A program made the translations under genes and the position numbers. Under the pieces are notes generated by a model, which was given only the letters and a program-made list of their open reading frames with translations, did not search any database and was not told where the DNA came from. From positions 1 to 64,000 of the forward strand of contig SLHA01000054.1 in assembly GCA_007136405.1 (NCBI GenBank): a stretch of 64,000 nt of DNA, given 5' to 3'. How positions within the stretch are numbered: position 1 is the first letter of the stretch; every line of letters starts with the position of its first letter. The DNA comes from Candidatus Latescibacterota bacterium (GTDB taxonomy: Bacteria; Latescibacterota; UBA2968; UBA8231). This document shows, one piece after another, positions 1 to 64,000 of this stretch.

Positions 1-338
1 ACGGCCTGCGTCAGCGACTTGCGCGCCAGCGCGGGGTTACCGAGCTCCTCGTAACAGGTTGCCAGCTGCTTGAAGCCCGCTGGGTTGTCGGGGTCCAGAC
101 GAAGAGCCAGCACGATGGCCTTACGGGCGGACTCCCACTCACGCAGCTGTTGATGGCAGCGGGCCAGTACCAGGTAGCCGGTGGGATCATCCGGGAACCG
201 CTCACAGCCTCTCTGGCATAACTCTATGGCTTTGTACACCACACCCTGCAACAGGCACTGCTCCGCCAACCGCGCGAACAGCGGCAGATCAGGGTGCTGG
301 CGGTAAGCCTTTTCTAGTTTGGTGAGTTGACCGGCCAT
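1..338 (-). CDS. TPR-repeat protein, N-terminal part (runs off the window)
   Basis: Read on the minus strand from an ATG at 338, the frame stays open to the left edge, giving about 112 residues and no stop. The start MAGQLTKLEKAYRQHPDLPL is followed by helix-turn-helix pairs with TPR spacing (A.Y..HPD...F, then FPDDPTGYLVLARC, then LDPDNPAGFKQLA). An in-frame TAG lies upstream, so the ATG is the only good start, although no clear Shine-Dalgarno precedes it. No signal peptide is visible, so a cytoplasmic scaffold role is likely. Partners and exact function cannot be judged from this fragment. Confidence 0.72.
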   Translation of the reverse strand, partial: MAGQLTKLEKAYRQHPDLPLFARLAEQCLLQGVVYKAIELCQRGCERFPDDPTGYLVLARCHQQLREWESARKAIVLALRLDPDNPAGFKQLATCYEELGNPALARKSLTQA

Positions 339-549
339 TGACAGCTGAGGGGGAATTACGGCGCTGGTGGTCGCCTATTCTATGGCAGCGAAGCAAAAAA
401 GTCAAGCTCCAAAGGCAATGAACGACATGTTCCGGGACGACAACCTCGGCCCGTGGCCCCAAGATCACCGTATCGCACCGGTTTCTTCCTGTAAACGACA
501 CCGCTGCGATTCTCCGAGGTGCGGGCCGGCCAACGGCCGGGGGGGTTGC

Positions 550-578
550 TTGACAGGCTATTCACTGCGCGCTATTTT
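550..578 (+). promoter_or_regulatory. sigma-70 promoter of tRNA-Lys
   Basis: TTGACA at 550-555, a 17-nt spacer and TATTTT at 573-578. The predicted transcription start is near 585, about 22 nt before the tRNA. The -35 is perfect and the spacing ideal, so this is one of the strongest promoters in the window. Confidence 0.8.
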
Positions 579-606
579 GTGCTGTCCGATTCAGGCTACA
601 GGATAT

Positions 607-682
607 GCGCCAATAGCTCAGCTGGTAGAGCGGCTGACTCTTAATCAGCGGGTCCGGGGTTCGAGTCCCTGTTGGCGCACCA
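607..682 (+). tRNA. tRNA-Lys (CTT anticodon)
   Basis: The cloverleaf is complete. The acceptor stem GCGCCAA (607-613) pairs with TTGGCGC (672-678). The D arm, an anticodon arm with loop CTCTTAA (anticodon CTT) and a T arm with GGTTCGAGTCC are present. The discriminator is A679 and CCA is encoded at 680-682. Confidence 0.97.
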
Positions 683-690
683 TTTCGCAC

Positions 691-732
691 AAGGGTTACG
701 GCAGCCAGGCGGCTTTCGTGACCCTTTTTTTT
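691..732 (+). terminator. rho-independent terminator after tRNA-Lys
   Basis: AAGGGTTACG (691-700) pairs with CGTGACCCTT (717-726) with one G-U pair. The loop contains a smaller GCC/GGC stem, and eight T residues run through 725-732. With the upstream promoter this makes tRNA-Lys a self-contained transcription unit. Confidence 0.88.
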
Positions 733-826
733 AGGCCGCCTACGGAGTACCTGCGAAGATGGATACCGGCCCGTTTACGGGTATACGGGCATTCAGTCAT
801 TGCGCCAGGCATGAAAGGAGATCGTC

Positions 827-3733
827 ATGCGTGTTCGAGACCAGTTGCATACGGCTTTGGCCCAGGCCGAGCACCAGGTTGAACGTATTCAGGCGGAGCT
901 GGATTTTGCCGCCGAGTTGTGTGCCCTGCATCCGGAGCGGGCAGCGGACTGGCAACCGCGGTTGGAAACGGCGCACCGGCTGGTCGGTAAGGTCCTGAAT
1001 GCCGGCCAGATGCACCAGGTGGACGCCTGCGTGCAAGAAGCGGAAAACGAGCTGGCTCCCCTGCGGGACACGGCCAAGGAATACACCGTGCACTGCATCG
1101 GGCACGCGCATATCGACATGAACTGGATGTGGTCGTGGCCGGAGACCGTCGCGGTGACCGTGGACACCTTTGCCACGGTGCTGCGTCTGCTGCAGGAGTA
1201 CCCCGGATTCCTTTTCTCCCAGAGCCAGGCCAGCACCTACCAGATCATCCAGCAACACCGGCCGGACCTGCTGGAGCAGATCGTCGAGCAGGTCAAAGAC
1301 GGACGCTGGGAGGTCACCGCCAGTCACTGGGTGGAAGGTGACAAGAACCTGGCCAGCGCCGAGAGTCTGTGCCGTCATCTGCTGTACACCCGGGACTACA
1401 TGCGGCAGTTGTTCGGCCTGGAGCCGGAGGATGTACCAGTCGATTGGGCGCCGGATACCTTCGGTCACGCGTTGACGGTACCGACTTATCTGCGCCGCGG
1501 CGCGGTCAAATATGTGTACATGCACCGGCCCGGCGGCAGCGGACCGCAGCGTCCCTGGCTGTTTTGGTGGCAGGGGCCGGACGGCAGTCGGGTCCTGGTG
1601 CGCAATGACTCCAGCGCGGGGGCCGGGTACAACGGTCAGGTAGGTGCGGAGGCGGTACTGCGGGACTGGCGTCTGTTTACCCGTCAGACGGGGCTGAAGG
1701 ATCACATGTTCGTATACGGGGTCGGCGACCACGGCGGCGGCCCTACCCGTCGCGACATCGAGCAGATTCTGGACATGGATACCTGGCCTGTCTTTCCCAA
1801 CATGCGGTTCGGCCGGGTCGCTTCCTACATGGATCGGGTCGCGAGCGGTGCCGGGCATCTGCCCGTGCTGCAAGGCGAGCTCAATTTCGAGTTCGCCGGC
1901 TGCTACACCAGCCAGGCGCTGATCAAACGGGCGAACCGGCACGGCGAGAACCGCCTGCTGGAAGCAGAGACGACTGCCGCGCTGGCGGCTGCGGCCGACC
2001 CGGACTCATATCCGCGGGATATCCTGGTGCAGGGTTGGCGTGATGTTCTGTTCAGCCAGTTCCATGACATCCTGCCGGGCTCGGGTGTGCACGACACGCG
2101 TACCTACACGCATGGCCTCTTTCAGACAACGATGGCAGCCACCGGTCAGATCGAGACCCGGGCGTTGCGCGCCCTGGCTGGGCGCATCGATACGACGGGG
2201 GAGGAGTCCGTGCCGGCAGGGTCGGTGCCGGCCTCAAGAATCGTGGATTCGGTGGGCGCCGGCGTCGGTTTCCAGTCGGCCGAAGGTTCGGTGGCGGCGT
2301 CGGACCAGAGCGACGGCACCGGAGTACGTCCGTTCGTGTTGTTCAATTCGATAGCCGCGGACCGCAGCGAAGTCGTGCGGGCCACCCTGTGGCGGACCCG
2401 GGGCAGCGGCCGGCCGCTGCATGAATGTGCCTTCACGGTGCACACGGCAACCGGCAAATCGGCTCCGGTTCAAGTTTTGGGCGGCGGCCATTACTGGGGA
2501 CACGAATATGCCGAAGTGGCTTTTCCGGCCCGCATACCCGGGTTGGGGTATGCCACGTACAGGATCCAGATGACGGATCAGCCGGGCCTACGCCTGAGCA
2601 GCCGGGCCTGGCAGTTGGGCAGCGAACACCACTGCCGTTATTCCAGATACGAGCGCGGTGAAGAGGGACTGGAGAACGACCTGGTCAGCCTGCGGCTGGA
2701 TCCAGAGACCGGCGGTCTGTGTTCGTTGCGGGACAAGAACAGCGGGCTGGAATTGATCGACGCCCGTGCCGGAACCGCGCCTCTGGAATTCGTCATCGAG
2801 CGGCCCCATGGTATGACGGCCTGGTTGATCGATCACCAGGAGGGCCCGGCCGAATATCCGGTGGTGCGGGCGCTGCGCCGCACCCGCCGGGGTCCGTACG
2901 AAGCGGCCATAGAGGTGGATCTGGCCGTGCGTGAGTCGGAGTTCACTCTGACCTACGCTGTGCGTGCCGGCGAACCCCGGGTGCACGTGCAGCTTCGGGG
3001 AACCTGGTTCCAGCGTGGAACGCCGGCCACCGGTGTGCCGGCGCTCAGTTACCGTCTGCCGTTGGCGCTGGCCGGCGCCCGGGCCCGGTACGAGGTGCCG
3101 TTCGGCGCTATCCGGCGCTCCCAGCACCAGCGCGAGGAGGTTCCCGCGCTGCGGTGGGCACAGGTCAGCGGCCGGACAGCTTCAGACCGGGAAGCCACGC
3201 TGTTGCTGGCCAACGACTGCAAATACGGTCATTCGCTGGACGAGCAAATTCTACGCCTGACGCTGATCCGCAGCAGCTACGATCCGGATATTCTGCCGGA
3301 AATCGGTCAGCACGAGGTCAGTATGACGCTGCGTCCGGCGGCGGGCGTCCTCAGTGTGGACGCCGCCATACGGGAAGGCCAGACTCTGAATCATCCGCTC
3401 CGCGTCATCGGCACGGACGTGCATGCCGGGCCGCTGCGCCGGACCGGTCAGTTCGTGCGCATCATGCCGGCAGCCGTCTCACTGGGGGCGCTCAAACAGG
3501 CAGAGTCCGGTGACGGTTTGATCGTACGCCTGTACAACCCCGGAGACCAGGATGTGGAAGCGCGCCTGGAACTGGACGAGGATCTGCTGGGCGCGGTCCG
3601 GCAGGCCGTGGAGGTGGATCTGCTGGAGAGACCGCTGGAAAACCGGACGCTGGCGGTGTCCGGCAATCGAGTGGTCGTGCCCATATCCCATCATGGCATC
3701 TCCACCGTGATGATCCGGCTGCAGCGTTCGTGA
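827..3733 (+). CDS. GH38-family alpha-mannosidase
   Basis: This 968-residue protein is a retaining, zinc-dependent alpha-mannosidase that would release mannose from mannosides or N-glycan-like substrates. After a helical N-terminal part of about 80 residues, the catalytic domain opens with GHAHIDMNW, where H95 and D97 are the expected zinc ligands. WAPDTFGH follows, with D210 as the expected nucleophile. The middle and C-terminal beta-domains cover roughly residues 480-960, and the length fits bacterial GH38. No signal peptide is seen, so the enzyme is probably cytoplasmic. The ATG at 827 has AAAGGAG seven bases upstream. It converges with a second glycosidase-like gene, suggesting a glycan-utilisation neighbourhood. 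A small GC hairpin (3763-3776) lies between them without a T tract. Confidence 0.93.
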   Translation: MRVRDQLHTALAQAEHQVERIQAELDFAAELCALHPERAADWQPRLETAHRLVGKVLNAGQMHQVDACVQEAENELAPLRDTAKEYTVHCIGHAHIDMNWMWSWPETVAVTVDTFATVLRLLQEYPGFLFSQSQASTYQIIQQHRPDLLEQIVEQVKDGRWEVTASHWVEGDKNLASAESLCRHLLYTRDYMRQLFGLEPEDVPVDWAPDTFGHALTVPTYLRRGAVKYVYMHRPGGSGPQRPWLFWWQGPDGSRVLVRNDSSAGAGYNGQVGAEAVLRDWRLFTRQTGLKDHMFVYGVGDHGGGPTRRDIEQILDMDTWPVFPNMRFGRVASYMDRVASGAGHLPVLQGELNFEFAGCYTSQALIKRANRHGENRLLEAETTAALAAAADPDSYPRDILVQGWRDVLFSQFHDILPGSGVHDTRTYTHGLFQTTMAATGQIETRALRALAGRIDTTGEESVPAGSVPASRIVDSVGAGVGFQSAEGSVAASDQSDGTGVRPFVLFNSIAADRSEVVRATLWRTRGSGRPLHECAFTVHTATGKSAPVQVLGGGHYWGHEYAEVAFPARIPGLGYATYRIQMTDQPGLRLSSRAWQLGSEHHCRYSRYERGEEGLENDLVSLRLDPETGGLCSLRDKNSGLELIDARAGTAPLEFVIERPHGMTAWLIDHQEGPAEYPVVRALRRTRRGPYEAAIEVDLAVRESEFTLTYAVRAGEPRVHVQLRGTWFQRGTPATGVPALSYRLPLALAGARARYEVPFGAIRRSQHQREEVPALRWAQVSGRTASDREATLLLANDCKYGHSLDEQILRLTLIRSSYDPDILPEIGQHEVSMTLRPAAGVLSVDAAIREGQTLNHPLRVIGTDVHAGPLRRTGQFVRIMPAAVSLGALKQAESGDGLIVRLYNPGDQDVEARLELDEDLLGAVRQAVEVDLLERPLENRTLAVSGNRVVVPISHHGISTVMIRLQRS

Positions 3734-3877
3734 CAGCTGTCGTATCGGGCAGGATGAGCCCGGCAACCGGGGTTGCACGCCACGGGCACCAGGTTCAGTA
3801 GAGACCGGAACCGGGTCGGCTCGCAGCCCGCTCCCCTGGGTGGAGCGCCTGCGGGCCGACGTCCGGTACGGGAGTCT

Positions 3878-5935
3878 TCAGGCCCAGTTCACGGTGATGA
3901 ACAGCGGCTGATCGAAGGCGACGGGTGTGCCGATACGCAGGACATGGCGGTCGTCCGCGGTGGTCACCAGCAGCTGCTGACAGGGGCCCCACCGGCCGGC
4001 GACGTCCAACTGCTCCACGTGGTCGAGCTGCCGCGAGTCGCTCAGATGCATTTCCACATCCGGCCAGGAATCCAGCGACAGGTTGAACAGGCCCAGCAGA
4101 CTGTGCCGGTCTCCATCCCGCCGGAATGCGAGCGGATAGACGCCGTCGCCCGTAACCCGCAGCGGCGTGCGGCCGCGCCACAACCAGTCTACAACGTGGT
4201 GTAGCTGGGTGTTGCGGAACGGATGGTTGAAGGCCGTGCCAAAGGCGGAGTCCAGATCCAGCAGGTGCACGGCCACCCGGCCGCCGCGATCGTTCTCAAA
4301 GGCATACATGGCCACGTGGGACGGTTGCGCGTCCGGATCGACGATTCGGCTGATCGGGCGAGCCCCAGGCTGTAGTTCAGCCACGCACAGGGATGGGCGA
4401 CCTCCCAGGTCGGGGAGGGTCAGAGTCATGAAAGCGCCGGGACGTCCGCCGAAGTCCGGGTTGAAAAACTCCTCGGCGGCGAAGGCTCCCAGCGTATCCA
4501 GGTGAACTGCGGGATTGATGGCCTGCAGTCCGATCTGGGCGCCGAAGCCGCGTTCATGCAGTACCGCGGCCGCGGTCCCATCCAGCAACAGCCCCCCATC
4601 GAGCAAGGTGGTGATCTCCGCATCCGTGCAGGCGCGCAGCTGCTGTCCGGTGGCGGCTGCCACGGGTTCGGCGTCATACGTCGTAGGCAGGCCGTGCGTC
4701 TCCAGCAGCTGCATCACCGTGGCGCCGTCCGCCACCAGGGTGCCATAATCCGCTCCGGGAGGTAAGTGCCGGTGGTAGCTGGCCTGCTGGTCGAATAGCA
4801 GGCTGACGCCGCGGAAGGGGCCGGATTGCTGCGCGCGGCTGGCCAGCGCCTCCAGGAACGGCTTGCGTTCCGCCAGCATGCGGCCATAGTGAGGCTCGTC
4901 CTCCATGGGGGTGCCGCAATGATCGTACAGATTCATGGTCACGCCATGGCTGCCGTACGCGAAGGAAACGGCCAGTTGCAGGAACGTGAAGCGGGTGCTC
5001 TTGGAGTAGCGGGTAAACGGCACATTCTCCACTTCAGTCTGTTCGATGGTGCCGGCCGGCAGGCAATGACGGGTGATTTTGATCGAGTCGTGCGAGTAAT
5101 ACAGACCGCGCAGCGAACCTTCGCTGTAGTTGCCCAGAGGAGGACGGCTGTACAGCATTTGGCCATCCGCCAGGGCGGCGGCAAAACGGTCCCACTGGCG
5201 TCCCTCGAGGCAATGCGTCCGGGGACCGCTGGACATCAGACCGATGCGCGTATCCGGAGCGGTGCGATGCACTACCCGCGCCAGGAAACCGGCGGTCTCG
5301 ACCATGATCGCGGCCTGCAGATCCAGCCATTCGGAGCGCCAGGGGTGCGGTGTGCCGGGCTGGAGAATGGCAGCTACCAGTTCCTCCCGGTCCACCGCGG
5401 CGCCGACGCGCTCGGAGAAACGGCGCAGGTGCTCGGTGCAGAAGCATCCATACCGGACCGGACTGTGATTGAATGTTCGGATGTCGTCTTCGATCCAGAT
5501 GACGCTGGGGGCGGTTGCCGCATACAGCGTCCATACAGCCTCCACATGCGCGCGCCAGACTTCGCAGAGCGGGCAGGCACAGCAGGTGCAGCGTGTGCCG
5601 TCATGGCCCACCATGGGGCGTAGTCCGGACAGCTGCCGCGTGGCGTCCCGGCCCCGGTCATTGTGTCCGAGGGTGATCCAGGGATTCAACGAATAGCGGA
5701 TACCCAGTTGCTCCATCTCCCGGCGAAGGCGATGAAGACGCGGCTGGTAGTTCCGGATCCACTGCAGCGGCGGTTGGCCGTGGGTGAATTCCTCCGTATC
5801 GACTTTGACGATGAGCTCGTCGATCCTGTAGCGCGGCAACACCTGGATCAACTCGGCGAGATTCTCTTCGAACGACCACGTGGGCAGGGTACGACGCAGG
5901 GCGTACCAGGCATGGGGCGGGTTGTTCTCCGGCAT
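3878..5935 (-). CDS. Glycosidase-like TIM-barrel protein (GH42-like, exact family unknown)
   Basis: This 685-residue protein begins MPENNPPHAWYALRR. The ATG at 5935 has GGAG six bases upstream and is preferred over an in-frame TTG at 6007. Residues about 1-370 look like a clan-A TIM barrel: FEENLAELI, an ITLGHND segment, WIEDDIR with an acidic triad, then a Cys-containing CFCTEHLRRFS typical of GH42-like proteins. A middle part (about 390-520) resembles the GATase-like domain of those families, and the C-terminus looks like a beta-sandwich. No signal peptide is visible. It may act on oligosaccharides alongside the convergent GH38 enzyme. The substrate and catalytic residues are not established, and a non-catalytic role is possible. 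Confidence 0.6.
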   Translation of the reverse strand: MPENNPPHAWYALRRTLPTWSFEENLAELIQVLPRYRIDELIVKVDTEEFTHGQPPLQWIRNYQPRLHRLRREMEQLGIRYSLNPWITLGHNDRGRDATRQLSGLRPMVGHDGTRCTCCACPLCEVWRAHVEAVWTLYAATAPSVIWIEDDIRTFNHSPVRYGCFCTEHLRRFSERVGAAVDREELVAAILQPGTPHPWRSEWLDLQAAIMVETAGFLARVVHRTAPDTRIGLMSSGPRTHCLEGRQWDRFAAALADGQMLYSRPPLGNYSEGSLRGLYYSHDSIKITRHCLPAGTIEQTEVENVPFTRYSKSTRFTFLQLAVSFAYGSHGVTMNLYDHCGTPMEDEPHYGRMLAERKPFLEALASRAQQSGPFRGVSLLFDQQASYHRHLPPGADYGTLVADGATVMQLLETHGLPTTYDAEPVAAATGQQLRACTDAEITTLLDGGLLLDGTAAAVLHERGFGAQIGLQAINPAVHLDTLGAFAAEEFFNPDFGGRPGAFMTLTLPDLGGRPSLCVAELQPGARPISRIVDPDAQPSHVAMYAFENDRGGRVAVHLLDLDSAFGTAFNHPFRNTQLHHVVDWLWRGRTPLRVTGDGVYPLAFRRDGDRHSLLGLFNLSLDSWPDVEMHLSDSRQLDHVEQLDVAGRWGPCQQLLVTTADDRHVLRIGTPVAFDQPLFITVNWA

Positions 5936-6153
5936 GGCTGACTCCGTGCAAGCGGTAAAGGCCTCGTCCGCCGGACCACCGGTAGCCTGCGGTCTGCGTT
6001 CGGGCAAGCAAGGAATGCTGGGGTTGCGGTACCGTGACGACCGGTTGATCTGCAGCCGGCCACGACCGTGGGGGACCGCGGTGGAATCAAGCTATGATCC
6101 TGGCAACGGCGGGTCAACCGGCTCTGGCGCTCCAGTCCGGAGTGGCGGCATCG

Positions 6154-6354
6154 GCACCGGACTCTCGCCACCGGCACCCGGGTTGTCTGTCACAAGTACC
6201 GATTGCACCACCGGCACCGCCCGTGTCACCGGCAAATCGTGTCCACGGCAATGGTCCGCGTTTCACCGGTAGATCCTGTCCACGGCAACGGATCCGCGCG
6301 ACAAGCGCTGCACGTGCTTTCAGCACCGGACTCTCGCCACCGGCACCCGGGTTG
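6154..6354 (+). repeat. 32-bp direct repeat, two exact copies
   Basis: The same 32 bases, beginning GCACCGGACTCTCGCC, occur at 6154-6185 and 6323-6354. The 137 bp between them contain a further degenerate pair around TGTCCACGGCAA. The region is non-coding. Confidence 0.85.
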
Positions 6355-6369
6355 CCTATGCTATAAGGT

Positions 6370-6403
6370 CCGATGGCGCGGACGCTGCGCGCCGCGCCAT
6401 CGG
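6370..6403. other. Perfect 12-bp hairpin in a gene leader
   Basis: CCGATGGCGCGG (6370-6381) is exactly complementary to 6392-6403 across a 10-nt loop. It lies three bases after the extended -10-like TGCTATAAG, so it would form at the very 5' end of a transcript entering the hydrolase gene at 6579. No T run follows, so a simple terminator is unlikely. Confidence 0.5.
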
Positions 6404-6578
6404 GGCGGCGGATTACCATCCGCTCTCTGTCGTCCGCTCTCTGTCCGGCGCTCCGCACCGGCCATCAAGCGGATGCAGCGGTCGGCCGTCCACGCGAGCA
6501 AGCTCGCGCGTCCGCCCGCCGCTGATCCGCCGCCCCGTTATTCGACCTGCGGGTTCACCGTCGCTGAAAGGAGGCGCC

Positions 6579-7217
6579 GTGCGCTACGAAGTGTTGAGCG
6601 TTACCCCGTTGATGCAGAATTGCAGTCTGGTCTGGTGCCCGCAGACCCGGCAGGGTGCCGTCATCGATCCCGGTGGCGAGTCCGGCCGCATACTGCAGTG
6701 GGCGGAGAAGGCGAGCGTGGATATCCGGAAGATCTGGCTGACTCACGGACACATAGACCACGTGGGTGCTGCCGGGGCTCTTGCCGCGGCCACGGGTGCG
6801 GAGATCGAGGGTCCGGGAAAGGCGGACGAGTTTCTTCTGAACGGGCTGGATCAGCAGAGCCGGTTGTTTGGTGTGCCATTGGAAGGGAGCTTCACCCCGG
6901 CCCGATGGTTGGCGGCGGGGGAGTGCGTATCCATTGGCCAGCTGGAATTCGAGGTGCGGCTCTGCCCAGGGCATACACCGGGCCATGTGGTGTTCTACCA
7001 TCGGAACGCCGCGGTGGTTTTTGTCGGCGACGTCCTTTTCCACGGGTCCATAGGCCGTACGGATTTTCCCGGTGGCGACCACGACGCGCTACTCACGGCG
7101 ATACGCGACCAGCTCTTTCCCATGGGAGATGCGGTCACCTTTGTGCCCGGCCATGGACCAGAGGGTACCCTGGGCGAGGAACGTATGAGCAACCCCTTCT
7201 TGCGTGGCCGCATCTGA
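6579..7217 (+). CDS. Metallo-beta-lactamase-fold hydrolase, YcbL/glyoxalase II-like
   Basis: This 212-residue protein has the metal motif THGHIDHVG (H56, H58, D60, H61). PGHTPGHV, a GDVLFHGSIGRTD segment and a final VPGHGP complete a two-metal site. That order and the short length without the long C-terminal substrate domain match the YcbL/type II glyoxalase-II group, which hydrolyses thioesters such as S-lactoylglutathione. The true substrate is unknown. The GTG at 6579 has AAAGGAGG six bases upstream. The stop codon lies inside the first copy of a tandem repeat. The protein is cytoplasmic, with no membrane segment. Confidence 0.88.
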   Translation: MRYEVLSVTPLMQNCSLVWCPQTRQGAVIDPGGESGRILQWAEKASVDIRKIWLTHGHIDHVGAAGALAAATGAEIEGPGKADEFLLNGLDQQSRLFGVPLEGSFTPARWLAAGECVSIGQLEFEVRLCPGHTPGHVVFYHRNAAVVFVGDVLFHGSIGRTDFPGGDHDALLTAIRDQLFPMGDAVTFVPGHGPEGTLGEERMSNPFLRGRI

Positions 7218-7260
7218 CTGCGTGGCCGCATCTGGCCGCATCTGGCTGCGTGGCCGGATC
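7201..7260 (+). repeat. 16-bp tandem repeat overlapping the hydrolase stop codon
   Basis: TGCGTGGCCGCATCTG occurs at 7201-7216 and 7219-7234, then a partial GCCGCATCTG (7235-7244) and a diverged TGCGTGGCCGGATC (7247-7260). The stop TGA of the upstream gene (7215-7217) starts in the first copy, so the array grew directly from the gene end. Confidence 0.82.
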
Positions 7261-7265
7261 CATAC

Positions 7266-7286
7266 ACTGTCGCTGCGATCGACAGT
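7266..7286 (+). terminator. Possible hairpin terminator after the hydrolase gene
   Basis: ACTGTCG (7266-7272) pairs exactly with CGACAGT (7280-7286) over a 7-nt loop. There is no T tract, so it may only be a transcript-stabilising stem. Confidence 0.35.
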
Positions 7287-7389
7287 ACCCCGGCTTTCGG
7301 CCGGAGAGGCGTGGACCGGGCGACGGCGCCGCCGATACGCTCCAGACGAGCCGGCAGCCTACCGGAGAAGCAGTGCTGCGGCACTGGCG

Positions 7390-7417
7390 ATGGGGGCATT
7401 TACAGGCGGGCCCCCAT
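7390..7417 (-). terminator. Hairpin downstream of the small ORF, possible terminator
   Basis: ATGGGGGC (7390-7397) pairs with GCCCCCAT (7410-7417), an 8-bp stem with a 12-nt loop. It sits just beyond the minus-strand stop at 7433. The following T run is absent, so function is uncertain. Confidence 0.35.
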
Positions 7418-7432
7418 TTGCCGGGTGCCGGT

Positions 7433-7684
7433 TTACGGTATGTGTTCAGGGACGCTGAGATTGACCCGGCGCAGGTACTCGCGCAGGGCATTGCCGTCTC
7501 TGGGTAGATCCAGAACGTCCGAGAACGGCCACATGTCCCCTTCCAGGAACTCCGCCGCCGTTTCCTGTTCCTGTTCACTGGGAGCTGCGGACACATCCTT
7601 GATGGCCTGAAGGATAACCGCGGCAGCCAGCCGGCGGTGGCCATCGAATTGAGCGCGATAAGCAGGCTTACGATCTCTGGGCAT
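7433..7684 (-). CDS. Small conserved-looking hypothetical protein (83 aa)
   Basis: The product begins MPRDRKPAYRAQFDGHRR and ends in a helical, acidic tail (EFLEGDMWPF, LPRDGNALREYL). The ATG at 7684 has GGAG four bases upstream, and the length and composition are protein-like. No signal peptide, membrane helix or catalytic motif is seen. It follows the nucleoside-transporter gene on the same strand after about 120 bp and could be transcribed with it. I do not recognise the family. A longer in-frame ORF from 7801 is possible but its extra N-terminus is low in quality. Confidence 0.5.
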   Translation of the reverse strand: MPRDRKPAYRAQFDGHRRLAAAVILQAIKDVSAAPSEQEQETAAEFLEGDMWPFSDVLDLPRDGNALREYLRRVNLSVPEHIP

Positions 7685-7807
7685 GATGCTCCGCCACGAA
7701 TCTGCGGAATGACAGAGGGATACTCCGTCCGAGCCGGCCGGAGGGGGCTCTGTCGACCCCGCGATCTGAGGATTTGTCAAACTATGCATCCGATGTGACA
7801 CCGGAGT

Positions 7808-9064
7808 CTACAGAAAAAAACCGATGGTGCTTCCTGTCATCATGGTAGCCAGCGTGCCGCCGGCGATGGAGCGCATGCCCAGCCTTGCCAGGTCAGGGCG
7901 TCGCTCCGGCGCTATACCGCCAATGCCTCCGATCATGATGGCTAACGAACCGAAGTTGGCGAAGCCGCACAGCGCATACGTGGTTATGATGAAGCTTCTC
8001 ATGCTGAGCGGGCTTTCCGTCTGCATGAGCGAGCTGAGCTCGATATAGGCGACGAACTCGTTTAGAACGGTTTTGACACCCATGAGTTCGCCGACCGTGC
8101 CTGTCTCCGACCAGCTGACACCCATCAGCCACACGAAGGGCCGGAACACGAAACCGGCCAAGGCTTCCAGACGCCAGTTGCTTCCCGTGTGCACCAGTTG
8201 ACCGAGCCAGCCCAGCAGTTCGTTGCCGAGGGCGACCAGGCCGATGAAAGCGATCAGCATGGCGATGATGTTGAGGACCAGGTGCATGCCCTCCGCGGCG
8301 CCCTGAGCCGCCGCGTCCAGAGTGTTGCGGCTTTTTTCGTCTCTTGATACGGATACCTGGCTGCCTGCGGTGCGCGGCTGCTCCGTCTCCGGAATCATGA
8401 CCTTGGCGATCACGATGGCAGCCGGAGCGCTGATGATGGAGGCGATCAAAAGGTGCCCGGCGCTGTCTGGCATGACATCCGCCAGTATGACCGAGTAGAC
8501 GACCATGACGGTACCGGCGATGGTGGCCATCCCTCCGGTCATCAGGCAGAAGAGCTCGCTTTGGGTCAGCCGTTTGACGTACGGCCTGATGAGCAATGGT
8601 GCCTCCGTCATGCCCAAAAATATGTTGGCCGCCATGCCCACGCTCTCCGCGGAGCTGATCCCGAACGCCCGCTGCATGCAGCGACCGAGCTGTCCGATGA
8701 TCCACGGGAGAACGCGATGGTAATACAATATGCGGCAAAGCGCGGCGACGAAGATGAGGATGCCGGCCATCTCCAGGGCGAACATACCGCCGTACTGGCG
8801 CGTGAACTGCTCGTTTGTAACACCGCTGAAGAGAAGCGACTGGTTGGCGCGCAAGGCGGTTGCCTGGAGCAGGGCAACAAAACTACCAGCAACGTAGAAC
8901 AGCGGCTTGCGAACCGACGGCTGCAACAAGGCGGCAGCCAGAGCAAACTGCAGAGCCACGCCGATGGCGGTGGTCTTCAAAGGGAAAGGGCCGGAGCGCT
9001 TGCCAACCAGCCACGCGCAAGCCACAAGGGCCATATAGCCCACAGCGCTGTGGATGAACTGCAT
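7808..9064 (-). CDS. Concentrative nucleoside transporter (CNT/NupC family)
   Basis: This 418-residue inner-membrane protein has about eight to ten hydrophobic segments. It would import nucleosides with H+ or Na+. Diagnostic CNT motifs are IFLGMTEAPLLIRPY in the middle, then ETGTVGELMG..TVLNEFVAY, and CGFANFGSLAI near the C-terminus. A short charged cytoplasmic stretch (TEQPRTAGSQVSVSRDEKS) separates the two halves. Length is normal for the bacterial family. The ATG at 9064 lacks a strong Shine-Dalgarno. A TTGACA at 9132-9137 (minus) could be its -35, but no good -10 follows. The neighbouring sugar-metabolism genes suggest uptake of nucleosides as a carbon source, which is inference. Confidence 0.92.
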   Translation of the reverse strand: MQFIHSAVGYMALVACAWLVGKRSGPFPLKTTAIGVALQFALAAALLQPSVRKPLFYVAGSFVALLQATALRANQSLLFSGVTNEQFTRQYGGMFALEMAGILIFVAALCRILYYHRVLPWIIGQLGRCMQRAFGISSAESVGMAANIFLGMTEAPLLIRPYVKRLTQSELFCLMTGGMATIAGTVMVVYSVILADVMPDSAGHLLIASIISAPAAIVIAKVMIPETEQPRTAGSQVSVSRDEKSRNTLDAAAQGAAEGMHLVLNIIAMLIAFIGLVALGNELLGWLGQLVHTGSNWRLEALAGFVFRPFVWLMGVSWSETGTVGELMGVKTVLNEFVAYIELSSLMQTESPLSMRSFIITTYALCGFANFGSLAIMIGGIGGIAPERRPDLARLGMRSIAGGTLATMMTGSTIGFFL

Positions 9065-9284
9065 CGAGCCATCAGGGAGCGAGTGGAATCACGCAACACG
9101 AGTTCAAGAAGAACGGTAGATGACGCTTGAATGTCAAGACCGCCGAACCGTGGAAGGATAGTCTAATATGTTGTAGCAGTGTTTGATGCAGCTGGAGGAT
9201 GGCGGCCATGCAAGATAGTCTGCCATCCTCTGCAGGATGCTGCAGGAATGCGCCGGCCCGGCTCTGGACCGGGTGACCAGGATG

Positions 9285-10022
9285 TCAGGGCGAGGGAGCA
9301 CCGCGATCCTGCGGCTGCCAACCGACGATATCGCGGGCGTTGTCCATGTCGAATTTGAGCTCGCTGCCCAGCGAGGCCGCGTAAAAAATACCGAACCGGG
9401 GGTGCGGAGCTTCCAGACAGCAGGCCGTGAGCTCGGCCATGTCGCGTGAACTGAGCCAGCGGTTCATGCCGGGGGAGTATTCCTGGTTGGGGGTCTCCGT
9501 GTTCGGGAAGTTGGCTATGCGAATGCAGTACACCGACATGCCGAAGGCATCGTGGTAGTACCGCCCCAGCGCTTCGCCGTAGGCCTTGCTGACGCCATAC
9601 ATGCTGTCGGGACGCACCGGGGCATCCGGCCGGCTGATCTGACCTTCCTTTTCGTAGAAACCGGTTACGTGGTTGGTGCTGGCAAAGATGACCCGGGGCA
9701 CGCCGTTGATACGGGCGGACTCGAAGATGTTGTAGGTGCCGCGAATATTGGTCTCCATGATCATCTGCGCGTACCGGGCACGTGGATACCCGCGTCTGCC
9801 GTTGGCTATGCCCAGGTGGATGATGGCATCCACTCCGGCGCCGGCTTCCACCATGCATTCGAAATCGGCCAGGTCGGACAGAACGATCTCGTCCTCGGGC
9901 TGGACTTCCGGTACGCTGCTGTGAAACAGGAGGCGAAATCGGTAACGATCCCTCAGATGATCTCTGATGGCTGTGCCCACCTTGCCTGCGGCTCCTGTGA
10001 TGAGGAGTTTCCTGCGGTTCAT
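9285..10022 (-). CDS. NAD-dependent epimerase/dehydratase family protein, uronate-dehydrogenase-like
   Basis: This 245-residue extended SDR begins MNRRKLLITGAAGKVGTAI with the Rossmann GxxGxxG. The active site is ASTNHV (Ser/Thr) followed by YGVSKAYGE (Tyr-x3-Lys). The substrate loop RIANFPNTE and overall length are closest to hexuronate dehydrogenases, which oxidise galacturonate or glucuronate to the lactone. The specific substrate is not proven. The ATG at 10022 has GGAG six bases upstream, better than the ATG at 10046. A separate promoter lies at 10088-10116. The gene lies between a nucleoside transporter and a glycosyl-phosphate transferase, all on the minus strand. Confidence 0.85.
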   Translation of the reverse strand: MNRRKLLITGAAGKVGTAIRDHLRDRYRFRLLFHSSVPEVQPEDEIVLSDLADFECMVEAGAGVDAIIHLGIANGRRGYPRARYAQMIMETNIRGTYNIFESARINGVPRVIFASTNHVTGFYEKEGQISRPDAPVRPDSMYGVSKAYGEALGRYYHDAFGMSVYCIRIANFPNTETPNQEYSPGMNRWLSSRDMAELTACCLEAPHPRFGIFYAASLGSELKFDMDNARDIVGWQPQDRGAPSP

Positions 10023-10087
10023 GCGCTGCTCCTGTGGCGTGCTCATATGAAAAATGCCCTGCCCGACATCAACGAAAAAGAACCGTC

Positions 10088-10116
10088 AATACAGCAGGCT
10101 CCGGCCGTGCTGTCAA
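10088..10116 (-). promoter_or_regulatory. sigma-70 promoter of the epimerase gene
   Basis: On the minus strand TTGACA (10116-10111), a 17-nt spacer and TGTATT (10093-10088). The -35 overlaps the stop codon of the upstream transferase gene, giving the epimerase its own transcript with a leader of about 60 nt. Confidence 0.6.
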
Positions 10117-11258
10117 CCCATACGGTGGCGGCGCGTCTGTGCGTCGGCACCACCAACCCCCACCAGAACCAGCAGATAACCCAGCCCCACCAGCATGGCC
10201 TGATGATAGGCGAGACGCAGCAGAAACAGTGCTGGCAGGCCGCCGATCAGGGTGGCTGTGCAGATTACCGCGACGGCGCCCCGGCGGGACAGTCCCAATG
10301 CCACAAGGCGGTGGCTGATGTGATTGTTGTCCCCTATCCAGGGTGGCATGCGGTTCGCAATCCGGATCGCGGTGACGCTGCAGAGATCGTACGTCGGAAC
10401 CAAAAAGAGGAGCAGCGGGGCCAGCCAGGCCGCGGCACGGTCCGGAGTCTGCGCCAGCTGGCGACTCAACAGGGAAGCGGTGCTGCTGGCCACAAAACCG
10501 GTGAACAGTGCGCCTGCATCCCCCATGAAGACCGAAGCCGGAGGTAGGTTGTACCGCAGGAATCCCACCAACGCGCCTGTCAGGGTGGCGGCCAGCAGAA
10601 AGACGACAGGTTCTCCGCTAACCCAGGCCATGACGGCCATCAAGACGCCCATCAACGCAGCCATGCCGGCGGCCAATCCGTCCATGTTGTCCAGGAAGTT
10701 CACGGCATTGGTCAAAGCCAGAATCCAGAGCAGCGTGCCGGCCAACGGCGCCCAATGGCCCGATCCCAGAGGCAGGCGGAACGATGGACAGTACCACAGC
10801 AGGGCGAATCCGGCGACTGCCTGCGCCAACAGCCGGGGTAGTGCGGGTAACGTGCGGCGGTCATCCAGCAGGCCTGTAAGGAGGATGGCGGTACTGCAGA
10901 GTATCAGTACCCCCGTCGGGCGCCACCAGGACGCTGGCGGCAGCTGCAGACCCGTCAGTGCGACGGTAACCGGCAGGGTCAGGAGCACCAGGCTGAAGGC
11001 CAGCCCGATCGTCAACCCGGCGTACGGTGTTGCTTGTCGATGGGATTTGTGCGCCGCTGACCGTGGACGGTCGACCAGGCCGACACGCCAGGCCGCCCGG
11101 CGGATGGGCGGTACGAGCAGCAGCACCAGCAACATGGCGCCGAACGGGAAAAAAAGAAGGTATGGCAAAGCCTTTGCATGGAGGCCCGGCAGGGTATTGA
11201 CCGGCCTGGCGGACCTTCGGTCAGGGTCCAGACTGCTGGACAGCAGCGAGTGGTGCAT
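10113..11258 (-). CDS. Glycosyltransferase family 4: undecaprenyl-phosphate sugar-1-phosphate transferase (WecA/TagO-like)
   Basis: This 381-residue integral membrane protein has about ten or eleven hydrophobic helices. It would move a GlcNAc- or similar sugar-1-phosphate from the UDP-sugar to undecaprenyl phosphate, starting O-antigen, capsule or another envelope glycan. Family motifs are LLDDRR (D132, D133), NAVNFLDNMDGLAAG (N187, D190, D193), VFMGDAGA and a cytoplasmic DNNHISHRL loop resembling the substrate-selecting region of WecA. MraY-type features are not seen. No strong Shine-Dalgarno precedes the ATG at 11258. It is divergent from the DegT gene, whose product could make an amino sugar used in the same glycan. 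Confidence 0.9.
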   Translation of the reverse strand: MHHSLLSSSLDPDRRSARPVNTLPGLHAKALPYLLFFPFGAMLLVLLLVPPIRRAAWRVGLVDRPRSAAHKSHRQATPYAGLTIGLAFSLVLLTLPVTVALTGLQLPPASWWRPTGVLILCSTAILLTGLLDDRRTLPALPRLLAQAVAGFALLWYCPSFRLPLGSGHWAPLAGTLLWILALTNAVNFLDNMDGLAAGMAALMGVLMAVMAWVSGEPVVFLLAATLTGALVGFLRYNLPPASVFMGDAGALFTGFVASSTASLLSRQLAQTPDRAAAWLAPLLLFLVPTYDLCSVTAIRIANRMPPWIGDNNHISHRLVALGLSRRGAVAVICTATLIGGLPALFLLRLAYHQAMLVGLGYLLVLVGVGGADAQTRRHRMG

Positions 11259-11354
11259 GGTCTGGGTTAACGGTTTTCCCTAATATATCCGCTGATCGCA
11301 ATGCCAACCATAGCTGCGCGACCCGGTGTCGCTGCGGCTGACCAGGAGAAAGAC

Positions 11355-12593
11355 ATGGACAAGCTGGCTCTTGACGGGGGAGACAAGGTCAGACCGGAGC
11401 CGTTTCCCAAGCGGCATCTGTTCGGGGCGCAGGAGCGCGATGCCGTTCTGGCGCTGTTCGAACGTGCCATACAGACCGGCGACGCCATCGGCTACAACGG
11501 CCCCGAGGAACAGGCGTACGAAGCCGAATTCGCCGCTTACATGGGCGGCGGCTACGCCGACATGGTAAATTCCGGCAGTTCGGCGTTATATGTGGCCCTG
11601 GGCGCGCTGTGCCTGCAGCCTGCCGGCGAAGTCGTGGTGCCTCCCATAACCGATCCCGGCGGAGTCATGCCGGTGGCGCTGCTGAACCTGGTGCCGGTGG
11701 TGGCCGATTCCCTGCCGGACACCTTCAACGCCGGCCCGGAGCAGATCGAGGCGGTGCTGACACCGCATACCCGGGCCATAGTGGTGGCTCACATCGCCGG
11801 AGAGCCTGCTGACATGGATCCAGTCCTGGAACTGGCCCGGTCCCGGGACATACCTGTGGTAGAGGACTGTGCCCAGGCTCACGGAGCCCGGTACAGGGGG
11901 CGGTTGGTCGGTACCCTGGGGAGTATCGCCGCGACATCGACGATGAGCGGCAAACACCACGCCACCGGACCTCAGGGCGGGGTGGTATACACCCAGGATG
12001 AAGCGCTGTACTGGGAAGCCAAGCGTTTTGCCGACCGCGGTAAGCCGTTCAACCTGGAGATCGCTTCCAATGTGCGCGCCGGTCTGAATCTGAACGGCAA
12101 CGATCTGGCGGCCGCCATCGGGCGCATCCAGCTGTCGCGGTTGCCGGCGATGGTTGCGCGTCGCCGGGAGATTGCCGGGAGCATCAAGGCAGGGATGAGC
12201 GGTTTACAGGCTGTGGGTCCCGGGCGCGAGCTCGATGGCGTGGAATCCGTATACTGGTTCATGCGGTTCAAGGTGGACGCCAGCCTTCTCACGGTGGACA
12301 AGGCGGGTTTCACCCGGGCTCTGGCTGCGGAAGGTATCCCCGTCAATCCCTCTTACCGGCACATTCCTGCGGAAGCCGCCTGGTTCCGCGAGCGCCGCGT
12401 TTTTCCCGGCAGCGACTATCCCTGGGGGTTGCCGGATTACCAGGGCAATCGGGATGCGGTGTATGCCTGCCCGAACGCCGTAGAGGCTGCGGAGAGCCAT
12501 TTCTGTATTTCGATCCATGAGAATTTCACCGACGCTGAAGTGGACTCTATCCTGGAGGCCCTGCGCAAGGTGGAGGCGGCTTATCTGCGCTGA
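11355..12593 (+). CDS. DegT/DnrJ/EryC1/StrS family PLP-dependent aminotransferase
   Basis: This 412-residue protein would transaminate a keto-sugar, often a nucleotide sugar for surface glycans. It shows the fold-type I pattern: NSGSSALYVALGAL for phosphate binding, VVEDCAQAHGA with D171 for the pyridine nitrogen, and MSGKHH with K200 at the Schiff-base position. The family usually has SFF.TK before the lysine, so this is a divergent member. The ATG at 11355 has GGAG six bases upstream and is preferred over an in-frame ATG at 11301. The gene is divergent from the sugar-phosphate transferase. Its stop codon is the first three bases of a 25-bp tandem repeat. Confidence 0.9.
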   Translation: MDKLALDGGDKVRPEPFPKRHLFGAQERDAVLALFERAIQTGDAIGYNGPEEQAYEAEFAAYMGGGYADMVNSGSSALYVALGALCLQPAGEVVVPPITDPGGVMPVALLNLVPVVADSLPDTFNAGPEQIEAVLTPHTRAIVVAHIAGEPADMDPVLELARSRDIPVVEDCAQAHGARYRGRLVGTLGSIAATSTMSGKHHATGPQGGVVYTQDEALYWEAKRFADRGKPFNLEIASNVRAGLNLNGNDLAAAIGRIQLSRLPAMVARRREIAGSIKAGMSGLQAVGPGRELDGVESVYWFMRFKVDASLLTVDKAGFTRALAAEGIPVNPSYRHIPAEAAWFRERRVFPGSDYPWGLPDYQGNRDAVYACPNAVEAAESHFCISIHENFTDAEVDSILEALRKVEAAYLR

Positions 12594-12708
12594 GTCCGGC
12601 CGCCACGGCCACCGCCGAGTCCGGTGACACGGCCACCGCTGAGTCCGGCCGCCACGGCCACCGCTGAGTCCGGCCGCCACGGCCACCGCTGAGTCCGGCA
12701 CCGACAGG
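12591..12708 (+). repeat. 25-bp tandem repeat starting in the aminotransferase stop codon
   Basis: Units begin TGAGTCCGG and end CACGGCCACCGC. Copies lie at 12591-12615, 12616-12639 (24 bp, diverged), 12640-12664 and 12665-12689, with a partial at 12690-12708. The downstream GCGGTGGCCGTG can pair with any unit end, so a nascent RNA could form alternative GC-rich stems. Confidence 0.88.
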
Positions 12709-12773
12709 CGGTGGCCGTGCATTCAGTGCAGACCGGAGTCTATAATCGGCGGCACCCGTCGCGGACATGGACC

Positions 12774-12861
12774 CTGGCGGTCACCTTGAGCAACGGTGCC
12801 GAGTACTGTGAACCACCCTGGCGGTCACCGTGAGCAACGGTGCCGAGTACTGTGAACCGCC
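12774..12861 (+). repeat. 44-bp tandem duplication
   Basis: Two 44-bp copies (12774-12817, 12818-12861) begin CTGGCGGTCACC and differ at only two bases. They lie between convergent genes and no coding reading is convincing. Confidence 0.88.
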
Positions 12862-12897
12862 TGTCTTTCTGACTGGATACGCGCCACGATGTGCCGC

Positions 12898-13569
12898 TCA
12901 GGCAAACTCCAGGGGGCAAAAGCTCTCCGGCTGATGGAAATTGGGTCGCGGTCCACCCACCGGGGCCCAGGCGCCCCAATGGGGGTGTGAGGTGGCGTCA
13001 CCGCATTTGTAGAAATTGCCCCGCCAAACGGTTCCCGCAGTGGGCGCGGGGGCGTCGAAGTACTTGCCGAACAGGGCGAAAGGCAGATGGTATTCGATGG
13101 TCCAGGTGGTCGGACGGGTGATCTCCGGCTCGACTGTTACGGGCATGGAATGAGCCATGGGAATACTGGCTCCGTCTGCCGCGGCCATACCGAAGGTTGC
13201 CTGCCCGGCTGCCTTCTCCTGTGTCGAGGCACACCGGTGCACCAGCATGGTACCGCCGCAATTGACTTCGAAATTGAAATAGGCATCGGAGTCCGGCACC
13301 GGCGCCACGAAAAACTCGACGCAGCTGTCCTGGCAGACGCTGTCCTGGAAATGCTGCGCGACAGCATGTACGTAACGGTCTTCGACCCGGAACACGATGG
13401 CCAGGCCATCCGCGTCGTACAGCAGGCGGGCCCGGGTAACGGGATGGTGGCCGGAGTCCGGCCAGGGAAAATGGTCGATCTGCAGGGTATCGGCCTGATC
13501 CCAGCGGGGATTGTCCCAGTCGGCGTCAGGCGGGTCCAGATGGGGAACGGAGCGAATGGTATAGTGCAT
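12898..13569 (-). CDS. Carbohydrate-binding family 9-like protein
   Basis: This 223-residue protein matches stand-alone CBM9-like proteins: an N-terminal strand followed by DWDNPRWDQADTLQ, then TRARLLYDADGLAIVF, DSCVEFFVAP, YFNFEVNCGG, and a C-terminal WGAWAP...NFHQPESFCPLEF. Family members bind sugars but many stand-alone proteins have no proven ligand. There is no signal peptide, unlike secreted CBM9 modules, so a cytoplasmic role is likely. The ATG at 13569 is preceded by AGGAAGG. A perfect -10 (TATAAT on minus, 13637-13632) lies about 65 bases upstream with a weak -35. The gene is divergent from the large metallopeptidase gene. Confidence 0.85.
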   Translation of the reverse strand: MHYTIRSVPHLDPPDADWDNPRWDQADTLQIDHFPWPDSGHHPVTRARLLYDADGLAIVFRVEDRYVHAVAQHFQDSVCQDSCVEFFVAPVPDSDAYFNFEVNCGGTMLVHRCASTQEKAAGQATFGMAAADGASIPMAHSMPVTVEPEITRPTTWTIEYHLPFALFGKYFDAPAPTAGTVWRGNFYKCGDATSHPHWGAWAPVGGPRPNFHQPESFCPLEFA

Positions 13570-13890
13570 GATGCCTTCCTCACGGTGACGGTCAACCAGG
13601 TGAATCCCAGGTACTACGGACGATGACCTGGATTATAAGCCCGCATGCAGCGGAACGAAAGCAGCGTATCACCAGGGCCGGCCGAGGTGCCACCAGACGG
13701 TCGCGGTCTGCGCCGCCACTGCGCCACGCAGGGTCCGGTCAAGGGCGCCAACAGCATTCGATGCCAACGACTGCCAGAACTACACCCCCGAACTCCGCCA
13801 TGGACTGCGGCGGTTGAATGCCCGTACGACGTTTCGTTGACACTGGTATGGCGGCCGGATATCTTAAAGACAAGTACGTGATCCGTCCGC
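13570..13890. other. Divergent intergenic region, about 320 bp
   Basis: It carries the minus-strand -10 for the CBM9-like gene and the plus-strand promoter for the metallopeptidase gene. Apart from these, I see no gene, repeat or stable RNA. Confidence 0.5.
13837..13865 (+). promoter_or_regulatory. sigma-70 promoter of the metallopeptidase-barrel gene
   Basis: TTGACA (13837-13842), a 17-nt spacer and TATCTT (13860-13865). The predicted start is near 13872, so the leader is only about 20-60 nt depending on which start codon is used. Confidence 0.78.
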
Positions 13891-16800
13891 ATGGAAAACC
13901 TCCGCTTCTTGGCCATAAAGAGAGTGCATTTGGGCTACCTACCGGCTATTCGCAAGCTTCTGCTGGCTCTTTGTTTCTTGGGAATGCCGGTGTGGCAGGT
14001 GACCCAGGCCCAGGCGCAGTTGCAGACTATCGTCACGCGGCATTTCCGTGTGCATTTTCAGGCTGGCGCGCAAGGAACCGCCCGGCGGGTGGCGGAGACC
14101 GCGGAAGAAGTCTTCGCGCCGCTGGCCGCGGCCTTCGACTACTACGACGACTTTCAGACCATCCATGTGCTGGTGCTGGACAATTCGGACATGCTGGGGC
14201 AAGGCATGGCCAACTATTATACCAACACCATCTATCTGTGGGCGACGAATCTGGATCACGAACTGCGCGGCACGCACAACTGGATCCGTAATGTCCTGAC
14301 GCATGAGTTGACGCACATCATCACCCTCAATAAGGCGCGGCAGCGGTGGCCGTTCCAGTTCGCCGTGCTCCGGGTCGGGCGATACGACTCCAATCCGGAT
14401 ATCAGCTTTACATTTCCACTCTATCACATGAATACGCCACGCGGGTGGGCCGAAGGCATCGCGCAATACGGCCCCCATCGTTTCGGTTACGAGGCCTGGG
14501 ACTCGCACAGGGACATGGTTCTGCGCATGGCTGCGCTGGAGGACGACCTGCTGTCCTACGCGGAGATGGGCACCGTCATGGATCGCACCGGCAAGTACTA
14601 CGGAGAACTGCTGTACAACCAGGGCTACGCCATGATGCTGTACATCGAGGATCAGTACGGCGCGGACAAGGTGGATGCACTGGGGTTGCATGCCGGTTCC
14701 ATGAGCTTCGATCCTGCCGTTCGACGGGTTTTGGGCATATCGGCGGATCGGTTGTACGCGGACTGGAAAGCCCACATCACCAGCGGGTACCAGGACCACG
14801 CTGCGGCCATCCGCGCCGAGGGACTGTTCACGGGCGAGCCTCACGAGGAGTTGAACCAGGGAATCATCGAATACCATCCCCGGTATTCGCCGGACGGTAC
14901 CCGGCTGGCCTTCATCAGCAGCGAGCACCGGGAATTCGCCATACCCTACCTGCGTATCCATGATATCGCATCCGGCGAAACCCGCACGTTGAAGGGGCAT
15001 GTGGACTCGCGTGTATCCTGGTCGCCGAACGGGCAGGAAATCCTTTTTGCCCGCAACAAGGACGGGTTTAACGATCTGTTCATCTACAACCTGGAGACCG
15101 AGCGCGAGCGGCGGATCAGCGCCCGGCTGCGAGCCAAGGACCCGGCGTTTTCGCCGGACGGTAGACGGATAGCGTTCGTGCACAACGCCGATGGAACCAA
15201 CAACCTGGCGTTGATCGACCCGGACGGCACGAACCTGGCTTACCTGACCAACAACGACGACGGCACCCAGTACTGGGCGCCGCACTGGTCACCGGATGGC
15301 CAGTGGATCCTGTTCAACGCCTTCCGGGAGGGGTCCCGGGATATCGTCATGATCCGTGCGGACAGCCCACCGCGCCCCAAAGACTATGGCATACGGGATC
15401 GCCGTCAGGCTTCTCAGCCGGACTCCCTGGCCGTCTTTCCGGATTCTCTCGCCATACCGCACCCGGACACCTCCGGTTTTCGCCTGCTGGTGAGTACGGT
15501 CTTCGATGAGCGCGACCCCTGCTGGCTTCCGGACGGCAGCGGTTTCGTATTTGCCTCGGATCGCACCGGCGTGTTCAACCTGTACCAGTACACCATGGAG
15601 ACCGGTGACATACAGCAACTGACCAATGTGCTGGGAGGGGCCTTCACGCCCACCGTGGCGGGGGACGGGCGGGTCACCTACAGCGGCTATCAGGCCAACG
15701 ATTACAGCCTGTACGAGTTCCAACTGGGTGAGTACTCGCAGGCAGTGCCGGCGGAGCCTGCCGTGGACCGGGATTACCTGACGCTGCAGCAACTGCCCAG
15801 TCTGCAGGACGAATACACGGTGTCGCCATACCGCGGACGTCAGATACTGAGTTGGGTGCCCATCTTGGAGGTGGGGCCGACGTATGTGGGCGACACCTTC
15901 GGACTCAACCAGGTCAAGTTGGGGATCCAGGGGTCTTCCGGTGAAATGCTGGGTAGAGAACGCTTGACCGCGTGGGGACTGCTCGGTAAGAATTTTCGGG
16001 AAGATACGGATCTGAACGTCGATCTCGGGATGTACTACCAGCGATATTTACTGCCGCTGGAAGGGCATGGCCGGGTCTTCAACCCCATGCTGTATATCGG
16101 GGCGCAATGGCGGCGGATCAGCAATCTGCTGACGGATACCCAGGAAACGCTGGTGGATGTCGTACCGGCAGGCAACCTGTTCCCGGTCCCGGCTGATACC
16201 GCGAACCTGGTCATTCCCGCGGCGGAGCAGCACTGGTACCAGGCCGTCGAACGTCACGACCTTATCCAGAGTACCATCAGTCATCTGGCCGTGGGGGTGG
16301 AGCTGCCGCTGACGCGGCGTCAACGGCTCAACCTGCAGTATGCCTGGAGGGATCTGAACGAGGACTGGGTGCTGCGGCGTTTCCACGTCAAGGACCAGGT
16401 TTACATCGTGCAGGACGGCATGGACATCACGGCCCAGCTGCCGCCCGCGGTGCAGGCCCAACTCGGCCGGGACAGTGTCATGGTGCACGCCGAGGACACG
16501 CGGGCCTACCACAGCGGGATGAACTTCTACTCGGCCCATGATCTGGGTGTCAGCTGGCACTACCGGTCCGTGCAGCCCACAGCCAACCGGGCCATCAACC
16601 CCAAGGGACGCGCCCTGGGGCTGCTGTACCGCTATCATCATCCCACCGTGGTGGACTTCCTTTCGGACCAGGGAATCGACGACCAGGGCCAGCGCCGGGG
16701 AGAGCATGTAGACGATTTGGGTTTTCCGACGGACGCATACGGTGTCCGTCAAGATCGCCTGGTACCGGTGGAGCGGGACCTGCAGGTGAACGAATACGCG

Positions 16801-17343
16801 GCCACCTACCTGGAGCGGGTCGGTCTGCCGTACGACAATACCCTTTCCTTGACGATAGCGGGTAGTCAGCGCGATATACGGCTGAAGGATCCCGGGGACG
16901 ACAACGCTCGTATTCTGGAAGGACGGTATTACTGGCCGCTGAGGTATTACCTGGGCGGGCTCAACAACCTGAGCGGATATCCTCACTTTGCTGCCTGGGG
17001 GTCCAGCCGGATCTATGCCCGGGTCGGCTACATGTTTCCTGTATGGCCGCGTATGAGCCGGCGCATGCTCAATCTGACCTTCAGCAAGCTGTACGCCGAG
17101 ATCTTCGCGGAAGCCGGGGCGGTGGGTAATACGGGCAGTTTGAGTCCGGGAGACTGGAGCACGGATGGACTGCTTACCAGTGTGAGCGCGGAACTGCGGC
17201 TGCAGGCCTTTTCCTTTTACCGCATTCCCATGCTGGCCTATTTTCAGGTGGCTCGTCCCCTCAACCGGGATCGTGTCCATCAACGGGCCGATGACACACC
17301 TATCGATCGCTGGCGGTACTACTTCGGCTTCGGGTTGTTCTGA
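13891..17343 (+). CDS. Three-part outer-membrane protein: metallopeptidase, TolB-like propeller and C-terminal barrel
   Basis: This 1150-residue protein starts with a signal peptide (RKLLLALCFLG, probable cleavage after AQA near residue 42). Residues about 45-290 form a gluzincin peptidase: HELTH (H138, E139, H142) with E188 in GWAEGIAQY as third ligand, so the zinc site looks complete. Residues about 320-640 hold at least five PD40/TolB blades (YSPDGTRLAF, WSPNGQEILF, FSPDGRRIAF, WSPDGQWILF, WLPDGSGFVF). Residues about 645-1150 are beta-rich, with alternating strands and a final FGFGLF ending in Phe, as in outer-membrane barrels. The ATG at 13891 has no Shine-Dalgarno; a GTG at 13924 is an alternative. 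It may be a surface-anchored protease, a maturation factor or a transporter. The function is unknown. Confidence 0.85.
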   Translation: MENLRFLAIKRVHLGYLPAIRKLLLALCFLGMPVWQVTQAQAQLQTIVTRHFRVHFQAGAQGTARRVAETAEEVFAPLAAAFDYYDDFQTIHVLVLDNSDMLGQGMANYYTNTIYLWATNLDHELRGTHNWIRNVLTHELTHIITLNKARQRWPFQFAVLRVGRYDSNPDISFTFPLYHMNTPRGWAEGIAQYGPHRFGYEAWDSHRDMVLRMAALEDDLLSYAEMGTVMDRTGKYYGELLYNQGYAMMLYIEDQYGADKVDALGLHAGSMSFDPAVRRVLGISADRLYADWKAHITSGYQDHAAAIRAEGLFTGEPHEELNQGIIEYHPRYSPDGTRLAFISSEHREFAIPYLRIHDIASGETRTLKGHVDSRVSWSPNGQEILFARNKDGFNDLFIYNLETERERRISARLRAKDPAFSPDGRRIAFVHNADGTNNLALIDPDGTNLAYLTNNDDGTQYWAPHWSPDGQWILFNAFREGSRDIVMIRADSPPRPKDYGIRDRRQASQPDSLAVFPDSLAIPHPDTSGFRLLVSTVFDERDPCWLPDGSGFVFASDRTGVFNLYQYTMETGDIQQLTNVLGGAFTPTVAGDGRVTYSGYQANDYSLYEFQLGEYSQAVPAEPAVDRDYLTLQQLPSLQDEYTVSPYRGRQILSWVPILEVGPTYVGDTFGLNQVKLGIQGSSGEMLGRERLTAWGLLGKNFREDTDLNVDLGMYYQRYLLPLEGHGRVFNPMLYIGAQWRRISNLLTDTQETLVDVVPAGNLFPVPADTANLVIPAAEQHWYQAVERHDLIQSTISHLAVGVELPLTRRQRLNLQYAWRDLNEDWVLRRFHVKDQVYIVQDGMDITAQLPPAVQAQLGRDSVMVHAEDTRAYHSGMNFYSAHDLGVSWHYRSVQPTANRAINPKGRALGLLYRYHHPTVVDFLSDQGIDDQGQRRGEHVDDLGFPTDAYGVRQDRLVPVERDLQVNEYAATYLERVGLPYDNTLSLTIAGSQRDIRLKDPGDDNARILEGRYYWPLRYYLGGLNNLSGYPHFAAWGSSRIYARVGYMFPVWPRMSRRMLNLTFSKLYAEIFAEAGAVGNTGSLSPGDWSTDGLLTSVSAELRLQAFSFYRIPMLAYFQVARPLNRDRVHQRADDTPIDRWRYYFGFGLF

Positions 17344-17393
17344 ACGGCCGGTTGCCGGCTGCTTTCGCTGACTACTCGCAAGAGGTTCAACTC

Positions 17394-17522
17394 ATGACGA
17401 CGGTCGACCGGCGCGTCCAGGCGCTGCGACGCAGAATGCTGGAGGTGCTGCGGCTTTACACCCGCAGACGCATCGTACTCGAGCCCGGCGCGTATTGGCG
17501 CCGGATGATTACGCCGAACTGA
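17394..17522 (+). CDS. Micro-ORF of 42 codons, translationally coupled to a lipoprotein gene
   Basis: An ATG at 17394 with AGAGG eight bases upstream opens a basic peptide (MTTVDRRVQALRRRMLEV to ITPN). It ends in TGA whose last base is the first base of the next ATG (TGATG). The overlap and the Shine-Dalgarno argue for translation. The peptide is Arg-rich and helical with no signal or membrane segment. It could be a leader controlling the lipoprotein or a small partner. No family is recognised, and chance cannot be excluded. Confidence 0.45.
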   Translation: MTTVDRRVQALRRRMLEVLRLYTRRRIVLEPGAYWRRMITPN

Positions 17523-18118
17523 TGCAGACACGCGCGTTGGCCTTGCTTTTGGCCGGACTGGTGGCGTGTACGGCGGGAGATCGTTCCATGCCGGAAGCGC
17601 CTGGCATCAGGGATGCCGACTGGAAGGCGTTGTGGGACCAGGCCGGCCGGGTGGACACGGTGGGTGTCGCTCATCTGGCAGAAGGCGATACCGTGAGCGG
17701 TCATGAAGGTCTCACCGTGATCGAATCCACGGTGCGTTTTCCGGAGGCGGCAGCCGGCAGTGAGGTTTTCGCCTGGGAGATCCATGCCCGTACGCTGGCA
17801 CCGGTCAAGCTGATCATCGTGCGCTACGATGACCTTGGCCAACAATACGAGCTGATCGGAGAAAGCGAAACGTTGGTGCCGCATCAGACCGGTCTGAACC
17901 GGTTCGTGCTGCAGGAGCCCATTCCTGTGCGGCGAGGAGACCTGTACGGTTTACATATGCCGGCGGCCGAGGCGGTGCCGTTCAAGGAGGTTATGAACTG
18001 GCAGACGTTGATCACCACGCGGGGATTGTCGCGCCCCTTCATGCCCCGCGATCATTTTGCCATGTACGGTTGGCGGTTCTCGGCCCGCGTCTTCTACCGT
18101 CCGACGCGGGACGAATGA
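17522..18118 (+). CDS. Lipoprotein of unknown function (198 aa)
   Basis: The N-terminus MQTRALALLLAGLVAC is a type II signal peptide with a clear lipobox (LVAC), so the mature protein should start at the lipidated Cys16. The rest is beta-rich (VESTVRFPEAAAGSEVF, LIIVRYDDLGQQYELIG, RFVLQEPIPVRRGDLYGL) and may form a single jelly-roll-like domain. It lies about 180 bp after the peptidase-barrel gene, with a coupled micro-ORF between them. A structural or substrate-handling role with that protein is plausible but unproven. The start is the ATG inside TGATG; an upstream in-frame TTG (17495) would spoil the signal peptide. Confidence 0.75.
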   Translation: MQTRALALLLAGLVACTAGDRSMPEAPGIRDADWKALWDQAGRVDTVGVAHLAEGDTVSGHEGLTVIESTVRFPEAAAGSEVFAWEIHARTLAPVKLIIVRYDDLGQQYELIGESETLVPHQTGLNRFVLQEPIPVRRGDLYGLHMPAAEAVPFKEVMNWQTLITTRGLSRPFMPRDHFAMYGWRFSARVFYRPTRDE

Positions 18119-18195
18119 GACGCTTCTGAGACACCCGGCCCGCGGCCCCCCCCCCGCGCCCACCCAAGGGTGCCAGCCAGTCCTGCATCAGCCCG

Positions 18196-18259
18196 CCCGC
18201 GCACGCCAACCCGTTGAGCCCAGCCAGCCCGCGCACGCCAACCCGTTGAGCCCAGCCAG
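18196..18259 (+). repeat. 32-bp perfect tandem duplication
   Basis: CCCGCGCACGCC begins two identical 32-bp units (18196-18227, 18228-18259), followed by a short third start. A run of nine C residues lies just upstream (near 18146). The region is non-coding between convergent genes. Confidence 0.88.
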
Positions 18260-18269
18260 CCCGCACCTG

Positions 18270-18857
18270 TCAGCCTGATGATCTGGATGAATTGGCCGGA
18301 GCGGATCCGGGCTGTACGTCCGCCAGCGTTCGCAGCAGCACGCGCGCGTAACTCAAGCTTGACAGCAGCAGCATGGTTCCCGCCGCATAGGTCAGCTCGG
18401 TGCGGATCAACTTGGCGGGGTCCACCAGGTGAGCCAGAGCTGCCAACACCAGGGTTACGGTGGTGTATTTGCCGAAACCGGTGGGTTTGATGACGACGTT
18501 GTGAAGGCGCAGCAGAAAGGTGCCTACCAGTACGAAGACGGCATCGCGCAACAACACGCCGGCGAGCAGCCAGGAAGGGAAACCGTGCCACAGGAACAGA
18601 CCGATGCTCAGGGTCCCCAGAAGCAGCTTGTCGGCCAGTGGATCCAGGATGTGTCCGAGTTGGGAGACCTGACCCCAGCGCCGGGCCAGATAACCGTCGG
18701 CCAGGTCAGAAAGCGCGGCTGCGGACAACAGGAAGAGCGTCGCGCTGGAGGCATTGTCCCGGTCCAGATACAGCAGCAGAACCAGCGGCGGCGCCAGCAG
18801 TATCCGCGTGATACTCAGCAGATTGGGGATCAACATCATTTCTCTGACCAGGGTCAC
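18270..18857 (-). CDS. pgsA: CDP-alcohol phosphatidyltransferase, probably PgsA
   Basis: This 195-residue inner-membrane enzyme has about five or six helices. It would join CDP-diacylglycerol with an alcohol such as glycerol-3-phosphate to make phospholipid. The signature D51..D54G..A58R59, G68, D72 and D76 is complete and correctly spaced. The family also includes phosphatidylserine and inositol-type synthases, so PgsA is the likeliest reading, not certain. The GTG start overlaps the recN stop in GTGA, indicating translational coupling, and GGAG lies eight bases upstream. It ends a long minus-strand run of housekeeping genes. Confidence 0.85.
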   Translation of the reverse strand: MTLVREMMLIPNLLSITRILLAPPLVLLLYLDRDNASSATLFLLSAAALSDLADGYLARRWGQVSQLGHILDPLADKLLLGTLSIGLFLWHGFPSWLLAGVLLRDAVFVLVGTFLLRLHNVVIKPTGFGKYTTVTLVLAALAHLVDPAKLIRTELTYAAGTMLLLSSLSYARVLLRTLADVQPGSAPANSSRSSG

Positions 18858-20551
18858 TTGAGCATCTCCTGAGCGTGCTGGAGAGCGGTTTCCGAGACCA
18901 TGTCTCCGGCCAGGAGACGAGCAACCTCCTCTGCCCGCTCATCGGCACGCAGCTGATGTACCCGGGTGAGTGTACGGCCATTCTCTTCCCGTTTTCGCAC
19001 GGAGAAATGCCGCGCCGCGGCACTGGCTATCTGCGGCAGATGGGTGATCGCGATCACCTGATGCGATTGCGCCAGGTTGTGCAGCTTGCGGCCTACGGCG
19101 GCGGCGATCCGCCCCGAGATGCCGGCATCGATCTCGTCGAAGACCAGTGTCGACACCGTGTCGCGTTCGGCGATGACCTCCTTCAGCGCCAGCATGATGC
19201 GGGAGATTTCACCGCCCGAGGCAATACGTTCCAACGGGCGCGGCGTCTCCCCCGGGTTGGGCGCGAGGATGAAGGTGGCGCGTTCGGCCCCGGTTTCTCC
19301 TGCCCGCCAGCGTCTTTCGTCTCCCTCCAGCGTGATGCCCGACGGATCCTCCTCCCGATGCAGCTCGACGTGGAACCGGACCTGGGGCATGCCCAGATCG
19401 ACCAGCCCTCTTTCCACGATTTCGGCGAGTTCGGCTGCCGCATGCGTGCGTTCTACCGAAAGCTGGCGGCATTGGGCGGCGTATGCTTCCCGGACGCGGT
19501 CATGTTCCTCCCGGGCTCTTCCGATCTCCGTATCCAGCACGCCGGTGCGATGCTCCTGGTCCTCCAGTTCGACAGCCTTCTGGAGAGCCATATCCAGCGT
19601 CCCGCCGTGTTTCTTGCGCAGCCGGCGCAATGCCTCCAGGCGCTCCCGCATGTGTTCGGTGCGTTCCGGCTGCACTTCCAACTTGTGCATGTAGTCCCGC
19701 AGTTGGGCGGCCACGTCCTCCACGCCATAGACGAGTCCTTCCAGCGCCTCGCCGGTTGCGGCCAGGCTGGGATCCAGAGCGGTCAGCCGTTCCATCTCCC
19801 GGCGGCCGCGTCCCAGTTGTTCGACGATGGAGCCGTCCGCCTGATACAGAAGCTCGAACAGGGCCGAACACGTCTGCAGCATGCTTTCGGCGTTTTCCAG
19901 TATCCGCAGTTCCTGCTCCAGGCGCTCGTCTTCACCGGGCTCCGGTGCCAGGGAACGGATCTCGGACAGCAGTCTACGCCGAAATTCCTCTTCCTCGACC
20001 AGCGCGTCGCGTTCCTCGAGCAGACGGTTGACCTGGCGTTCCATGCTCCGGGCGTCACGGAAACGAGCGGCCACAGTCTCCAGTCTTCTGGTCAGATCTC
20101 CGAAGGCGTCCAGAAAGCCGGTGTGGCTCCTTGGATCCAGCAGTGTCTGATGCTCGTGCTGACCATGCAGATCCACCAGTATGCCGCCGACCTCGCGCAA
20201 ATTCCTGACGGGAACGGTCAGTCCGTTGACCAGGGCGCGTGAACGACCGTTGGCACGGATCTCCCGACGCAGGATGAGCTGCCCGTCCTCGAGCTCGATA
20301 CCCTGAATCTGGAGCCTGGCCGCAGCGGGATGACCGTCATCAAATTCGAAAACGCCCTCGACCAGGCACCGTTCCGCACCGTTCCGCACCAGATCCGCGC
20401 TGGCCTGACCGCCCAGGATGGAATACAAGGCACCCATCAGTATCGACTTGCCGGCTCCGGTTTCTCCGGTGATCACGTTGAGACCGGCGCCGAACTCCAT
20501 CGCGACTTCCTGTATGAGGGCGAAGTCCTTGATATAGAGCCGCGTGAGCAT
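18854..20551 (-). CDS. recN: DNA repair protein RecN
   Basis: This 565-residue SMC-like ATPase acts in double-strand break repair, bringing DNA ends to recombination. Walker A is GETGAGKS (29-36). The ABC-type signature and Walker B occur at LASGGEISR-like (IASGGEISRIMLALK) and LVFDEIDAGISG (D472, E473). Coiled-coil segments occupy the middle of the protein. Length fits the family. The upstream gap to xseB is 51 bp. The stop overlaps the phosphatidyltransferase start. Confidence 0.96.
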   Translation of the reverse strand: MLTRLYIKDFALIQEVAMEFGAGLNVITGETGAGKSILMGALYSILGGQASADLVRNGAERCLVEGVFEFDDGHPAAARLQIQGIELEDGQLILRREIRANGRSRALVNGLTVPVRNLREVGGILVDLHGQHEHQTLLDPRSHTGFLDAFGDLTRRLETVAARFRDARSMERQVNRLLEERDALVEEEEFRRRLLSEIRSLAPEPGEDERLEQELRILENAESMLQTCSALFELLYQADGSIVEQLGRGRREMERLTALDPSLAATGEALEGLVYGVEDVAAQLRDYMHKLEVQPERTEHMRERLEALRRLRKKHGGTLDMALQKAVELEDQEHRTGVLDTEIGRAREEHDRVREAYAAQCRQLSVERTHAAAELAEIVERGLVDLGMPQVRFHVELHREEDPSGITLEGDERRWRAGETGAERATFILAPNPGETPRPLERIASGGEISRIMLALKEVIAERDTVSTLVFDEIDAGISGRIAAAVGRKLHNLAQSHQVIAITHLPQIASAAARHFSVRKREENGRTLTRVHQLRADERAEEVARLLAGDMVSETALQHAQEMLK

Positions 20552-20602
20552 GGGTATTCATCCAGGGCCCGGGGGGGGCGGTGGGGCTACCCCGGGAACA
20601 GG

Positions 20603-20878
20603 TCAGGAACGATCAGCAGCAGCATCACCGGGCAGGGCGACGTCCTCATCTTCTTCCTGGCCGAAAGCGCTGATGAGCAGTTCACCGTCTTCCGCGGCCG
20701 TCAGGACCTGGACCCGCTTGCGGGTGTGCTCGAGCCATTCAGCGCAGACCCGTGAAGCCTTGACGCCCTGCTCGAACGTGTGCAGGGCTTCTTCCAGTCG
20801 GATCTCCCCGGTTTCCAGACGCGCGACGCATTCTTCCAGTTGCGCCAGTGCTTGCTCGAAAGAAATCTTCTCACTCAT
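20603..20878 (-). CDS. xseB: Exodeoxyribonuclease VII small subunit
   Basis: This 91-residue protein has the family pattern SFEQALAQLEECVARLETGEIRLEEAL with a short helical bundle, then an acidic tail (EEDEDVALPGD). It binds XseA to form the single-strand-specific nuclease that trims DNA ends in repair. The ATG at 20878 overlaps the xseA stop by 8 bases (ATGAGTGA), the usual coupled arrangement. Confidence 0.93.
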   Translation of the reverse strand: MSEKISFEQALAQLEECVARLETGEIRLEEALHTFEQGVKASRVCAEWLEHTRKRVQVLTAAEDGELLISAFGQEEDEDVALPGDAAADRS

Positions 20879-22112
20879 GCTGTGTAGCCTCGATGCGGGC
20901 TGTGGCGCTACCCTGGTGGAAGCGCAGGTTCACGAGCTCTTCAGGCTGAACCTGCCGGCTTGATCGGACCACGGTGCCATCCTCCTGCCGCTGGCATAGC
21001 GAAAAGCCCCGGGCGAGATGCGCCAGCGGACTCAGGGTCTGCAACCGAACGCTGGAGGACTGCCACTCCTGGCGCCGCGACCGGATGAACCACGCAAAAC
21101 TACGCACCAGATCCTGCCGGCGTTCGTCGACGTACTGGCTGGTCTGCTGCAAACGATCTCTGAGCCGCCGGAACAGGCGATCAGGATCCATGTCCTGCAA
21201 ACGCCGCTCGTGTGCGGCCAGCAGGTTTTCCATGGCCTGGTTCAGGCGCTGCCGCCGTTCTCCCACACCTTGTAGCAACGCAGTGTGCTCCTGCACCACG
21301 ACTTCCGCTGCGGCCGAGGGGGTTGGGGCACGGTAGTCGGCGACATAGTCGGCGATGGTATAGTCGACCTCATGACCGACGGCGGCAATCACCGGTTTTT
21401 CAGAGCGGTATATGGCCCGGGCCACCACCTCTTCGTTGAATGGCCACAGATCCTCCGGCGAGCCTCCTCCACGTCCGACGATCAATATATCAACCGCTCC
21501 GTAACGGTTCAAGTCAGCAATCGCGGCGGCGATTTCACCGGCCGCGCCCGGTCCCTGGACCCGGCAAGGACGCAGGATGATCTGCACTCCGGGCGAGCGG
21601 CGTGTCAGGACGTTGATGATATCCCGTATGGCGGCGCCTGTGGGGGAGGTGACTACACCGACCGAGCGCGGGAACCTGGGCAGAGGCCGTTTGCGCTCGG
21701 GGGCAAACAGTCCTTCCTCCTCCAGTTTGAGTTTCAGGCGCTCGAAAGCCAGAGCCAGCTCACCCTGGCCGGCTGGCTGCATCTGTTCAGCGTAGAACTG
21801 GTAGCGGCCACCGCGTTCGTACACCGAAATATGGCCGTAACACATGATCTGCATGCCCCGCTCCGGAGTAAAGCCGAGTTTCCGGCCCTGATGGCGGAAC
21901 ATGACGACACTCAACTGGCTGGAATCGTCCTTCAAGGTCAGGTACCGGTGCCCCGAACCATGGTGGGTGTAATCGGCAATCTCGCCGATGACCCAGCAAC
22001 GGGACATGGTTTCCTCCAGGACCGTCCTGACCTGAGCGGTGAGCTCGGACACCGTCAAAGGCCGGCCGGTGCCGGAGGCGGGCGCCATGGCGGCGCCAAC
22101 GATGGCAGGCAT
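20871..22112 (-). CDS. xseA: Exodeoxyribonuclease VII large subunit
   Basis: This 413-residue protein has an N-terminal OB fold (LTVSELTAQVRTVLEE, WVIGEIADYTHHGSGH) and the catalytic domain with SVGVVTSPTGAAIRDI, VGRGGGSPEDLWPFN and AVGHEVDYTIAD. A coiled-coil C-terminus binds XseB. The ATG at 22112 has AGGGG six bases upstream and is preferred over an in-frame TTG at 22130. It lies between ymdB and xseB on the minus strand. Confidence 0.95.
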   Translation of the reverse strand: MPAIVGAAMAPASGTGRPLTVSELTAQVRTVLEETMSRCWVIGEIADYTHHGSGHRYLTLKDDSSQLSVVMFRHQGRKLGFTPERGMQIMCYGHISVYERGGRYQFYAEQMQPAGQGELALAFERLKLKLEEEGLFAPERKRPLPRFPRSVGVVTSPTGAAIRDIINVLTRRSPGVQIILRPCRVQGPGAAGEIAAAIADLNRYGAVDILIVGRGGGSPEDLWPFNEEVVARAIYRSEKPVIAAVGHEVDYTIADYVADYRAPTPSAAAEVVVQEHTALLQGVGERRQRLNQAMENLLAAHERRLQDMDPDRLFRRLRDRLQQTSQYVDERRQDLVRSFAWFIRSRRQEWQSSSVRLQTLSPLAHLARGFSLCQRQEDGTVVRSSRQVQPEELVNLRFHQGSATARIEATQHE

Positions 22113-22152
22113 AGAGAACCCCTCTCTCAAGCTGGCGAAGCCGCAAACCCGG

Positions 22153-22947
22153 CTATTCCGGAGCGGCTACCGTATCCTGGATCCGCTCCACATGGGTCGC
22201 CCGCCCGGAGACCGGATCGATCCGCACGATGGCGCCGCTGAACAGCGCCGGTCCGTCAGCCGGCTGGAAACGGTTGGGAACCAGGCTGAGAAAACGCTGA
22301 ATGGCGAGCTCTGCCCGCACACCGATGACCGAGTTGATGGCCCCGGTCATACCCGCGTCGGTGAGGTATCCGGTGCCGCCTGGCAATATGCGTTCGTCCG
22401 CGGTCTGGACGTGCGTATGGGTGCCGATGACCGCCGATACAAGACCGTCCAGATACCAGGCCAAGGCCAGTTTCTCTGCCGTGGCTTCGGCGTGAAAGTC
22501 GATGAATATGACCGGAGTGTGCGTCCGCAGACGCTCGACCTCGGCACGCGCGGCATGAAAGGGGCAGTCGGTGCTGGGTAGCGACGTCCGGCCCTGCAGA
22601 TTGATCACTCCCACGCGGGTCCCGTTACGGGCAGTGACCAGGACCGACCCCGAACCCGGCGCCTCCACCGGGTAGTTCAGAGGTCGCAGCACGGTGTCGG
22701 ACTCCTGCAGATAAGGGACGAATTCCTTGCGGTCCCAGACATGGTTGCCGCTGGTGATCACGTCCACCCCGTGGTTGCGCAGCCGGCGCACGATGTTCTG
22801 AGTCAGACCGAAACCGCCGGCGGCGTTTTCCGCATTGGCGATGACCAGATCCACGCAGTGCTGGCTGATGTAATGCGGGATCCGCTCGGCCGCGGCCCGG
22901 CGTCCGGGTTGCGCGTAGATGTCGGCAACGAACAGGATGGTGAGCAA
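22153..22947 (-). CDS. ymdB: YmdB-type metallophosphoesterase
   Basis: This 264-residue phosphodiesterase belongs to the TIGR00282 group. Metal-site motifs run in order: VADIYAQPGR (the usual GD is AD here), NAENAAGGFG, SGNHVWD, VIFIDFHAEATAEK and GTHTHVQTADE. The Bacillus relative hydrolyses 2',3'-cyclic nucleotides and affects RNase Y activity and biofilm. The start is a TTG at 22947 with GGAG six bases upstream. It starts 13 bp after rny, the pairing seen in many bacteria, so joint control of RNA turnover is likely. Confidence 0.9.
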   Translation of the reverse strand: MLTILFVADIYAQPGRRAAAERIPHYISQHCVDLVIANAENAAGGFGLTQNIVRRLRNHGVDVITSGNHVWDRKEFVPYLQESDTVLRPLNYPVEAPGSGSVLVTARNGTRVGVINLQGRTSLPSTDCPFHAARAEVERLRTHTPVIFIDFHAEATAEKLALAWYLDGLVSAVIGTHTHVQTADERILPGGTGYLTDAGMTGAINSVIGVRAELAIQRFLSLVPNRFQPADGPALFSGAIVRIDPVSGRATHVERIQDTVAAPE

Positions 22948-22960
22948 CGGTGGCTCCCGG

Positions 22961-24523
22961 TTAGCGAGCGAGATGCACGGCCCGGACTTCACGGATGACG
23001 CAGACACGTATCTGTCCGGGATGTTCCAGTTTCTTTTCCAGGCGTTCCACGATATCGTCGGCCAGCTGGTCGGCATACGCATCGTCCACCATGTCGCTGT
23101 CCACCATGACCCGTATTTCCTTGCCGTTCTGCAGTGCATAGGCCTGGCGCACACCCATGTGGGAGCAGACGATCTCTTCGATGTGGCGCAGGCGGGTGAT
23201 ATACTCCTCGACTTTTTCCTTCCGCGCGCCAGGCCGGTTGAGCGAGATCTCGTTGGCGGCGGCGACGAGTACCGCAATGATGGATCGAGACGGCATATGC
23301 TGGTTGTGGGTCTCGATGATCTGGATGACCTCTGGATTTTCGCAGCATTTGCGCGCCAGCGCGGCGCTGGCCTGCGCGGGATCTGAGCCGGCTTCGTGGC
23401 TGAATGCTCTGGAGATGTCGTGCAGCAGTCCGGCTCGCCGTGCCAGCGAGGCATCCAGCTCCAGTTCCTCGGCCATCATACCGGCCAGGGCGCCAACCTC
23501 CTTGCTGTGTTCCAGCAGGTTCTGTCCGTAGCTGGTGCGGAAGCGAAGCTGCCCCAGGGCCTCCAGAAGAGGTTCAGCCAGATCGTGGATGTTGAGATCG
23601 AACGCGGCCTGTGAACCGGATTCCCGCACCAGTTCCTCCACATCCTCGCAGGCTTTCTCGTACACCTCCTCGATGCGTCCCGGATGGATGCGGCCGTCCT
23701 GGATCAGTCGTGCCAGCGTGCAACGGGCTACCTCACGCCGCAGGGGGTCGAAACCGGACAGCATCACCATGCCCGGGGTGTCATCGACCACCACCTCCAC
23801 GCCGGTCAATGTTTCGAACGAGCGGATGTTGCGCCCGTCCCGGCCGATGATCCGGCCTTTCATGTCATCCGAAGGAATGCTGACGACCGATACCGTGCTT
23901 TCCACGGCCAACTCCGCGGAGAACCGCTGGATGGCGCTGGCGATGATGTTCTTCGCATGGCGGTTGGCATTGGCTGCGGCGTCGTCCTTGATTTCCCGGA
24001 CCTTGCGTGCGGCGAACTGACGAGCGCTGTCCTCCAGTTCGGCGATGAGCATGCGCCGGGCTTCCATCTGGCTGAGACCGGCCAGCCGTTCCAGCTGTTT
24101 GCTCTGTTCAGCCACCAGGGCGTTGGCCCGGTCTTCCTGCGCGGCAACCTCGGTTTCGCGCTGTTCCAGATCCTGTTCTCCTTTGATCAGGCTGCGCTCT
24201 TTGCTTTCCAGGAGATCGACTTTTCGATCCAGCTGCTGTTCGCGCTCCTGCAGGCGGGCTTCCAGTTCGCGCAGCTGGCGTCTGGTGTTTTCGGCTTCCT
24301 GCTCGAGAGGGGCCTGTTCCCGGCGCCACTCGTCACGCGCTTCCAATGCCGCGGTTTTGCGCAGCGCAGCGGCTTCTTCCTCGGCCTGGGCCACCAGCTG
24401 GTGCGCGGCATTTCGGGAGTCGCTGAGCTGGGTCCGGCGGAGCCGGTCGCATACCAACCAGCCCAACCCGAAACCGATGCCGGTGAAAACGAGTGTGAGG
24501 ATGATCGAGCCCACCAGGGCCAT
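22961..24523 (-). CDS. rny: Ribonuclease Y
   Basis: This 520-residue membrane-anchored endoribonuclease starts mRNA decay. Residues about 1-22 form the N-terminal membrane helix. A long coiled coil follows (about 25-200), then a KH RNA-binding domain with GRIIGRDGRNIRSFE (about 215-235), and an HD domain with LLHDI and SHEAGSDPAQASA. Length and order fit the family. AGGAG precedes the ATG at 24523. It is followed by ymdB. A 185-bp gap to zapA was searched for 6S RNA without success. Confidence 0.96.
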   Translation of the reverse strand: MALVGSIILTLVFTGIGFGLGWLVCDRLRRTQLSDSRNAAHQLVAQAEEEAAALRKTAALEARDEWRREQAPLEQEAENTRRQLRELEARLQEREQQLDRKVDLLESKERSLIKGEQDLEQRETEVAAQEDRANALVAEQSKQLERLAGLSQMEARRMLIAELEDSARQFAARKVREIKDDAAANANRHAKNIIASAIQRFSAELAVESTVSVVSIPSDDMKGRIIGRDGRNIRSFETLTGVEVVVDDTPGMVMLSGFDPLRREVARCTLARLIQDGRIHPGRIEEVYEKACEDVEELVRESGSQAAFDLNIHDLAEPLLEALGQLRFRTSYGQNLLEHSKEVGALAGMMAEELELDASLARRAGLLHDISRAFSHEAGSDPAQASAALARKCCENPEVIQIIETHNQHMPSRSIIAVLVAAANEISLNRPGARKEKVEEYITRLRHIEEIVCSHMGVRQAYALQNGKEIRVMVDSDMVDDAYADQLADDIVERLEKKLEHPGQIRVCVIREVRAVHLAR

Positions 24524-24708
24524 ACCGGGTCTCCTGTCTCAATGCGCAGCCCCGTGGCTACTGGTCCGCGCGGGTACAACTTGAGCGAATGGCGACATCC
24601 ATGCCTGCGGCGGGCACCATGGCAAGCCGGTCGAGCTTCAGACGACTGGGCTGTGCGGATCCGGGGAGCGGGCGACCGAGCCCGACGAACCGGGAGAGGC
24701 GCTGGCAG

Positions 24709-25044
24709 TCAACTCTGGCCCGACCCCGGAGTATCGATCCGGTTTTCCTCGAACCAACGCCCAAGCGAGGTGCTCAGCCGGGAGGTCCGCTGGGCGATAT
24801 CGTTCTGGGTAGCCTGGAAGTCAGACTGCAGCTGAAAGAGTTCGTCGACCAGGTTGAGACCGGCGAGCACGGCGATCTGCTGCAGAGAGGGGGAGTTGAA
24901 CGTCTGCTTGGCAGCCCGCATACGGGAGTCCACCAGCTCAGCGATCTGACGCACCTCTGCGGCCGTGCGTCCGGGCTCCAGCGCGATGGTGTATGTCTTG
25001 CCGAAGATGGTGACTGTGACCGCGGATGGATCCGAGGGTGCCAT
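24709..25044 (-). CDS. zapA: Cell division protein ZapA
   Basis: This 111-residue protein matches ZapA: VTVTIFGKTYTIALEPG, then AEVRQIAELVDSRMR and LQQIAVLAGLNLVDELFQLQ. It binds FtsZ filaments and promotes Z-ring bundling. The ATG at 25044 is preceded by AAAGG. It follows a small coiled-coil gene that may be its partner. Confidence 0.93.
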   Translation of the reverse strand: MAPSDPSAVTVTIFGKTYTIALEPGRTAAEVRQIAELVDSRMRAAKQTFNSPSLQQIAVLAGLNLVDELFQLQSDFQATQNDIAQRTSRLSTSLGRWFEENRIDTPGSGQS

Positions 25045-25179
25045 CTGAGGCCTTTCGTTTTCCCGTGATCGTACTCTCCGTGCCGCAAACCGTGATGATC
25101 AGCCGCGCAAACTTTTATCTGGTGCGGCCACTGCCGGGTGGATCTTGCACGCTGCACAGTTTCAGTCTGGATGCCAGGA

Positions 25180-25437
25180 TCAGATTTCTACCGCATCGAG
25201 CTTGGACAGTAGAGTCTCGATACGCCCGCGGATGGCCTCGCGGTTCTGGGTGGCCTCCTGGTATTGCTCCTCGATCTGTTGCAGACGCGCGGTCTCACTC
25301 CGTAGTTGCTCGACTTCGCTGTCGAGCGACTCCACCCGGGACTTCAGCTCGACGTTCTCCTGGCGCAGTGTGCCCAGCACGTCGATGAGACGACCCACTT
25401 CCTGCTCGAGGCGTTCGAAGTTGCTCTCTACTGGCAT
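25180..25437 (-). CDS. Small coiled-coil protein, ZapB-like
   Basis: This 85-residue protein is almost entirely heptad-patterned (LEQEVGRLIDVLGTLRQENV, SLDSEVEQLRSETARLQQ). It has no signal or membrane segment. The location just before zapA and downstream of pheT suggests a ZapB-type division partner that bridges ZapA. Low-complexity coiled coils are hard to assign, so the family is inference. Confidence 0.7.
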   Translation of the reverse strand: MPVESNFERLEQEVGRLIDVLGTLRQENVELKSRVESLDSEVEQLRSETARLQQIEEQYQEATQNREAIRGRIETLLSKLDAVEI

Positions 25438-25489
25438 TCTCTTACAGAACTCCTGTCAGAACTGGTTGGCTGATGGTTCCCTGGACCGG

Positions 25490-27865
25490 TCAGCGCAAAC
25501 GAGCCCCCAACTGGGTCTCCAGGCGCTTGAGGATCCGATCGATCACCCGGTCGGCCTGCTTGTCCTCCAGGGTTTGATCTGGTGAACGCAGGCGAACAGC
25601 AAAGGCCAGGCTTTTTCTTCCCGCGGGAATCTGGTCTCCCTCATACAGGTCGAACAATTCGACCGATTCGATGAGTTCGGGAGATGCCGCGCGGATCTGC
25701 TGCATCAAGACTTCGCATTCGACATCCTGGTCGACGACGACCGCCAGATCCCGTTCCACCGCCGGATAGCGGGGGAGCGGTTTGAAACCCGGTGCATATC
25801 TGGTGTGCAGCCGTACGAGCGGGTCCGTCTCCAGCTCAAAGATATGAACGGGACGGTCGATATCAAATGCCGATCGTACGGACGGGGCCACTTCACCGAG
25901 CCAGCCGCACTCCAATCCTTGCAGATGGACCCGGGCACTGTACCCAGGGCGCAACAATGGGTGCTCCGCCGCGGTCAGGCGTACGGCGTAATCCGGAAAG
26001 AGATCCTCCAGGGTGCCGCGGAGGTCCAGCAGGCCGGCCTCGCGCCGATCCTGCTGCCAGGTGGAGGCTGTCACCGGACCACAGCAGAGGGCGGCCAGGC
26101 GCCGGTATTCTGCCGGGGTTTCTGCCTCTGTTTGGGTACGGAAGCAGGTGCCGATCTCGTAGATGAACACGCGCTCGACGCGCCGGTTGAGGTTGCGGCG
26201 GGTTACATCCAGCAGACTGGTGGCGAGCGTGGAACGCATCACGGACTGGGTCTCGGTGGGGGGATTGGCCAGCCGCATGGCTGTGGTCTCACCGGTCAGT
26301 TCCAGCCATGCTTGTTCGACCACGGTGTTGGTGACGACTTCGTCGAAACCGAGGCCCAACAGCCGTTCGCCCAGTTTGCGTTCAACCGCCAGGGCGGGTG
26401 CCGGGGGCGCCAGCCATGGACCGCAGGCCGACTGGCTGGCGGGGATGCTGTCGAACCCATGGATACGTCCAACTTCCTCGATGAGGTCGACTTCGCGGGT
26501 CAGATCCGGCCGGTACGAGGGCGGCGTGACCTGCATGAGCGGAGCAGGGAGGCTGACCGTGCAACCCAGCCGTTCCAGGGTGCGTGCCATATCCGCAGGC
26601 TGGAGCTGCGTAGCCAGCAGCGCATTGAGGCGCTCCGCGCGCAGCGTCAGCTGCGGTGGCTGCGGGCAGGCGGAGCGGACGTCTATGGGGGAAGGGGCGA
26701 TCCGGCCGCCAGCCAAATCGGTGATGAGCGCGGCGGCCCGGTCCAGTGCAACCGGTGCCATGGCCCAGTCCGCTCCCCGTTCAAAACGCATGGCGGCCTC
26801 TGTCTGTACACCGAGGGCGGTCCGGCCGCGGCGTACCCGGGACGGATCGAAATAGGCGCTTTCCAGGAGAAGGTCCGTGGTGGTCTCCGTTACCTCCGAG
26901 GAAGCTCCCCCCATGATGCCGGCCAGGGCCACCGGCTGATGCGCGTCGGCAATCACCAGTATGTCGCTGCTCAGGTCCCGCAGGACGCCGTCCAGGGTCT
27001 GCAGCTGTTCGCCGGCGCGCGCCCGGCGGACGACGATGCGACCGCCGCCGATGCGGCCGAGATCGAAGGCATGCAGAGGCTGGCCCAGCTCCTGAAGAAC
27101 GTAGTTGGTGATGTCCACGACGTTGTTGATAGGCCGTTGTCCGACCGCTTGCAGGCGCCGTTGCAGCCATTCCGGGGAGGGGCCGACACGCACGCCCCGG
27201 ACGATACGGGCCACGTACCGGGGACATCCCTGGGAGTCCTGGATGTCGATGCCGATACCGGTGTGGCAAGGATCACCGGACGCGGGTGCGGCGAGGCGCG
27301 GCCAGGCGAGTTCGGCGCCGGTCAGTGCTCTGACCTCCCGGGCGATGCCCCAGACGCTCAGGCAGTCCGGCCGGTTGGGCGTGACCTCGAAGTCGATGGC
27401 AACATCCTCGAGTCCGAGGGCAGGGGCCAGCGGGGTGCCAGGCGTCAGGCCGTCATCCAGGACCATGATACCCTGATGATCGACTCCCAGGCCCAGTTCG
27501 TCCTCCGCGCAGATCATGCCCGCCGATGCGACGCCCCGGATACGTGTTTTTCTGATCTGCATGCCACCGGCCAGAGTGGCTCCCTCGAGGGCCACGGCTA
27601 CCTTCTGGCCGGCCTGAACGTTGGGGGCGCCACAAACGATATCCCGGGTATCTGTGCCGATGTCCACGGTGCAGATGGATAGGCGGTCCGCGTCAGGATG
27701 GGGCCGGCATTGTACTACCTGACCGACGATCATGTGCTGAAAGCCCGCGGCCAGGTCCGTGACACTCTCCGTTTCCAGGCCTGACATGGTGAGCTTGTCC
27801 ACCAGCTGCCGCCAGTCCCACGGAACATCGATGTATTCTTTTAGCCAGTTATACGTGATTTTCAT
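25490..27865 (-). CDS. pheT: Phenylalanyl-tRNA synthetase beta subunit
   Basis: This 791-residue subunit starts MKITYNWLKEYIDVPWDW. An N-terminal tRNA-binding OB fold (GLETESV, VVQCRPHPDADRLSICTVD, VCGAPNVQ) is followed by the B3/B4 editing domain, B5, and the C-terminal anticodon-recognition FDX-ACB domain (PRYPAVERDLAVVVD). The alpha2beta2 enzyme charges tRNA-Phe and edits mischarged tyrosine. An open frame upstream to 28012 is not used: it would destroy the conserved start. The spacing to pheS is 94 bp. Confidence 0.97.
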   Translation of the reverse strand: MKITYNWLKEYIDVPWDWRQLVDKLTMSGLETESVTDLAAGFQHMIVGQVVQCRPHPDADRLSICTVDIGTDTRDIVCGAPNVQAGQKVAVALEGATLAGGMQIRKTRIRGVASAGMICAEDELGLGVDHQGIMVLDDGLTPGTPLAPALGLEDVAIDFEVTPNRPDCLSVWGIAREVRALTGAELAWPRLAAPASGDPCHTGIGIDIQDSQGCPRYVARIVRGVRVGPSPEWLQRRLQAVGQRPINNVVDITNYVLQELGQPLHAFDLGRIGGGRIVVRRARAGEQLQTLDGVLRDLSSDILVIADAHQPVALAGIMGGASSEVTETTTDLLLESAYFDPSRVRRGRTALGVQTEAAMRFERGADWAMAPVALDRAAALITDLAGGRIAPSPIDVRSACPQPPQLTLRAERLNALLATQLQPADMARTLERLGCTVSLPAPLMQVTPPSYRPDLTREVDLIEEVGRIHGFDSIPASQSACGPWLAPPAPALAVERKLGERLLGLGFDEVVTNTVVEQAWLELTGETTAMRLANPPTETQSVMRSTLATSLLDVTRRNLNRRVERVFIYEIGTCFRTQTEAETPAEYRRLAALCCGPVTASTWQQDRREAGLLDLRGTLEDLFPDYAVRLTAAEHPLLRPGYSARVHLQGLECGWLGEVAPSVRSAFDIDRPVHIFELETDPLVRLHTRYAPGFKPLPRYPAVERDLAVVVDQDVECEVLMQQIRAASPELIESVELFDLYEGDQIPAGRKSLAFAVRLRSPDQTLEDKQADRVIDRILKRLETQLGARLR

Positions 27866-27959
27866 GGTTTGCAAGCTTCCCGGGAGCGTGCGCGCGGCTG
27901 CGGTCCCGGATACAGGTCTACCGGCGACAGCGGTAAGCCGCGTGATAGCGTTACAGCGG

Positions 27960-28970
27960 TCAGAATTGCCGGTTGAAGCGAAGGTCGTTGTCGAGAAACA
28001 GGCGGATGTCATCGATGCCGTAGCGGATCATGGCAACGCGTTCGAGACCCATACCGAAAGCAAAACCGGTGTATACCTCCGGATCATATCCGACGGCCTC
28101 GAACACTGCTGGATCCACCATGCCGGCGCCGGCGACTTCGATCCATCCGGTGCCCTTGCAGACTCGACACGACGGATCCGGTCCCTGGCACAGCGAACAG
28201 GAAAAGTCGTATTCGACGCTGGGCTCGGTGAACGGAAAGAAGTGGGGACGAAAGCGAACCCGGGTCTGTTCGCCCAGGAGCTGGCGGCCCATCATCTGGA
28301 TGGTGCCCTTGAGATCGGCTAACGACACTCCGCGGTCCACATACAGCCCTTCCAGCTGGTGGAAGGCGAAATGATGCGTGGCGTCTACGGATTCCTTACG
28401 GTAGCACCGCCCCGGCGCCACGACACGGACGGGTGGGGCGGTGTGGGCCATGACCCGGATCTGGACGGTGGACGTCTGGGTGCGCAGCAGCATGCCGTCG
28501 CGCAGGTAGAAGGTGTCCTGCAGATCACGCGCCGGATGGTCAGGAGGGGTGTTGAGAGCATCGAAATTATGGTATTCGTCCTCGACCTCGGGGCCGGAGG
28601 CGACGTCGAATCCCATGCCCCGGAAGATGTCGACCAACTCCCAGCTCAGGCTGGTGAGCAGGTGTCTCTTGCCGCAGCCGCGGCGGCGGCCGGGCAGGGT
28701 TACATCCATGCCCCGGCTTTCGCTCTCCTGTTCCAGCGCGGCCTGCCGTTCTTCCAGCGCGGTTTGGATGACCTGTTGCGCCTTTCCGGTGGCCGCGCCG
28801 GCTGCCGGCCGTTCTTCTGGAGGCAACGTGCCGATCCTGCTCATGAGGGCGCGTAGCTGGCTCTTGCGCCCCAGGTACCGGACCCTGAGCTCCTCCAGCT
28901 GACGGGAATCGGCTGCAGAGCCTATGTCCGCGCCGGCTGCCTCGATGAGACGGTTCACTTCATCCAACAT
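27960..28970 (-). CDS. pheS: Phenylalanyl-tRNA synthetase alpha subunit
   Basis: This 336-residue class II catalytic subunit has a coiled-coil N-terminus, then motif 2 (CYRKESVDATHHFAFHQLEG), a zinc-ribbon-like C..C...C..C stretch (CSLCQGPDPSCRVCKGTG) and motif 3 (GFAFGMGLERVAMIRYGI). It forms the active site for Phe activation. The Shine-Dalgarno is weak. Two hairpins lie in the 267-bp gap from rplT, which may hold attenuation or a processing site. Confidence 0.97.
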   Translation of the reverse strand: MLDEVNRLIEAAGADIGSAADSRQLEELRVRYLGRKSQLRALMSRIGTLPPEERPAAGAATGKAQQVIQTALEERQAALEQESESRGMDVTLPGRRRGCGKRHLLTSLSWELVDIFRGMGFDVASGPEVEDEYHNFDALNTPPDHPARDLQDTFYLRDGMLLRTQTSTVQIRVMAHTAPPVRVVAPGRCYRKESVDATHHFAFHQLEGLYVDRGVSLADLKGTIQMMGRQLLGEQTRVRFRPHFFPFTEPSVEYDFSCSLCQGPDPSCRVCKGTGWIEVAGAGMVDPAVFEAVGYDPEVYTGFAFGMGLERVAMIRYGIDDIRLFLDNDLRFNRQF

Positions 28971-29094
28971 GATGGAAGGGTATCCGCGCCGGAGGCGAAA
29001 GAAACGGAGGCTGCTGGCATACCTGCCGCTTGCGGGGCGGAGATCGGAAGGGAGGTGGCACCGCAGCTCCGGACAGTGTGATGCTGATACTGCT

Positions 29095-29127
29095 CTGGGC
29101 AGCGCCCAGGCCCGGCATTTTCCGGGC
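29095..29127 (-). other. Two back-to-back hairpins in the pheS leader
   Basis: On the minus strand GCCCGG/CCGGGC (29127-29110) with a 6-nt loop is followed directly by CTGGGC/GCCCAG (29109-29095) with a 3-nt loop. No T tract follows. They could slow polymerase or act as a processing site between rplT and pheS. Confidence 0.4.
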
Positions 29128-29237
29128 AGCGTGTGCCGATGAGCGGGTCCGCGGCGCGCCTGCCGCCACGTGACCCGTGCCCGCCAAGGCCCGGGCTCGC
29201 ACCGGCGGGCAGAATACGGGTACGGACCCGGACGGGG

Positions 29238-29591
29238 CTACAGCTGCGCCTTGGCCTGCTCGGCTACCGCGGCAAACGCCTGGGGATCCTGTACGGCCAT
29301 GTCTGCCAGCAGCTTGCGGTTGACCTGGATGCCCGCCTTGTTCAGTCCGCAGACGAACTGACTGTAGGAGACGCCGTGCAGACGGGCGGCAGCGTTGATC
29401 CGCGCGATCCACAGGCGCCGGAAATCACGTTTGCGGTTGCGGCGATCCCGGTATGCATAGGCCTGGGCCCGATTGAGCGCTTCCTGGGCGGTGCGATACA
29501 GGCGGCTGCGCGCACCCCAGTATCCCCTGGTTTTTTTCAGAACTTTTCTTTTGCGCCGATTGGTGGCGACGGCGTGCTTGACTCTTGGCAT
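29238..29591 (-). CDS. rplT: Ribosomal protein L20
   Basis: This 117-residue protein has the standard L20 sequence from [18 protein letters not shown] to the end, with basic patches that bind 23S rRNA during assembly. GGAG precedes the ATG by nine bases. It follows rpmI by about 80 bp and is part of the classic L35-L20 pair, whose product can repress its own operon in other bacteria. Confidence 0.98.
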
Positions 29592-29672
29592 CAGTGGGGT
29601 CTCCGGTTAGCGTCCTGAAGGGTCACGCGCCTGCCCGGCCCTGATGTGCGGCTGCACACAGGGCGGAGCCGT

Positions 29673-29870
29673 TCACTTCAAGACCAGAGCGCGTTTGACT
29701 ATATTCAGGTTGGCGCTGGCTACGGGCTTGTTCGAGCGCAGGTTGCGCTTGCGCTTGGTGGAGCGGTTGCCGAGCAGATGGGTACCGTATGCGGACCGCC
29801 GCTTCAGGCTGCCCGAGCCCCGCTGCTTGAACCGTTTGGCGGAGGAGCGATGCGTCTTGATTTTGGGCAT
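29673..29870 (-). CDS. rpmI: Ribosomal protein L35
   Basis: This 65-residue protein matches L35 ([32 protein letters not shown]). It is part of the large subunit. The gene starts the transcript from the promoter at 29966-29993. In most bacteria infC precedes it; here no IF-3 gene is found upstream. Confidence 0.97.
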
Positions 29871-29965
29871 GTATGGGTGAACCTCTCCGTGTTCAGGTGC
29901 GGCTGCGATGGAGGCCGGCCAGTCAGGACGGGCTGATATCCAGGGTTTTAGCTCGAAGAAAGGAA

Positions 29966-29993
29966 AAAATAGCGAGTTAAGTCCTTATGTCAA
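29966..29993 (-). promoter_or_regulatory. sigma-70 promoter of rpmI-rplT
   Basis: On the minus strand TTGACA (29993-29988), a 16-nt spacer and TATTTT (29971-29966). The leader to rpmI is about 90 nt and could carry the L20 autoregulatory structure known in other species, though no fold was proven here. Confidence 0.75.
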
Positions 29994-30242
29994 GGCACCG
30001 TTCGGGTTCGTGCGGTCTGAACCGGTTGCCGGCACCTGCCTGCGCCGGGCCGACACCGGTATTGCCCGGAAGAACCGGCAACGGAAGGCAGGCGAATAAC
30101 GGACCAAATCGCTGCCTCGTTTTTGTGGGTACAACCGAGCAGACGATACCCCTGGAGAGGCCTCGCCTCAGCTCCCCCGACGTTGAACAAGCGCCTCGCG
30201 TGGGAACTCGACGCAAATGCAACAGAAGCTGCCCAGGCAGGG

Positions 30243-30512
30243 TCAGGGCGGGTCGTTGAGCCGCTGTTCCAGCCGTTCGCGGATCCAGGGGCGCAGGAAA
30301 ATGTCATGCAGAGGAAAGTGGCACAGCGTCTGTTCAAGCAAGTCGATCCGCTCGGCCATGGAGAGGGCGCGATTGAGGATAAGGCAGCTCCTGCCGTGCA
30401 GCCGGCACAGCCCGCCGCGGCGGTCCATCACGTCGTACCGGACCTCGATATCCAGCTCTGCAGCCAGTTGTTCCAGGTCCTGCAGAAGCGCGTCTTCTTC
30501 CATGTGTGCCAT
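30243..30512 (-). CDS. Conserved-looking small hypothetical protein (89 aa)
   Basis: The product starts MAHMEEDALLQDLEQLAA and contains a striking GGLCRLHGRSCLILNRALS core, then helices ending LRPWIRERLEQRL. No signal or membrane segment is seen. The GGLCR..G...LN pattern looks like a small FCB-group protein family of unknown role, an impression that needs a search. The start may be the ATG at 30512 or 30503; neither has a strong Shine-Dalgarno. It lies upstream of and on the same strand as rpmI, about 250 bp away, but probably in its own transcript. Confidence 0.55.
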   Translation of the reverse strand: MAHMEEDALLQDLEQLAAELDIEVRYDVMDRRGGLCRLHGRSCLILNRALSMAERIDLLEQTLCHFPLHDIFLRPWIRERLEQRLNDPP

Positions 30513-30914
30513 TCGGGTAACCCACCCGCCGCGTGGCGGATGCGGTCCTGGTGGGCGTGTCTGACCGGCCGACATGGGTGTCGGTCATGCCGGCTCTGTG
30601 CTGATGTCCTCCGGGGTGATATAATATAGGGCAAGACACCGGCCGGCACAGCAGCCAGCACCGGCCCGCCTCTCCGGGTTTTCCGTGCTTGCCTGCCGCC
30701 TGCGCCAACTCCGTAGGAAGGGGGGCGGACAGGCAGCGGGGTGATGAGCGGGCCGATACCCGGATACCCGGCCACAGCGGCCGCAGCGCAAACCACGGCT
30801 ACAACGGCCACCGCGCGATACCCGGTCACAACGGCCGCAGCGCGGTACACGGTCGTGCGTGGGAGCGGTCGGTCCCGCAGCCCCTGGACCCATCAGCTTG
30901 ACACGGAGGAAAAT
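30513..30914. other. Divergent intergenic region before surE
   Basis: It contains an AT-rich patch GATATAATATAG (30618-30629) that reads as a -10 on both strands, then a 27-bp, three-unit tandem repeat. No gene or stable RNA is evident. An open frame continuing into surE from 30741 is built from repeat-derived Pro/Thr/Ala codons and is not convincing. Confidence 0.5.
30763..30843 (+). repeat. 27-bp repeat, three units
   Basis: GATACCCGG begins units at 30763-30789 and 30817-30843, with a diverged middle unit at 30790-30816. The period is a multiple of three, and the two outer copies differ at only two bases. Confidence 0.7.
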
Positions 30915-31808
30915 GTGAGTCTGCACAAGCCTGTAAGTGATCCCTGGATTCTGGTAACCAACGATGATGGCGTGGATTCGCCTGCCGTCCCGCTCCTGCT
31001 GCGCGAGTTGTCGCGCATCGCCCCGGTCAGGGGGGTGCTGCCTGCGTCGGAGTGTAGCTGGACCGGTAAGATCATGAGTCGTTTCGCCGCTCTGAGACCG
31101 CGCCGGGCCACGGCGGCGGAAAATGGTGCATACGAGGTATGGGTTGTCGACGGATATCCGGCGGACTGCGCCAATCTGGGTATTCATACGCTTTTCCCGA
31201 CGCGGCCGGCTCTCGTGGTTTCCGGCATCAACCTGGGTACCAATGCCGGCCTTGCCTATCTGCTCAGTTCGGGGACGGTAGGCGCCGCTGTGGAGGGCAT
31301 GCTCGGTGGCATTCCGGCGGCGGCTTTTTCCGTGCACTTGAATGCCGTCGACTACGATCGCTGGCGCCGCGATCGGGTCGCCACCCCCCAGGTGCTGGCA
31401 TTGCTCGGTCATGCCGCAGTTGTCACTCGGGAGATCGTGGAGGAGCTTCTTGACCGGGGCATGCCCGGGGATGCATCGGTGCTGACGGTCAATATGCCCA
31501 GCACCACCAAGCCGGCCACGCCGCGGCGGCTCGCGCGCGTGACGCGGACCGAATACGGCGCCTATTTCGTGCCGTCTGCAAGCGGCCGGTATGAATACGG
31601 TTTCTCGGGGGTGCGGGTTACGGAGCCCATTGTGGACGGAGACCTGGCGGCTCTGGAGCGCGGTGAGGTGACGTTATCGCCGTTGCGCTTTGTTCTGGAT
31701 GCCACCGTGACGGAGGCTGACCGGAGCCGTTTCGAGCGTGTGGAACAAGCTGATGCGCATGCCGGCGGACGGTTGTCCCGCGAGAACGAGCCTGTGGCAA
31801 GGAAATAA
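30915..31808 (+). CDS. surE: 5'/3'-nucleotidase SurE
   Basis: This 297-residue metal-dependent phosphatase removes phosphate from nucleoside monophosphates. Motifs are WILVTNDDGVDSPAV (the NDDG metal site), SECSWTG, VVDGYPADC, SGINLGTNAG and LSSGTVGAAVEG. The GTG at 30915 has GGAGG five bases upstream, so the open frame upstream is not used. It is about 40 residues longer than E. coli SurE, mainly at the C-terminus. It is followed after 5 bp by an Omp85-type barrel gene, so the two are likely cotranscribed. Confidence 0.92.
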   Translation: MSLHKPVSDPWILVTNDDGVDSPAVPLLLRELSRIAPVRGVLPASECSWTGKIMSRFAALRPRRATAAENGAYEVWVVDGYPADCANLGIHTLFPTRPALVVSGINLGTNAGLAYLLSSGTVGAAVEGMLGGIPAAAFSVHLNAVDYDRWRRDRVATPQVLALLGHAAVVTREIVEELLDRGMPGDASVLTVNMPSTTKPATPRRLARVTRTEYGAYFVPSASGRYEYGFSGVRVTEPIVDGDLAALERGEVTLSPLRFVLDATVTEADRSRFERVEQADAHAGGRLSRENEPVARK

Positions 31809-31813
31809 CCACC

Positions 31814-33334
31814 ATGTGTGCGGGTGAGTCCTTTTATATCGGATCGGACATGAGGGGGCAGCGGACCAGCTTTCAGCCCCAGTCCTGCACCGGGCGGTGC
31901 CTGGTGGCCGCCACCGGTGCCGGCATGGCCATCGCCTTGCTGTGGATGGGATCCGTGAATGCGGAAACCGGCTCTAGCTGGGCGGGCTACGGGTATGCCC
32001 GACAGCCGGTGATGCAGGACACCGTGCGGCAGGAGGATGAGCCGCAGCCATCCGCGGAGACCGACACGCTGGAAACGGGGAATCAGGACAGTTTGCCCGC
32101 TCTGATATGGGGAGCGCCGCGGCTGCTTGTCGAAGAAGCTCCCAGAGGTCTGGTAAAGGCACAGAAAGTCGCCGCGGACCAGACCATGGACGCGGTGCGC
32201 TGGCTGGCCAAGCGCCGGCAGTTGACCATCAACGATGTTCCGTACGGGGTGACCGGCCTGCCCGTATTTTATTACAGCACCAATACCGGCTGGAATTACG
32301 GGGCCAGGATTCATTGGGTCGACTACCAGCGGCGTCCCTACAGGTATAAAACCACCATTAACACGCTGCATTCCACCCGTGGCAGGAGTGATTCGTACCT
32401 GCGTTTCAAAGTACCGAAAATATCGGATACGGGTTTCGGCGTGGAACTTCTGTTCGCCGACAGACAGGATATCCGGGTGCGGTACTACGGGCGGGGTAAC
32501 CAGTCGGAGATAGTCGACGCCTTCACCGATCCTGACAGTCCGTGCTTCCGCGACGAAAACTACTACTATTACGTGCTTCAGCAACCGAGCTTCACCTTTA
32601 CCTTGTTGCGCCATCTGTACGGTCCGCTGCGCATCTCCACGGCTGTCGGACTACAGAGTACCACGGTGCGTCCGCGCGGGGAGCGGTCCTATTACCTCGA
32701 TGCAGGAACTCCGTATGGAGTGCGGGATGGACACGCCGGCTTTGTCGGTTTCCGGTTGACGTGGGATACCCGGGATGACGAAACCGTGCCCAAGCGCGGC
32801 GTCTTTCATCGCTGGTCCTACGAGACGGCGCGTAATTCCGTCCTGGCGTTGTTCTTCGAGCCAATCGATTTCCACCGGTACACCTTCACGGATGCGCGCT
32901 ATTATCCTGTGACGCAACGTCTGAATCTGGCTCAGCGCACGATCTTCGAGGTTCTGAGCGGTACCGTGCCTCTGTACGCGTACGGGGAAATCGGCGGCGG
33001 AATAGACATCAAGGGGTTGGGGGGCAGTGATACGTTAAGGGGATACGACAGCCAGCGATTCACGGACAATGTGCGCTTCATGACCAACACCGAGTTGCGC
33101 TGTCATCTGGGCAGTCTGCAGATGTACAAGCAATACCTGGAATTTCACGCTGTCCTGTTCTTCGATACCGGACGCGTCTGGAGGAATCTGGACGACCTGA
33201 CGCTGTCCGGGCTTCACGGTAGCGGCGGCGCAGGGTTGCGTATCTACTGGAATGCCGATTTCGTCATCCGGCTGGGAGTGGCCGTTTCCACGGAACAGTA
33301 CTCCACCCATCTCAGGTACAGCAACATTTTCTGA
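31814..33334 (+). CDS. Omp85-type outer-membrane barrel (surface antigen D15-like), no POTRA
   Basis: This 506-residue protein has a long N-terminal part with a hydrophobic signal-like stretch (VAATGAGMAIALLWMGS, residues about 31-47, cleaved near VNA). A low-complexity region follows, then a barrel from about 140 to 506. Omp85 marks are LTWDTRDDETVPKRG, LGGSDTLRGYDSQRF and a C-terminal YSNIF ending in Phe. No POTRA domain precedes the barrel, so it is not BamA; it may be a TamA-like or patatin-type barrel relative. AGGA lies ten bases before the ATG at 31814. A start at the internal ATG (31850) is possible. Its last 23 bases overlap the bioY gene tail-to-tail. Confidence 0.8.
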   Translation: MCAGESFYIGSDMRGQRTSFQPQSCTGRCLVAATGAGMAIALLWMGSVNAETGSSWAGYGYARQPVMQDTVRQEDEPQPSAETDTLETGNQDSLPALIWGAPRLLVEEAPRGLVKAQKVAADQTMDAVRWLAKRRQLTINDVPYGVTGLPVFYYSTNTGWNYGARIHWVDYQRRPYRYKTTINTLHSTRGRSDSYLRFKVPKISDTGFGVELLFADRQDIRVRYYGRGNQSEIVDAFTDPDSPCFRDENYYYYVLQQPSFTFTLLRHLYGPLRISTAVGLQSTTVRPRGERSYYLDAGTPYGVRDGHAGFVGFRLTWDTRDDETVPKRGVFHRWSYETARNSVLALFFEPIDFHRYTFTDARYYPVTQRLNLAQRTIFEVLSGTVPLYAYGEIGGGIDIKGLGGSDTLRGYDSQRFTDNVRFMTNTELRCHLGSLQMYKQYLEFHAVLFFDTGRVWRNLDDLTLSGLHGSGGAGLRIYWNADFVIRLGVAVSTEQYSTHLRYSNIF

Positions 33335-33881
33335 CGGTGTTTCGGCCGGAGCGGCCGGGTTCGCGCCGGCGGAATACCCATACGGTGACTGGTAGCGTCA
33401 GCAGCAGATCCTTGGGCAGGGGCAATAGCCCCAAACGGACCACTGCGGCGAAGGAGATGTCCTGCCCTGTCAGGAAGCGCAGATTCAGGTACAATCCCGC
33501 GGTCCCCACCAGATACACCACCACCAGACCGCTGATCGTGGCGATGATCGCCCGGGGCGTTGAATGCGCTCCACGGCCAATTTTGCCTACCGACCAGGCG
33601 GCCAGTGGAAACGCCGCCAGGTAGCCGAAGCTGGGTTTCAACAGGTATTGCGGCCCGCCACCGTGCGCGAACACCGGGAAGCCGAGCAGTCCGGCCAGCA
33701 AGTACACCACTTGACTCAAGGCGCCATAGCGTGGCCCCAGCCACGCACCGGCCAGGCAGACGCATGGTACCTGCAGCGTTACCGGGACATACGGGAATGG
33801 AATGCGGATGAAGGCCCCCACCGCTGTCAGCGCAGCCATCAGACCCACCCGGGCGAGCGTCGACGGTGGGATGATATTCAC
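33312..33881 (-). CDS. bioY: Biotin transporter BioY
   Basis: This 189-residue inner-membrane protein has six helices and the BioY pattern VTLQVPCVCLAGAWLGPRYGALSQVVYLLAGLLGFPVFA, then GYLAAFPLAAW and a C-terminal helix. BioY imports biotin alone or with an energy-coupling factor module; no EcfA/EcfT gene is nearby. The GTG start overlaps the accD stop (GTGA), coupling biotin uptake to a biotin-dependent enzyme. A short Cys-rich tail (CCCT) overlaps the convergent Omp85 gene. Confidence 0.92.
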   Translation of the reverse strand: MNIIPPSTLARVGLMAALTAVGAFIRIPFPYVPVTLQVPCVCLAGAWLGPRYGALSQVVYLLAGLLGFPVFAHGGGPQYLLKPSFGYLAAFPLAAWSVGKIGRGAHSTPRAIIATISGLVVVYLVGTAGLYLNLRFLTGQDISFAAVVRLGLLPLPKDLLLTLPVTVWVFRRREPGRSGRNTVRKCCCT

Positions 33882-34753
33882 GGAGCGGCCGGTGGTTCCT
33901 GAGGGTTGCCGTCGGGTGCCAGCAGTGCGATGAGCCGGACGATCTCCACGGCCAGCTGGTCGCGAGAGACGATACGGTCCACGAAGCCGTGCTGCAGTAC
34001 GGATTCGGCGATCTGGAAATCCTCCGGAAGTTCGTCCGTGCCGAGGAACTGTTTGATGACGTTCTGACCCGCGAAACCCACCCGGGCCCGGGGCTCGGCG
34101 AGGATGATGTCGCCCAGCATGCCAAAGCTGGCCGTCACACCGCCATATGTCGGATCCGTAAGAACCGTGATGTACAGCAACCGATCCTCGGCCAGTTGAC
34201 GCAGCTTGGCGCTGATTTTGGCCATCTGCATCAGGGAAAAGGCGCTTTCCATCATCCGTGCCCCGCCGGACTGGCAGACCAGGAGGAGACAGCGGCGGTC
34301 CACCCGGGCGCGGTCGATGAGGCGGACGATTTTCTCGCCGGTAGCGCTGCCCAGGGACCCCATGATGAAGCGGGTGTCCATCACCCCCAGCGCCACGGGA
34401 TGGCCGCCCATCGTGCCAATGCCGGTCAGGATGGCCTCGTTCAGGCCGGATAGGCGTCGTGCCGCTCTGAGGCGTTCGCTGTAGCGTTTGGTGTCACGAA
34501 AACGCAGCGGATCCGAGCTGGTTACTGTGGCATCCATTTCGGCAAAACTGTCTTCGTCGAGTAACAGGCTGGCATATTGCCGGCTGCTGATGGGATAATG
34601 TCCGGTGCATTCCGGGCAGATCCAGTAGTTGCGCTCCAGGGCCATCGTATAGGTGGAGTGACCGCAGTGGGTGCATTGCTGCCAGATACCTTGGGGGATT
34701 TCGCGCTTGATCCGGGTCTTGAGTCCGGATTTCATCCGCTCGAGCCAGTTCAT
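33878..34753 (-). CDS. accD: Acetyl-CoA carboxylase carboxyltransferase beta subunit
   Basis: This 291-residue subunit makes malonyl-CoA for fatty-acid synthesis with AccA. The N-terminal zinc ribbon is C27..C30 and C46..C49. The crotonase-like catalytic core follows (VALGVMDTRFIMGSLGSATGEK, SGGARMMESAFSLMQMAK, TDPTYGGVTASFGMLGD, GFAGQNVI). The ATG at 34753 has GGAG six bases upstream; an upstream GTG at 34783 carries that Shine-Dalgarno inside the frame and is rejected. It lies 32 bp after an anti-sigma-like gene and is coupled to bioY. Confidence 0.95.
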   Translation of the reverse strand: MNWLERMKSGLKTRIKREIPQGIWQQCTHCGHSTYTMALERNYWICPECTGHYPISSRQYASLLLDEDSFAEMDATVTSSDPLRFRDTKRYSERLRAARRLSGLNEAILTGIGTMGGHPVALGVMDTRFIMGSLGSATGEKIVRLIDRARVDRRCLLLVCQSGGARMMESAFSLMQMAKISAKLRQLAEDRLLYITVLTDPTYGGVTASFGMLGDIILAEPRARVGFAGQNVIKQFLGTDELPEDFQIAESVLQHGFVDRIVSRDQLAVEIVRLIALLAPDGNPQEPPAAP

Positions 34754-34785
34754 GGAACTCTCCAGTTCAATGGACGGGGGCACGA

Positions 34786-35172
34786 CTATACCAGACCGCG
34801 CCGGCGCAGGCCCAGAAAGGCGATGCTGGCGGTGACCAGCAGGCCCGCCGAGGCAAGCAGCGCGGGAGTCAGCTGTTTCCAGCCGCCGGTAGCGGCGGCT
34901 GCCGTCCCGGAAGCGGCGGCCGCGACCCGATGTGCGGCGACGCGGCGCTGCAGCCCGGCGATCGTTGCGTCCAGATCCGGCCGCGCCTCCGGAGTAACGG
35001 CCAGGCGCGTCAGTCTGTCCACCCGGCTCAGCGTCTGCAGGACGGCGAGTGCCCTCGGATCCAGGGCCAGCCGTTCGTTCAGGGCGTCGGCGATGTCCGC
35101 CGGGAGCTCGCCGTCCAGATGCGCCGAGAGCTGCCGCTCCAGGGTGTGATGCTGCCAGAAGATGTCAGCCAT
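34786..35172 (-). CDS. Putative anti-sigma factor with C-terminal membrane helix
   Basis: This 128-residue protein begins MADIFWQHHTLERQLSAHLDGELP, the pattern of anti-sigma N-termini, but lacks the H-x3-C-x2-C zinc motif. One membrane helix (LTPALLASAGLLVTASIAFL) sits near the C-terminus with only a short tail. The ATG at 35172 has GGAGG six bases upstream. It starts 28 bp after an ECF sigma gene, the usual partner arrangement, and would hold that sigma factor at the inner membrane. The weak sequence identity of the family makes the call contextual. Confidence 0.72.
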   Translation of the reverse strand: MADIFWQHHTLERQLSAHLDGELPADIADALNERLALDPRALAVLQTLSRVDRLTRLAVTPEARPDLDATIAGLQRRVAAHRVAAAASGTAAAATGGWKQLTPALLASAGLLVTASIAFLGLRRRGLV

Positions 35173-35200
35173 GGAAGGCCTCCGGGTTGGCATGATGCGG

Positions 35201-35827
35201 TCAGATCAGGTCCAGGCGGGCGAGCGCTTGCCTCAGCCGCCGGCGCGCGGCGTGGAGGCGGGAACTCACCGTGCCGACCGGTATTCCAAGTATTCGGCCG
35301 ATCTCCTCGTACGACAGTTGATCCAGGCTGTTGAGCAGCAGCACCTGCCGAAGGTTCTCCGGTAACTGCTCGATCAGGGCCATAATCCGTGCCCGTGTTT
35401 CTCCGGCCAGATACAGTCCCTCCGGTGTGGACGCGGGTGGTGTCGCTGGCTCGGGCGGGGGGTGAGCGCTTCGCGTGCCGCTGCTGCGCTGTAATCCCAG
35501 CCTGGCCCAGGCGCTGCGCGAGTGGTCCCGGCGCCGATTGAGGCTGAGGCGCATGACGATACGCAGCACCCAGGTCTTCAGCGAGGCCTGGCCGCGGAAG
35601 CTGCCGGCCGCACGGTATATCTTGACGAAGGCGTCCTGGGTGACTTCCTCAGCGTCATTGCAATCGGTCAACAGACGACAAGCCAGTTCGTAGGCTACGG
35701 GATGATACACCTGTACCAAATGCGCGAAAGCCGCCTGGTCTCCGGCCGCGATACGGGCAGCCAGGGCGCGATCGTCACCGTACACTTCGGGTCCGGCCTG
35801 TTGCCGGCACGTTTCCACCTGAGCCAT
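35201..35827 (-). CDS. ECF-family RNA polymerase sigma factor
   Basis: This 208-residue protein has region 2 (AAFAHLVQVYHPVAYELACRLL, DAEEVTQDAFVKIYR, FRGQASLKTWVLRI) and region 4 (QLSYEEIGRILGIPVGTVSSRLHAARRRLR). A low-complexity Pro/Ala linker (PPPEPATPPAST) joins them. Such factors direct RNA polymerase to stress or envelope regulons. AAGGA lies seven bases before the ATG at 35827. Target promoters were not identified. The gene heads a sigma/anti-sigma/accD/bioY cluster and is divergent from a TPR-TonB operon. Confidence 0.92.
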   Translation of the reverse strand: MAQVETCRQQAGPEVYGDDRALAARIAAGDQAAFAHLVQVYHPVAYELACRLLTDCNDAEEVTQDAFVKIYRAAGSFRGQASLKTWVLRIVMRLSLNRRRDHSRSAWARLGLQRSSGTRSAHPPPEPATPPASTPEGLYLAGETRARIMALIEQLPENLRQVLLLNSLDQLSYEEIGRILGIPVGTVSSRLHAARRRLRQALARLDLI

Positions 35828-36167
35828 GCGAGCATCCTTCCCGCAACATAGACACCGGATCGGTGGGCTGTCTTCGCGTCGTACTCCGGATGCTGGCGGC
35901 GTCCCGGCATCCGACCCCGGCAGCAGCGGCCGGGAACCGCGTGCGGCGCGGTGTGGCGCGCGGTATCACGGTGCGCGATCACGGTGCCGGCCGGGTAACC
36001 CGTCGATCACATGCGTACGTGGAGCAGATCCCGCAGGCGCCGGGTGGCACAACGATGCCAAGGGTGGCACAATGCCAGACTATCCATTAATATAACTACA
36101 CAAAACCGAACACGAGCGAAAACCGGCGATGGGTTTTCCGGGCTGCACCATGACATACGGATGTGCC
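35828..36167. other. Divergent intergenic region with operator-like palindromes
   Basis: The region separates the ECF sigma gene from the TPR-exbB operon. It contains two palindromes (36045-36077) directly followed by an AT-rich TATAAC (36091-36096) that may be a -10. No gene is seen. Confidence 0.5.
36045..36077. promoter_or_regulatory. Two TGGCA...TGCCA palindromes, possible operator
   Basis: TGGCA-N6-TGCCA at 36045-36060 and TGGCA-N3-TGCCA at 36065-36077, each preceded by GGG. The pair lies between divergent genes, upstream of a possible -10, so it could bind a regulator. It does not fit sigma-54 spacing. Confidence 0.4.
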
Positions 36168-37295
36168 ATGAAGCTGAGCTGTGCAACTATGGTTGTAACC
36201 TTGCTGTATATGGTCCCGCAAACCTATGCCGCGGAGGTCAGCGTACAGGATTCGGTGCGTAAATACCGCTATCTGGCCAGCATCTCCAGGGAGCGGCAGG
36301 ACTTCGCCGAAGCGGAGCGGTATTACGCCGAGTACCTGCGGTACCGTCCTGATGATGCGCTGGGTCACTATCGCCTGGGACAGGTGCGGCTGCAGATCCA
36401 GGATATCGGCGGCGCCAAGGAGGCGCTGTTGAAAGCCGTCGCCATGGACTCTCTGCACGTCAATACCAATGTGCGGTTATACGGGATCTACATCAATGCC
36501 GGCAAGACGGATTCGGCAGCCATGTGCCTGGAGCGCGTGCTGCGCGTGCGCTCCGAAGACGAATCTACGCGACGGGTTCTTGCCGACTTGTATCGCCGCG
36601 ACGGACGAACGCAGGAGGCCCTTGGCCACTACGAGATCCTGGCTGCCCGGACCGACGTCCGGGAAGAGCTGTACGAACTGCTGGCCTTGCTGAACGAGGA
36701 CCTTGGGCGGACCTCGGAAGCCTTGAGCTGGAGGGCAAAGCTGGTCACCATACGGGAGGAGAACGGAAATCAGAACGAGCAGCGCGAGGCCCTGGAGGCC
36801 ATGCTGCGCCTGCAGCAGCAGCGGGGGGACACGGACAGCGCGTACCATACGCTCGAGCAGATGGCCCTGATCGACTCGGCCAACCGGTATTCGTACTACA
36901 GCCGCATGGCCAGTCTGGCCGAGGAGAACGATGACCACAGGGTGCGCTTGCGGGCCTGGGAGGCCATGGCTGAGGCTGATCCCCAGGATCTGGACACCAT
37001 CATCGATCTGATCGAACACTATCTGAACTCCAGGGATCTGCAACGTGCCACGCAGTGGCTGGAAGAGGGACTGAAGGCCGACAGCAGGAATGCGCACCTG
37101 CGGTTGCTGCAAGGCGACGTCCTGGTACTGCAGGGCCTGGTGGAACCAGCCCTGGCAGCGTTCGAGCAAGCCAAGGCCGACCCCCGGTGGGAGGTGGTGG
37201 CGCAACAGCGCATATGGCAGCTACGGCCGCCGGAGACAGAAGAGGAAAGACTCCTCAGGGATTTCTTCCGGAACGCCCTCGAACCGGAAAACTGA
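36168..37295 (+). CDS. Exported TPR-repeat protein
   Basis: The protein from ATG 36168 has 375 residues. Its start MKLSCATMVVTLLYMVPQ looks like a signal peptide with cleavage near TYA-AEV, so the protein is probably periplasmic. At least seven TPR-like pairs follow (FAEAERYYAEYLRYRPDDALGHY, GAKEALLKAVAMD). TPR proteins usually hold other proteins. It precedes exbB by 83 bp, so it may be part of the TonB energy-transfer complex. An upstream in-frame ATG (36129) lacks a signal-peptide pattern. Shine-Dalgarno is weak. Confidence 0.78.
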   Translation: MKLSCATMVVTLLYMVPQTYAAEVSVQDSVRKYRYLASISRERQDFAEAERYYAEYLRYRPDDALGHYRLGQVRLQIQDIGGAKEALLKAVAMDSLHVNTNVRLYGIYINAGKTDSAAMCLERVLRVRSEDESTRRVLADLYRRDGRTQEALGHYEILAARTDVREELYELLALLNEDLGRTSEALSWRAKLVTIREENGNQNEQREALEAMLRLQQQRGDTDSAYHTLEQMALIDSANRYSYYSRMASLAEENDDHRVRLRAWEAMAEADPQDLDTIIDLIEHYLNSRDLQRATQWLEEGLKADSRNAHLRLLQGDVLVLQGLVEPALAAFEQAKADPRWEVVAQQRIWQLRPPETEEERLLRDFFRNALEPEN

Positions 37296-37378
37296 CGTCC
37301 GGGCAGCTGGACTGAAACAGGGGTATCTCCTCAGGCAGCATCACACTCAGCAGACATGAACAAGGTGTGGGAGGATAT

Positions 37379-38014
37379 ATGGTCAGACTGTTCGTCGACG
37401 GCGGATGGGCCATGTGGCCCCTGCTATTCCTGCTCGTCATGGGTACGGCATTCGCCATCGAGAGACTGATTGCCCTGTCGCGCGCGGCGATCGACGCCCA
37501 GGCGTTTGCGCAGAAGCTGGAACAGGCGCTGCGCCACGGCGGTCCGGACGCGGCGGCGGAGCTGTGTGCGCAGACTCGAGGGCCGCTGGCCTCCGTCATC
37601 CATGCCGGTCTGCTGCGGCTGCACCGCGGCATCGACCACGCTGAAAAAGCCATGGAGAATTCCGGGGCCGTGGAAATGGCTTTCCTGGAACGCGGCATGG
37701 TCTGGTTGTCCACCGTAGCCAACCTGGCACCCATGGTCGGCTTCCTGGGTACGGTGAGCGGTATGATTGCCTCCTTTCAGGTGATACGGGAAATGGGCGA
37801 CGTGGTGCCCGCCCAGGTGGCGGGCGGTATATCGGAAGCCCTGATCACCACCGCTTCGGGGCTGGTGGTGGGGATCATCATACAGTTCTGCTACAACTAC
37901 TTCGCTTCGCGCATAGACCGTATCGTCGCCGACATGCAGGAACACACGGCGGCCTTCATCGACCTGCTGGCCGAAATACGGCACGAGGAGCGCAGCGCAG
38001 CTGAGGGAGCCTGA
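37379..38014 (+). CDS. exbB: MotA/TolQ/ExbB proton channel family protein
   Basis: This 211-residue inner-membrane protein has an N-terminal helix (WPLLFLLVMGTAFAIERL), a large cytoplasmic loop and two C-terminal helices (LAPMVGFLGTVSGMIASF, GISEALITTASGLVVGI). It forms the proton channel that powers TonB. GAGG lies four bases before the ATG at 37379. The downstream exbD gene begins 2 bp after its stop. Confidence 0.92.
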   Translation: MVRLFVDGGWAMWPLLFLLVMGTAFAIERLIALSRAAIDAQAFAQKLEQALRHGGPDAAAELCAQTRGPLASVIHAGLLRLHRGIDHAEKAMENSGAVEMAFLERGMVWLSTVANLAPMVGFLGTVSGMIASFQVIREMGDVVPAQVAGGISEALITTASGLVVGIIIQFCYNYFASRIDRIVADMQEHTAAFIDLLAEIRHEERSAAEGA

Positions 38015-38016
38015 CC

Positions 38017-38433
38017 GTGAGGTGGACTCGAGTGACGCGGGTATCCCCCGCGATCCCGACGGCTTCCATGGCCGATATCGCCTTCCTGCTGATCTGCTTC
38101 TTTCTGGTTTCCACCACCATGAACCAGGATCAAGGGCTTTCCCTGCACCTTCCCGCCATCGGTGACGCCATGGAGGTGCAGCGGCGCAACATCTGTAATG
38201 TGTGGATCAGCCGGGACGACCGTGTGGCCATATTCGAACCTCCGGATCAACTCACGCCGCTGCCGTTTCAGGCCCTGCGCGGTGAAATCCGATCCCGCCT
38301 GGAGGCCAACCCGAACCTGATCGTCTCCGTGAAAACCGAGCGCGGTGCCACCTATCGCACGTTCGTCGACGTGCTGGATGAACTCAAGCTGGCCGGCGCC
38401 ACCCGCATTTCCATTGCCAATCCTGAAGAGTAG
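38017..38433 (+). CDS. exbD: ExbD/TolR family protein, first copy
   Basis: This 138-residue protein has one N-terminal helix with the family pattern IPTASMADIAFLLICFFLVS and a periplasmic domain. The conserved Asp in MADI carries protons with ExbB. The GTG at 38017 is preceded by GGAG seven bases away. It is paired with a second copy 3 bp downstream; double exbD occurs in FCB-type TonB operons. Confidence 0.9.
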   Translation: MRWTRVTRVSPAIPTASMADIAFLLICFFLVSTTMNQDQGLSLHLPAIGDAMEVQRRNICNVWISRDDRVAIFEPPDQLTPLPFQALRGEIRSRLEANPNLIVSVKTERGATYRTFVDVLDELKLAGATRISIANPEE

Positions 38434-38436
38434 ACC

Positions 38437-38850
38437 ATGAAGTTCACCCGCAAGTCGAAGGTTGTGTCGGTGATTCCGACGGCTTCCATGGCGGATATTT
38501 CCTTTCTCCTGCTCGTCTTTTTCATGGTGACTACGGTATTCGTGCGCTACCGCGGCATACCCGTGCGCTTGCCCGCGGCGGAGAAGATCGAAACCCTGGA
38601 AAGCCGGCGGAACATCACGGCCATATGGATCGATGCGGAGGGCCGGATCAGCATAGACGACCGAATGGTCCCGCTGGAACAGGTCGGCGAGGTCATGCAC
38701 GCCAGAATGACCGCCAACCCGCGGACCATCGTTTCGATTCGGGGCGATGAACAGGCCAGTTTCGGGTTGATGTCGGACCTGCTGCAGGAATTGCGCCAGG
38801 TGGAGGCACTGCGCGTCAATTTTTCCACCAGACGGGAGACCGGGTCATGA
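38437..38850 (+). CDS. exbD: ExbD/TolR family protein, second copy
   Basis: This 137-residue protein has IPTASMADISFLLLVFFMV, again with the Asp in the helix, and a distinct periplasmic domain (RRNITAIWIDAEGRIS). The two copies differ widely outside the helix, so they are not a recent duplication and may form a mixed dimer. Its stop overlaps the TonB start by four bases (ATGA). Confidence 0.9.
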   Translation: MKFTRKSKVVSVIPTASMADISFLLLVFFMVTTVFVRYRGIPVRLPAAEKIETLESRRNITAIWIDAEGRISIDDRMVPLEQVGEVMHARMTANPRTIVSIRGDEQASFGLMSDLLQELRQVEALRVNFSTRRETGS

Positions 38851-39521
38851 TCCGCGGCAAGCAGCCGGAAGCCGATCTGCGTCTGCGTTACCGCCGCAAT
38901 CTGGGCAGCGCTTTCGCGCTGTCGCTGCTGCTGCACGGGTTCGTCTTTGTGCTGTTTCCGGACATCGAGCCGAAGGTTCATGCCCGGAGCGAGGCGCCGG
39001 TCATCATCCAGCTCGAGGATATTCCGCCCACCCGGCAGGAGCGCCAGCCACCGCCGCCCTCGCGTCCGGTGGTACCGGTTGCCACGGACAGTCCAGAGGT
39101 TCCGGACGATCTGACCATCGAGGAAACCGATATAGATTTCAGCTTCCTGGACGACCTGCCGCCGCCGCCGCCCAGGGTTCGGCGGCAGCAGGAAACGGTG
39201 GTGCAGGAGATCGAGCTGGAAGAGGACGAGGAGGAAATCGTCGAACTGTGGAAGGTCGAGAAGCAACCCGTGGTTACCAAGCAGGTGGTGCCGGACTACC
39301 CGGAGATCGCCCTGCGGGCGAATATCACGGGCAGGGTATTCGTCACGGCGCTGATCACCACGGAAGGCCGGGTGGAGCGCCTGGGTGAGATCACCGGCCC
39401 CGAGGTGTTCCATCAGGCCGCTCGGGAGGCCGCGCTCCAATGGGAATTCGAACCTGCCATCCAGAACGACCGGCCGGTCAAGGTCTGGGTCAGTCTGCCG
39501 TTCACTTTCCGGCTGGATTGA
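38847..39521 (+). CDS. TonB-family energy transducer
   Basis: This 224-residue protein has an N-terminal helix (LGSAFALSLLLHGFVFVLF), a Pro- and acidic-rich spacer (PPPPSRPVV, DDLPPPPPR, EEDEEEIVELW) and a C-terminal TonB domain (VVPDYPEIALRANITGRVFV, ALQWEFEPAIQNDRPVKVWV). It would carry proton-motive energy to outer-membrane receptors. It is the last gene of the TPR-exbB-exbD-exbD operon. No TonB-dependent receptor gene is in the window. Confidence 0.9.
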   Translation: MIRGKQPEADLRLRYRRNLGSAFALSLLLHGFVFVLFPDIEPKVHARSEAPVIIQLEDIPPTRQERQPPPPSRPVVPVATDSPEVPDDLTIEETDIDFSFLDDLPPPPPRVRRQQETVVQEIELEEDEEEIVELWKVEKQPVVTKQVVPDYPEIALRANITGRVFVTALITTEGRVERLGEITGPEVFHQAAREAALQWEFEPAIQNDRPVKVWVSLPFTFRLD

Positions 39522-39725
39522 ACCGGAACGCAGACTCGCTCACAGGACACGGCGCGGCAGCTCGATCACCGGTTCGGCGATGGCGGCTGCGAGCGGGTTT
39601 GCTCTGTGCGGCCGTTGTCGTTATCCTACTTTAGTTGACCCACTGTACGGTACCAGAATCGGTCATACGTGCCATCCTCTGTCCGGGGCGCTGCGGCGCG
39701 CCAGCCAATCGGAGGTGTACCCGTC

Positions 39726-40175
39726 ATGCAGTGTCCTTTCTGCAGTCATCTGGAGGACAAGGTCGTGGACTCGCGTTCCTGTCGCGAGGGTATGGCCATT
39801 CGCCGACGCAGGGAATGCCTGGATTGCGGCAAGCGGTTCACCACGTACGAATACATCGAGAACGTTCCGCTCACCGTCATCAAGGCCGATGGCCGCAGAG
39901 AGCCTTTCGACCGCGGCAAGCTCATGGACAAGATCCAGCTGGCCTGCTACAAGACCACGGTCTCGGTGGATCAGATCGAGCAGCTGGTGGACCAGGTGGA
40001 GGGGGAACTGTCCCGCCTCAGCGAGAAGGAAGTGCGCAGCAAGCAGGTCGGTGAACTGGTGATGGAGCGGTTGCGCAGTCTCAATGAAGTGGCGTACGTG
40101 CGTTTCGCCTCGGTGTACCGGCAGTTCAAGGATCGCAGTGACTTCGTCCGTGAACTGGAGCAGCTGGCCCCCTAA
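39726..40175 (+). CDS. nrdR: Transcriptional repressor NrdR
   Basis: This 149-residue repressor of ribonucleotide reductase genes has the N-terminal zinc ribbon (C3..C6, C31..C34) and the ATP-cone domain (VIKADGRREPFDRGKLMDKI, YVRFASVYRQFKD). It binds dATP/ATP and NrdR boxes. GGAGG lies ten bases before the ATG at 39726; the upstream in-frame GTG at 39669 would add a non-conserved N-terminus. It is directly upstream of an NrdR-box promoter and the reductase gene. Confidence 0.96.
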   Translation: MQCPFCSHLEDKVVDSRSCREGMAIRRRRECLDCGKRFTTYEYIENVPLTVIKADGRREPFDRGKLMDKIQLACYKTTVSVDQIEQLVDQVEGELSRLSEKEVRSKQVGELVMERLRSLNEVAYVRFASVYRQFKDRSDFVRELEQLAP

Positions 40176-40454
40176 CCGTGATTCTACCGTAAAGACCCCT
40201 CGGCAGGCTGGAGAACCGCTATACACTGCGGTTGCTCTGCCCGTTGGTATGCCCGATGATCTGCCGCCGATTGTGGTTCCGGGCGGCGGGCCGGGGTCGT
40301 TGCGGGCAACTCCAGACATGACCGGCCCAAGACGTGACCGGGCGGGCCGCAGCTGCGGCTGCCTGGAGCGTAAACCGGGTCCGGTGCCTCTCGCGCTGGA
40401 ACCACCCCGATCCGCGGCCAAGCGGGCGGGCCGCAGGATGGCCAAGCGGGCGGC

Positions 40455-40483
40455 TTGACAAAACGGCGTCCGTCAGTTTATAT
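40455..40483 (+). promoter_or_regulatory. sigma-70 promoter of nrdJ
   Basis: TTGACA (40455-40460) with a 17-nt spacer to TTATAT (40478-40483), or 18 nt to TATATA (40479-40484). The NrdR box begins 7 bases downstream, covering the expected start of transcription. Confidence 0.7.
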
Positions 40484-40489
40484 AACTCT

Positions 40490-40505
40490 ACACAATATAT
40501 TGTGG
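40490..40505 (+). promoter_or_regulatory. NrdR box (repressor site)
   Basis: ACACAATATATTGTGG matches the known NrdR-box consensus, a palindrome around ATATAT. It lies just after the -10, where a bound repressor would block RNA polymerase. A second box at the usual three-turn spacing was not found. The repressor gene is directly upstream. Confidence 0.85.
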
Positions 40506-40693
40506 ATGGTCTGGTATAGGGTGTTTCATGATGTGGTCTGGCGCGTCGTGGACATGACCTTTCGGACCCGGCATCGGCCTGTTCCGGGTCGTCCATTCCG
40601 GTCGCGGCGCCTGTTCGCCGCTGCCGGTTCTACAGCGGCCGATCCGGGTGATCGACCCCCATGACACGCATCCTGTCTCGACGGGAGAATGGT

Positions 40694-43144
40694 ATGAAGT
40701 CTGAACGCAGCGGCCGGATAGCCGGCGGCGCAGGAGCAACCCGCGGCATGCGCCGTTTGGATACACTGCTGGCGCAGCTGGAACACCGCGATGCGGTGAC
40801 CTCGGACGATGGTGACACGCGTGCCCGGGCTGACGATGCGGCAGCTTATTACGGGGACAACGAGCTGGCGATCGATGTCCTGCGCAGCAAATACCTGGCC
40901 CCCGGAGAGCGCGGGCCGCTGCATATGTGGGATCGCATCGCCAGAGCGGTCTCCTCCGTGGAACGGGATCGCGACCAGTGGTACGAACGTTTCTTCACGC
41001 TGCTGGCGGATTTTCGTTTCATCCCGGGGGGACGGGTCATGCACGGAGCCGGCCGCGACGAAGCCCGCCGCAAACCGACGCTATCGAACTGCTACGTCAT
41101 ACCCATCACGGAAGACAGCCTGGAAGGCATCTATCGCTGCCTGACGGAATCTGCCATGGTCTACCGCACCGGTGGCGGAGTGGGTACGGACCTGTCCGTG
41201 CTGCGGCCGCGGGGAGCACCGGTGAACGCCACAGTGGACAAATCGCCGGGCTGCACGGCTTTCATGAACCTGCTTTCCGAGAGCACCAACGCCGTGTCCC
41301 AGGCGGGCCGCCGGGGAGCCCTCATGCTGACGCTCCGCGTCGATCATCCGGACATCGAGGATTTCATCTCCATCAAAAGCGACAGCGCCCGCACCAAGGT
41401 CCAGTACGCCAATATTTCGGTGCTGATCACCGACGAATTCATGCAGGCCGTGATTCAGGATCATGATTTCCCCCTGCGCTGGAACGGCAGGAACTTCCGG
41501 ACCGTGCGAGCTCGTGAGCTGTGGAACCGGATCATCACCCATGCCCACGCTTCGGCGGAGCCGGGCATCATCTTTTTCGATACCATGCGGGCCTATCATA
41601 ATGTGGAATATGTCAACCCGCTGGTCAGCACCAATCCGTGCGGCGAGCAACCTCTGGCCGCCTACACCGCGTGTAATCTGGGCAACATCAACCTGCCGCG
41701 GTTCGTACGCGAGGACGGCACCTTCGACTTCGATGCGCTGGCCGAATGCGTCGAAGTTGCCGTGCGGTTTCTGGACGATGTCATAGACTACAACATGCCC
41801 AGTCACGCTCTGGACAGGATCAAGGAGGCGGTGGCGTCCGATCGCCGGGTAGGGCTGGGAGTAACCGGACTGGCTGATGCGCTGGTGTTGATGCAGTTGC
41901 GGTACGATTCGGACGAAGCCCTGGAAGCGGTCGAGCAGATCATGCAGTCCCTGTGCCATCGGGCCTACCAGGCCTCGATCGCGCTGTCACGGGAGAAGGG
42001 CGCTTTCCCGCTGTTCGACTGGGAGGGTATGTCGCGCAGCCGATTCATACAGAACCTGCCCGAGCCTCTGCGCACCGACATGGCCCGGCACGGAATACGC
42101 AACGCCACCCTGATCACCATGCCTCCGGTCGGCACCGGTTCGATCGTGGCGCAGACCAGTTCGGGCATCGAACCCATTTTCTGTACCAGCTACAACCGGC
42201 GCGTCAAGCAGTCGGACGGGGAGACCTTCGTCGATTACAAGGTATGCCATCCGCTCATCCGTCAGCTTTTCGGTGACGACGACAACCTGCCGGAATATGT
42301 GGTAACCGCGCATGAGATCGATCCGTTTTTTCGTGTCCGCATGCAGAGTGTGATCCAGCGCTATACGGATAGCAGCATCTCCTCCACCATCAATCTGGCG
42401 CAGGACACCAGTGTGGAAACGGTGGCCGATATTTACCTCTCGGCATACCGGGAGGGACTGAAGGGGGTCACCGTGTACCGTGAGGGTAGCCGGAATGGCA
42501 TATTGCAGACGGACGCCGAGGCGGAGGCGATCGCGGCCGGGGAGACGGCTGCCGGCGCCGGCAGTGCCGGCGGGCAGGCAGGGAGCGACCGGCCGGTCAG
42601 GGCCAGTCACCATCCACGCCGCCGGCCGGCGGTAACCCGGGGAGTAACCGAGCGCATACGTACCGGTGAAGGCAACCTCTACGTCACCATCAATGAAGAC
42701 GATGAGGGCCTGTGCGAGGTATTCAGCACGATCGGCAAGGCGGGCGGCGGTGCGGCGGCGCAATCGGAGGCCATCAGCCGGCTCATCTCCATGAGTCTGC
42801 GCTCAGGGGTGGATCCCCAGGAAATCGTCGACGAGCTGAAAGGTATTTCGGGGCCCAACCCGGTCTGGGAGGACGGCGAACTGATACTCTCCACTCCGGA
42901 CGCCATCGGTAAAGCGCTGGAACGGCATCTGCGGCGCCGCAGTGCCGGTGCCTTGCCGCAGGCGTGTGCTCCGGCGGAGTCGCAGGCGCCAGCAGCCCAT
43001 GCGAGTGTCTCCAGCACATCCCGGACGCCCGCGCCCGACTCGACGGCCCCGCGGTCCACGGTGACCTGTCCGGAATGCGGTTCCACGGTCACGCATGAGA
43101 CCGGCTGCCTGACCTGTAAGCACTGCGGCTGGTCCAGGTGCTGA
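40694..43144 (+). CDS. nrdJ: Class II (B12-dependent) ribonucleoside-diphosphate reductase
   Basis: This 816-residue enzyme makes deoxynucleotides with adenosylcobalamin. The active-site NPCGEQ (N314, C316, E318) sits in the class II context STNPCGEQPLAAYTACNLGN. The partner-Cys region and MPPVGTGSIVAQTSSGIEP are present. The C-terminus has a Pro/Ala-rich linker and a Cys ribbon (CPECG, GCLTCKHCG) that recycles the active-site disulfide. No separate small subunit is needed or present. GGGAG lies six bases before the ATG at 40694. Expression is likely controlled by NrdR via the box at 40490. Confidence 0.95.
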   Translation: MKSERSGRIAGGAGATRGMRRLDTLLAQLEHRDAVTSDDGDTRARADDAAAYYGDNELAIDVLRSKYLAPGERGPLHMWDRIARAVSSVERDRDQWYERFFTLLADFRFIPGGRVMHGAGRDEARRKPTLSNCYVIPITEDSLEGIYRCLTESAMVYRTGGGVGTDLSVLRPRGAPVNATVDKSPGCTAFMNLLSESTNAVSQAGRRGALMLTLRVDHPDIEDFISIKSDSARTKVQYANISVLITDEFMQAVIQDHDFPLRWNGRNFRTVRARELWNRIITHAHASAEPGIIFFDTMRAYHNVEYVNPLVSTNPCGEQPLAAYTACNLGNINLPRFVREDGTFDFDALAECVEVAVRFLDDVIDYNMPSHALDRIKEAVASDRRVGLGVTGLADALVLMQLRYDSDEALEAVEQIMQSLCHRAYQASIALSREKGAFPLFDWEGMSRSRFIQNLPEPLRTDMARHGIRNATLITMPPVGTGSIVAQTSSGIEPIFCTSYNRRVKQSDGETFVDYKVCHPLIRQLFGDDDNLPEYVVTAHEIDPFFRVRMQSVIQRYTDSSISSTINLAQDTSVETVADIYLSAYREGLKGVTVYREGSRNGILQTDAEAEAIAAGETAAGAGSAGGQAGSDRPVRASHHPRRRPAVTRGVTERIRTGEGNLYVTINEDDEGLCEVFSTIGKAGGGAAAQSEAISRLISMSLRSGVDPQEIVDELKGISGPNPVWEDGELILSTPDAIGKALERHLRRRSAGALPQACAPAESQAPAAHASVSSTSRTPAPDSTAPRSTVTCPECGSTVTHETGCLTCKHCGWSRC

Positions 43145-43145
43145 T

Positions 43146-43907
43146 TCATCCGGACACGGACAGGGTCAACCCGTCATAACTCAGCTGCACCGAGGCGGGC
43201 AGACGAGCGTTCGTCGTCGCATGATCCAGACTGTGCGAGATGTGGGTAAGCAGCGTGCGTCCGGCTGCGATGCTGTTGGCGGCCGCGACGGCCTGATCCA
43301 GGCTGAAGTGGGTGGGATGCGGGTGGTCCCGCAGGGCTCCCAGCACCAGGACTTCCAGCCGCCGCAACAGGGGCATGGAGGCCTGAGGGATGTCGCTGCA
43401 GTCGGTCAGGTAGGCCAGGTCGCCGATCCTGTAGCCCAATATCTGCTGGCGTCCGTGCAACAGCGGCACCGGTACTATGGTGAACCCGGCAAGGTTGAAC
43501 GGGCCGTCCACCTGGTGCAGGGCCAGACGCGGGACGGAGCTGGGATTATTCGTACGGAAGGCATAGTCAAACACGGTGCGGATCCGCTGTATGGTGCACC
43601 GATCGGCATAACACGGCAGCGGCCGGCTGTGTTCCAACCCAAAGCAGCGCACGTCATCCAGCCCATGGAGATGATCCGCGTGTCCATGGGTCAGCAGCAC
43701 GCCATCCAGGCGGCGGATCCCGGCGCGCAGCACCTGGGTACGCAGGTCCGGGGTGGTATCGATCAAGATGCTCCTGCCGTCTTGCTCCAACCACAGCGAA
43801 CACCGCAAGCGCTGGTTGCGCGGATCCGTGGAAGCGCAGACGGCGCAATCGCAGGCAATTCGAGGTACACCTACAGACGTTCCGGTTCCCAGGAAGGTCA
43901 CCTTCAT
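43146..43907 (-). CDS. Metallo-beta-lactamase-fold hydrolase, PhnP-like
   Basis: This 253-residue protein starts MKVTFLGTGTSVGVPRIACD and carries the zinc-binding CDCAVC of PhnP-type phosphodiesterases. THGHADHLHGLDDVR supplies the two-metal site, with HPHPTHFSLDQA near the C-terminus. PhnP cleaves cyclic ribose phosphates, but relatives with the same marks have other substrates. No phn genes are nearby. The ATG overlaps the map stop (ATGA), so it is coupled to methionine aminopeptidase, an odd pair. Confidence 0.85.
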   Translation of the reverse strand: MKVTFLGTGTSVGVPRIACDCAVCASTDPRNQRLRCSLWLEQDGRSILIDTTPDLRTQVLRAGIRRLDGVLLTHGHADHLHGLDDVRCFGLEHSRPLPCYADRCTIQRIRTVFDYAFRTNNPSSVPRLALHQVDGPFNLAGFTIVPVPLLHGRQQILGYRIGDLAYLTDCSDIPQASMPLLRRLEVLVLGALRDHPHPTHFSLDQAVAAANSIAAGRTLLTHISHSLDHATTNARLPASVQLSYDGLTLSVSG

Positions 43908-44659
43908 GGTGGCGAACTCAGCGTCAGGATCTCGGCCGTGCCATGGGTGATGGCGATGGTGTGTTCGAAATGGGCGGCAGGCAGGCCATCCGCGGTGGTC
44001 GTGGTCCAACCATCCGTGCCGGTGCGCATTTCCGGACGGCCCAGGCTGAGGATAGGTTCGATAGCCAGCACGAAACCCGCCTGCAACCGCGGGCCGCGAC
44101 CAGGAGGGCCATAGTTGTTGATATGCGGCGGCTCGTGCAGTTCGCGCCCTATCCCGTGGCCACCGAACTGACGGACCACGCTCAAACGGGCTGCGGTTGC
44201 CTGCGTCTCGACGGTATGGGAGATGTCGGACAGCCGGTTTCCCGGGCGTGCCTGCTGTATGGCCAGATCCAGGCACGATCGGGTGACGTCGATCAATCGC
44301 TGGGCCTCCGCGGACACCGGACCCACTGCGGCAGTGAACGCCCCATCCCCGTAATAGCCGTTGAGCCGCACGCCGACATCGATGCTGACGATGTCGCCTG
44401 CCTGCAGCTTTCTGTCATCTGGAACGCCATGGACGATCTGGGCGTTAACTGAAGCACAGATGGTGGCCGGGAAGCCGCGGTAGCCCTTGAATGCGGGAGT
44501 GGCCTGGTGGCCGCGGATGACGGATTCGGCAACAGAGTCCAGCGAACGGGTGGTGGATCCGGGCACGAGCAGCGGTTTCAGTTCCTGTTGTACCCGGTGG
44601 ACTATGGCACACGCAGCGCGTATACGGCTGATCTCTTCGGCGGTTTTGCTTCGAATCAA
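43904..44659 (-). CDS. map: Methionine aminopeptidase
   Basis: This 251-residue enzyme removes the initiator Met from new proteins. Its metal ligands are carried by SIDVGVRLNGYYGDGAFTAA, GHGIGRELHEPP, AIEPIL and FEHTIAIT. The conserved N-terminus IRSKTAEEISRIRAACAIVH fits a TTG start at 44659 with AGGA seven bases upstream. An ATG at 44701 would add 14 residues and has no Shine-Dalgarno. It is divergent from topA and coupled to a PhnP-like gene. Confidence 0.93.
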   Translation of the reverse strand: MIRSKTAEEISRIRAACAIVHRVQQELKPLLVPGSTTRSLDSVAESVIRGHQATPAFKGYRGFPATICASVNAQIVHGVPDDRKLQAGDIVSIDVGVRLNGYYGDGAFTAAVGPVSAEAQRLIDVTRSCLDLAIQQARPGNRLSDISHTVETQATAARLSVVRQFGGHGIGRELHEPPHINNYGPPGRGPRLQAGFVLAIEPILSLGRPEMRTGTDGWTTTTADGLPAAHFEHTIAITHGTAEILTLSSPP

Positions 44660-44904
44660 GGACGGGTCCTTCCGGTGTTGTTGCGGAGCCTGCCGCCGCA
44701 TCGGGCCGGGCCGGTCTCCGGCAACCCCGGTTGCGCATCAGCGGCGATCATCACATACTCTGGTACCTTGCGTGCTGTGATATCGTCCTGGCATGCTGTG
44801 GTACCGTCGCAAAATCCTTGCGGAAAAGGTAGAGAGCCCGGAGGGTTGTTGCAACGGGTTGACGGCGTCTCTATATTCGTACGCCCGGCCGGTCTGGCGG
44901 GTTT

Positions 44905-44933
44905 TTGATAAAACACACAAAAACAAATATTTA
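44905..44933 (+). promoter_or_regulatory. sigma-70 promoter of topA
   Basis: TTGATA (44905-44910), a 17-nt A-rich spacer and TATTTA (44928-44933). The whole stretch is far more AT-rich than its surroundings, as expected for a promoter that responds to DNA supercoiling. Confidence 0.72.
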
Positions 44934-44963
44934 GCTCTGTTGATAACGAGGGAAGCGGTTCTG

Positions 44964-47207
44964 ATGGGAAAATCGCTGGTCGTGGTTGAGTCGCCGGGTA
45001 AAGCTAAAACGATCAACAAGATACTGGGCAAGGATTTCGTGGTGAAGTCGTGCATGGGACATGTGCGCGACCTGCCGCCCAAGGAACTGGGGATCGATGT
45101 CGACAATGATTTCCAGCCACGGTACGTAACCATACGCGGCAAGGGCAAACTGCTGACTGAGCTGCGCCGCGCGGCCCAGAAAGTGGATGACATCTACCTG
45201 GCCACGGACCCGGACCGGGAGGGAGAAGCCATCGCCTGGCATCTGGCCAATGCCATCACACGCAAGGATGACCAGGTCAAGCGTATCCTGTTCAATGAGA
45301 TCACCCCCCGTGCCGTACGCGAATCGCTGGAACGCTGGGGGTACCTCGACATGAACAAGGTGAATGCTCAACAGGCCCGGCGTGTCCTGGACCGGCTGGT
45401 GGGTTACGAGATCAGTCCGCTTCTGTGGAAGGTCATACACTCCGGCCTGTCGGCGGGCCGGGTACAGTCCGTGGCCGTACGGCTCATATGCGAGCGGGAC
45501 AAGGAAATCGAGGCCTTCACGCCGGAGGAATACTGGTCGATAGATGCGCTGATGCGCATCGCCAGCGACAACGGCAAGCCTGTGGAACCGTTTCGCGCCC
45601 GTCTTCTGCGGCATGCGGGTGTGAAAATCCAGATCGGCGCCAAAGAGCAGGCCGATCGCATCGTCGAGGATCTGCAGCGACAGACCTTCAAAGTCAGGGA
45701 AGTCAAGCGTCGCGAGCAGACCCGGCGGCCGGCTCCGCCGTTTACCACCAGCACGCTCCAGCAGGATTGCGCCCGCCGTCTGCGTTTTTCCGTCAAGCGC
45801 ACCATGGCCGTAGCGCAGCAGCTGTACGAAGGTGTGGAAGTGGACGGCGAGGTTCAGGGGTTGATCACTTACATGCGCACGGACTCCGTCCGCGTCGCCG
45901 ACGAAGCCGTCCAGGAGGTGCGCGGCGAGATCGGGCGGCTGTACGGGCAGGTATACGTACCGGATAGCCCCAATACCTACAAGACCAGGAATTCGGCGCA
46001 GGACGCCCACGAAGCCATCCGCCCCACGTCGGTGGAACTCCACCCGGACGCCATGCGCAAGCTGCTCAACGCGGATCAGGCACGGGTGTATGAGCTGATC
46101 TGGAAGCGTTTCGTGGCTTCGCAGATGAAACCCCAGGTATTGAGTATCACTACGGTGAATATAGCCGCGGGGGACTACCTGCTGCGGACAACGGGCAGTT
46201 CGGTGAAATTCCCCGGCTTCACTCTGCTGTATACGGAGAGCAAAGAGGAAGAAGAAGAGGATCAGGCCGTAACACTACCGCCGGATCTGGCCAACGGTCA
46301 GGAGCTGCAGCTGCACGAGCTGGATCCCGAGCAGCATTTCACCAAACCGCCTCCCCGCTATACGGAGGCTTCGCTGGTCAAGCAACTGGAGGCCGACGGC
46401 ATCGGCCGGCCCAGCACATACGCCCAGATCATCACCACCATCCAGGATCGCGGTTATGTCGACAAGGTGGACAACCGGTTTTTTGTGGCCACCGAACGCG
46501 GACACACGGTAAACAACCTGCTGGTGGAGACCTTCCCACATCTGTTCAACATCGAGTTCACGGCCAGAATGGAGGACAGGCTGGACCAGATAGAGGAAGG
46601 GCGTGATGGTTGGGTCGGAGCCGTGCGGGATTTCTACGGGTCCTGGAGGGAGGACCTGGAACACGCCAACGCCCGGCGCAAGGAACTGAAGCAGTCACTC
46701 CAGCAGGAAAGTGACGTGGTATGCGAGGAGTGCGGGCGCAATCTGGTGGTGAAATGGGGACGGAATGGGCGTTTTCTGGCCTGTCCGGGATATCCCGGCT
46801 GCAAGAATACCAAGCCTCTTCCGGAAGACCAGGAACAGGTTGAAACCAACGAGATCTGTGACCGGTGTCAGGCACCCATGGTGGTCAAAACCGGCCGGTA
46901 TGGCCGTTTCCTGGCATGCAGCGCCTATCCCGAGTGCAAGAACGTCAAACCGTTGAATCTGGGCATCCGTTGCCCGGAAGACGGTTGTCCGGGACAGCTG
47001 GTCGAGAAACAGTCGCGCAAAGGCAAGGTGTTTTATGGCTGTGACCAGTATCCTGAATGCAAATTCGCCAGTTGGGACAAGCCGGTTGACCAGCCTTGCC
47101 CCAACTGTGAATCTCCGCTGCTGTTCGAGAAGAACACACGCAGTGGCGCCACCTCCTACCACTGTCGCGTCTGTGACTACCAGGCGGAGAGCATTCCGGC
47201 TACGTAG
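44964..47207 (+). CDS. topA: DNA topoisomerase I
   Basis: This 747-residue enzyme relaxes negatively supercoiled DNA. The TOPRIM start MGKSLVVVESPGKAKTI, ATDPDREGEAIAWHL and the catalytic tyrosine in ITYMRTDS (Y303) are all present. The C-terminus has four Cys4 zinc ribbons (CEECG, CDRCQ, CPEDGC, CPNCE blocks), consistent with the family. The ATG at 44964 has a GAGGGAAG purine stretch upstream. An open frame upstream to 44793 crosses the promoter and is not used. Confidence 0.97.
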   Translation: MGKSLVVVESPGKAKTINKILGKDFVVKSCMGHVRDLPPKELGIDVDNDFQPRYVTIRGKGKLLTELRRAAQKVDDIYLATDPDREGEAIAWHLANAITRKDDQVKRILFNEITPRAVRESLERWGYLDMNKVNAQQARRVLDRLVGYEISPLLWKVIHSGLSAGRVQSVAVRLICERDKEIEAFTPEEYWSIDALMRIASDNGKPVEPFRARLLRHAGVKIQIGAKEQADRIVEDLQRQTFKVREVKRREQTRRPAPPFTTSTLQQDCARRLRFSVKRTMAVAQQLYEGVEVDGEVQGLITYMRTDSVRVADEAVQEVRGEIGRLYGQVYVPDSPNTYKTRNSAQDAHEAIRPTSVELHPDAMRKLLNADQARVYELIWKRFVASQMKPQVLSITTVNIAAGDYLLRTTGSSVKFPGFTLLYTESKEEEEEDQAVTLPPDLANGQELQLHELDPEQHFTKPPPRYTEASLVKQLEADGIGRPSTYAQIITTIQDRGYVDKVDNRFFVATERGHTVNNLLVETFPHLFNIEFTARMEDRLDQIEEGRDGWVGAVRDFYGSWREDLEHANARRKELKQSLQQESDVVCEECGRNLVVKWGRNGRFLACPGYPGCKNTKPLPEDQEQVETNEICDRCQAPMVVKTGRYGRFLACSAYPECKNVKPLNLGIRCPEDGCPGQLVEKQSRKGKVFYGCDQYPECKFASWDKPVDQPCPNCESPLLFEKNTRSGATSYHCRVCDYQAESIPAT

Positions 47208-47409
47208 CCCACACCGGGTCCGGTTGCCATGGCGCCGGCAGCGCCGGCTCGCCAGGATACCCGGCAGCCTGTGCGCCATGCGACGCCCTGTGCCAGACTC
47301 AAGCCTGGAGCCGTCACCCCACCAGCCTGCCGTGGTCCCGTGGGTTCGTCCGCCTGTCCGTCACGCCGGGAAGCCCCGCTCGTCTGGAAAGGCGGACGGT
47401 TTCGGTCAT

Positions 47410-49047
47410 GTGCGCTGCGGGCACCAGACAGGGCGTTCATCTCCGGCGTTCCTGCGGAGGTTGCAGGTCTTACTGTGGTCCGCCCTGACGGTACTGCCGG
47501 CCCTGCTTGCGGGCTGCGCCCAGACCGGACGCCCATCCGGCGGACCCGTGGATCGCACTCCTCCGGAGGTCGTATCGCATCAGCCGCCCGCAGACGCTAC
47601 CAACGTGGCGCTGGATGCTGCGGTGGAGATCGTATTCAGCAAGTCCATGGACCCGGAGGCCACCCAGGACGCGGTGTTTGTTTCTCCGGAGCTGGAGGTG
47701 AGGACCCGCTTACGCCGCCGAAGGCTGCGTTTGGACATGAAGCTGGTGCCAAATCGTACCTATGTGATCACGGTGGGTGCCGATGCTCGCGATCAGCGCG
47801 GCAATCGCCTGGAGCGTTCGTTCACCTATGCATTCTCCACTGGTAAGCAGATCGATCGCGGACATATCGCGGGACGTGTGTACCAGGATCACCAGCCGGC
47901 TTCCGGCGTACACGTATGGGCCTATGATCTGGACTATGCCGGCGAGACTGGTCGTGATCCACCGCAGTACCGGACGCAGACGGGCAGCCATGGTCGATAT
48001 GCGTTCGAACGACTGGCGGCAAGCCGATACCGTCTGATCGCCTTTGTCGATGCCAACCGCAACCGCGAACTGGATCCAGGCGAGTGGCGTGCACTTCCGG
48101 ACCGTGATCTGGAGGTGGCCGAAGGCGACACCATCCATGCCATGGATCTGGCCCTCGAACCGCCCCCCGTTTCAGTCGTTCAGTTGGAGCGGGTGCGCGC
48201 GCTGGATACCAGCAGAATGCTCCTGGTGTTTTCCCAGTCGATCGAGCCGGCTGCGCTGTCGTTCGATCTGTCGCATCTGGACGTCAAGGAAATCTACGCC
48301 GCACCCCAGGATCCCAAGAGGGTGTACCTGCGAACAGCGGAGCAGTCACCGGGCACGGAATACACCCTGCGAAACCTGACGGTGGAAGACCGGCAAGTAA
48401 AGGGAAAGTGGGTGGTTCGAGGTGCCCGAAGGGAAGACAGCACTCCGCCTCAGCTGGTGGCGCAGTGGCCCGAGGAGCAGATCATCGCGGCGCGGGACAC
48501 CCTGGTGCTGGTATTCGACGAGAGCATGCGGCAGGAACTGCCGCCGTCCATCTGGGCCGATGCAGACTCCGCGGATGCTCCGGAGGGGACATGGTTCTGG
48601 CGCAATTCGCTCGAACTGGCGTTCGCCCCCAGAGAGATGCTCGAGCCCGGTCCGCTCGAACTGAAGGTGCGCCTGCACGAACTGGCGGATCACGCCGGGT
48701 TGGCGCCGCGGGATTCCACGGCTGTTTTTCGTTACCAGGTATTGGGGCAGGATGATCTGGCCACCATAGACGGCCAGGTGGTGGCTGGTGTTCCGGTGGT
48801 GGTTACCGCAGAGAGTAAAACCCGGCAGTACAGCACTACGGTTGCACCTGACGGTTTCTTTGAGTTGCACGGGCTGCTTCCAGGCCGTTACCTGTTGCAT
48901 GCCTATGCAGACCGTACCGGGGATGGAAAGCGTTTTCGCGGTAGATTGCAACCTTTCCGGTACGCAGATCCGTATACACGCTGGCCGGAGCCCGTAGAAC
49001 TGGCTGAGGGAAGCCGGGCCGTAGTGAGCCCACAGACATTGCGGTGA
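47410..49047 (+). CDS. Large lipoprotein with Ig-like domains
   Basis: This protein of about 545 residues has a type II signal peptide ending in the lipobox LLAGC (LQVLLWSALTVLPALLAGC). Mature segments contain a BIG-5-like Ig domain (PPEVVSHQPPADATNVALDA, AVEIVFSKSMDPEATQ), a second such block (EDSTPPQLVAQWPEEQ, LVLVFDESM) and carboxypeptidase-regulatory-like modules (IAGRVYQDHQPASGVHVWAYD, FDANRNRELDPGEW-like, FFELHGLLPGRYLL). It is probably surface- or periplasm-anchored. The GTG at 47410 is the best start but lacks a clear Shine-Dalgarno. A pilin-like gene follows after 4 bp. Confidence 0.75.
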   Translation: MRCGHQTGRSSPAFLRRLQVLLWSALTVLPALLAGCAQTGRPSGGPVDRTPPEVVSHQPPADATNVALDAAVEIVFSKSMDPEATQDAVFVSPELEVRTRLRRRRLRLDMKLVPNRTYVITVGADARDQRGNRLERSFTYAFSTGKQIDRGHIAGRVYQDHQPASGVHVWAYDLDYAGETGRDPPQYRTQTGSHGRYAFERLAASRYRLIAFVDANRNRELDPGEWRALPDRDLEVAEGDTIHAMDLALEPPPVSVVQLERVRALDTSRMLLVFSQSIEPAALSFDLSHLDVKEIYAAPQDPKRVYLRTAEQSPGTEYTLRNLTVEDRQVKGKWVVRGARREDSTPPQLVAQWPEEQIIAARDTLVLVFDESMRQELPPSIWADADSADAPEGTWFWRNSLELAFAPREMLEPGPLELKVRLHELADHAGLAPRDSTAVFRYQVLGQDDLATIDGQVVAGVPVVVTAESKTRQYSTTVAPDGFFELHGLLPGRYLLHAYADRTGDGKRFRGRLQPFRYADPYTRWPEPVELAEGSRAVVSPQTLR

Positions 49048-49051
49048 TACC

Positions 49052-49429
49052 ATGGAATGGTTCCGGGAGTTGATTCGCTGGCGTGATCATGTGGAAATCG
49101 TCCTGCTGGTCCTGGTGTTGTACGCGCTGGGTGTCATCGGGTTTTCGCAAGTTTCACCCGAACAGCGCCGCGAGATCGAGCTGCAAGCCGGGCTCAAACA
49201 GCTCTATCTGGTGGAGCAGGCGCACTACAGGGACGAGGGACGCTATTTCGATCCACTGCTCCCTGAAAGTGGGTTCAGCTGGCCATGGATGGACCAGTAC
49301 GAGTGGATCTATCGAGAGACAGACGACGGTTTTTTCCTTTTCGTCACCGCAGACCTGGGTGGCGATGGGAAAATCGGGGTGTGGAGCATCGACGGTCAGG
49401 GGCAGCGCGTGCGTCGGCTGGCGGAATGA
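49052..49429 (+). CDS. Membrane protein with pilin-like features (125 aa)
   Basis: An N-terminal helix (VEIVLLVLVLYALGVIGF) follows a short cytoplasmic start (MEWFRELIRWRDH). Residues about 35-125 show QRREIELQAGLKQLYLVEQAHYRDEGRY, similar in style to pseudopilin alpha-helices, then a beta-rich tail (YEWIYRETDDGFFLFVTADL). The GFxxxE prepilin site is absent, so it is not a true pseudopilin. The function is unknown. It is four bases after the Ig-like lipoprotein gene, so a joint role is likely. Confidence 0.7.
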   Translation: MEWFRELIRWRDHVEIVLLVLVLYALGVIGFSQVSPEQRREIELQAGLKQLYLVEQAHYRDEGRYFDPLLPESGFSWPWMDQYEWIYRETDDGFFLFVTADLGGDGKIGVWSIDGQGQRVRRLAE

Positions 49430-49634
49430 TGGGTGCAGGCTCACGGTGAATCAGCCTGCTGCCGTGGACGTACAGGCCTGCTGTCGTGCAAAAACGGGCT
49501 CGCGCCCGGCGTGGTCCGTCCGCTCCGGGTGTCGGCGCCTGGTGTTTCGGTAGGGTGCAGCCCCCCGCGCCGAGCCGCTGCGCGTCATCATCAGGCCGAT
49601 GAGGCGCTTTGTCAGGCGGATTGGCGCGGTGGAG

Positions 49635-50570
49635 TCATCCGGGCTTGGCAGCGTCAGGGCAAGGAGCGGCCGGGTACGGCCCCAACAAGCGCACCGTTTC
49701 GGCCATTCCCTGCAGGCGCGTACCGATCTCTGCATGTATGGTTTCCTCACACCCGGTGACGAAATCCAGATAGACCCGGTATACCCATGGGCGACCCACC
49801 AGTTTGGCGGTCTCCAGCTTGACCAGCCGGAAGCTCTCCCGGTGCAGGGTGGCCAGAATCCCGGGCAGTTGCCGGCCACAGTTATCCAGGACCATGATCA
49901 GGGTGTACTTGGCCAAGCCGCTGGCCGCCAACGCGTCAGCGTGCGCCGGCCGCCACCAGGTCTCCGAGCCATCGGCGGCGGTTGCATGCGGTTCATTGCG
50001 GCCAGTCAACAACAGAAAGCGCGTGTGGTTGGCGGGATCGGTTTGAATATCCGTAGCCAGGATGCTCATGGAGTAGATCTCTGCGGCTTGCGGTGAAGCG
50101 ATGGCGGCCTCGCCGCGCAGTCCGCGCGCCTTGATCATCTTGACTGCCCCGGCAGTATCGTAGGCGGATATGATGTGATCGGTTTCCAGCCAGACCAGCT
50201 GGCCCAGGAAACGCCGGCACTGAGCCAGAGCCTGTTCGTGCGAATAGACCGAGCGGATCTCATGCAGCGCCACCGAGGGATGGGCGATGAGGCAGTGGCG
50301 CACGTGGAAGAACATCTCGCCGACGACAGCGCAGTCCGAACGGGTCAGCAGATCCCAGACGGGATGGACGGATCCACCGAGCGAGTTCTCCACCGGGGCC
50401 ATGGCCAGGTCGGCATCGCCACGTGCCATGACCGCGAAGAGATCCGCGAACGTAGAGCACGGCATCAGGGCGACCCGCTCCTTGCCCAGGTATTGTTCGG
50501 CGGCCAGGGCGCTGTTCGAACCGGGTTCGCCCTGGACGGCTACCGTCAAGCGCAGTGGTGACACATGCAA
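49635..50570 (-). CDS. pheA: Prephenate dehydratase
   Basis: This 311-residue enzyme makes phenylpyruvate for phenylalanine synthesis. The N-terminal domain starts LTVAVQGEPGSNSALAA. APVENSLGGSVHPVWDLL and the signature NHTRFLLL (T183, R184, F185) mark the catalytic part. A C-terminal ACT domain (SGLAKYTLIMVLDNCGRQLPG) would give feedback inhibition by Phe. It has no chorismate-mutase domain, unlike the E. coli fusion. The gene stands alone on the minus strand, far from the other aromatic genes. Confidence 0.92.
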   Translation of the reverse strand: MHVSPLRLTVAVQGEPGSNSALAAEQYLGKERVALMPCSTFADLFAVMARGDADLAMAPVENSLGGSVHPVWDLLTRSDCAVVGEMFFHVRHCLIAHPSVALHEIRSVYSHEQALAQCRRFLGQLVWLETDHIISAYDTAGAVKMIKARGLRGEAAIASPQAAEIYSMSILATDIQTDPANHTRFLLLTGRNEPHATAADGSETWWRPAHADALAASGLAKYTLIMVLDNCGRQLPGILATLHRESFRLVKLETAKLVGRPWVYRVYLDFVTGCEETIHAEIGTRLQGMAETVRLLGPYPAAPCPDAAKPG

Positions 50571-50736
50571 CTCTCCCTAGATTGAGGCACCTGCCAAGCC
50601 AGCCTACCCGGTGGTCCGGTCATGCGCGGGCACTCTCGTGCCAGCGGCAACGGCGTGATCATGGAAGTGATGCCGAGCCTGTTGCGTTCGAGCAGTTCGC
50701 CAGGCGACCGGTGCCGTTCGGGACACACGAGCCCCG

Positions 50737-50765
50737 TTGACATGACAGGACCTCCTTCCTATCTT
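50737..50765 (+). promoter_or_regulatory. sigma-70 promoter of the tRNA-Cys/tRNA-Leu pair
   Basis: TTGACA (50737-50742), a 17-nt spacer and TATCTT (50760-50765). The predicted start is near 50772, at the beginning of a 7-bp hairpin leading into tRNA-Cys. Confidence 0.78.
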
Positions 50766-50770
50766 TGCCA

Positions 50771-50790
50771 TCTACGACAAAGATCGTAGA
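50771..50790 (+). other. Perfect 7-bp hairpin in the tRNA leader
   Basis: TCTACGA (50771-50777) pairs with TCGTAGA (50784-50790) over CAAAGA. It ends two bases before tRNA-Cys and starts at the predicted transcription start. It may guide RNase P/E processing, or be the 5' stem of the precursor. Confidence 0.5.
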
Positions 50791-50792
50791 GA

Positions 50793-50867
50793 GGCGACGT
50801 AGCCAAGTGGTAAGGCAGGGGCCTGCAAAGCCCTCATTCCCCGGTTCGAGTCCGGGCGTCGCCTCCA
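50793..50867 (+). tRNA. tRNA-Cys (GCA anticodon)
   Basis: The cloverleaf is complete. Acceptor GGCGACG (50793-50799) pairs with CGTCGCC (50857-50863). The anticodon loop CTGCAAA holds GCA. The discriminator is T50864, as expected for cysteine tRNA, and CCA is encoded. A T-run lies just after it, within the spacer to tRNA-Leu. Confidence 0.97.
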
Positions 50868-50887
50868 TTTTTTTATCCTTCCGCGTT

Positions 50888-50975
50888 GCCGGGGTGGCGA
50901 AATGGTAGACGCGAGGGACTTAAAATCCCTTGGCCGCAAGCGGCCGTGCCGGTTCGAGTCCGGCTCCCGGCACCA
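50888..50975 (+). tRNA. tRNA-Leu (TAA anticodon)
   Basis: This is a long-variable-arm tRNA. Acceptor GCCGGGG (50888-50894) pairs with TCCCGGC (50965-50971). The anticodon loop CTTAAAA holds TAA. A variable arm GGCCGCAAGCGGCC is present. The discriminator is A50972 with CCA encoded. Confidence 0.97.
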
Positions 50976-51103
50976 CTGACCCAATGCTGTGTAAACGGGC
51001 CGGCGGGCCCTCCCGCTGGAGCGGGCATCACTAGGCATCTTCCCGGACATGATTGGCCTCCGGCCTTCGGCCCGCGTCTACCGGTAATCAGCACGGCACC
51101 GGC

Positions 51104-51970
51104 TCATTCGACACCGGCCGTGCGCGCCACATGGAACCGCACACCCAGCGTCAACGAGCCGTAATTGCCCCAGTTTTCGATGTTCCTGCGCTCTACCTCG
51201 GCACCTCCACCCAGCAGTCTGGCACCGGCAAACAGTTCCGCGTACGGGGTCACGGGTATACCGGCGGACACCCTCACATCGTATATGGCGCCCCGGACCT
51301 CATCACCGAGCAAGCCGAAGGTCGAGAATCCGTCTCCTTCCAGCAGCACCCAGGTTGCTCCAGCGTTGCGCCGGTACAGCAGCCTGCCCTTGAGGGCGAA
51401 AACCACACCGATGTCATTCTCCGTCTCGTACCGGTTGCCACTGGTCTCCGCAAAGGACACTTCGGCGTTTCTGATCTGGATCGAACCTCCCAGGTCACCG
51501 TCCAGTTCTGGCCGGGACAGCAGGCGGTACAGGTAGCTGGCACGGTACCCGTCAAACAGGTAACGGTGCACGACTCTTGTGCCCGCATCGAAGGTCGTGT
51601 CGCGAAAACGCAGATCGTCTTTCAGGCGGACCACGGTTTCGAGATCGAAGGGAGCATACAGAAGGATCAGGCGGTGCCGTCCATGGAAGCCGACTTCCAG
51701 CGACCAGCGGCGACTGATGAAAAGATTGCGCTGCTGTCCCACGTCGCCGGCTGTGAACTGGGTCCCGTGTTCTCCGTAGCGTCCGTCGTTCTGGAAGACG
51801 TACAGGGCTCCCGCCTCGTATTCCACACCGATGGTATCGATGCGGCCCGAGTGCCTCCGTACTGCGACGATACCGGTTCCCGTGCCTGTCGCATGGACCA
51901 TGGCAGTATAACCAAGGATGGCGCAACAAGCGGCCGCGCATAACGCCGGTGCACCCAGTCTACGTGTCAT
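51104..51970 (-). CDS. Predicted outer-membrane barrel protein (288 aa)
   Basis: The N-terminus has a signal peptide (LCAAACCAILGYTAMVHA, cleavage near HA-TG). The mature protein is beta-rich with alternating patterns (GVEYEAGALYVFQ, RHRLILLYAPFDLETVVRLK, GDLGGSIQIRNAEVSF, YGSLTLGVRFHVA), typical of a small barrel. No family motif is recognised. GAGG lies eight bases before the ATG at 51970. It follows a URO-D-family gene on the same strand after about 60 bp and may be cotranscribed. The function is unknown. Confidence 0.75.
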   Translation of the reverse strand: MTRRLGAPALCAAACCAILGYTAMVHATGTGTGIVAVRRHSGRIDTIGVEYEAGALYVFQNDGRYGEHGTQFTAGDVGQQRNLFISRRWSLEVGFHGRHRLILLYAPFDLETVVRLKDDLRFRDTTFDAGTRVVHRYLFDGYRASYLYRLLSRPELDGDLGGSIQIRNAEVSFAETSGNRYETENDIGVVFALKGRLLYRRNAGATWVLLEGDGFSTFGLLGDEVRGAIYDVRVSAGIPVTPYAELFAGARLLGGGAEVERRNIENWGNYGSLTLGVRFHVARTAGVE

Positions 51971-52030
51971 AGCGAGTACCTCGTCTGGTTTGTGTGCAGG
52001 CCATCGGTTCCTGGTGCCGCGTACACCGCA

Positions 52031-53083
52031 CTACGAATGGTCACATTCCAGAATCAACCGGTTGACCCGGTCATAGCGCTCGACGGCAATGTCAGGACCG
52101 ATCGAGTGGCCGCCGATCACCAGACCTCCGTCCCGGCCGATGGCCAGGATGCGGCGAACGTGGGCCTCGAGTTCATCCAGCGGGGCGCTGACCATGATGT
52201 GGGCGTTGTCCAGTCCACCCAGAAAGGCCAGCCGTTCGCCATACCGTGCCCGTAACCGGACCACGTCCATGCCCGCTTTGGGCTCCAGCGGGTGGCAGGC
52301 CTGAATGCCGGCCGTGATCAGCATATCCAGCAAAGGTTCCAGGTTGCCGTCGCAGTGCAGCAGGATATGCTTCACTCCAGCCGCCCGGTATTGGTCGCAC
52401 ATCCACTGATAGCATGGGTAGAAGACGCGTTCGAAGGTGCGTGGCGAACACATGGGGCCCAGGTTGGACGCCATGTCGTCGAAAAACCATATCCCCGTAT
52501 CGTACAGATCGTAGCGTCGCAAAGCCTCCAGGCCGACCGCGGTGATGTGGCGGGTGACCCGCATGGCCAGATCGTGGGCGAAGGAAGCATCCTCGGCCAG
52601 GTCCATCAGCCACTGTTCCGTGCCGCGTAGATTGGAGGTGCGCAGGTACGGGCCGCCGGTCTTGACGAAGACGCAGCGCCGTGCCTTGAGCTTTTCCACC
52701 TCTCCGACCGGACGATAGCGCGATGTCAGCGCCGGTGACTCGAATTCGAGATCGTCAAGCCGGCTTTTGTCCGGCAACGCCACATCCAGCACCTCGGCGA
52801 ACTTGGCGTCCGCGCGGTGCCTGACGGTTGCTCCCCATCCGGTCCGGTCGAGGGACCAGCCCGCACCCTCCTCGACCCGTCCTGCCCTGCTGAGGAACGG
52901 CTCTTCTCTCGGTGTGACGATTTCGATGTCATTCCGGTAATATTCACTGATACTGGTCTCTTCCGGCAGGCCCTTGTGCCGCCGCCAGGCCTGAACGAAT
53001 TCCGGCCAGTAGCTGTCATAGATGGGCACGCGATCAGGTCTGCGGAACTCCAGAGCGGCCAGCACACGTTCCTTTGACTGCAC
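52031..53083 (-). CDS. Uroporphyrinogen-decarboxylase (URO-D) family protein
   Basis: This 350-residue protein belongs to the URO-D/MtaA-like superfamily. Motifs include FRRPDRVPIYDSYWPEF near the N-terminus, HCDGNLEPLLDMLI (H243 region) and a C-terminal GGHSIGPDI. True HemE markers are not evident, so a cobalamin-linked methyltransferase or an unknown role is likelier than heme synthesis. Many such stand-alone members occur in environmental lineages beside sugar genes. The GTG start has GGAG six bases upstream. A barrel gene follows. Confidence 0.85.
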   Translation of the reverse strand: MQSKERVLAALEFRRPDRVPIYDSYWPEFVQAWRRHKGLPEETSISEYYRNDIEIVTPREEPFLSRAGRVEEGAGWSLDRTGWGATVRHRADAKFAEVLDVALPDKSRLDDLEFESPALTSRYRPVGEVEKLKARRCVFVKTGGPYLRTSNLRGTEQWLMDLAEDASFAHDLAMRVTRHITAVGLEALRRYDLYDTGIWFFDDMASNLGPMCSPRTFERVFYPCYQWMCDQYRAAGVKHILLHCDGNLEPLLDMLITAGIQACHPLEPKAGMDVVRLRARYGERLAFLGGLDNAHIMVSAPLDELEAHVRRILAIGRDGGLVIGGHSIGPDIAVERYDRVNRLILECDHS

Positions 53084-53999
53084 AGCGATCTCCTCATCCG
53101 TTCATCCGGTGATGAACACCGGAGTCGATAGGCGGTACGCCAAGGTGGTGCGCGGTATGTCATGGCGCTGCGGCACGGCCCCGGCAATGCGAAAGACGCC
53201 ACAGCGATGCGCGGCATGGCCACGGCAGTGCGCGAGACGCCACAGAGGTGCGCGGCACGATCGATGCGGTTCCGTGCCCGTAATAGAAAAAACCGAACGC
53301 CGATTCAGCCTTTTTTTCAGGCGCGAACCTGAGGGTACGCGCTGAATGCCTGCCGGTTCGCGCCTGATGCCTGACGCCCGGCGCTGGTAGTTCGCCGGTT
53401 CGGGTTTGCGCTGGCAGTCTGCTGGTTCGTGCTGGACGCCGGCCAGCGGAGTTAGCTGAACGTCGGACAACGGTGTGCTGAGCGTCGGCCAGCGTGCGTT
53501 GAGTGTGCGCTCCGCCTGTCGGGTCCCTGAAGTTGGGCAGCCGTGGAAACCGGGTCAATACCTCGCCGCAGCGGAGATTCACGCCGTCACGATCGCCGCT
53601 CGCTCGCCAGTACGATTGACAGCACGATCGCCGCCATGCTCAACCATGCTCGCCAATGCGCGCGCCGCACGCGCGCCGCCATTCAACCACGCTCGCCGGC
53701 GGAGTGCGACCTGATGAACCGTGCGGGCGTCATGCTGGCGTCAGATCTGGTGCCGTCGGTAAAGCGGTTCGCCAGTCCATGACGTAACGAGCGTTGGTGT
53801 GGTCGCGCGGGATGCGCGGGAATGCCATGAAGCCGAAAGCGAATTCATCCTGCGTATGCCGTACGCCGCACATTACCAGCCCCGATAGACGCGGCAATGC
53901 TCACAGGCCACCAGGCACGAAGCCAGTGTCTGACAACAGACGGCAGGACTCGCTATGCATATATTCTGAAAACCCACGTCGAGGACCGCTCAACAATCC
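53084..53999. other. Long repeat-rich intergenic region (916 bp)
   Basis: No convincing gene is seen on either strand; the open frames are low-complexity (Arg/Pro/Ala/Gly). Degenerate repeats include AGACGCCACAG..TGCGCGGCA (near 53180-53260), GCTGG-TTCG stretches (near 53380-53460), and CGATCGCCGC plus CAACCATGCTCGCC (53590-53705). A short T-run pair of opposite orientation (near 53287 and 53311) could be a weak terminator. A TATATT (53960-53965) lies 35 bases before the next gene. Confidence 0.55.
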
Positions 54000-56465
54000 A
54001 TGCCATATCGGGACAACCCCATGCAAAGCTTGCAATCATCCAGCCGTAACCCCACAGAAACCCACCCCGTCCTGCGCGTCATGTCCTACAACGTGCTGTA
54101 CCATCATGAGACTCGGTGGGGTGACGCATACCGGTGGCCGCCGCGAGCGCCTCGCGTGGGGGCGCTGCTGCGCCGCCATGCGCCGGACCTGATCGGTTTT
54201 CAGGAAGTGACGGCCGGTCAGCTTGGCGATCTGACGAGTGCCTTGCCGGGATACGGTGTGGTAAGCCCGGAGAGCCCAGTAAGCCCGGAAAGCTCAGTAA
54301 ACCCGGAAAACCCGGTTGGCCAGGTAAGCCCGTCGGTGATGGACGGAGATGCGGAGCGTCCGGCGCCTTTCATCGCCAATCCGGTGTTCTATGCCCAGCA
54401 ACGCTTGCGCTTGCTGCGATTCGGCTGGCGCTGGCTGGCGGCGCCCAAAGAGGAAGCGGCGATCCGAGCTGAACCGCCGGCAGCGGAGGCGGCTCGCGGT
54501 TGGGTCGGGCGGCATGCGGTCTGGTGTCTGTTCGAAGACCGGCTGACGGGATCCAGCTTCGTATATCTCAATACGCACTGGCCGACGGGACGCTACCGCG
54601 ACCTTCATGCCGCCTGCGCCCGGGCGCTGTGGGTCATGGTCGAGCAGGTGGGCGGCGAGATACCCCGCATCATCACCGGCGACTTCAACCGGCAAGACAA
54701 CCTGCTGCTGGACCGCGGTCTGATCGACGCCTGGGAGGCCGGCGACACACTGCGGAGCGGACCGGTCGGCAGCAAGGTGAATCGGGAAACCCACCAGGTG
54801 GTACCGGGTTCGACCATCGATCACATTCTGGTCGGCCGCGGCGTACGGGTATCCGCCTTCGCCACCATCGATGACCAGGAGAACGGCCTTTACCCCTCGG
54901 ATCATCTGCCGGTGCTGGCCGCGCTGACGATACCTCCGGAGGCGGAGCATTCCGCTGCACCAGCGACACTCGAGGCGGCCGGATGTCCCTCCAGCTCCGG
55001 CGCGACTGACCCGCCTGTTCGCTTCAACACCGGGGCCGGGTCGCTGCCCAGCATCCCGGCACAACGTTACCTGCTGCTCAACAGCGCGCTGTTGCAGGCT
55101 ACGGAACACGTGCACCTGCAGGCGGGCACGCCGGTCAGGGATATCGCCAGTCCCTTGTTCGTGGAGGAATACTGGACTTCACCACCCCGCATATGGGAGG
55201 CGCGCTACGACAACCTGTATCCGAGCGTCATCTACGATGATACCATGGATCTGTTCAGGATCTGGTACAAGTGCTTCGTGCATGACGCGGGTTCCGGGCA
55301 AACCTCGCCCAGGCAGCGTCCAGCGGTACCCTACCGACACGGCGCGCGCCAGCGTGGTCTGCTGTACGCCAGCTCGCACGACGGCTTGAGCTGGACCAAG
55401 CCATCGCTCGGCGTGGTGGAATTCGGGGGATCGACGTCCAACAACATCGTCCTGCTGGATGTCGAGGGCGGTGTGTTCAAGGACGAACGGGATCCGGATG
55501 CGGCGCGCAGATACAAGTTCTTTGGCCGGCAAGACACCGGCTCCAAGCCGATGATCGGCCTGCATTCAGCCGACGGTGTGCACTGGTCGGCGCCGGTGCC
55601 CTGGCCGCGGCATGGTGCCCGTGCCGATACCCACAACAACGCCCTGTGGGCGCCGGATCTGGAGCGCTATGTAGGCATCACGCGCGGATGGTCGGAGGGG
55701 ACGCGAACGGTGCTGCGGACCGAGAGCCCGGATTTCGTCCACTGGTCCGAGCCAACGGAGATCATGCGCGGCGACGGCCCGTATGACGAGTTGTATTCCA
55801 TGCCTGTATGGCGCTACGGTGGGGTCTATCTGGGCTTACTGGCCGTCCTGCACGGTTCACCCGGGCACGGTGACGACCGTTCCCGGCCAGACTGGAATAC
55901 GGTGACCACCGAGCTGGCCTGGAGCCCGGACACCGTGCATTGGCACCGGGTCCAGCCAGGTCGGCCGTGGATCCCCATGGGCCAGGGTACGTATCCGCAC
56001 GGTGAGGCGGACTGCGGTTGTATCTATGCTTCGGCGCCGGTATGCCGCGATGGAGAGATTCTGCTGTACTACGGCGGCAGCAATGGACGGCACAATGACT
56101 GGCGCGAGGGTTCGCTGAATCTGGCCCGGTTGCGCCAGGACGGTTTCGCCGGGTATGCTGCCGCGCCCGAACAAACCGGTACGGTACTGACCCGGTTTTT
56201 CGCCGTTGCCGGGACAGGGGACTTCAGGGTGAACGCCGATGTCCGCGCCGGAGGATCCCTGCGTGTGGAGGTCGTGGGTCCGGACGGGTGCCCGCTACCC
56301 GGTTTCAGGCTGGAGGACTGCCAACCCTTGCCGGCGCTGGCAGTCGACGCCCCGGTGACCTGGAAGGGGCGGAACTGGGGCGAACTGGCAGGCCGGGTGG
56401 TGCGCTTCCGTTTCGAGCTTCGACAGGCAACCCTGTATTCGGTGGTGGCCGCTTTTATGGCCTGA
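54000..56465 (+). CDS. Fusion of an endonuclease/exonuclease/phosphatase domain with a glycosidase-like beta-propeller
   Basis: Residues about 25-310 of this 821-residue protein form an EEP domain: MSYNVLYHH (N31), DLIGFQEVT (E69), NTHWPTG, TGDFNR (D228, N230), IDHILV and PSDHLP (D301, H302), so the Mg-dependent phosphodiesterase site is complete. Residues about 370-720 look like a five-bladed propeller of the GH32/43-type superfamily (LYPSVIYDDTMDLFRIWYK, GLLYASSHDGLSW, DGVHWSAPVPWP), and about 725-821 are a beta-sandwich. No signal peptide is visible, so location is unclear. No Shine-Dalgarno precedes the ATG at 54000; later in-frame ATGs are alternatives. An in-frame repeat lies in the EEP part. 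Confidence 0.72.
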   Translation: MPYRDNPMQSLQSSSRNPTETHPVLRVMSYNVLYHHETRWGDAYRWPPRAPRVGALLRRHAPDLIGFQEVTAGQLGDLTSALPGYGVVSPESPVSPESSVNPENPVGQVSPSVMDGDAERPAPFIANPVFYAQQRLRLLRFGWRWLAAPKEEAAIRAEPPAAEAARGWVGRHAVWCLFEDRLTGSSFVYLNTHWPTGRYRDLHAACARALWVMVEQVGGEIPRIITGDFNRQDNLLLDRGLIDAWEAGDTLRSGPVGSKVNRETHQVVPGSTIDHILVGRGVRVSAFATIDDQENGLYPSDHLPVLAALTIPPEAEHSAAPATLEAAGCPSSSGATDPPVRFNTGAGSLPSIPAQRYLLLNSALLQATEHVHLQAGTPVRDIASPLFVEEYWTSPPRIWEARYDNLYPSVIYDDTMDLFRIWYKCFVHDAGSGQTSPRQRPAVPYRHGARQRGLLYASSHDGLSWTKPSLGVVEFGGSTSNNIVLLDVEGGVFKDERDPDAARRYKFFGRQDTGSKPMIGLHSADGVHWSAPVPWPRHGARADTHNNALWAPDLERYVGITRGWSEGTRTVLRTESPDFVHWSEPTEIMRGDGPYDELYSMPVWRYGGVYLGLLAVLHGSPGHGDDRSRPDWNTVTTELAWSPDTVHWHRVQPGRPWIPMGQGTYPHGEADCGCIYASAPVCRDGEILLYYGGSNGRHNDWREGSLNLARLRQDGFAGYAAAPEQTGTVLTRFFAVAGTGDFRVNADVRAGGSLRVEVVGPDGCPLPGFRLEDCQPLPALAVDAPVTWKGRNWGELAGRVVRFRFELRQATLYSVVAAFMA
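54261..54332 (+). repeat. 18-bp in-frame repeat inside the EEP domain
   Basis: Three 18-bp units (54261-54278, 54279-54296, 54297-54314) begin GTAAGCCCGG or GTAAACCCGG and code for VSPES/P-type units, followed by GTTGGCCAG and a partial GTAAGCCCG (54324-54332). The insert lies between two EEP strands, where other family members have a short loop. Confidence 0.85.
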
Positions 56466-56746
56466 CCGGGAGCGCGCGGGGCGCATGGCTGCAGCCGCGC
56501 CGGACCGTGCGGGGCCGCAGCCCCCGTTGCACGCTAGAGCGCCAACCCCGATATGGAGTAACGTGCCGCCGCCTCCGTTCTATGCCGTGCCGCCACCGTT
56601 GCACGCCATGCCCGCCGCCCAGGTTCCGTACCGCGCCGCCGCTACCGGTCCGCCGCCACGGGTCCACACCATGCCGCCCCCGTTCCGCTCCGTTCCGCCG
56701 CTACCGGTCCACGCCGTGCCCGCCGCCCCCGCCGCCTCCGCGGCCG
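56466..56746. repeat. Pyrimidine-rich low-complexity region
   Basis: About 280 bp of C-rich sequence with repeated CCGCCGCTACCGGTCC-type units (near 56635 and 56695) and CCGTTCCGCTCCGTTCC. Its open frames encode Pro/Ala-rich stretches and are not convincing as genes. Confidence 0.5.
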
Positions 56747-57412
56747 CTATTCCTGCGGCGGCGTAAAGCGGTCGAAATGGATCAGATCCTCCAGGGGGCG
56801 TTTGGGCACATGCAGGACGCCGTGTTCGTCACGGGTGGGACGCAGCGACTCCGCGGTCTCGTGAACCGCAGGGTCCTCCGCCGGGTACCCGAGGGCGAGG
56901 ATGACGAAGAGATGCAGTTCAGGCGGAACCTCCAGCAAGGCGTTCACCTGATCCCTGTCGATGGAACCGATGCAACACGAACCGACACCTCTCTCCCAGG
57001 CGGCCAGCATCATGTTCTGAAACGCCGCGCCGCCGCTCGAGGCATGGCGGGTCCCGTCCTGCAGCAGCAAGGCGATGTACGCGGTGGGCCGTTGGCCAAC
57101 GGGCGGATCACCGCCCAGCCAACGCACATGCGGATATACCTGGTCGACCAACGCTGGGGTGTCCACGACGATGAACTCCCAGGGTTGACGGTTCCCCCCG
57201 CTGGGGGCGTAGCTGCCCGCCTTGACGATGTGGCGCAAGGTCTCCCGGTCGACGGGGTCGGGCCTGAACCGGCGGATGGAGCGTCGGGTCATGATCACAT
57301 CCATGCAAGTCAAACGTTCTGTCTCCCTGTTGGTGTCCGTGTCGGCGCGCAGGCTGGGTATTAGCAGGCTCACCCCAGCCATCGTCAGCATGATGGTGCG
57401 GGTAAAGGGCAT
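56747..57412 (-). CDS. Nitroreductase-family protein with a signal-like N-terminus
   Basis: This 221-residue protein has the FMN-binding nitroreductase core (MTRRSIRRFRPDPVDRETL, GSYAPSGGNRQPWEF, RGVGSCCIGSIDRDQV, ALGYPAEDP). It reduces nitro- or quinone-type compounds with NAD(P)H. It has an extra N-terminus of about 36 residues (MPFTRTIMLTMAGVSLLIPS) that resembles a signal peptide, unusual because most members are cytoplasmic. The ATG at 57412 has GGAG nine bases upstream, while the internal ATG at 57304 lacks one. Either start is possible. Confidence 0.85.
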   Translation of the reverse strand: MPFTRTIMLTMAGVSLLIPSLRADTDTNRETERLTCMDVIMTRRSIRRFRPDPVDRETLRHIVKAGSYAPSGGNRQPWEFIVVDTPALVDQVYPHVRWLGGDPPVGQRPTAYIALLLQDGTRHASSGGAAFQNMMLAAWERGVGSCCIGSIDRDQVNALLEVPPELHLFVILALGYPAEDPAVHETAESLRPTRDEHGVLHVPKRPLEDLIHFDRFTPPQE

Positions 57413-57542
57413 GAGTTCTTTCTCCAGGCGGCATGACGGGCGTGCGTTGGGCCGTTCGGCCGTTTCCGGTCGCGTCCGGTCGGCCGTGGCCGGGCGGCGT
57501 GCTCGCCGCCCTCTCAGAAATCGTTCTGGATGTCGATCAGGA

Positions 57543-58973
57543 TCAATGCCTGCATGATGTTTTACTTGCTTCGATCAACTCGTCCCTGAGGGATAGCAAG
57601 GTGGGCGTGATCCCCACTTTGTAAATATGCGGATTGGCGCAGCGCTTGCATTCATCGCTCAACAGCTGCAGGCGCTGGCGACTGTAAGCGGCACTCTGGG
57701 AAGTGGTGGCCGGATCCACCGAAATGTCTCCACGGTCCATGACCGAATGCAGCAGGGTCGAGCCGGACATCGTCTCCAGAGAGGTCTGCCGGGCAGGAAA
57801 CAGCGGGTCGTGGATGCGTTCGAAGGGGTCGTTGGCCTCCAGGCCGACAGCGTCACCGTGAAACGTGCCGTCCGGGTTCAGGTAGCGGCGTACGGCCTTG
57901 ATGCCGGGCAGGGTGATCTTCTCGAGGTTGTCGGATACTTTCAACCGCGGACGACCGTCGACCGAACTCAGCTTGTATACGCCATCGAGGGCGGCGTCCG
58001 GTGCGCCGGTGACGAGGCGGGTGCCCACGCCGTAGATGTCGATTTCAGCCTGCTGGGCGATCAGGCTGTTGATGACGTGTTCGTCGAGTTGATTGGACGC
58101 GACGATTTTTACCTGTCGAAGACCGGCGGTGTCCAGCATGGCGCGGGCTTTTTTGGACAGGTAGGCCAAATCGCCGCTGTCCAGCCGGATGGCCTGGAGA
58201 CGGTGCCCTTTCGCTTGCAGTTCCTTGGCCACAGTGATGGCGTTGGGTAGTCCACAGAGAAGAGTGTCGTACGTATCCACCAGCAAGGTGGTGTTGTCCG
58301 GAAAATGCGCCGCGTAAGTGCGGAAGGCCTCCAGCTCGGACTCGAAGGACTGGACCCATGAATGACCCATGGTGCCCCCGGCAACAAGCCCGTAATCCTG
58401 GGCGGAGAGTACATTGGACGTGCCGTCGAAGCCGCCGATGCAGGCCGCTCTGGTGGCGTGTAGTCCCCCCAGTCCCTGGGACCGCCGCAGCCCGAAATCC
58501 AGCAGGGTGGCGTCAGGTCCGGCCGCGAGCCGGATGCGGGCCGCCTTGGTGGCGATGAGCGACTGGAAGTTGAGGATGTTCAGCAGCAAGGTCTCGATCA
58601 GTTGCGTCTCGACCAGATTGCCCTCCACGCGCAGAACGGGCGCGCGCGGAAAGATGACTTCGCCCTCGAGAACGGAGGCGATGCTGCCAGCGAAACGAAA
58701 AGAGGCGAGATACTCGATGAACCGGCGGTCGAAGTCCTGCCGTTCCAGGTAACGGAGTTCATCGTCGGTAAACCGGTACTCCACCAGGGTATCGAGCAGG
58801 GTGGCCAGTCCGGCAAAGATGACGAAGGATCCTTCATAGGGGACTTTACGAAAAAAATAGTCGAAAGACGCGGTTTTCTGCGCCAGACCGGACAGGAAAT
58901 ATCCCTGCGCCATGGTGAATTCATAATAATCGGTAAACGAAGCGGCTTTATCGGTGTACATAGCTCGTTTCAT
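57543..58973 (-). CDS. pncB: Nicotinate phosphoribosyltransferase
   Basis: This 476-residue enzyme joins nicotinate with PRPP to make nicotinate mononucleotide for NAD salvage. [13 protein letters not shown] is the typical start; [12 protein letters not shown] holds the phosphorylated-His region, and [10 protein letters not shown] and [15 protein letters not shown] carry the PRPP-binding part. Its ATG overlaps the upstream toroid gene stop (ATGA), so the two are translationally coupled. Confidence 0.94.
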
Positions 58974-60943
58974 CGTGTTACCGGCAGCATGTGCGCCCGC
59001 AAAGCAGGGTACAGCTTGCGCAGGTTTTCCATTCCGGAAGTGCAGAATAACGACTGGCCGCTATGTCGCATGGCCAGCACGGAGGCGATCCAGGTGTTGG
59101 TCCAGCCCGACTCGACCGACCAGGCGCCCCAGCCCAGGTCGGCCGAGCTGCCCCAGTACTCCCACATACGATAGTCGAAAGCGCGCATCCAGGCGCCGTG
59201 GAGCCAGGTTTGGTGTTGCGACCGGATCTGGATGCGGCACAGGAACGCCGCCAGCCGGTCCGCCGCGGCGCGCAGGTCGGCATCCCCCGTCGCCAGTGCC
59301 GCCTCGTGCAGTCCGAGGAAGGCGTAGTTGGTGGTGTAGAGCAGGTCGCAGACTGGGTCGCCGTCCTGCTGGATGAGGGTGGCTTCGCTGGTGCCGTAGG
59401 CTTCGTTGGTGGCCGGCGGTCCATACGAGCCCTTGCCAGCGGCGCCCAGTTTTTCCCGGATGGCACCGCACGGTTGCATCAGGTCCAGTATGTCCGCGGC
59501 CATCCGGCGCAACCAGTGGCGGTGCTCGCCGGTGTCTTCCAGGCGTACCAGGAAGGCCAGCGGCAGCAGCATGCGGGCGATCTCCTGCGTCAGGCCGTTG
59601 GTCCACTGCCACTGCCCGGGATACGCCTCCATCGTCATGCGTATGGCCTGTTTCGGTTTGTGCAGGAACTCGGGGTCGCCGGTCAGCGCGTGCGCCCACA
59701 GGAAAGCGGCCCAGAGATACGCCTGGTAATGCGGCGCGTAGTGGATGTGTTCCTCATAGCGAAAGCAGGCCCAGCCGCCATGTTCGGCGAAATGCTGCAG
59801 GTCGATGCGCGGGCGCCGGAAGCCCAGGCGCCCGGTGGTGCGCAGATTGGCCAGCAGGCCCTGGAGCAGCCGTTCGTCCCAGCGTGGTTCGCCGGTCAGG
59901 CGGCGAACCGTGAGCGCCGGCAGCAGGACGCGCGCATTGTCGTCGCCGTAAAACACCGCGCCGCGTTCGAACCAGTTGATCAGCCCGTGGGCTGGATCGG
60001 CCGGATCGTCGTGAAAGAAATCCGGCGCCGACAGCACGTAGTCCAGCATCTGGCCAGCCAGATGGCGGCTGGCCGGGTTGCGATCGAGCGCCCAGTCCCA
60101 GGCGAAGACCATGGCCGTCTCGCCGATGCAGTCACCGCGCGGCCAGGTGCGACGCAGCTGCCGTCCTTCGTAGTCGATACCGGATTCGAAACCTTCGATT
60201 GCACCTTTTTTTTGGTCGATGCTGTATACCACCTGACTGCGAAACCAGCCGACTGAGGCTTCGAAGGCTTCCGCCTCGATACCGGCCGGAAGGGGTTCGT
60301 GCGCCGTGCAACGCAATCGAATTACGGGCTCCCAGGTCAGCGATGGAATGCCGGCGTCCGGACATAGATATTGGAGCAAGCGTTCCCAGATGACCTTCCA
60401 GGCCCCGGTGGGCGCGTAGCGGGCGGTGACGAACTGACTGAGTTTGGTGGCGGCGATCAACACGGGAAGCCCGGGAAGCTCGAACAGCAAGGGGTGAGTC
60501 TCGACGGGCAGGCCGTACGTCGCGGTGTGGTATCCGGCTACCCGGGCCGCCACGAGGTGGGCCTTGGACACCTGCACCGGAAGATGCCAGCAGCCATGCA
60601 GGGCGAGGATACGGTTGATCTCCAGGCCGGGGGCGAAGAAGTGGGAGGCAACCACGGCCCGTTCCCATTGGGTGGCTTGTGGCGCGCCGAGTTCGAGTTC
60701 CGCCACGGCGGCCGGGTACTCCAGGTAGAGCCGCAGCCCCTTGGCGGCGATCTGCTGTAAATGCACGGCATCGACGCACAATTCGGCGCGCGGATAGGCG
60801 TCGGCCAGCGACAGCACGGCGGCTCCTGCCGGTGCCGCGTCCAGGGCCGCAGTGAAGCTGTCGTGTCGGGAGAATGCGCGGTCCATGCGAGCCAGCACCT
60901 GATACAGGTCGTTGCTCGCCTGGCAGTGGAAGATCAGTTGCAT
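58970..60943 (-). CDS. Alpha/alpha-toroid (six-hairpin glycosidase-like) protein with an N-terminal GATase-like part
   Basis: This 657-residue protein has about 190 N-terminal residues of GATase-like alternation (AVLSLADAYPR, GLRLYLEYP, PGLPVLIAATKLSQFVTARY). The rest is helix-rich with repeated WG/YE/HG motifs (GYHTATYGLPVETHP, YEEHIHYAPHYQAYLWAAFL, WTNTWIASVLAMRH), as in six-hairpin glycosidases. The catalytic residues are not clear. It may act on sugars or only bind them. GAGG lies five bases before the ATG at 60943. A shared palindromic promoter region separates it from the aldo/keto reductase gene. It is coupled to pncB, an unusual pair. Confidence 0.65.
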   Translation of the reverse strand: MQLIFHCQASNDLYQVLARMDRAFSRHDSFTAALDAAPAGAAVLSLADAYPRAELCVDAVHLQQIAAKGLRLYLEYPAAVAELELGAPQATQWERAVVASHFFAPGLEINRILALHGCWHLPVQVSKAHLVAARVAGYHTATYGLPVETHPLLFELPGLPVLIAATKLSQFVTARYAPTGAWKVIWERLLQYLCPDAGIPSLTWEPVIRLRCTAHEPLPAGIEAEAFEASVGWFRSQVVYSIDQKKGAIEGFESGIDYEGRQLRRTWPRGDCIGETAMVFAWDWALDRNPASRHLAGQMLDYVLSAPDFFHDDPADPAHGLINWFERGAVFYGDDNARVLLPALTVRRLTGEPRWDERLLQGLLANLRTTGRLGFRRPRIDLQHFAEHGGWACFRYEEHIHYAPHYQAYLWAAFLWAHALTGDPEFLHKPKQAIRMTMEAYPGQWQWTNGLTQEIARMLLPLAFLVRLEDTGEHRHWLRRMAADILDLMQPCGAIREKLGAAGKGSYGPPATNEAYGTSEATLIQQDGDPVCDLLYTTNYAFLGLHEAALATGDADLRAAADRLAAFLCRIQIRSQHQTWLHGAWMRAFDYRMWEYWGSSADLGWGAWSVESGWTNTWIASVLAMRHSGQSLFCTSGMENLRKLYPALRAHMLPVTR

Positions 60944-61338
60944 GGGTGCCTCGCCTCAGCAGGGTTGTTTTAGAGCGACGGGATCGCTCCTCCTGCGCCA
61001 CCCTGCGAACGCAGCGCTGGCTGAGTCCCGTTGTGCGACCGGTCGGCCCGGGGGGTAATATACGGATTTTGCCGGAAGCGTCATTCCGGTATATTGTGGT
61101 GCCATGCATACAGTCAGGCATCGCACCGGCGCACGGCTCGGTGCTGAGCGCCACCCCATGGAGATGGTGCCCCAGGCCGGATCATCGCTGGTGCGCGGTA
61201 CTGCGCCGTACCCGAGCGGGCGTGAGTGGTGCGAGCATACCGGCGCCGGAACCCTGCGCCGGCCGGCGTCTTAACCCCCAGGCGGGCGCGCTGGGAGACG
61301 CCTTGCCACCGGCCTTTCATGAGGAGGGATCAGCAGGT
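60944..61338. other. Divergent promoter region, about 395 bp
   Basis: It lies between the toroid gene (minus) and the aldo/keto reductase gene (plus). The centre (61057-61095) has outward -10 elements and a palindrome. No gene is visible on either strand. The rest is GC-rich with no repeats of note. Confidence 0.55.
61057..61095. promoter_or_regulatory. Divergent -10 elements flanking a palindrome
   Basis: TATATT reads outward on minus (61062-61057) and on plus (61090-61095). Between them CCGGAA-N6-TTCCGG (61072-61089) is a perfect palindrome. A -35 for plus may be TTGCCG (N16); the minus -35 is weak. It could be a shared operator for both genes. Confidence 0.5.
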
Positions 61339-62337
61339 ATGGAACAACGTATTCTGGGCCGCACCGGACTGCGCGTCAGCCGCCTGGCCCTGGGCGGGCT
61401 CTTCGTGTCCTCGGTGGGCACGGATCTGGATGGCGCCCGGGAAGCCGTAAGACGCGCGGTCGACCTGGGAGTCAACTACGTCGACACCGCTCCCGGTTAC
61501 CGCGACAGCGAGGCCGTGTTGGGCCGTATCCTGCCGGACATCGACACGCCGTTGATCCTGTCCACCAAGTTGGGCGGCCGTCCCCAACCGTTCGATCCCC
61601 GCAACCGCGATGCCCTCCGGGCTTCGGTGGAGGAGAGTCTGACGCTGCTGCGCCGGGACTACATCGATATGCTCATGATCCACGAACCGGATCGACCCGG
61701 ACAGTACGATTGGTGGACCAGCTGGCATCCGCTGGCCGGTCCGGTGCTGGAGGTCATGCTGGAGTTGAAGGAGCAGGGAATCGTCGGCCACCTCGGTCTG
61801 GGCGGCACCACAGCCTACGAGCTGGCCCACATCATCCGCAGCGGCCATTTCGACGTGGTGCTCACCGCCTTCAACTACAGTCTGCTGTGGCGGGAGGCCG
61901 AGCACGAGGTGCTGCCCGCCGCCGGTGCCCAGGGTATGGGCGTGGTCGTCGGTTCGCCGCTGCAACAGGGTGCTCTGGCCCGGTGCTTCCGCGACCAGGT
62001 GGAGGATCCCGGCGTACACTGGCTGTCGCCGGCCCGGCGGAACCAGCTTCGCGAGCTGTACGCCCTGGTGGACGAGACCGGTATACCACTGCCGGAAATG
62101 GCGCTGCGCTTCGTCATCGCCAACGATGCGGTGGACACCGTCCTCATGGGTGCCCGGTCGGCTGCGGAGGTGGAACAGAATGTCGCTGCCGTGGACAAAG
62201 GCCCCCTGCCCGCGGAACTGTTGTCGCGCCTTGACCGGATCGCTGCCGCGGTGCCCTTTCGCCCGTTCGAGGAACCCTTCGGTATAGGGGGCGCGCTCCA
62301 TGCCGGGAGCAACTACCGCGGTCCCGGACCCGCTTGA
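61339..62337 (+). CDS. Aldo/keto reductase
   Basis: This 332-residue TIM-barrel oxidoreductase uses NADPH. MEQRILGRTGLRVSRLALG, then the tetrad D49-T-A-P-G-Y54, K77 (STKLGG) and H115 (MLMIHEP). The cofactor-binding C-terminus is GVVVGSPLQQGALA and MGARSAAEVEQN. The group often oxidises or reduces sugars such as L-fucose- or D-galactose-type lactols. The substrate is unknown. The ATG at 61339 has a GAGGAGG upstream at a long distance. Open frame upstream to 60874 is not supported. Confidence 0.9.
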   Translation: MEQRILGRTGLRVSRLALGGLFVSSVGTDLDGAREAVRRAVDLGVNYVDTAPGYRDSEAVLGRILPDIDTPLILSTKLGGRPQPFDPRNRDALRASVEESLTLLRRDYIDMLMIHEPDRPGQYDWWTSWHPLAGPVLEVMLELKEQGIVGHLGLGGTTAYELAHIIRSGHFDVVLTAFNYSLLWREAEHEVLPAAGAQGMGVVVGSPLQQGALARCFRDQVEDPGVHWLSPARRNQLRELYALVDETGIPLPEMALRFVIANDAVDTVLMGARSAAEVEQNVAAVDKGPLPAELLSRLDRIAAAVPFRPFEEPFGIGGALHAGSNYRGPGPA

Positions 62338-62671
62338 GCTGGGGGGCGAGACCGCAGTACTCCGGTGGATGGCGGGGCCGTTTCGGCGGCGCATGGCGGC
62401 ATCGGCGGCGCATAGAGCGCGGGCGCATGAGTAGCGAAGGCGCATGAGTATCGAGTTCGCATGGGTTTCGCGGGCGCATCGGGCGCACAGGGCGCATCCG
62501 GCGCACAGGGCGCATCCGGCGCATGGGGGGACGGTCGCAGGCGCATGGCGCGCATCGGGCGCGGGGTGATGCCGGCGCCCGCTGTCCACCGGGTTCGGGT
62601 TGGAATTTTCAAGCTGGATCCCGGCAGCCGGGCATCGCATTGACGTATCTGGAACGAAGGAGACACGCACG
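62338..62671. repeat. 18-bp and other short tandem repeats between two oxidoreductase genes
   Basis: An 18-bp unit GGCGCACAGGGCGCATCC is present at 62482-62499 and 62500-62517, with a partial next. Before it, GGCGCATGAGTA and GGCGGCGCAT units alternate (62388-62450). Open frames here encode only Met/Arg/Pro repeats. The last 30 bp carry the Shine-Dalgarno of the dehydrogenase gene. Confidence 0.75.
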
Positions 62672-63679
62672 ATGAGAGCGGTTATGGCTGTGAGTCCGGG
62701 CGTCCTGGGCCTGGGGGAACTGGAGGTGCCGAAACCGGGTCCGTTCGAAGCGCTGGTGCGCATGGACGCCTGTGCCATCTGTAACTCGACGGACCACAAG
62801 CTGCTGACCGGCGAATTCGTCCCCGGGAGTTTCCCGGTGGTGCTGGGGCACGAAGTCCTGGGTACGGTTGTCGATCTCGGTTCCAGCGTGAAGCATTTTG
62901 CCACGGGTGACCGCGTCTTCCGCCAGCGTCTGCGCGACGAGCATGTACCCGGGGCTGGGCGCAGCTGCTGGGGCGGATTCGCCGAATACGGTCTGGTGGT
63001 GGACGAGTGGGCCCGGCAGGACCTGCCGTATGGACCGGACGCCCTGGCGCACGACCAGCAGAAACTCATTCTGGACGTGGAGCCGGCCCTGGCCACGGGC
63101 ATGGTGACCCTGATGGAGACCCTGGACTGCGCCGCCGCGTGCGGCGCCGGGCCGGGGAAATCCGTGGCCGTCGTCGGCTCCGGGCCGGTGGGTCAGGCGC
63201 TGGCGTTGTTCGGGCGACTGCTGGGCGCGGCGCCGGTTGTCGCCTTTGGGCGCAGTCCGGCAGCCGCGGACCGTTTCGCCGCGGTGGCCCGGGTCGACGG
63301 CTATGTCACCGGCAGCGTCTTCCCGCCTGAAGTGGAGCGGATCATCGCCGGCGGCGGCTTCGATGTCGTCATCGAAGCCGTGGGGTCGACCGCGGCCCTG
63401 GAGACCTGCATCCGCCTGGCGGGAGCCCGCGGCCAGGTGCGCGTATACGGCGTTGCGCCTGTTTCCGCCGCTTTTCCGGCGGAGCTGATGTCCCGGCCGC
63501 AGGTGAACACCGTCGGCGCCAGGGAAGGGCGCGCGCAGGCGCGGCTGGCCGGATGGGTGGAGTCAGGCGACGTAGACCTGCAGGACTGGGTCACCCATCG
63601 CCTGCCTCTGGCCGGCTACCAGACGGCGTTCGACCTGGTTGCGGCCAGGGAAGCCTTCAAGGCTGTGCTGATACCCTGA
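62672..63679 (+). CDS. Zinc-binding alcohol dehydrogenase family (MDR)
   Basis: This 335-residue dehydrogenase has catalytic zinc ligands C37 (CAICNST), H60 and E61 (GHE), and a Rossmann fold with VVGSGPVGQAL. The structural-zinc Cys cluster is absent, as in some sugar and threonine dehydrogenases. AAGGAG lies nine bases before the ATG at 62672; the in-frame open start at 62600 is not supported. With the aldo/keto reductase it may act in sugar or polyol breakdown; the substrate is not known. Confidence 0.9.
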   Translation: MRAVMAVSPGVLGLGELEVPKPGPFEALVRMDACAICNSTDHKLLTGEFVPGSFPVVLGHEVLGTVVDLGSSVKHFATGDRVFRQRLRDEHVPGAGRSCWGGFAEYGLVVDEWARQDLPYGPDALAHDQQKLILDVEPALATGMVTLMETLDCAAACGAGPGKSVAVVGSGPVGQALALFGRLLGAAPVVAFGRSPAAADRFAAVARVDGYVTGSVFPPEVERIIAGGGFDVVIEAVGSTAALETCIRLAGARGQVRVYGVAPVSAAFPAELMSRPQVNTVGAREGRAQARLAGWVESGDVDLQDWVTHRLPLAGYQTAFDLVAAREAFKAVLIP

Positions 63680-63929
63680 GGCCGTGCGGCGCACGCCGAC
63701 GGGGCGCACGCCGACGCGGGTCAGCGGGCGCCCCGTTGTCGCCCCCCCGGTGCAGTGGGCCCGGTGCAACCGAGTGGGATGGTCAAGTTCGAGCGGTGAC
63801 GGCTGCCAGGTGACGGCTGCCAGGTGTGCCGTGCCTGGTGCCGGGGTCATGCCAGCCTCATCCCGGGTCCGTGCCCGTCGACGCTGTGTTACAGGGGGCA
63901 TGACGATATTCCAGATGCCTGACGGGCAG
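63680..63929. other. GC-rich intergenic region with a short repeat
   Basis: GGCGCACGCCGACG occurs twice (63690 and 63704 area), and GGTGACGGCTGCCA occurs twice (near 63796 and 63810). No gene or stable RNA is seen. Confidence 0.45.
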
Positions 63930-64000
63930 CTACCATACGGTCTCCGTTCGCACAAAGAAATCCGCCGACCACGCACGGTCGCGGTTGTAGGCCAGGGTAA
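63930..64000 (-). CDS. C-terminal end of an unknown protein (runs off the window)
   Basis: On the minus strand the frame enters at the right edge and ends in TAG (63932-63930). The last residues LAYNRDRAWSADFFVRTETV resemble the YDRDR-type ends of BNR/sialidase propellers, a weak resemblance. Only about 22 residues are visible. Confidence 0.4.
   Translation of the reverse strand, partial: TLAYNRDRAWSADFFVRTETVW

What the first reader, a model, noticed from the sequence alone, without database searches (positions are those of the whole stretch)
13891..17343. Peptidase, PD40 propeller and outer-membrane barrel in one chain
The zinc site is complete (HELTH with E188), five PD40 blades follow and the last 500 residues look like a barrel ending in Phe. 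I know each part, but a single chain that anchors a periplasmic or surface peptidase and a TolB-like propeller to its own barrel is unusual. It could be a self-anchored protease, or a translocator whose peptidase matures its cargo.
Basis: partly seen in the sequence, partly recalled or inferred. Interest (0 to 1): 0.65.

Follow-up and report, generated by a model that had tools for sequence, protein, structure and literature searches.

The report
Outer-membrane-anchored peptidase with beta-propeller
This is a real single protein in which a zinc peptidase and a TolB-like propeller are joined to their own Omp85-type outer-membrane barrel; [quoted passage not shown]

Summary
Window 13891-17343 encodes one 1150-residue chain: signal peptide, gluzincin peptidase (H138-E139-x-x-H142 plus E188), six-bladed PD40 propeller (five blades found by Pfam, a sixth by eye), and a C-terminal beta-barrel. 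The barrel is not anonymous. Through closer paralogues it belongs to the Omp85 (BamA/PlpD) superfamily, with the L6 "GG..L(R/S)GY" motif. Pfam does not see this in the window protein itself, and both structure predictions failed, so the barrel rests on profile homology and strand periodicity.

It is not a one-off. Relatives occur in 60 of 64 genomes of the phylum, and the genome that holds the window has four paralogous chains of this kind. The zinc site is intact in every full-length copy examined. Trees of the three domains agree on the main groups, so the fusion is ancient.

Propeller-Omp85 proteins were catalogued in 2014 (Heinz and Lithgow, "WD40-Omp85") with no function; the peptidase in front is not mentioned in that paper's main text. 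The enzyme of a related fusion, PlpD, was shown to stay in the periplasm. I therefore favour a self-anchored periplasmic peptidase, perhaps a BepA-like quality-control enzyme, over a surface protease or translocator. The function is inferred, not shown.

The parts
13891..17343 (+). gene for the 1150-aa peptidase-propeller-Omp85 chain
   Evidence: one open frame, full-length orthologues at about 48-60% identity
13891..14016 (+). signal peptide, residues 1-42 (QVTQAQA|QLQT); SPase I-type AxA site, no lipobox
   Evidence: read by eye; orthologues end their leader with the same AQA-Q
14017..14850 (+). gluzincin-type (peptidase MA clan) domain, about residues 43-320
   Evidence: Pfam Peptidase_MA_2 2.8e-6, sub-threshold; over threshold in several relatives; HExxH + E conserved throughout
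14302..14316 (+). HELTH zinc motif, H138-H142
14452..14454 (+). third zinc ligand, E188 (WAEGIA)
14866..15735 (+). PD40/TolB-like six-bladed propeller, about residues 326-615
   Evidence: Pfam PD40 x5, 5e-31; TolB structures are the best PDB matches, 1.6e-12; sixth blade by eye
15808..17340 (+). Omp85-type beta-barrel, about residues 640-1150
   Evidence: homology through paralogues to PF01103; amphipathic strands; not modelled by AlphaFold2
16960..17000 (+). L6-type motif GGLNNLSGYP (approximate position; the Arg of the Omp85 (V)RGF/Y motif is replaced by Ser in this family)
   Evidence: alignment
12898..13569 (-). divergently transcribed CBM9-like protein, conserved neighbour (64-66% identity in six loci)
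   Evidence: Pfam CBM9_2 6.4e-36; synteny

Best explanation
A secreted, outer-membrane-embedded zinc peptidase. Shown by sequence: a Sec signal peptide, a gluzincin peptidase with a complete and conserved zinc site, a six-bladed TolB-like propeller, and an Omp85-superfamily barrel, with peptidase and propeller where POTRA domains usually stand. Inferred: the barrel inserts into the outer membrane through the BAM pathway and leaves peptidase and propeller in the periplasm, under the barrel. The propeller then acts as a docking or gating platform that presents unfolded or partner outer-membrane proteins to the peptidase. The most likely role is processing or quality control of outer-membrane or periplasmic proteins, a functional analogue of BepA working next to BAM but permanently anchored by its own barrel. 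My estimates: architecture 0.9; periplasmic orientation 0.75; active peptidase 0.85; BepA-like quality-control role 0.35.
For: Domains. Zinc site conserved in A- and B-line relatives and in paralogues C and D. Barrel homologous to Omp85 through paralogues: B-line members hit PF01103 down to 4.4e-8 and paralogue C at 1.9e-11; window barrel against the B line, hhalign 99.9%, E 1.5e-32, and against Omp85 barrels including C and D, 93%, E 3.5e-7; strand periodicity. Ancient unit: peptidase, propeller and barrel trees each give a pure A clade and a pure B clade (the B clade of the peptidase tree has weak support, 0.19) with C and D together. Phylum-wide presence: 60 of 64 genomes have a relative at E <= 1e-40, 19 of 19 high-quality genomes. 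Not a replacement for BAM: the genome also has a BamA-like chain and TamA-like chains. Core chromosomal position with no cargo gene. Topology precedent: PlpD's enzyme domain is periplasmic (PMC11116518). Function precedent: BepA, a zinc peptidase on the BAM complex that degrades stalled LptD (PMC8423444). The barrel-less peptidase-propeller protein on a Salinibacter plasmid shows that these two domains form a unit that exists without a barrel.
Against: Pfam does not see Omp85 in the window protein itself. The L6 Arg of Omp85 is Ser in this family, so the barrel may not behave like BamA's. BepA belongs to the M48 family, not to this peptidase family; the likeness is functional only. This genome has a separate M48 peptidase, so the quality-control niche may already be filled. 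No substrate is known.
Confidence: 0.5

Rival explanations
1. Type Vd-like translocator: the Omp85 barrel exports its own peptidase and propeller to the cell surface, where it acts as an anchored or released protease.
For: Omp85/TpsB relatives do translocate proteins, and PlpD was first proposed to export its enzyme domain (PMC4104836).
Against: For PlpD itself the enzyme domain was shown to be periplasmic (PMC11116518). A folded six-bladed propeller plus a metallopeptidase is a poor fit for passage through a 16-strand barrel (inference).
Confidence: 0.15
2. Omp85 assembly or secretion factor: the barrel inserts or exports other proteins, the propeller replaces BamB/POTRA as the docking site, and the peptidase trims the substrate.
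For: Heinz and Lithgow read WD40-Omp85 as reminiscent of a BamA-BamB fusion (PMC4104836). All Omp85 members characterised before PlpD assemble or translocate proteins (PMC11116518).
Against: No linked cargo gene. The genome has its own BamA-like and TamA-like chains. The L6 Arg is replaced by Ser in this family. Four paralogous chains suggest diversified enzymes rather than one assembly machine (inference).
Confidence: 0.25
3. Peptide scavenging: an outer-membrane peptidase that trims incoming peptides for uptake, with the barrel as anchor or pore.
For: A conserved zinc site and several paralogues would suit peptide-degrading bacteria.
Against: Omp85 barrels are not known as nutrient pores (general knowledge). 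The neighbourhood is housekeeping, not peptide transport.
Confidence: 0.12
4. Inactive scaffold: the peptidase fold is kept only as a binding domain.
For: Pseudoenzymes are common among multi-domain envelope proteins (general knowledge).
Against: HExxH and the third Glu are intact in every full-length copy examined, across several families and paralogue lines.
Confidence: 0.06

Closest known systems
WD40-Omp85 subfamily (Heinz and Lithgow 2014, PMC4104836)
   Same: N-terminal TolB-like propeller fused to an Omp85 barrel, no POTRA; function untested
   Different: Here a gluzincin peptidase precedes the propeller; the paper's main text does not mention one (its supplementary domain tables could not be read here)
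PlpD / patatin-Omp85 (PMC11116518)
   Same: An enzyme fused N-terminally to an Omp85 barrel; in PlpD the enzyme is periplasmic
   Different: Patatin lipase plus one POTRA instead of peptidase plus propeller; this genome also has a patatin-POTRA-Omp85 protein
Omp85-'Metallo' subfamily (PMC4104836)
   Same: Described as an Omp85 fused to a metalloprotease
   Different: The domain named there is PF00149, which I know as a metallophosphoesterase family, not a peptidase; this chain has a Peptidase_MA-type HExxH domain
BepA (M48 zinc peptidase of the BAM complex, PMC8423444)
   Same: Proposed to work alike: a zinc peptidase held at the periplasmic face of the outer membrane near an Omp85 barrel
   Different: Different peptidase family, a TPR domain instead of a propeller, a separate protein rather than a fused barrel
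TolB
   Same: Six-bladed PD40 propeller; TolB structures are the best PDB matches
   Different: No match to the TolB N-terminal domain; far below the TolB equivalog cut-off (115 against 343 bits)
Salinibacter ruber plasmid 'basic secretory protein-like protein' (WP_118831798.1)
   Same: Peptidase followed by a PD40 propeller; 30% identity to paralogue C over about 540 residues
   Different: 633 aa, no barrel

Membership tests
Omp85 superfamily | C-terminal Omp85 barrel homologous to PF01103 | tested here: met
   Met through intermediates only: window barrel against B line 99.9%; B line and paralogues C and D hit PF01103; no direct hit for the window protein
Omp85 superfamily | 16 transmembrane strands | tested here: inconclusive
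   14-16 amphipathic segments; AlphaFold2 models failed
Omp85 superfamily | (V)RGF/Y motif in L6 | tested here: inconclusive
   GG..LxGY position conserved; Arg present in related families of the phylum (LRGYP) but Ser in the window's family
Omp85 superfamily (BamA/TamA type) | POTRA domain(s) | tested here: not met
   No POTRA hit; non-POTRA Omp85 subfamilies are accepted (PMC4104836), so this bars 'BamA/TamA', not Omp85
WD40-Omp85 subfamily | WD40/PD40 propeller N-terminal to an Omp85 barrel | tested here: met
WD40-Omp85 subfamily | Clusters with the 2014 WD40-Omp85 sequences | not testable with these tools
   The paper's supplementary sequence lists could not be read
Peptidase MA clan (gluzincins) | HExxH with a Glu third ligand | tested here: met
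   H138, E139, H142, E188; conserved
Peptidase MA clan (gluzincins) | Profile match to a clan family | tested here: met
   PF13485: 2.8e-6, sub-threshold for the window protein; over threshold in relatives
BepA / M48 | M48 peptidase domain | tested here: not met
   No PF01435 hit in the scan
TolB | Equivalog score and TolB N-terminal domain | tested here: not met
   115 bits against a cut-off of 343; propeller only
Type Vd secretion (as first proposed for PlpD) | Enzyme domain delivered to the surface | not testable with these tools
   Needs topology experiments

The most novel reading that the evidence does not exclude
A new Omp85 subfamily in which one chain combines what BamA (barrel), BamB/TolB (propeller) and BepA (zinc peptidase) do as separate proteins elsewhere: a single-chain assembly and quality-control machine for outer-membrane proteins, duplicated into four or more lines and kept across a whole phylum.
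Probability: 0.25. Interest if true: 0.7.

Novelty: new variant of a known kind. Interest (0 to 1): 0.42.

Why it matters
Omp85 proteins are best known as assembly and export machines; PlpD showed that the barrel can also serve as an anchor for a periplasmic enzyme. A peptidase-propeller-Omp85 chain kept nearly phylum-wide, in several paralogous copies, would be a second and independent enzyme-on-Omp85 design. It makes a clear question testable: can an Omp85 barrel hold a quality-control protease at the outer membrane permanently, where E. coli uses a separate BepA?

Tried and rejected
Direct Pfam and PDB-profile searches of the orthologous barrels: no useful hit. Profile comparison with the BamA/TamA-type barrels only: weak (prob 25%). 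Viral contigs: no relatives. Gemmatirosa plasmid hit: PD40 repeats in an unrelated chain, no peptidase or barrel seen in its ORFs. The ORF after the Salinibacter peptidase-propeller gene was tested as a possible split-off barrel and rejected: it matches a serine carboxypeptidase. Searching other phyla by genome was not possible ('of' accepts only genome handles), so distribution outside this phylum is unknown here. Chance explanation rejected: one frame of 1150 codons with full-length orthologues at about 48-60% identity.

Full report
Observation. The frame 13891-17343 (+) is a single 1150-residue protein. It begins with a Sec signal peptide that ends in AQA|QLQT, a site shared with its orthologues, and has no lipobox (read by eye). 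Pfam finds five PD40 repeats (5e-31) and a sub-threshold Peptidase_MA_2 match (2.8e-6); that peptidase family is over threshold in several relatives. A sixth, more degenerate blade can be read at about residues 580-615, so the propeller is probably six-bladed like TolB, whose structures are the best PDB matches.

The barrel. Pfam says nothing direct about the last 510 residues of the window protein, and the orthologous barrels as a set give one weak Omp85 hit (0.028) and no PDB hit. The assignment therefore goes through relatives. The barrel profile of the window's line (A) matches that of the nearest paralogue line (B) over its whole length (hhalign 99.9%, E 1.5e-32). Five of 13 B-line members hit Pfam Omp85 (best 4.4e-8), and paralogues C and D hit it at 1.9e-11 and 1.2e-9. 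In the joint alignment the L6 motif of Omp85 falls on a conserved GG..L(R/K/S)GY in all lines, followed by the strand that reads F-x-(D/E)-x-G in several of them. In the window's own taxonomic family the Arg is Ser. Independently, the region shows 14 strongly amphipathic ten-residue beta segments against 5.7 +/- 2.0 in shuffles (maximum 11 in 200), with no excess in the peptidase or propeller. AlphaFold2 could not model either the mature chain or the barrel from the nine sequences allowed. The barrel is thus well supported by homology but not by structure.

Distribution. Full-length orthologues at about 55-60% identity come from MAGs named Latescibacterota, and a few named Gemmatimonadetes; at least one of the latter (L002) is the same sequence as a genome placed in the window's own taxonomic family (L011, G010). 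In the 64 genomes held for the phylum, 60 have a relative at E <= 1e-40, including 19 of 19 of high quality. The genome holding the window has four chains of the same order: C8 (this one), C90 (1072 aa), C127 (1082 aa) and C21 (942 aa). Lines B, C and D are also widespread at stricter thresholds. The zinc motif is intact in every full-length copy examined (L044 has GFAEGIS). Trees of peptidase, propeller and barrel each give a pure A clade and a pure B clade, with C and D together (the B clade of the peptidase tree has weak support, 0.19). So the three domains have most likely travelled as a unit since before the phylum diversified. A barrel-less peptidase-propeller protein on a Salinibacter plasmid shows that those two domains can exist on their own.

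Surroundings. Gene order is conserved in the relatives: a divergent CBM9-like gene upstream (64-66% identity in six loci), and downstream, on the other strand, genes I read as pgsA, recN, xseB/xseA, a YmdB-like phosphodiesterase and RNase Y (names from the sequences, not Pfam-tested except CBM9). This is a housekeeping position with no cargo-like partner. The genome also has a BamA-like chain, TamA-like chains, a patatin-POTRA-Omp85 protein and a short Omp85 protein within the window, so this chain is not the organism's only Omp85.

Mechanism. In the one enzyme-Omp85 fusion I found tested by experiment, PlpD, the enzyme domain is periplasmic (PMC11116518). By analogy I place peptidase and propeller in the periplasm under the barrel. 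BepA is a zinc peptidase that sits on the BAM complex and either helps or degrades barrel proteins there (PMC8423444); a permanently anchored analogue is the most economical role. The orientation, the activity and above all the role are inferences. The rivals (surface protease, assembly or export factor, peptide scavenging, dead scaffold) are scored separately.

Known or new. Heinz and Lithgow (PMC4104836) defined a WD40-Omp85 subfamily and likened it to a BamA-BamB fusion. They also named a 'Metallo' subfamily by PF00149, which I know as a metallophosphoesterase family. Their main text does not mention a peptidase in front of the propeller ('peptidase' occurs 0 times); their supplementary tables could not be read here. 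A search for the term WD40-Omp85 found only that paper, and the 2024 PlpD paper still lists the WD40-like subfamily as not well characterised. I therefore rate this as a new variant of a known kind.

Noticed in passing
window 32555-33244 (ORF about 526 aa, locus L032): A second, short Omp85 protein in the same window (PF01103 3.8e-14), with no N-terminal domain found by Pfam.
   Followed up: partly
L036 40-2295 (own genome, contig C102): Patatin-POTRA-Omp85 protein (PlpD-like) in the same genome, so it carries two kinds of enzyme-Omp85 fusion.
   Followed up: partly
window 12898-13569 (-): CBM9-like protein, divergent from the fusion gene and conserved beside it in six relatives; no signal peptide seen by eye. 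Its link to the fusion protein is unknown.
   Followed up: partly
window 17495-18115 (+): 207-aa ORF downstream with no Pfam hit and no counterpart at this place in the relatives' loci.
   Followed up: partly
window about 16960-17000, L6 motif of the fusion protein: The usual Arg of the Omp85 L6 motif is Ser (LSGYP) in the window's family, while related families of the phylum keep LRGYP.
   Followed up: partly
own genome G000: No protein reaches the TolB equivalog cut-off; the genome is only about 87% complete, so true absence is not shown.
   Followed up: no
PMC4104836, 'Metallo' subfamily: The paper calls PF00149 a metalloprotease; to my knowledge that family is the calcineurin-like metallophosphoesterase family, so that subfamily's name may mislead.
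   Followed up: no
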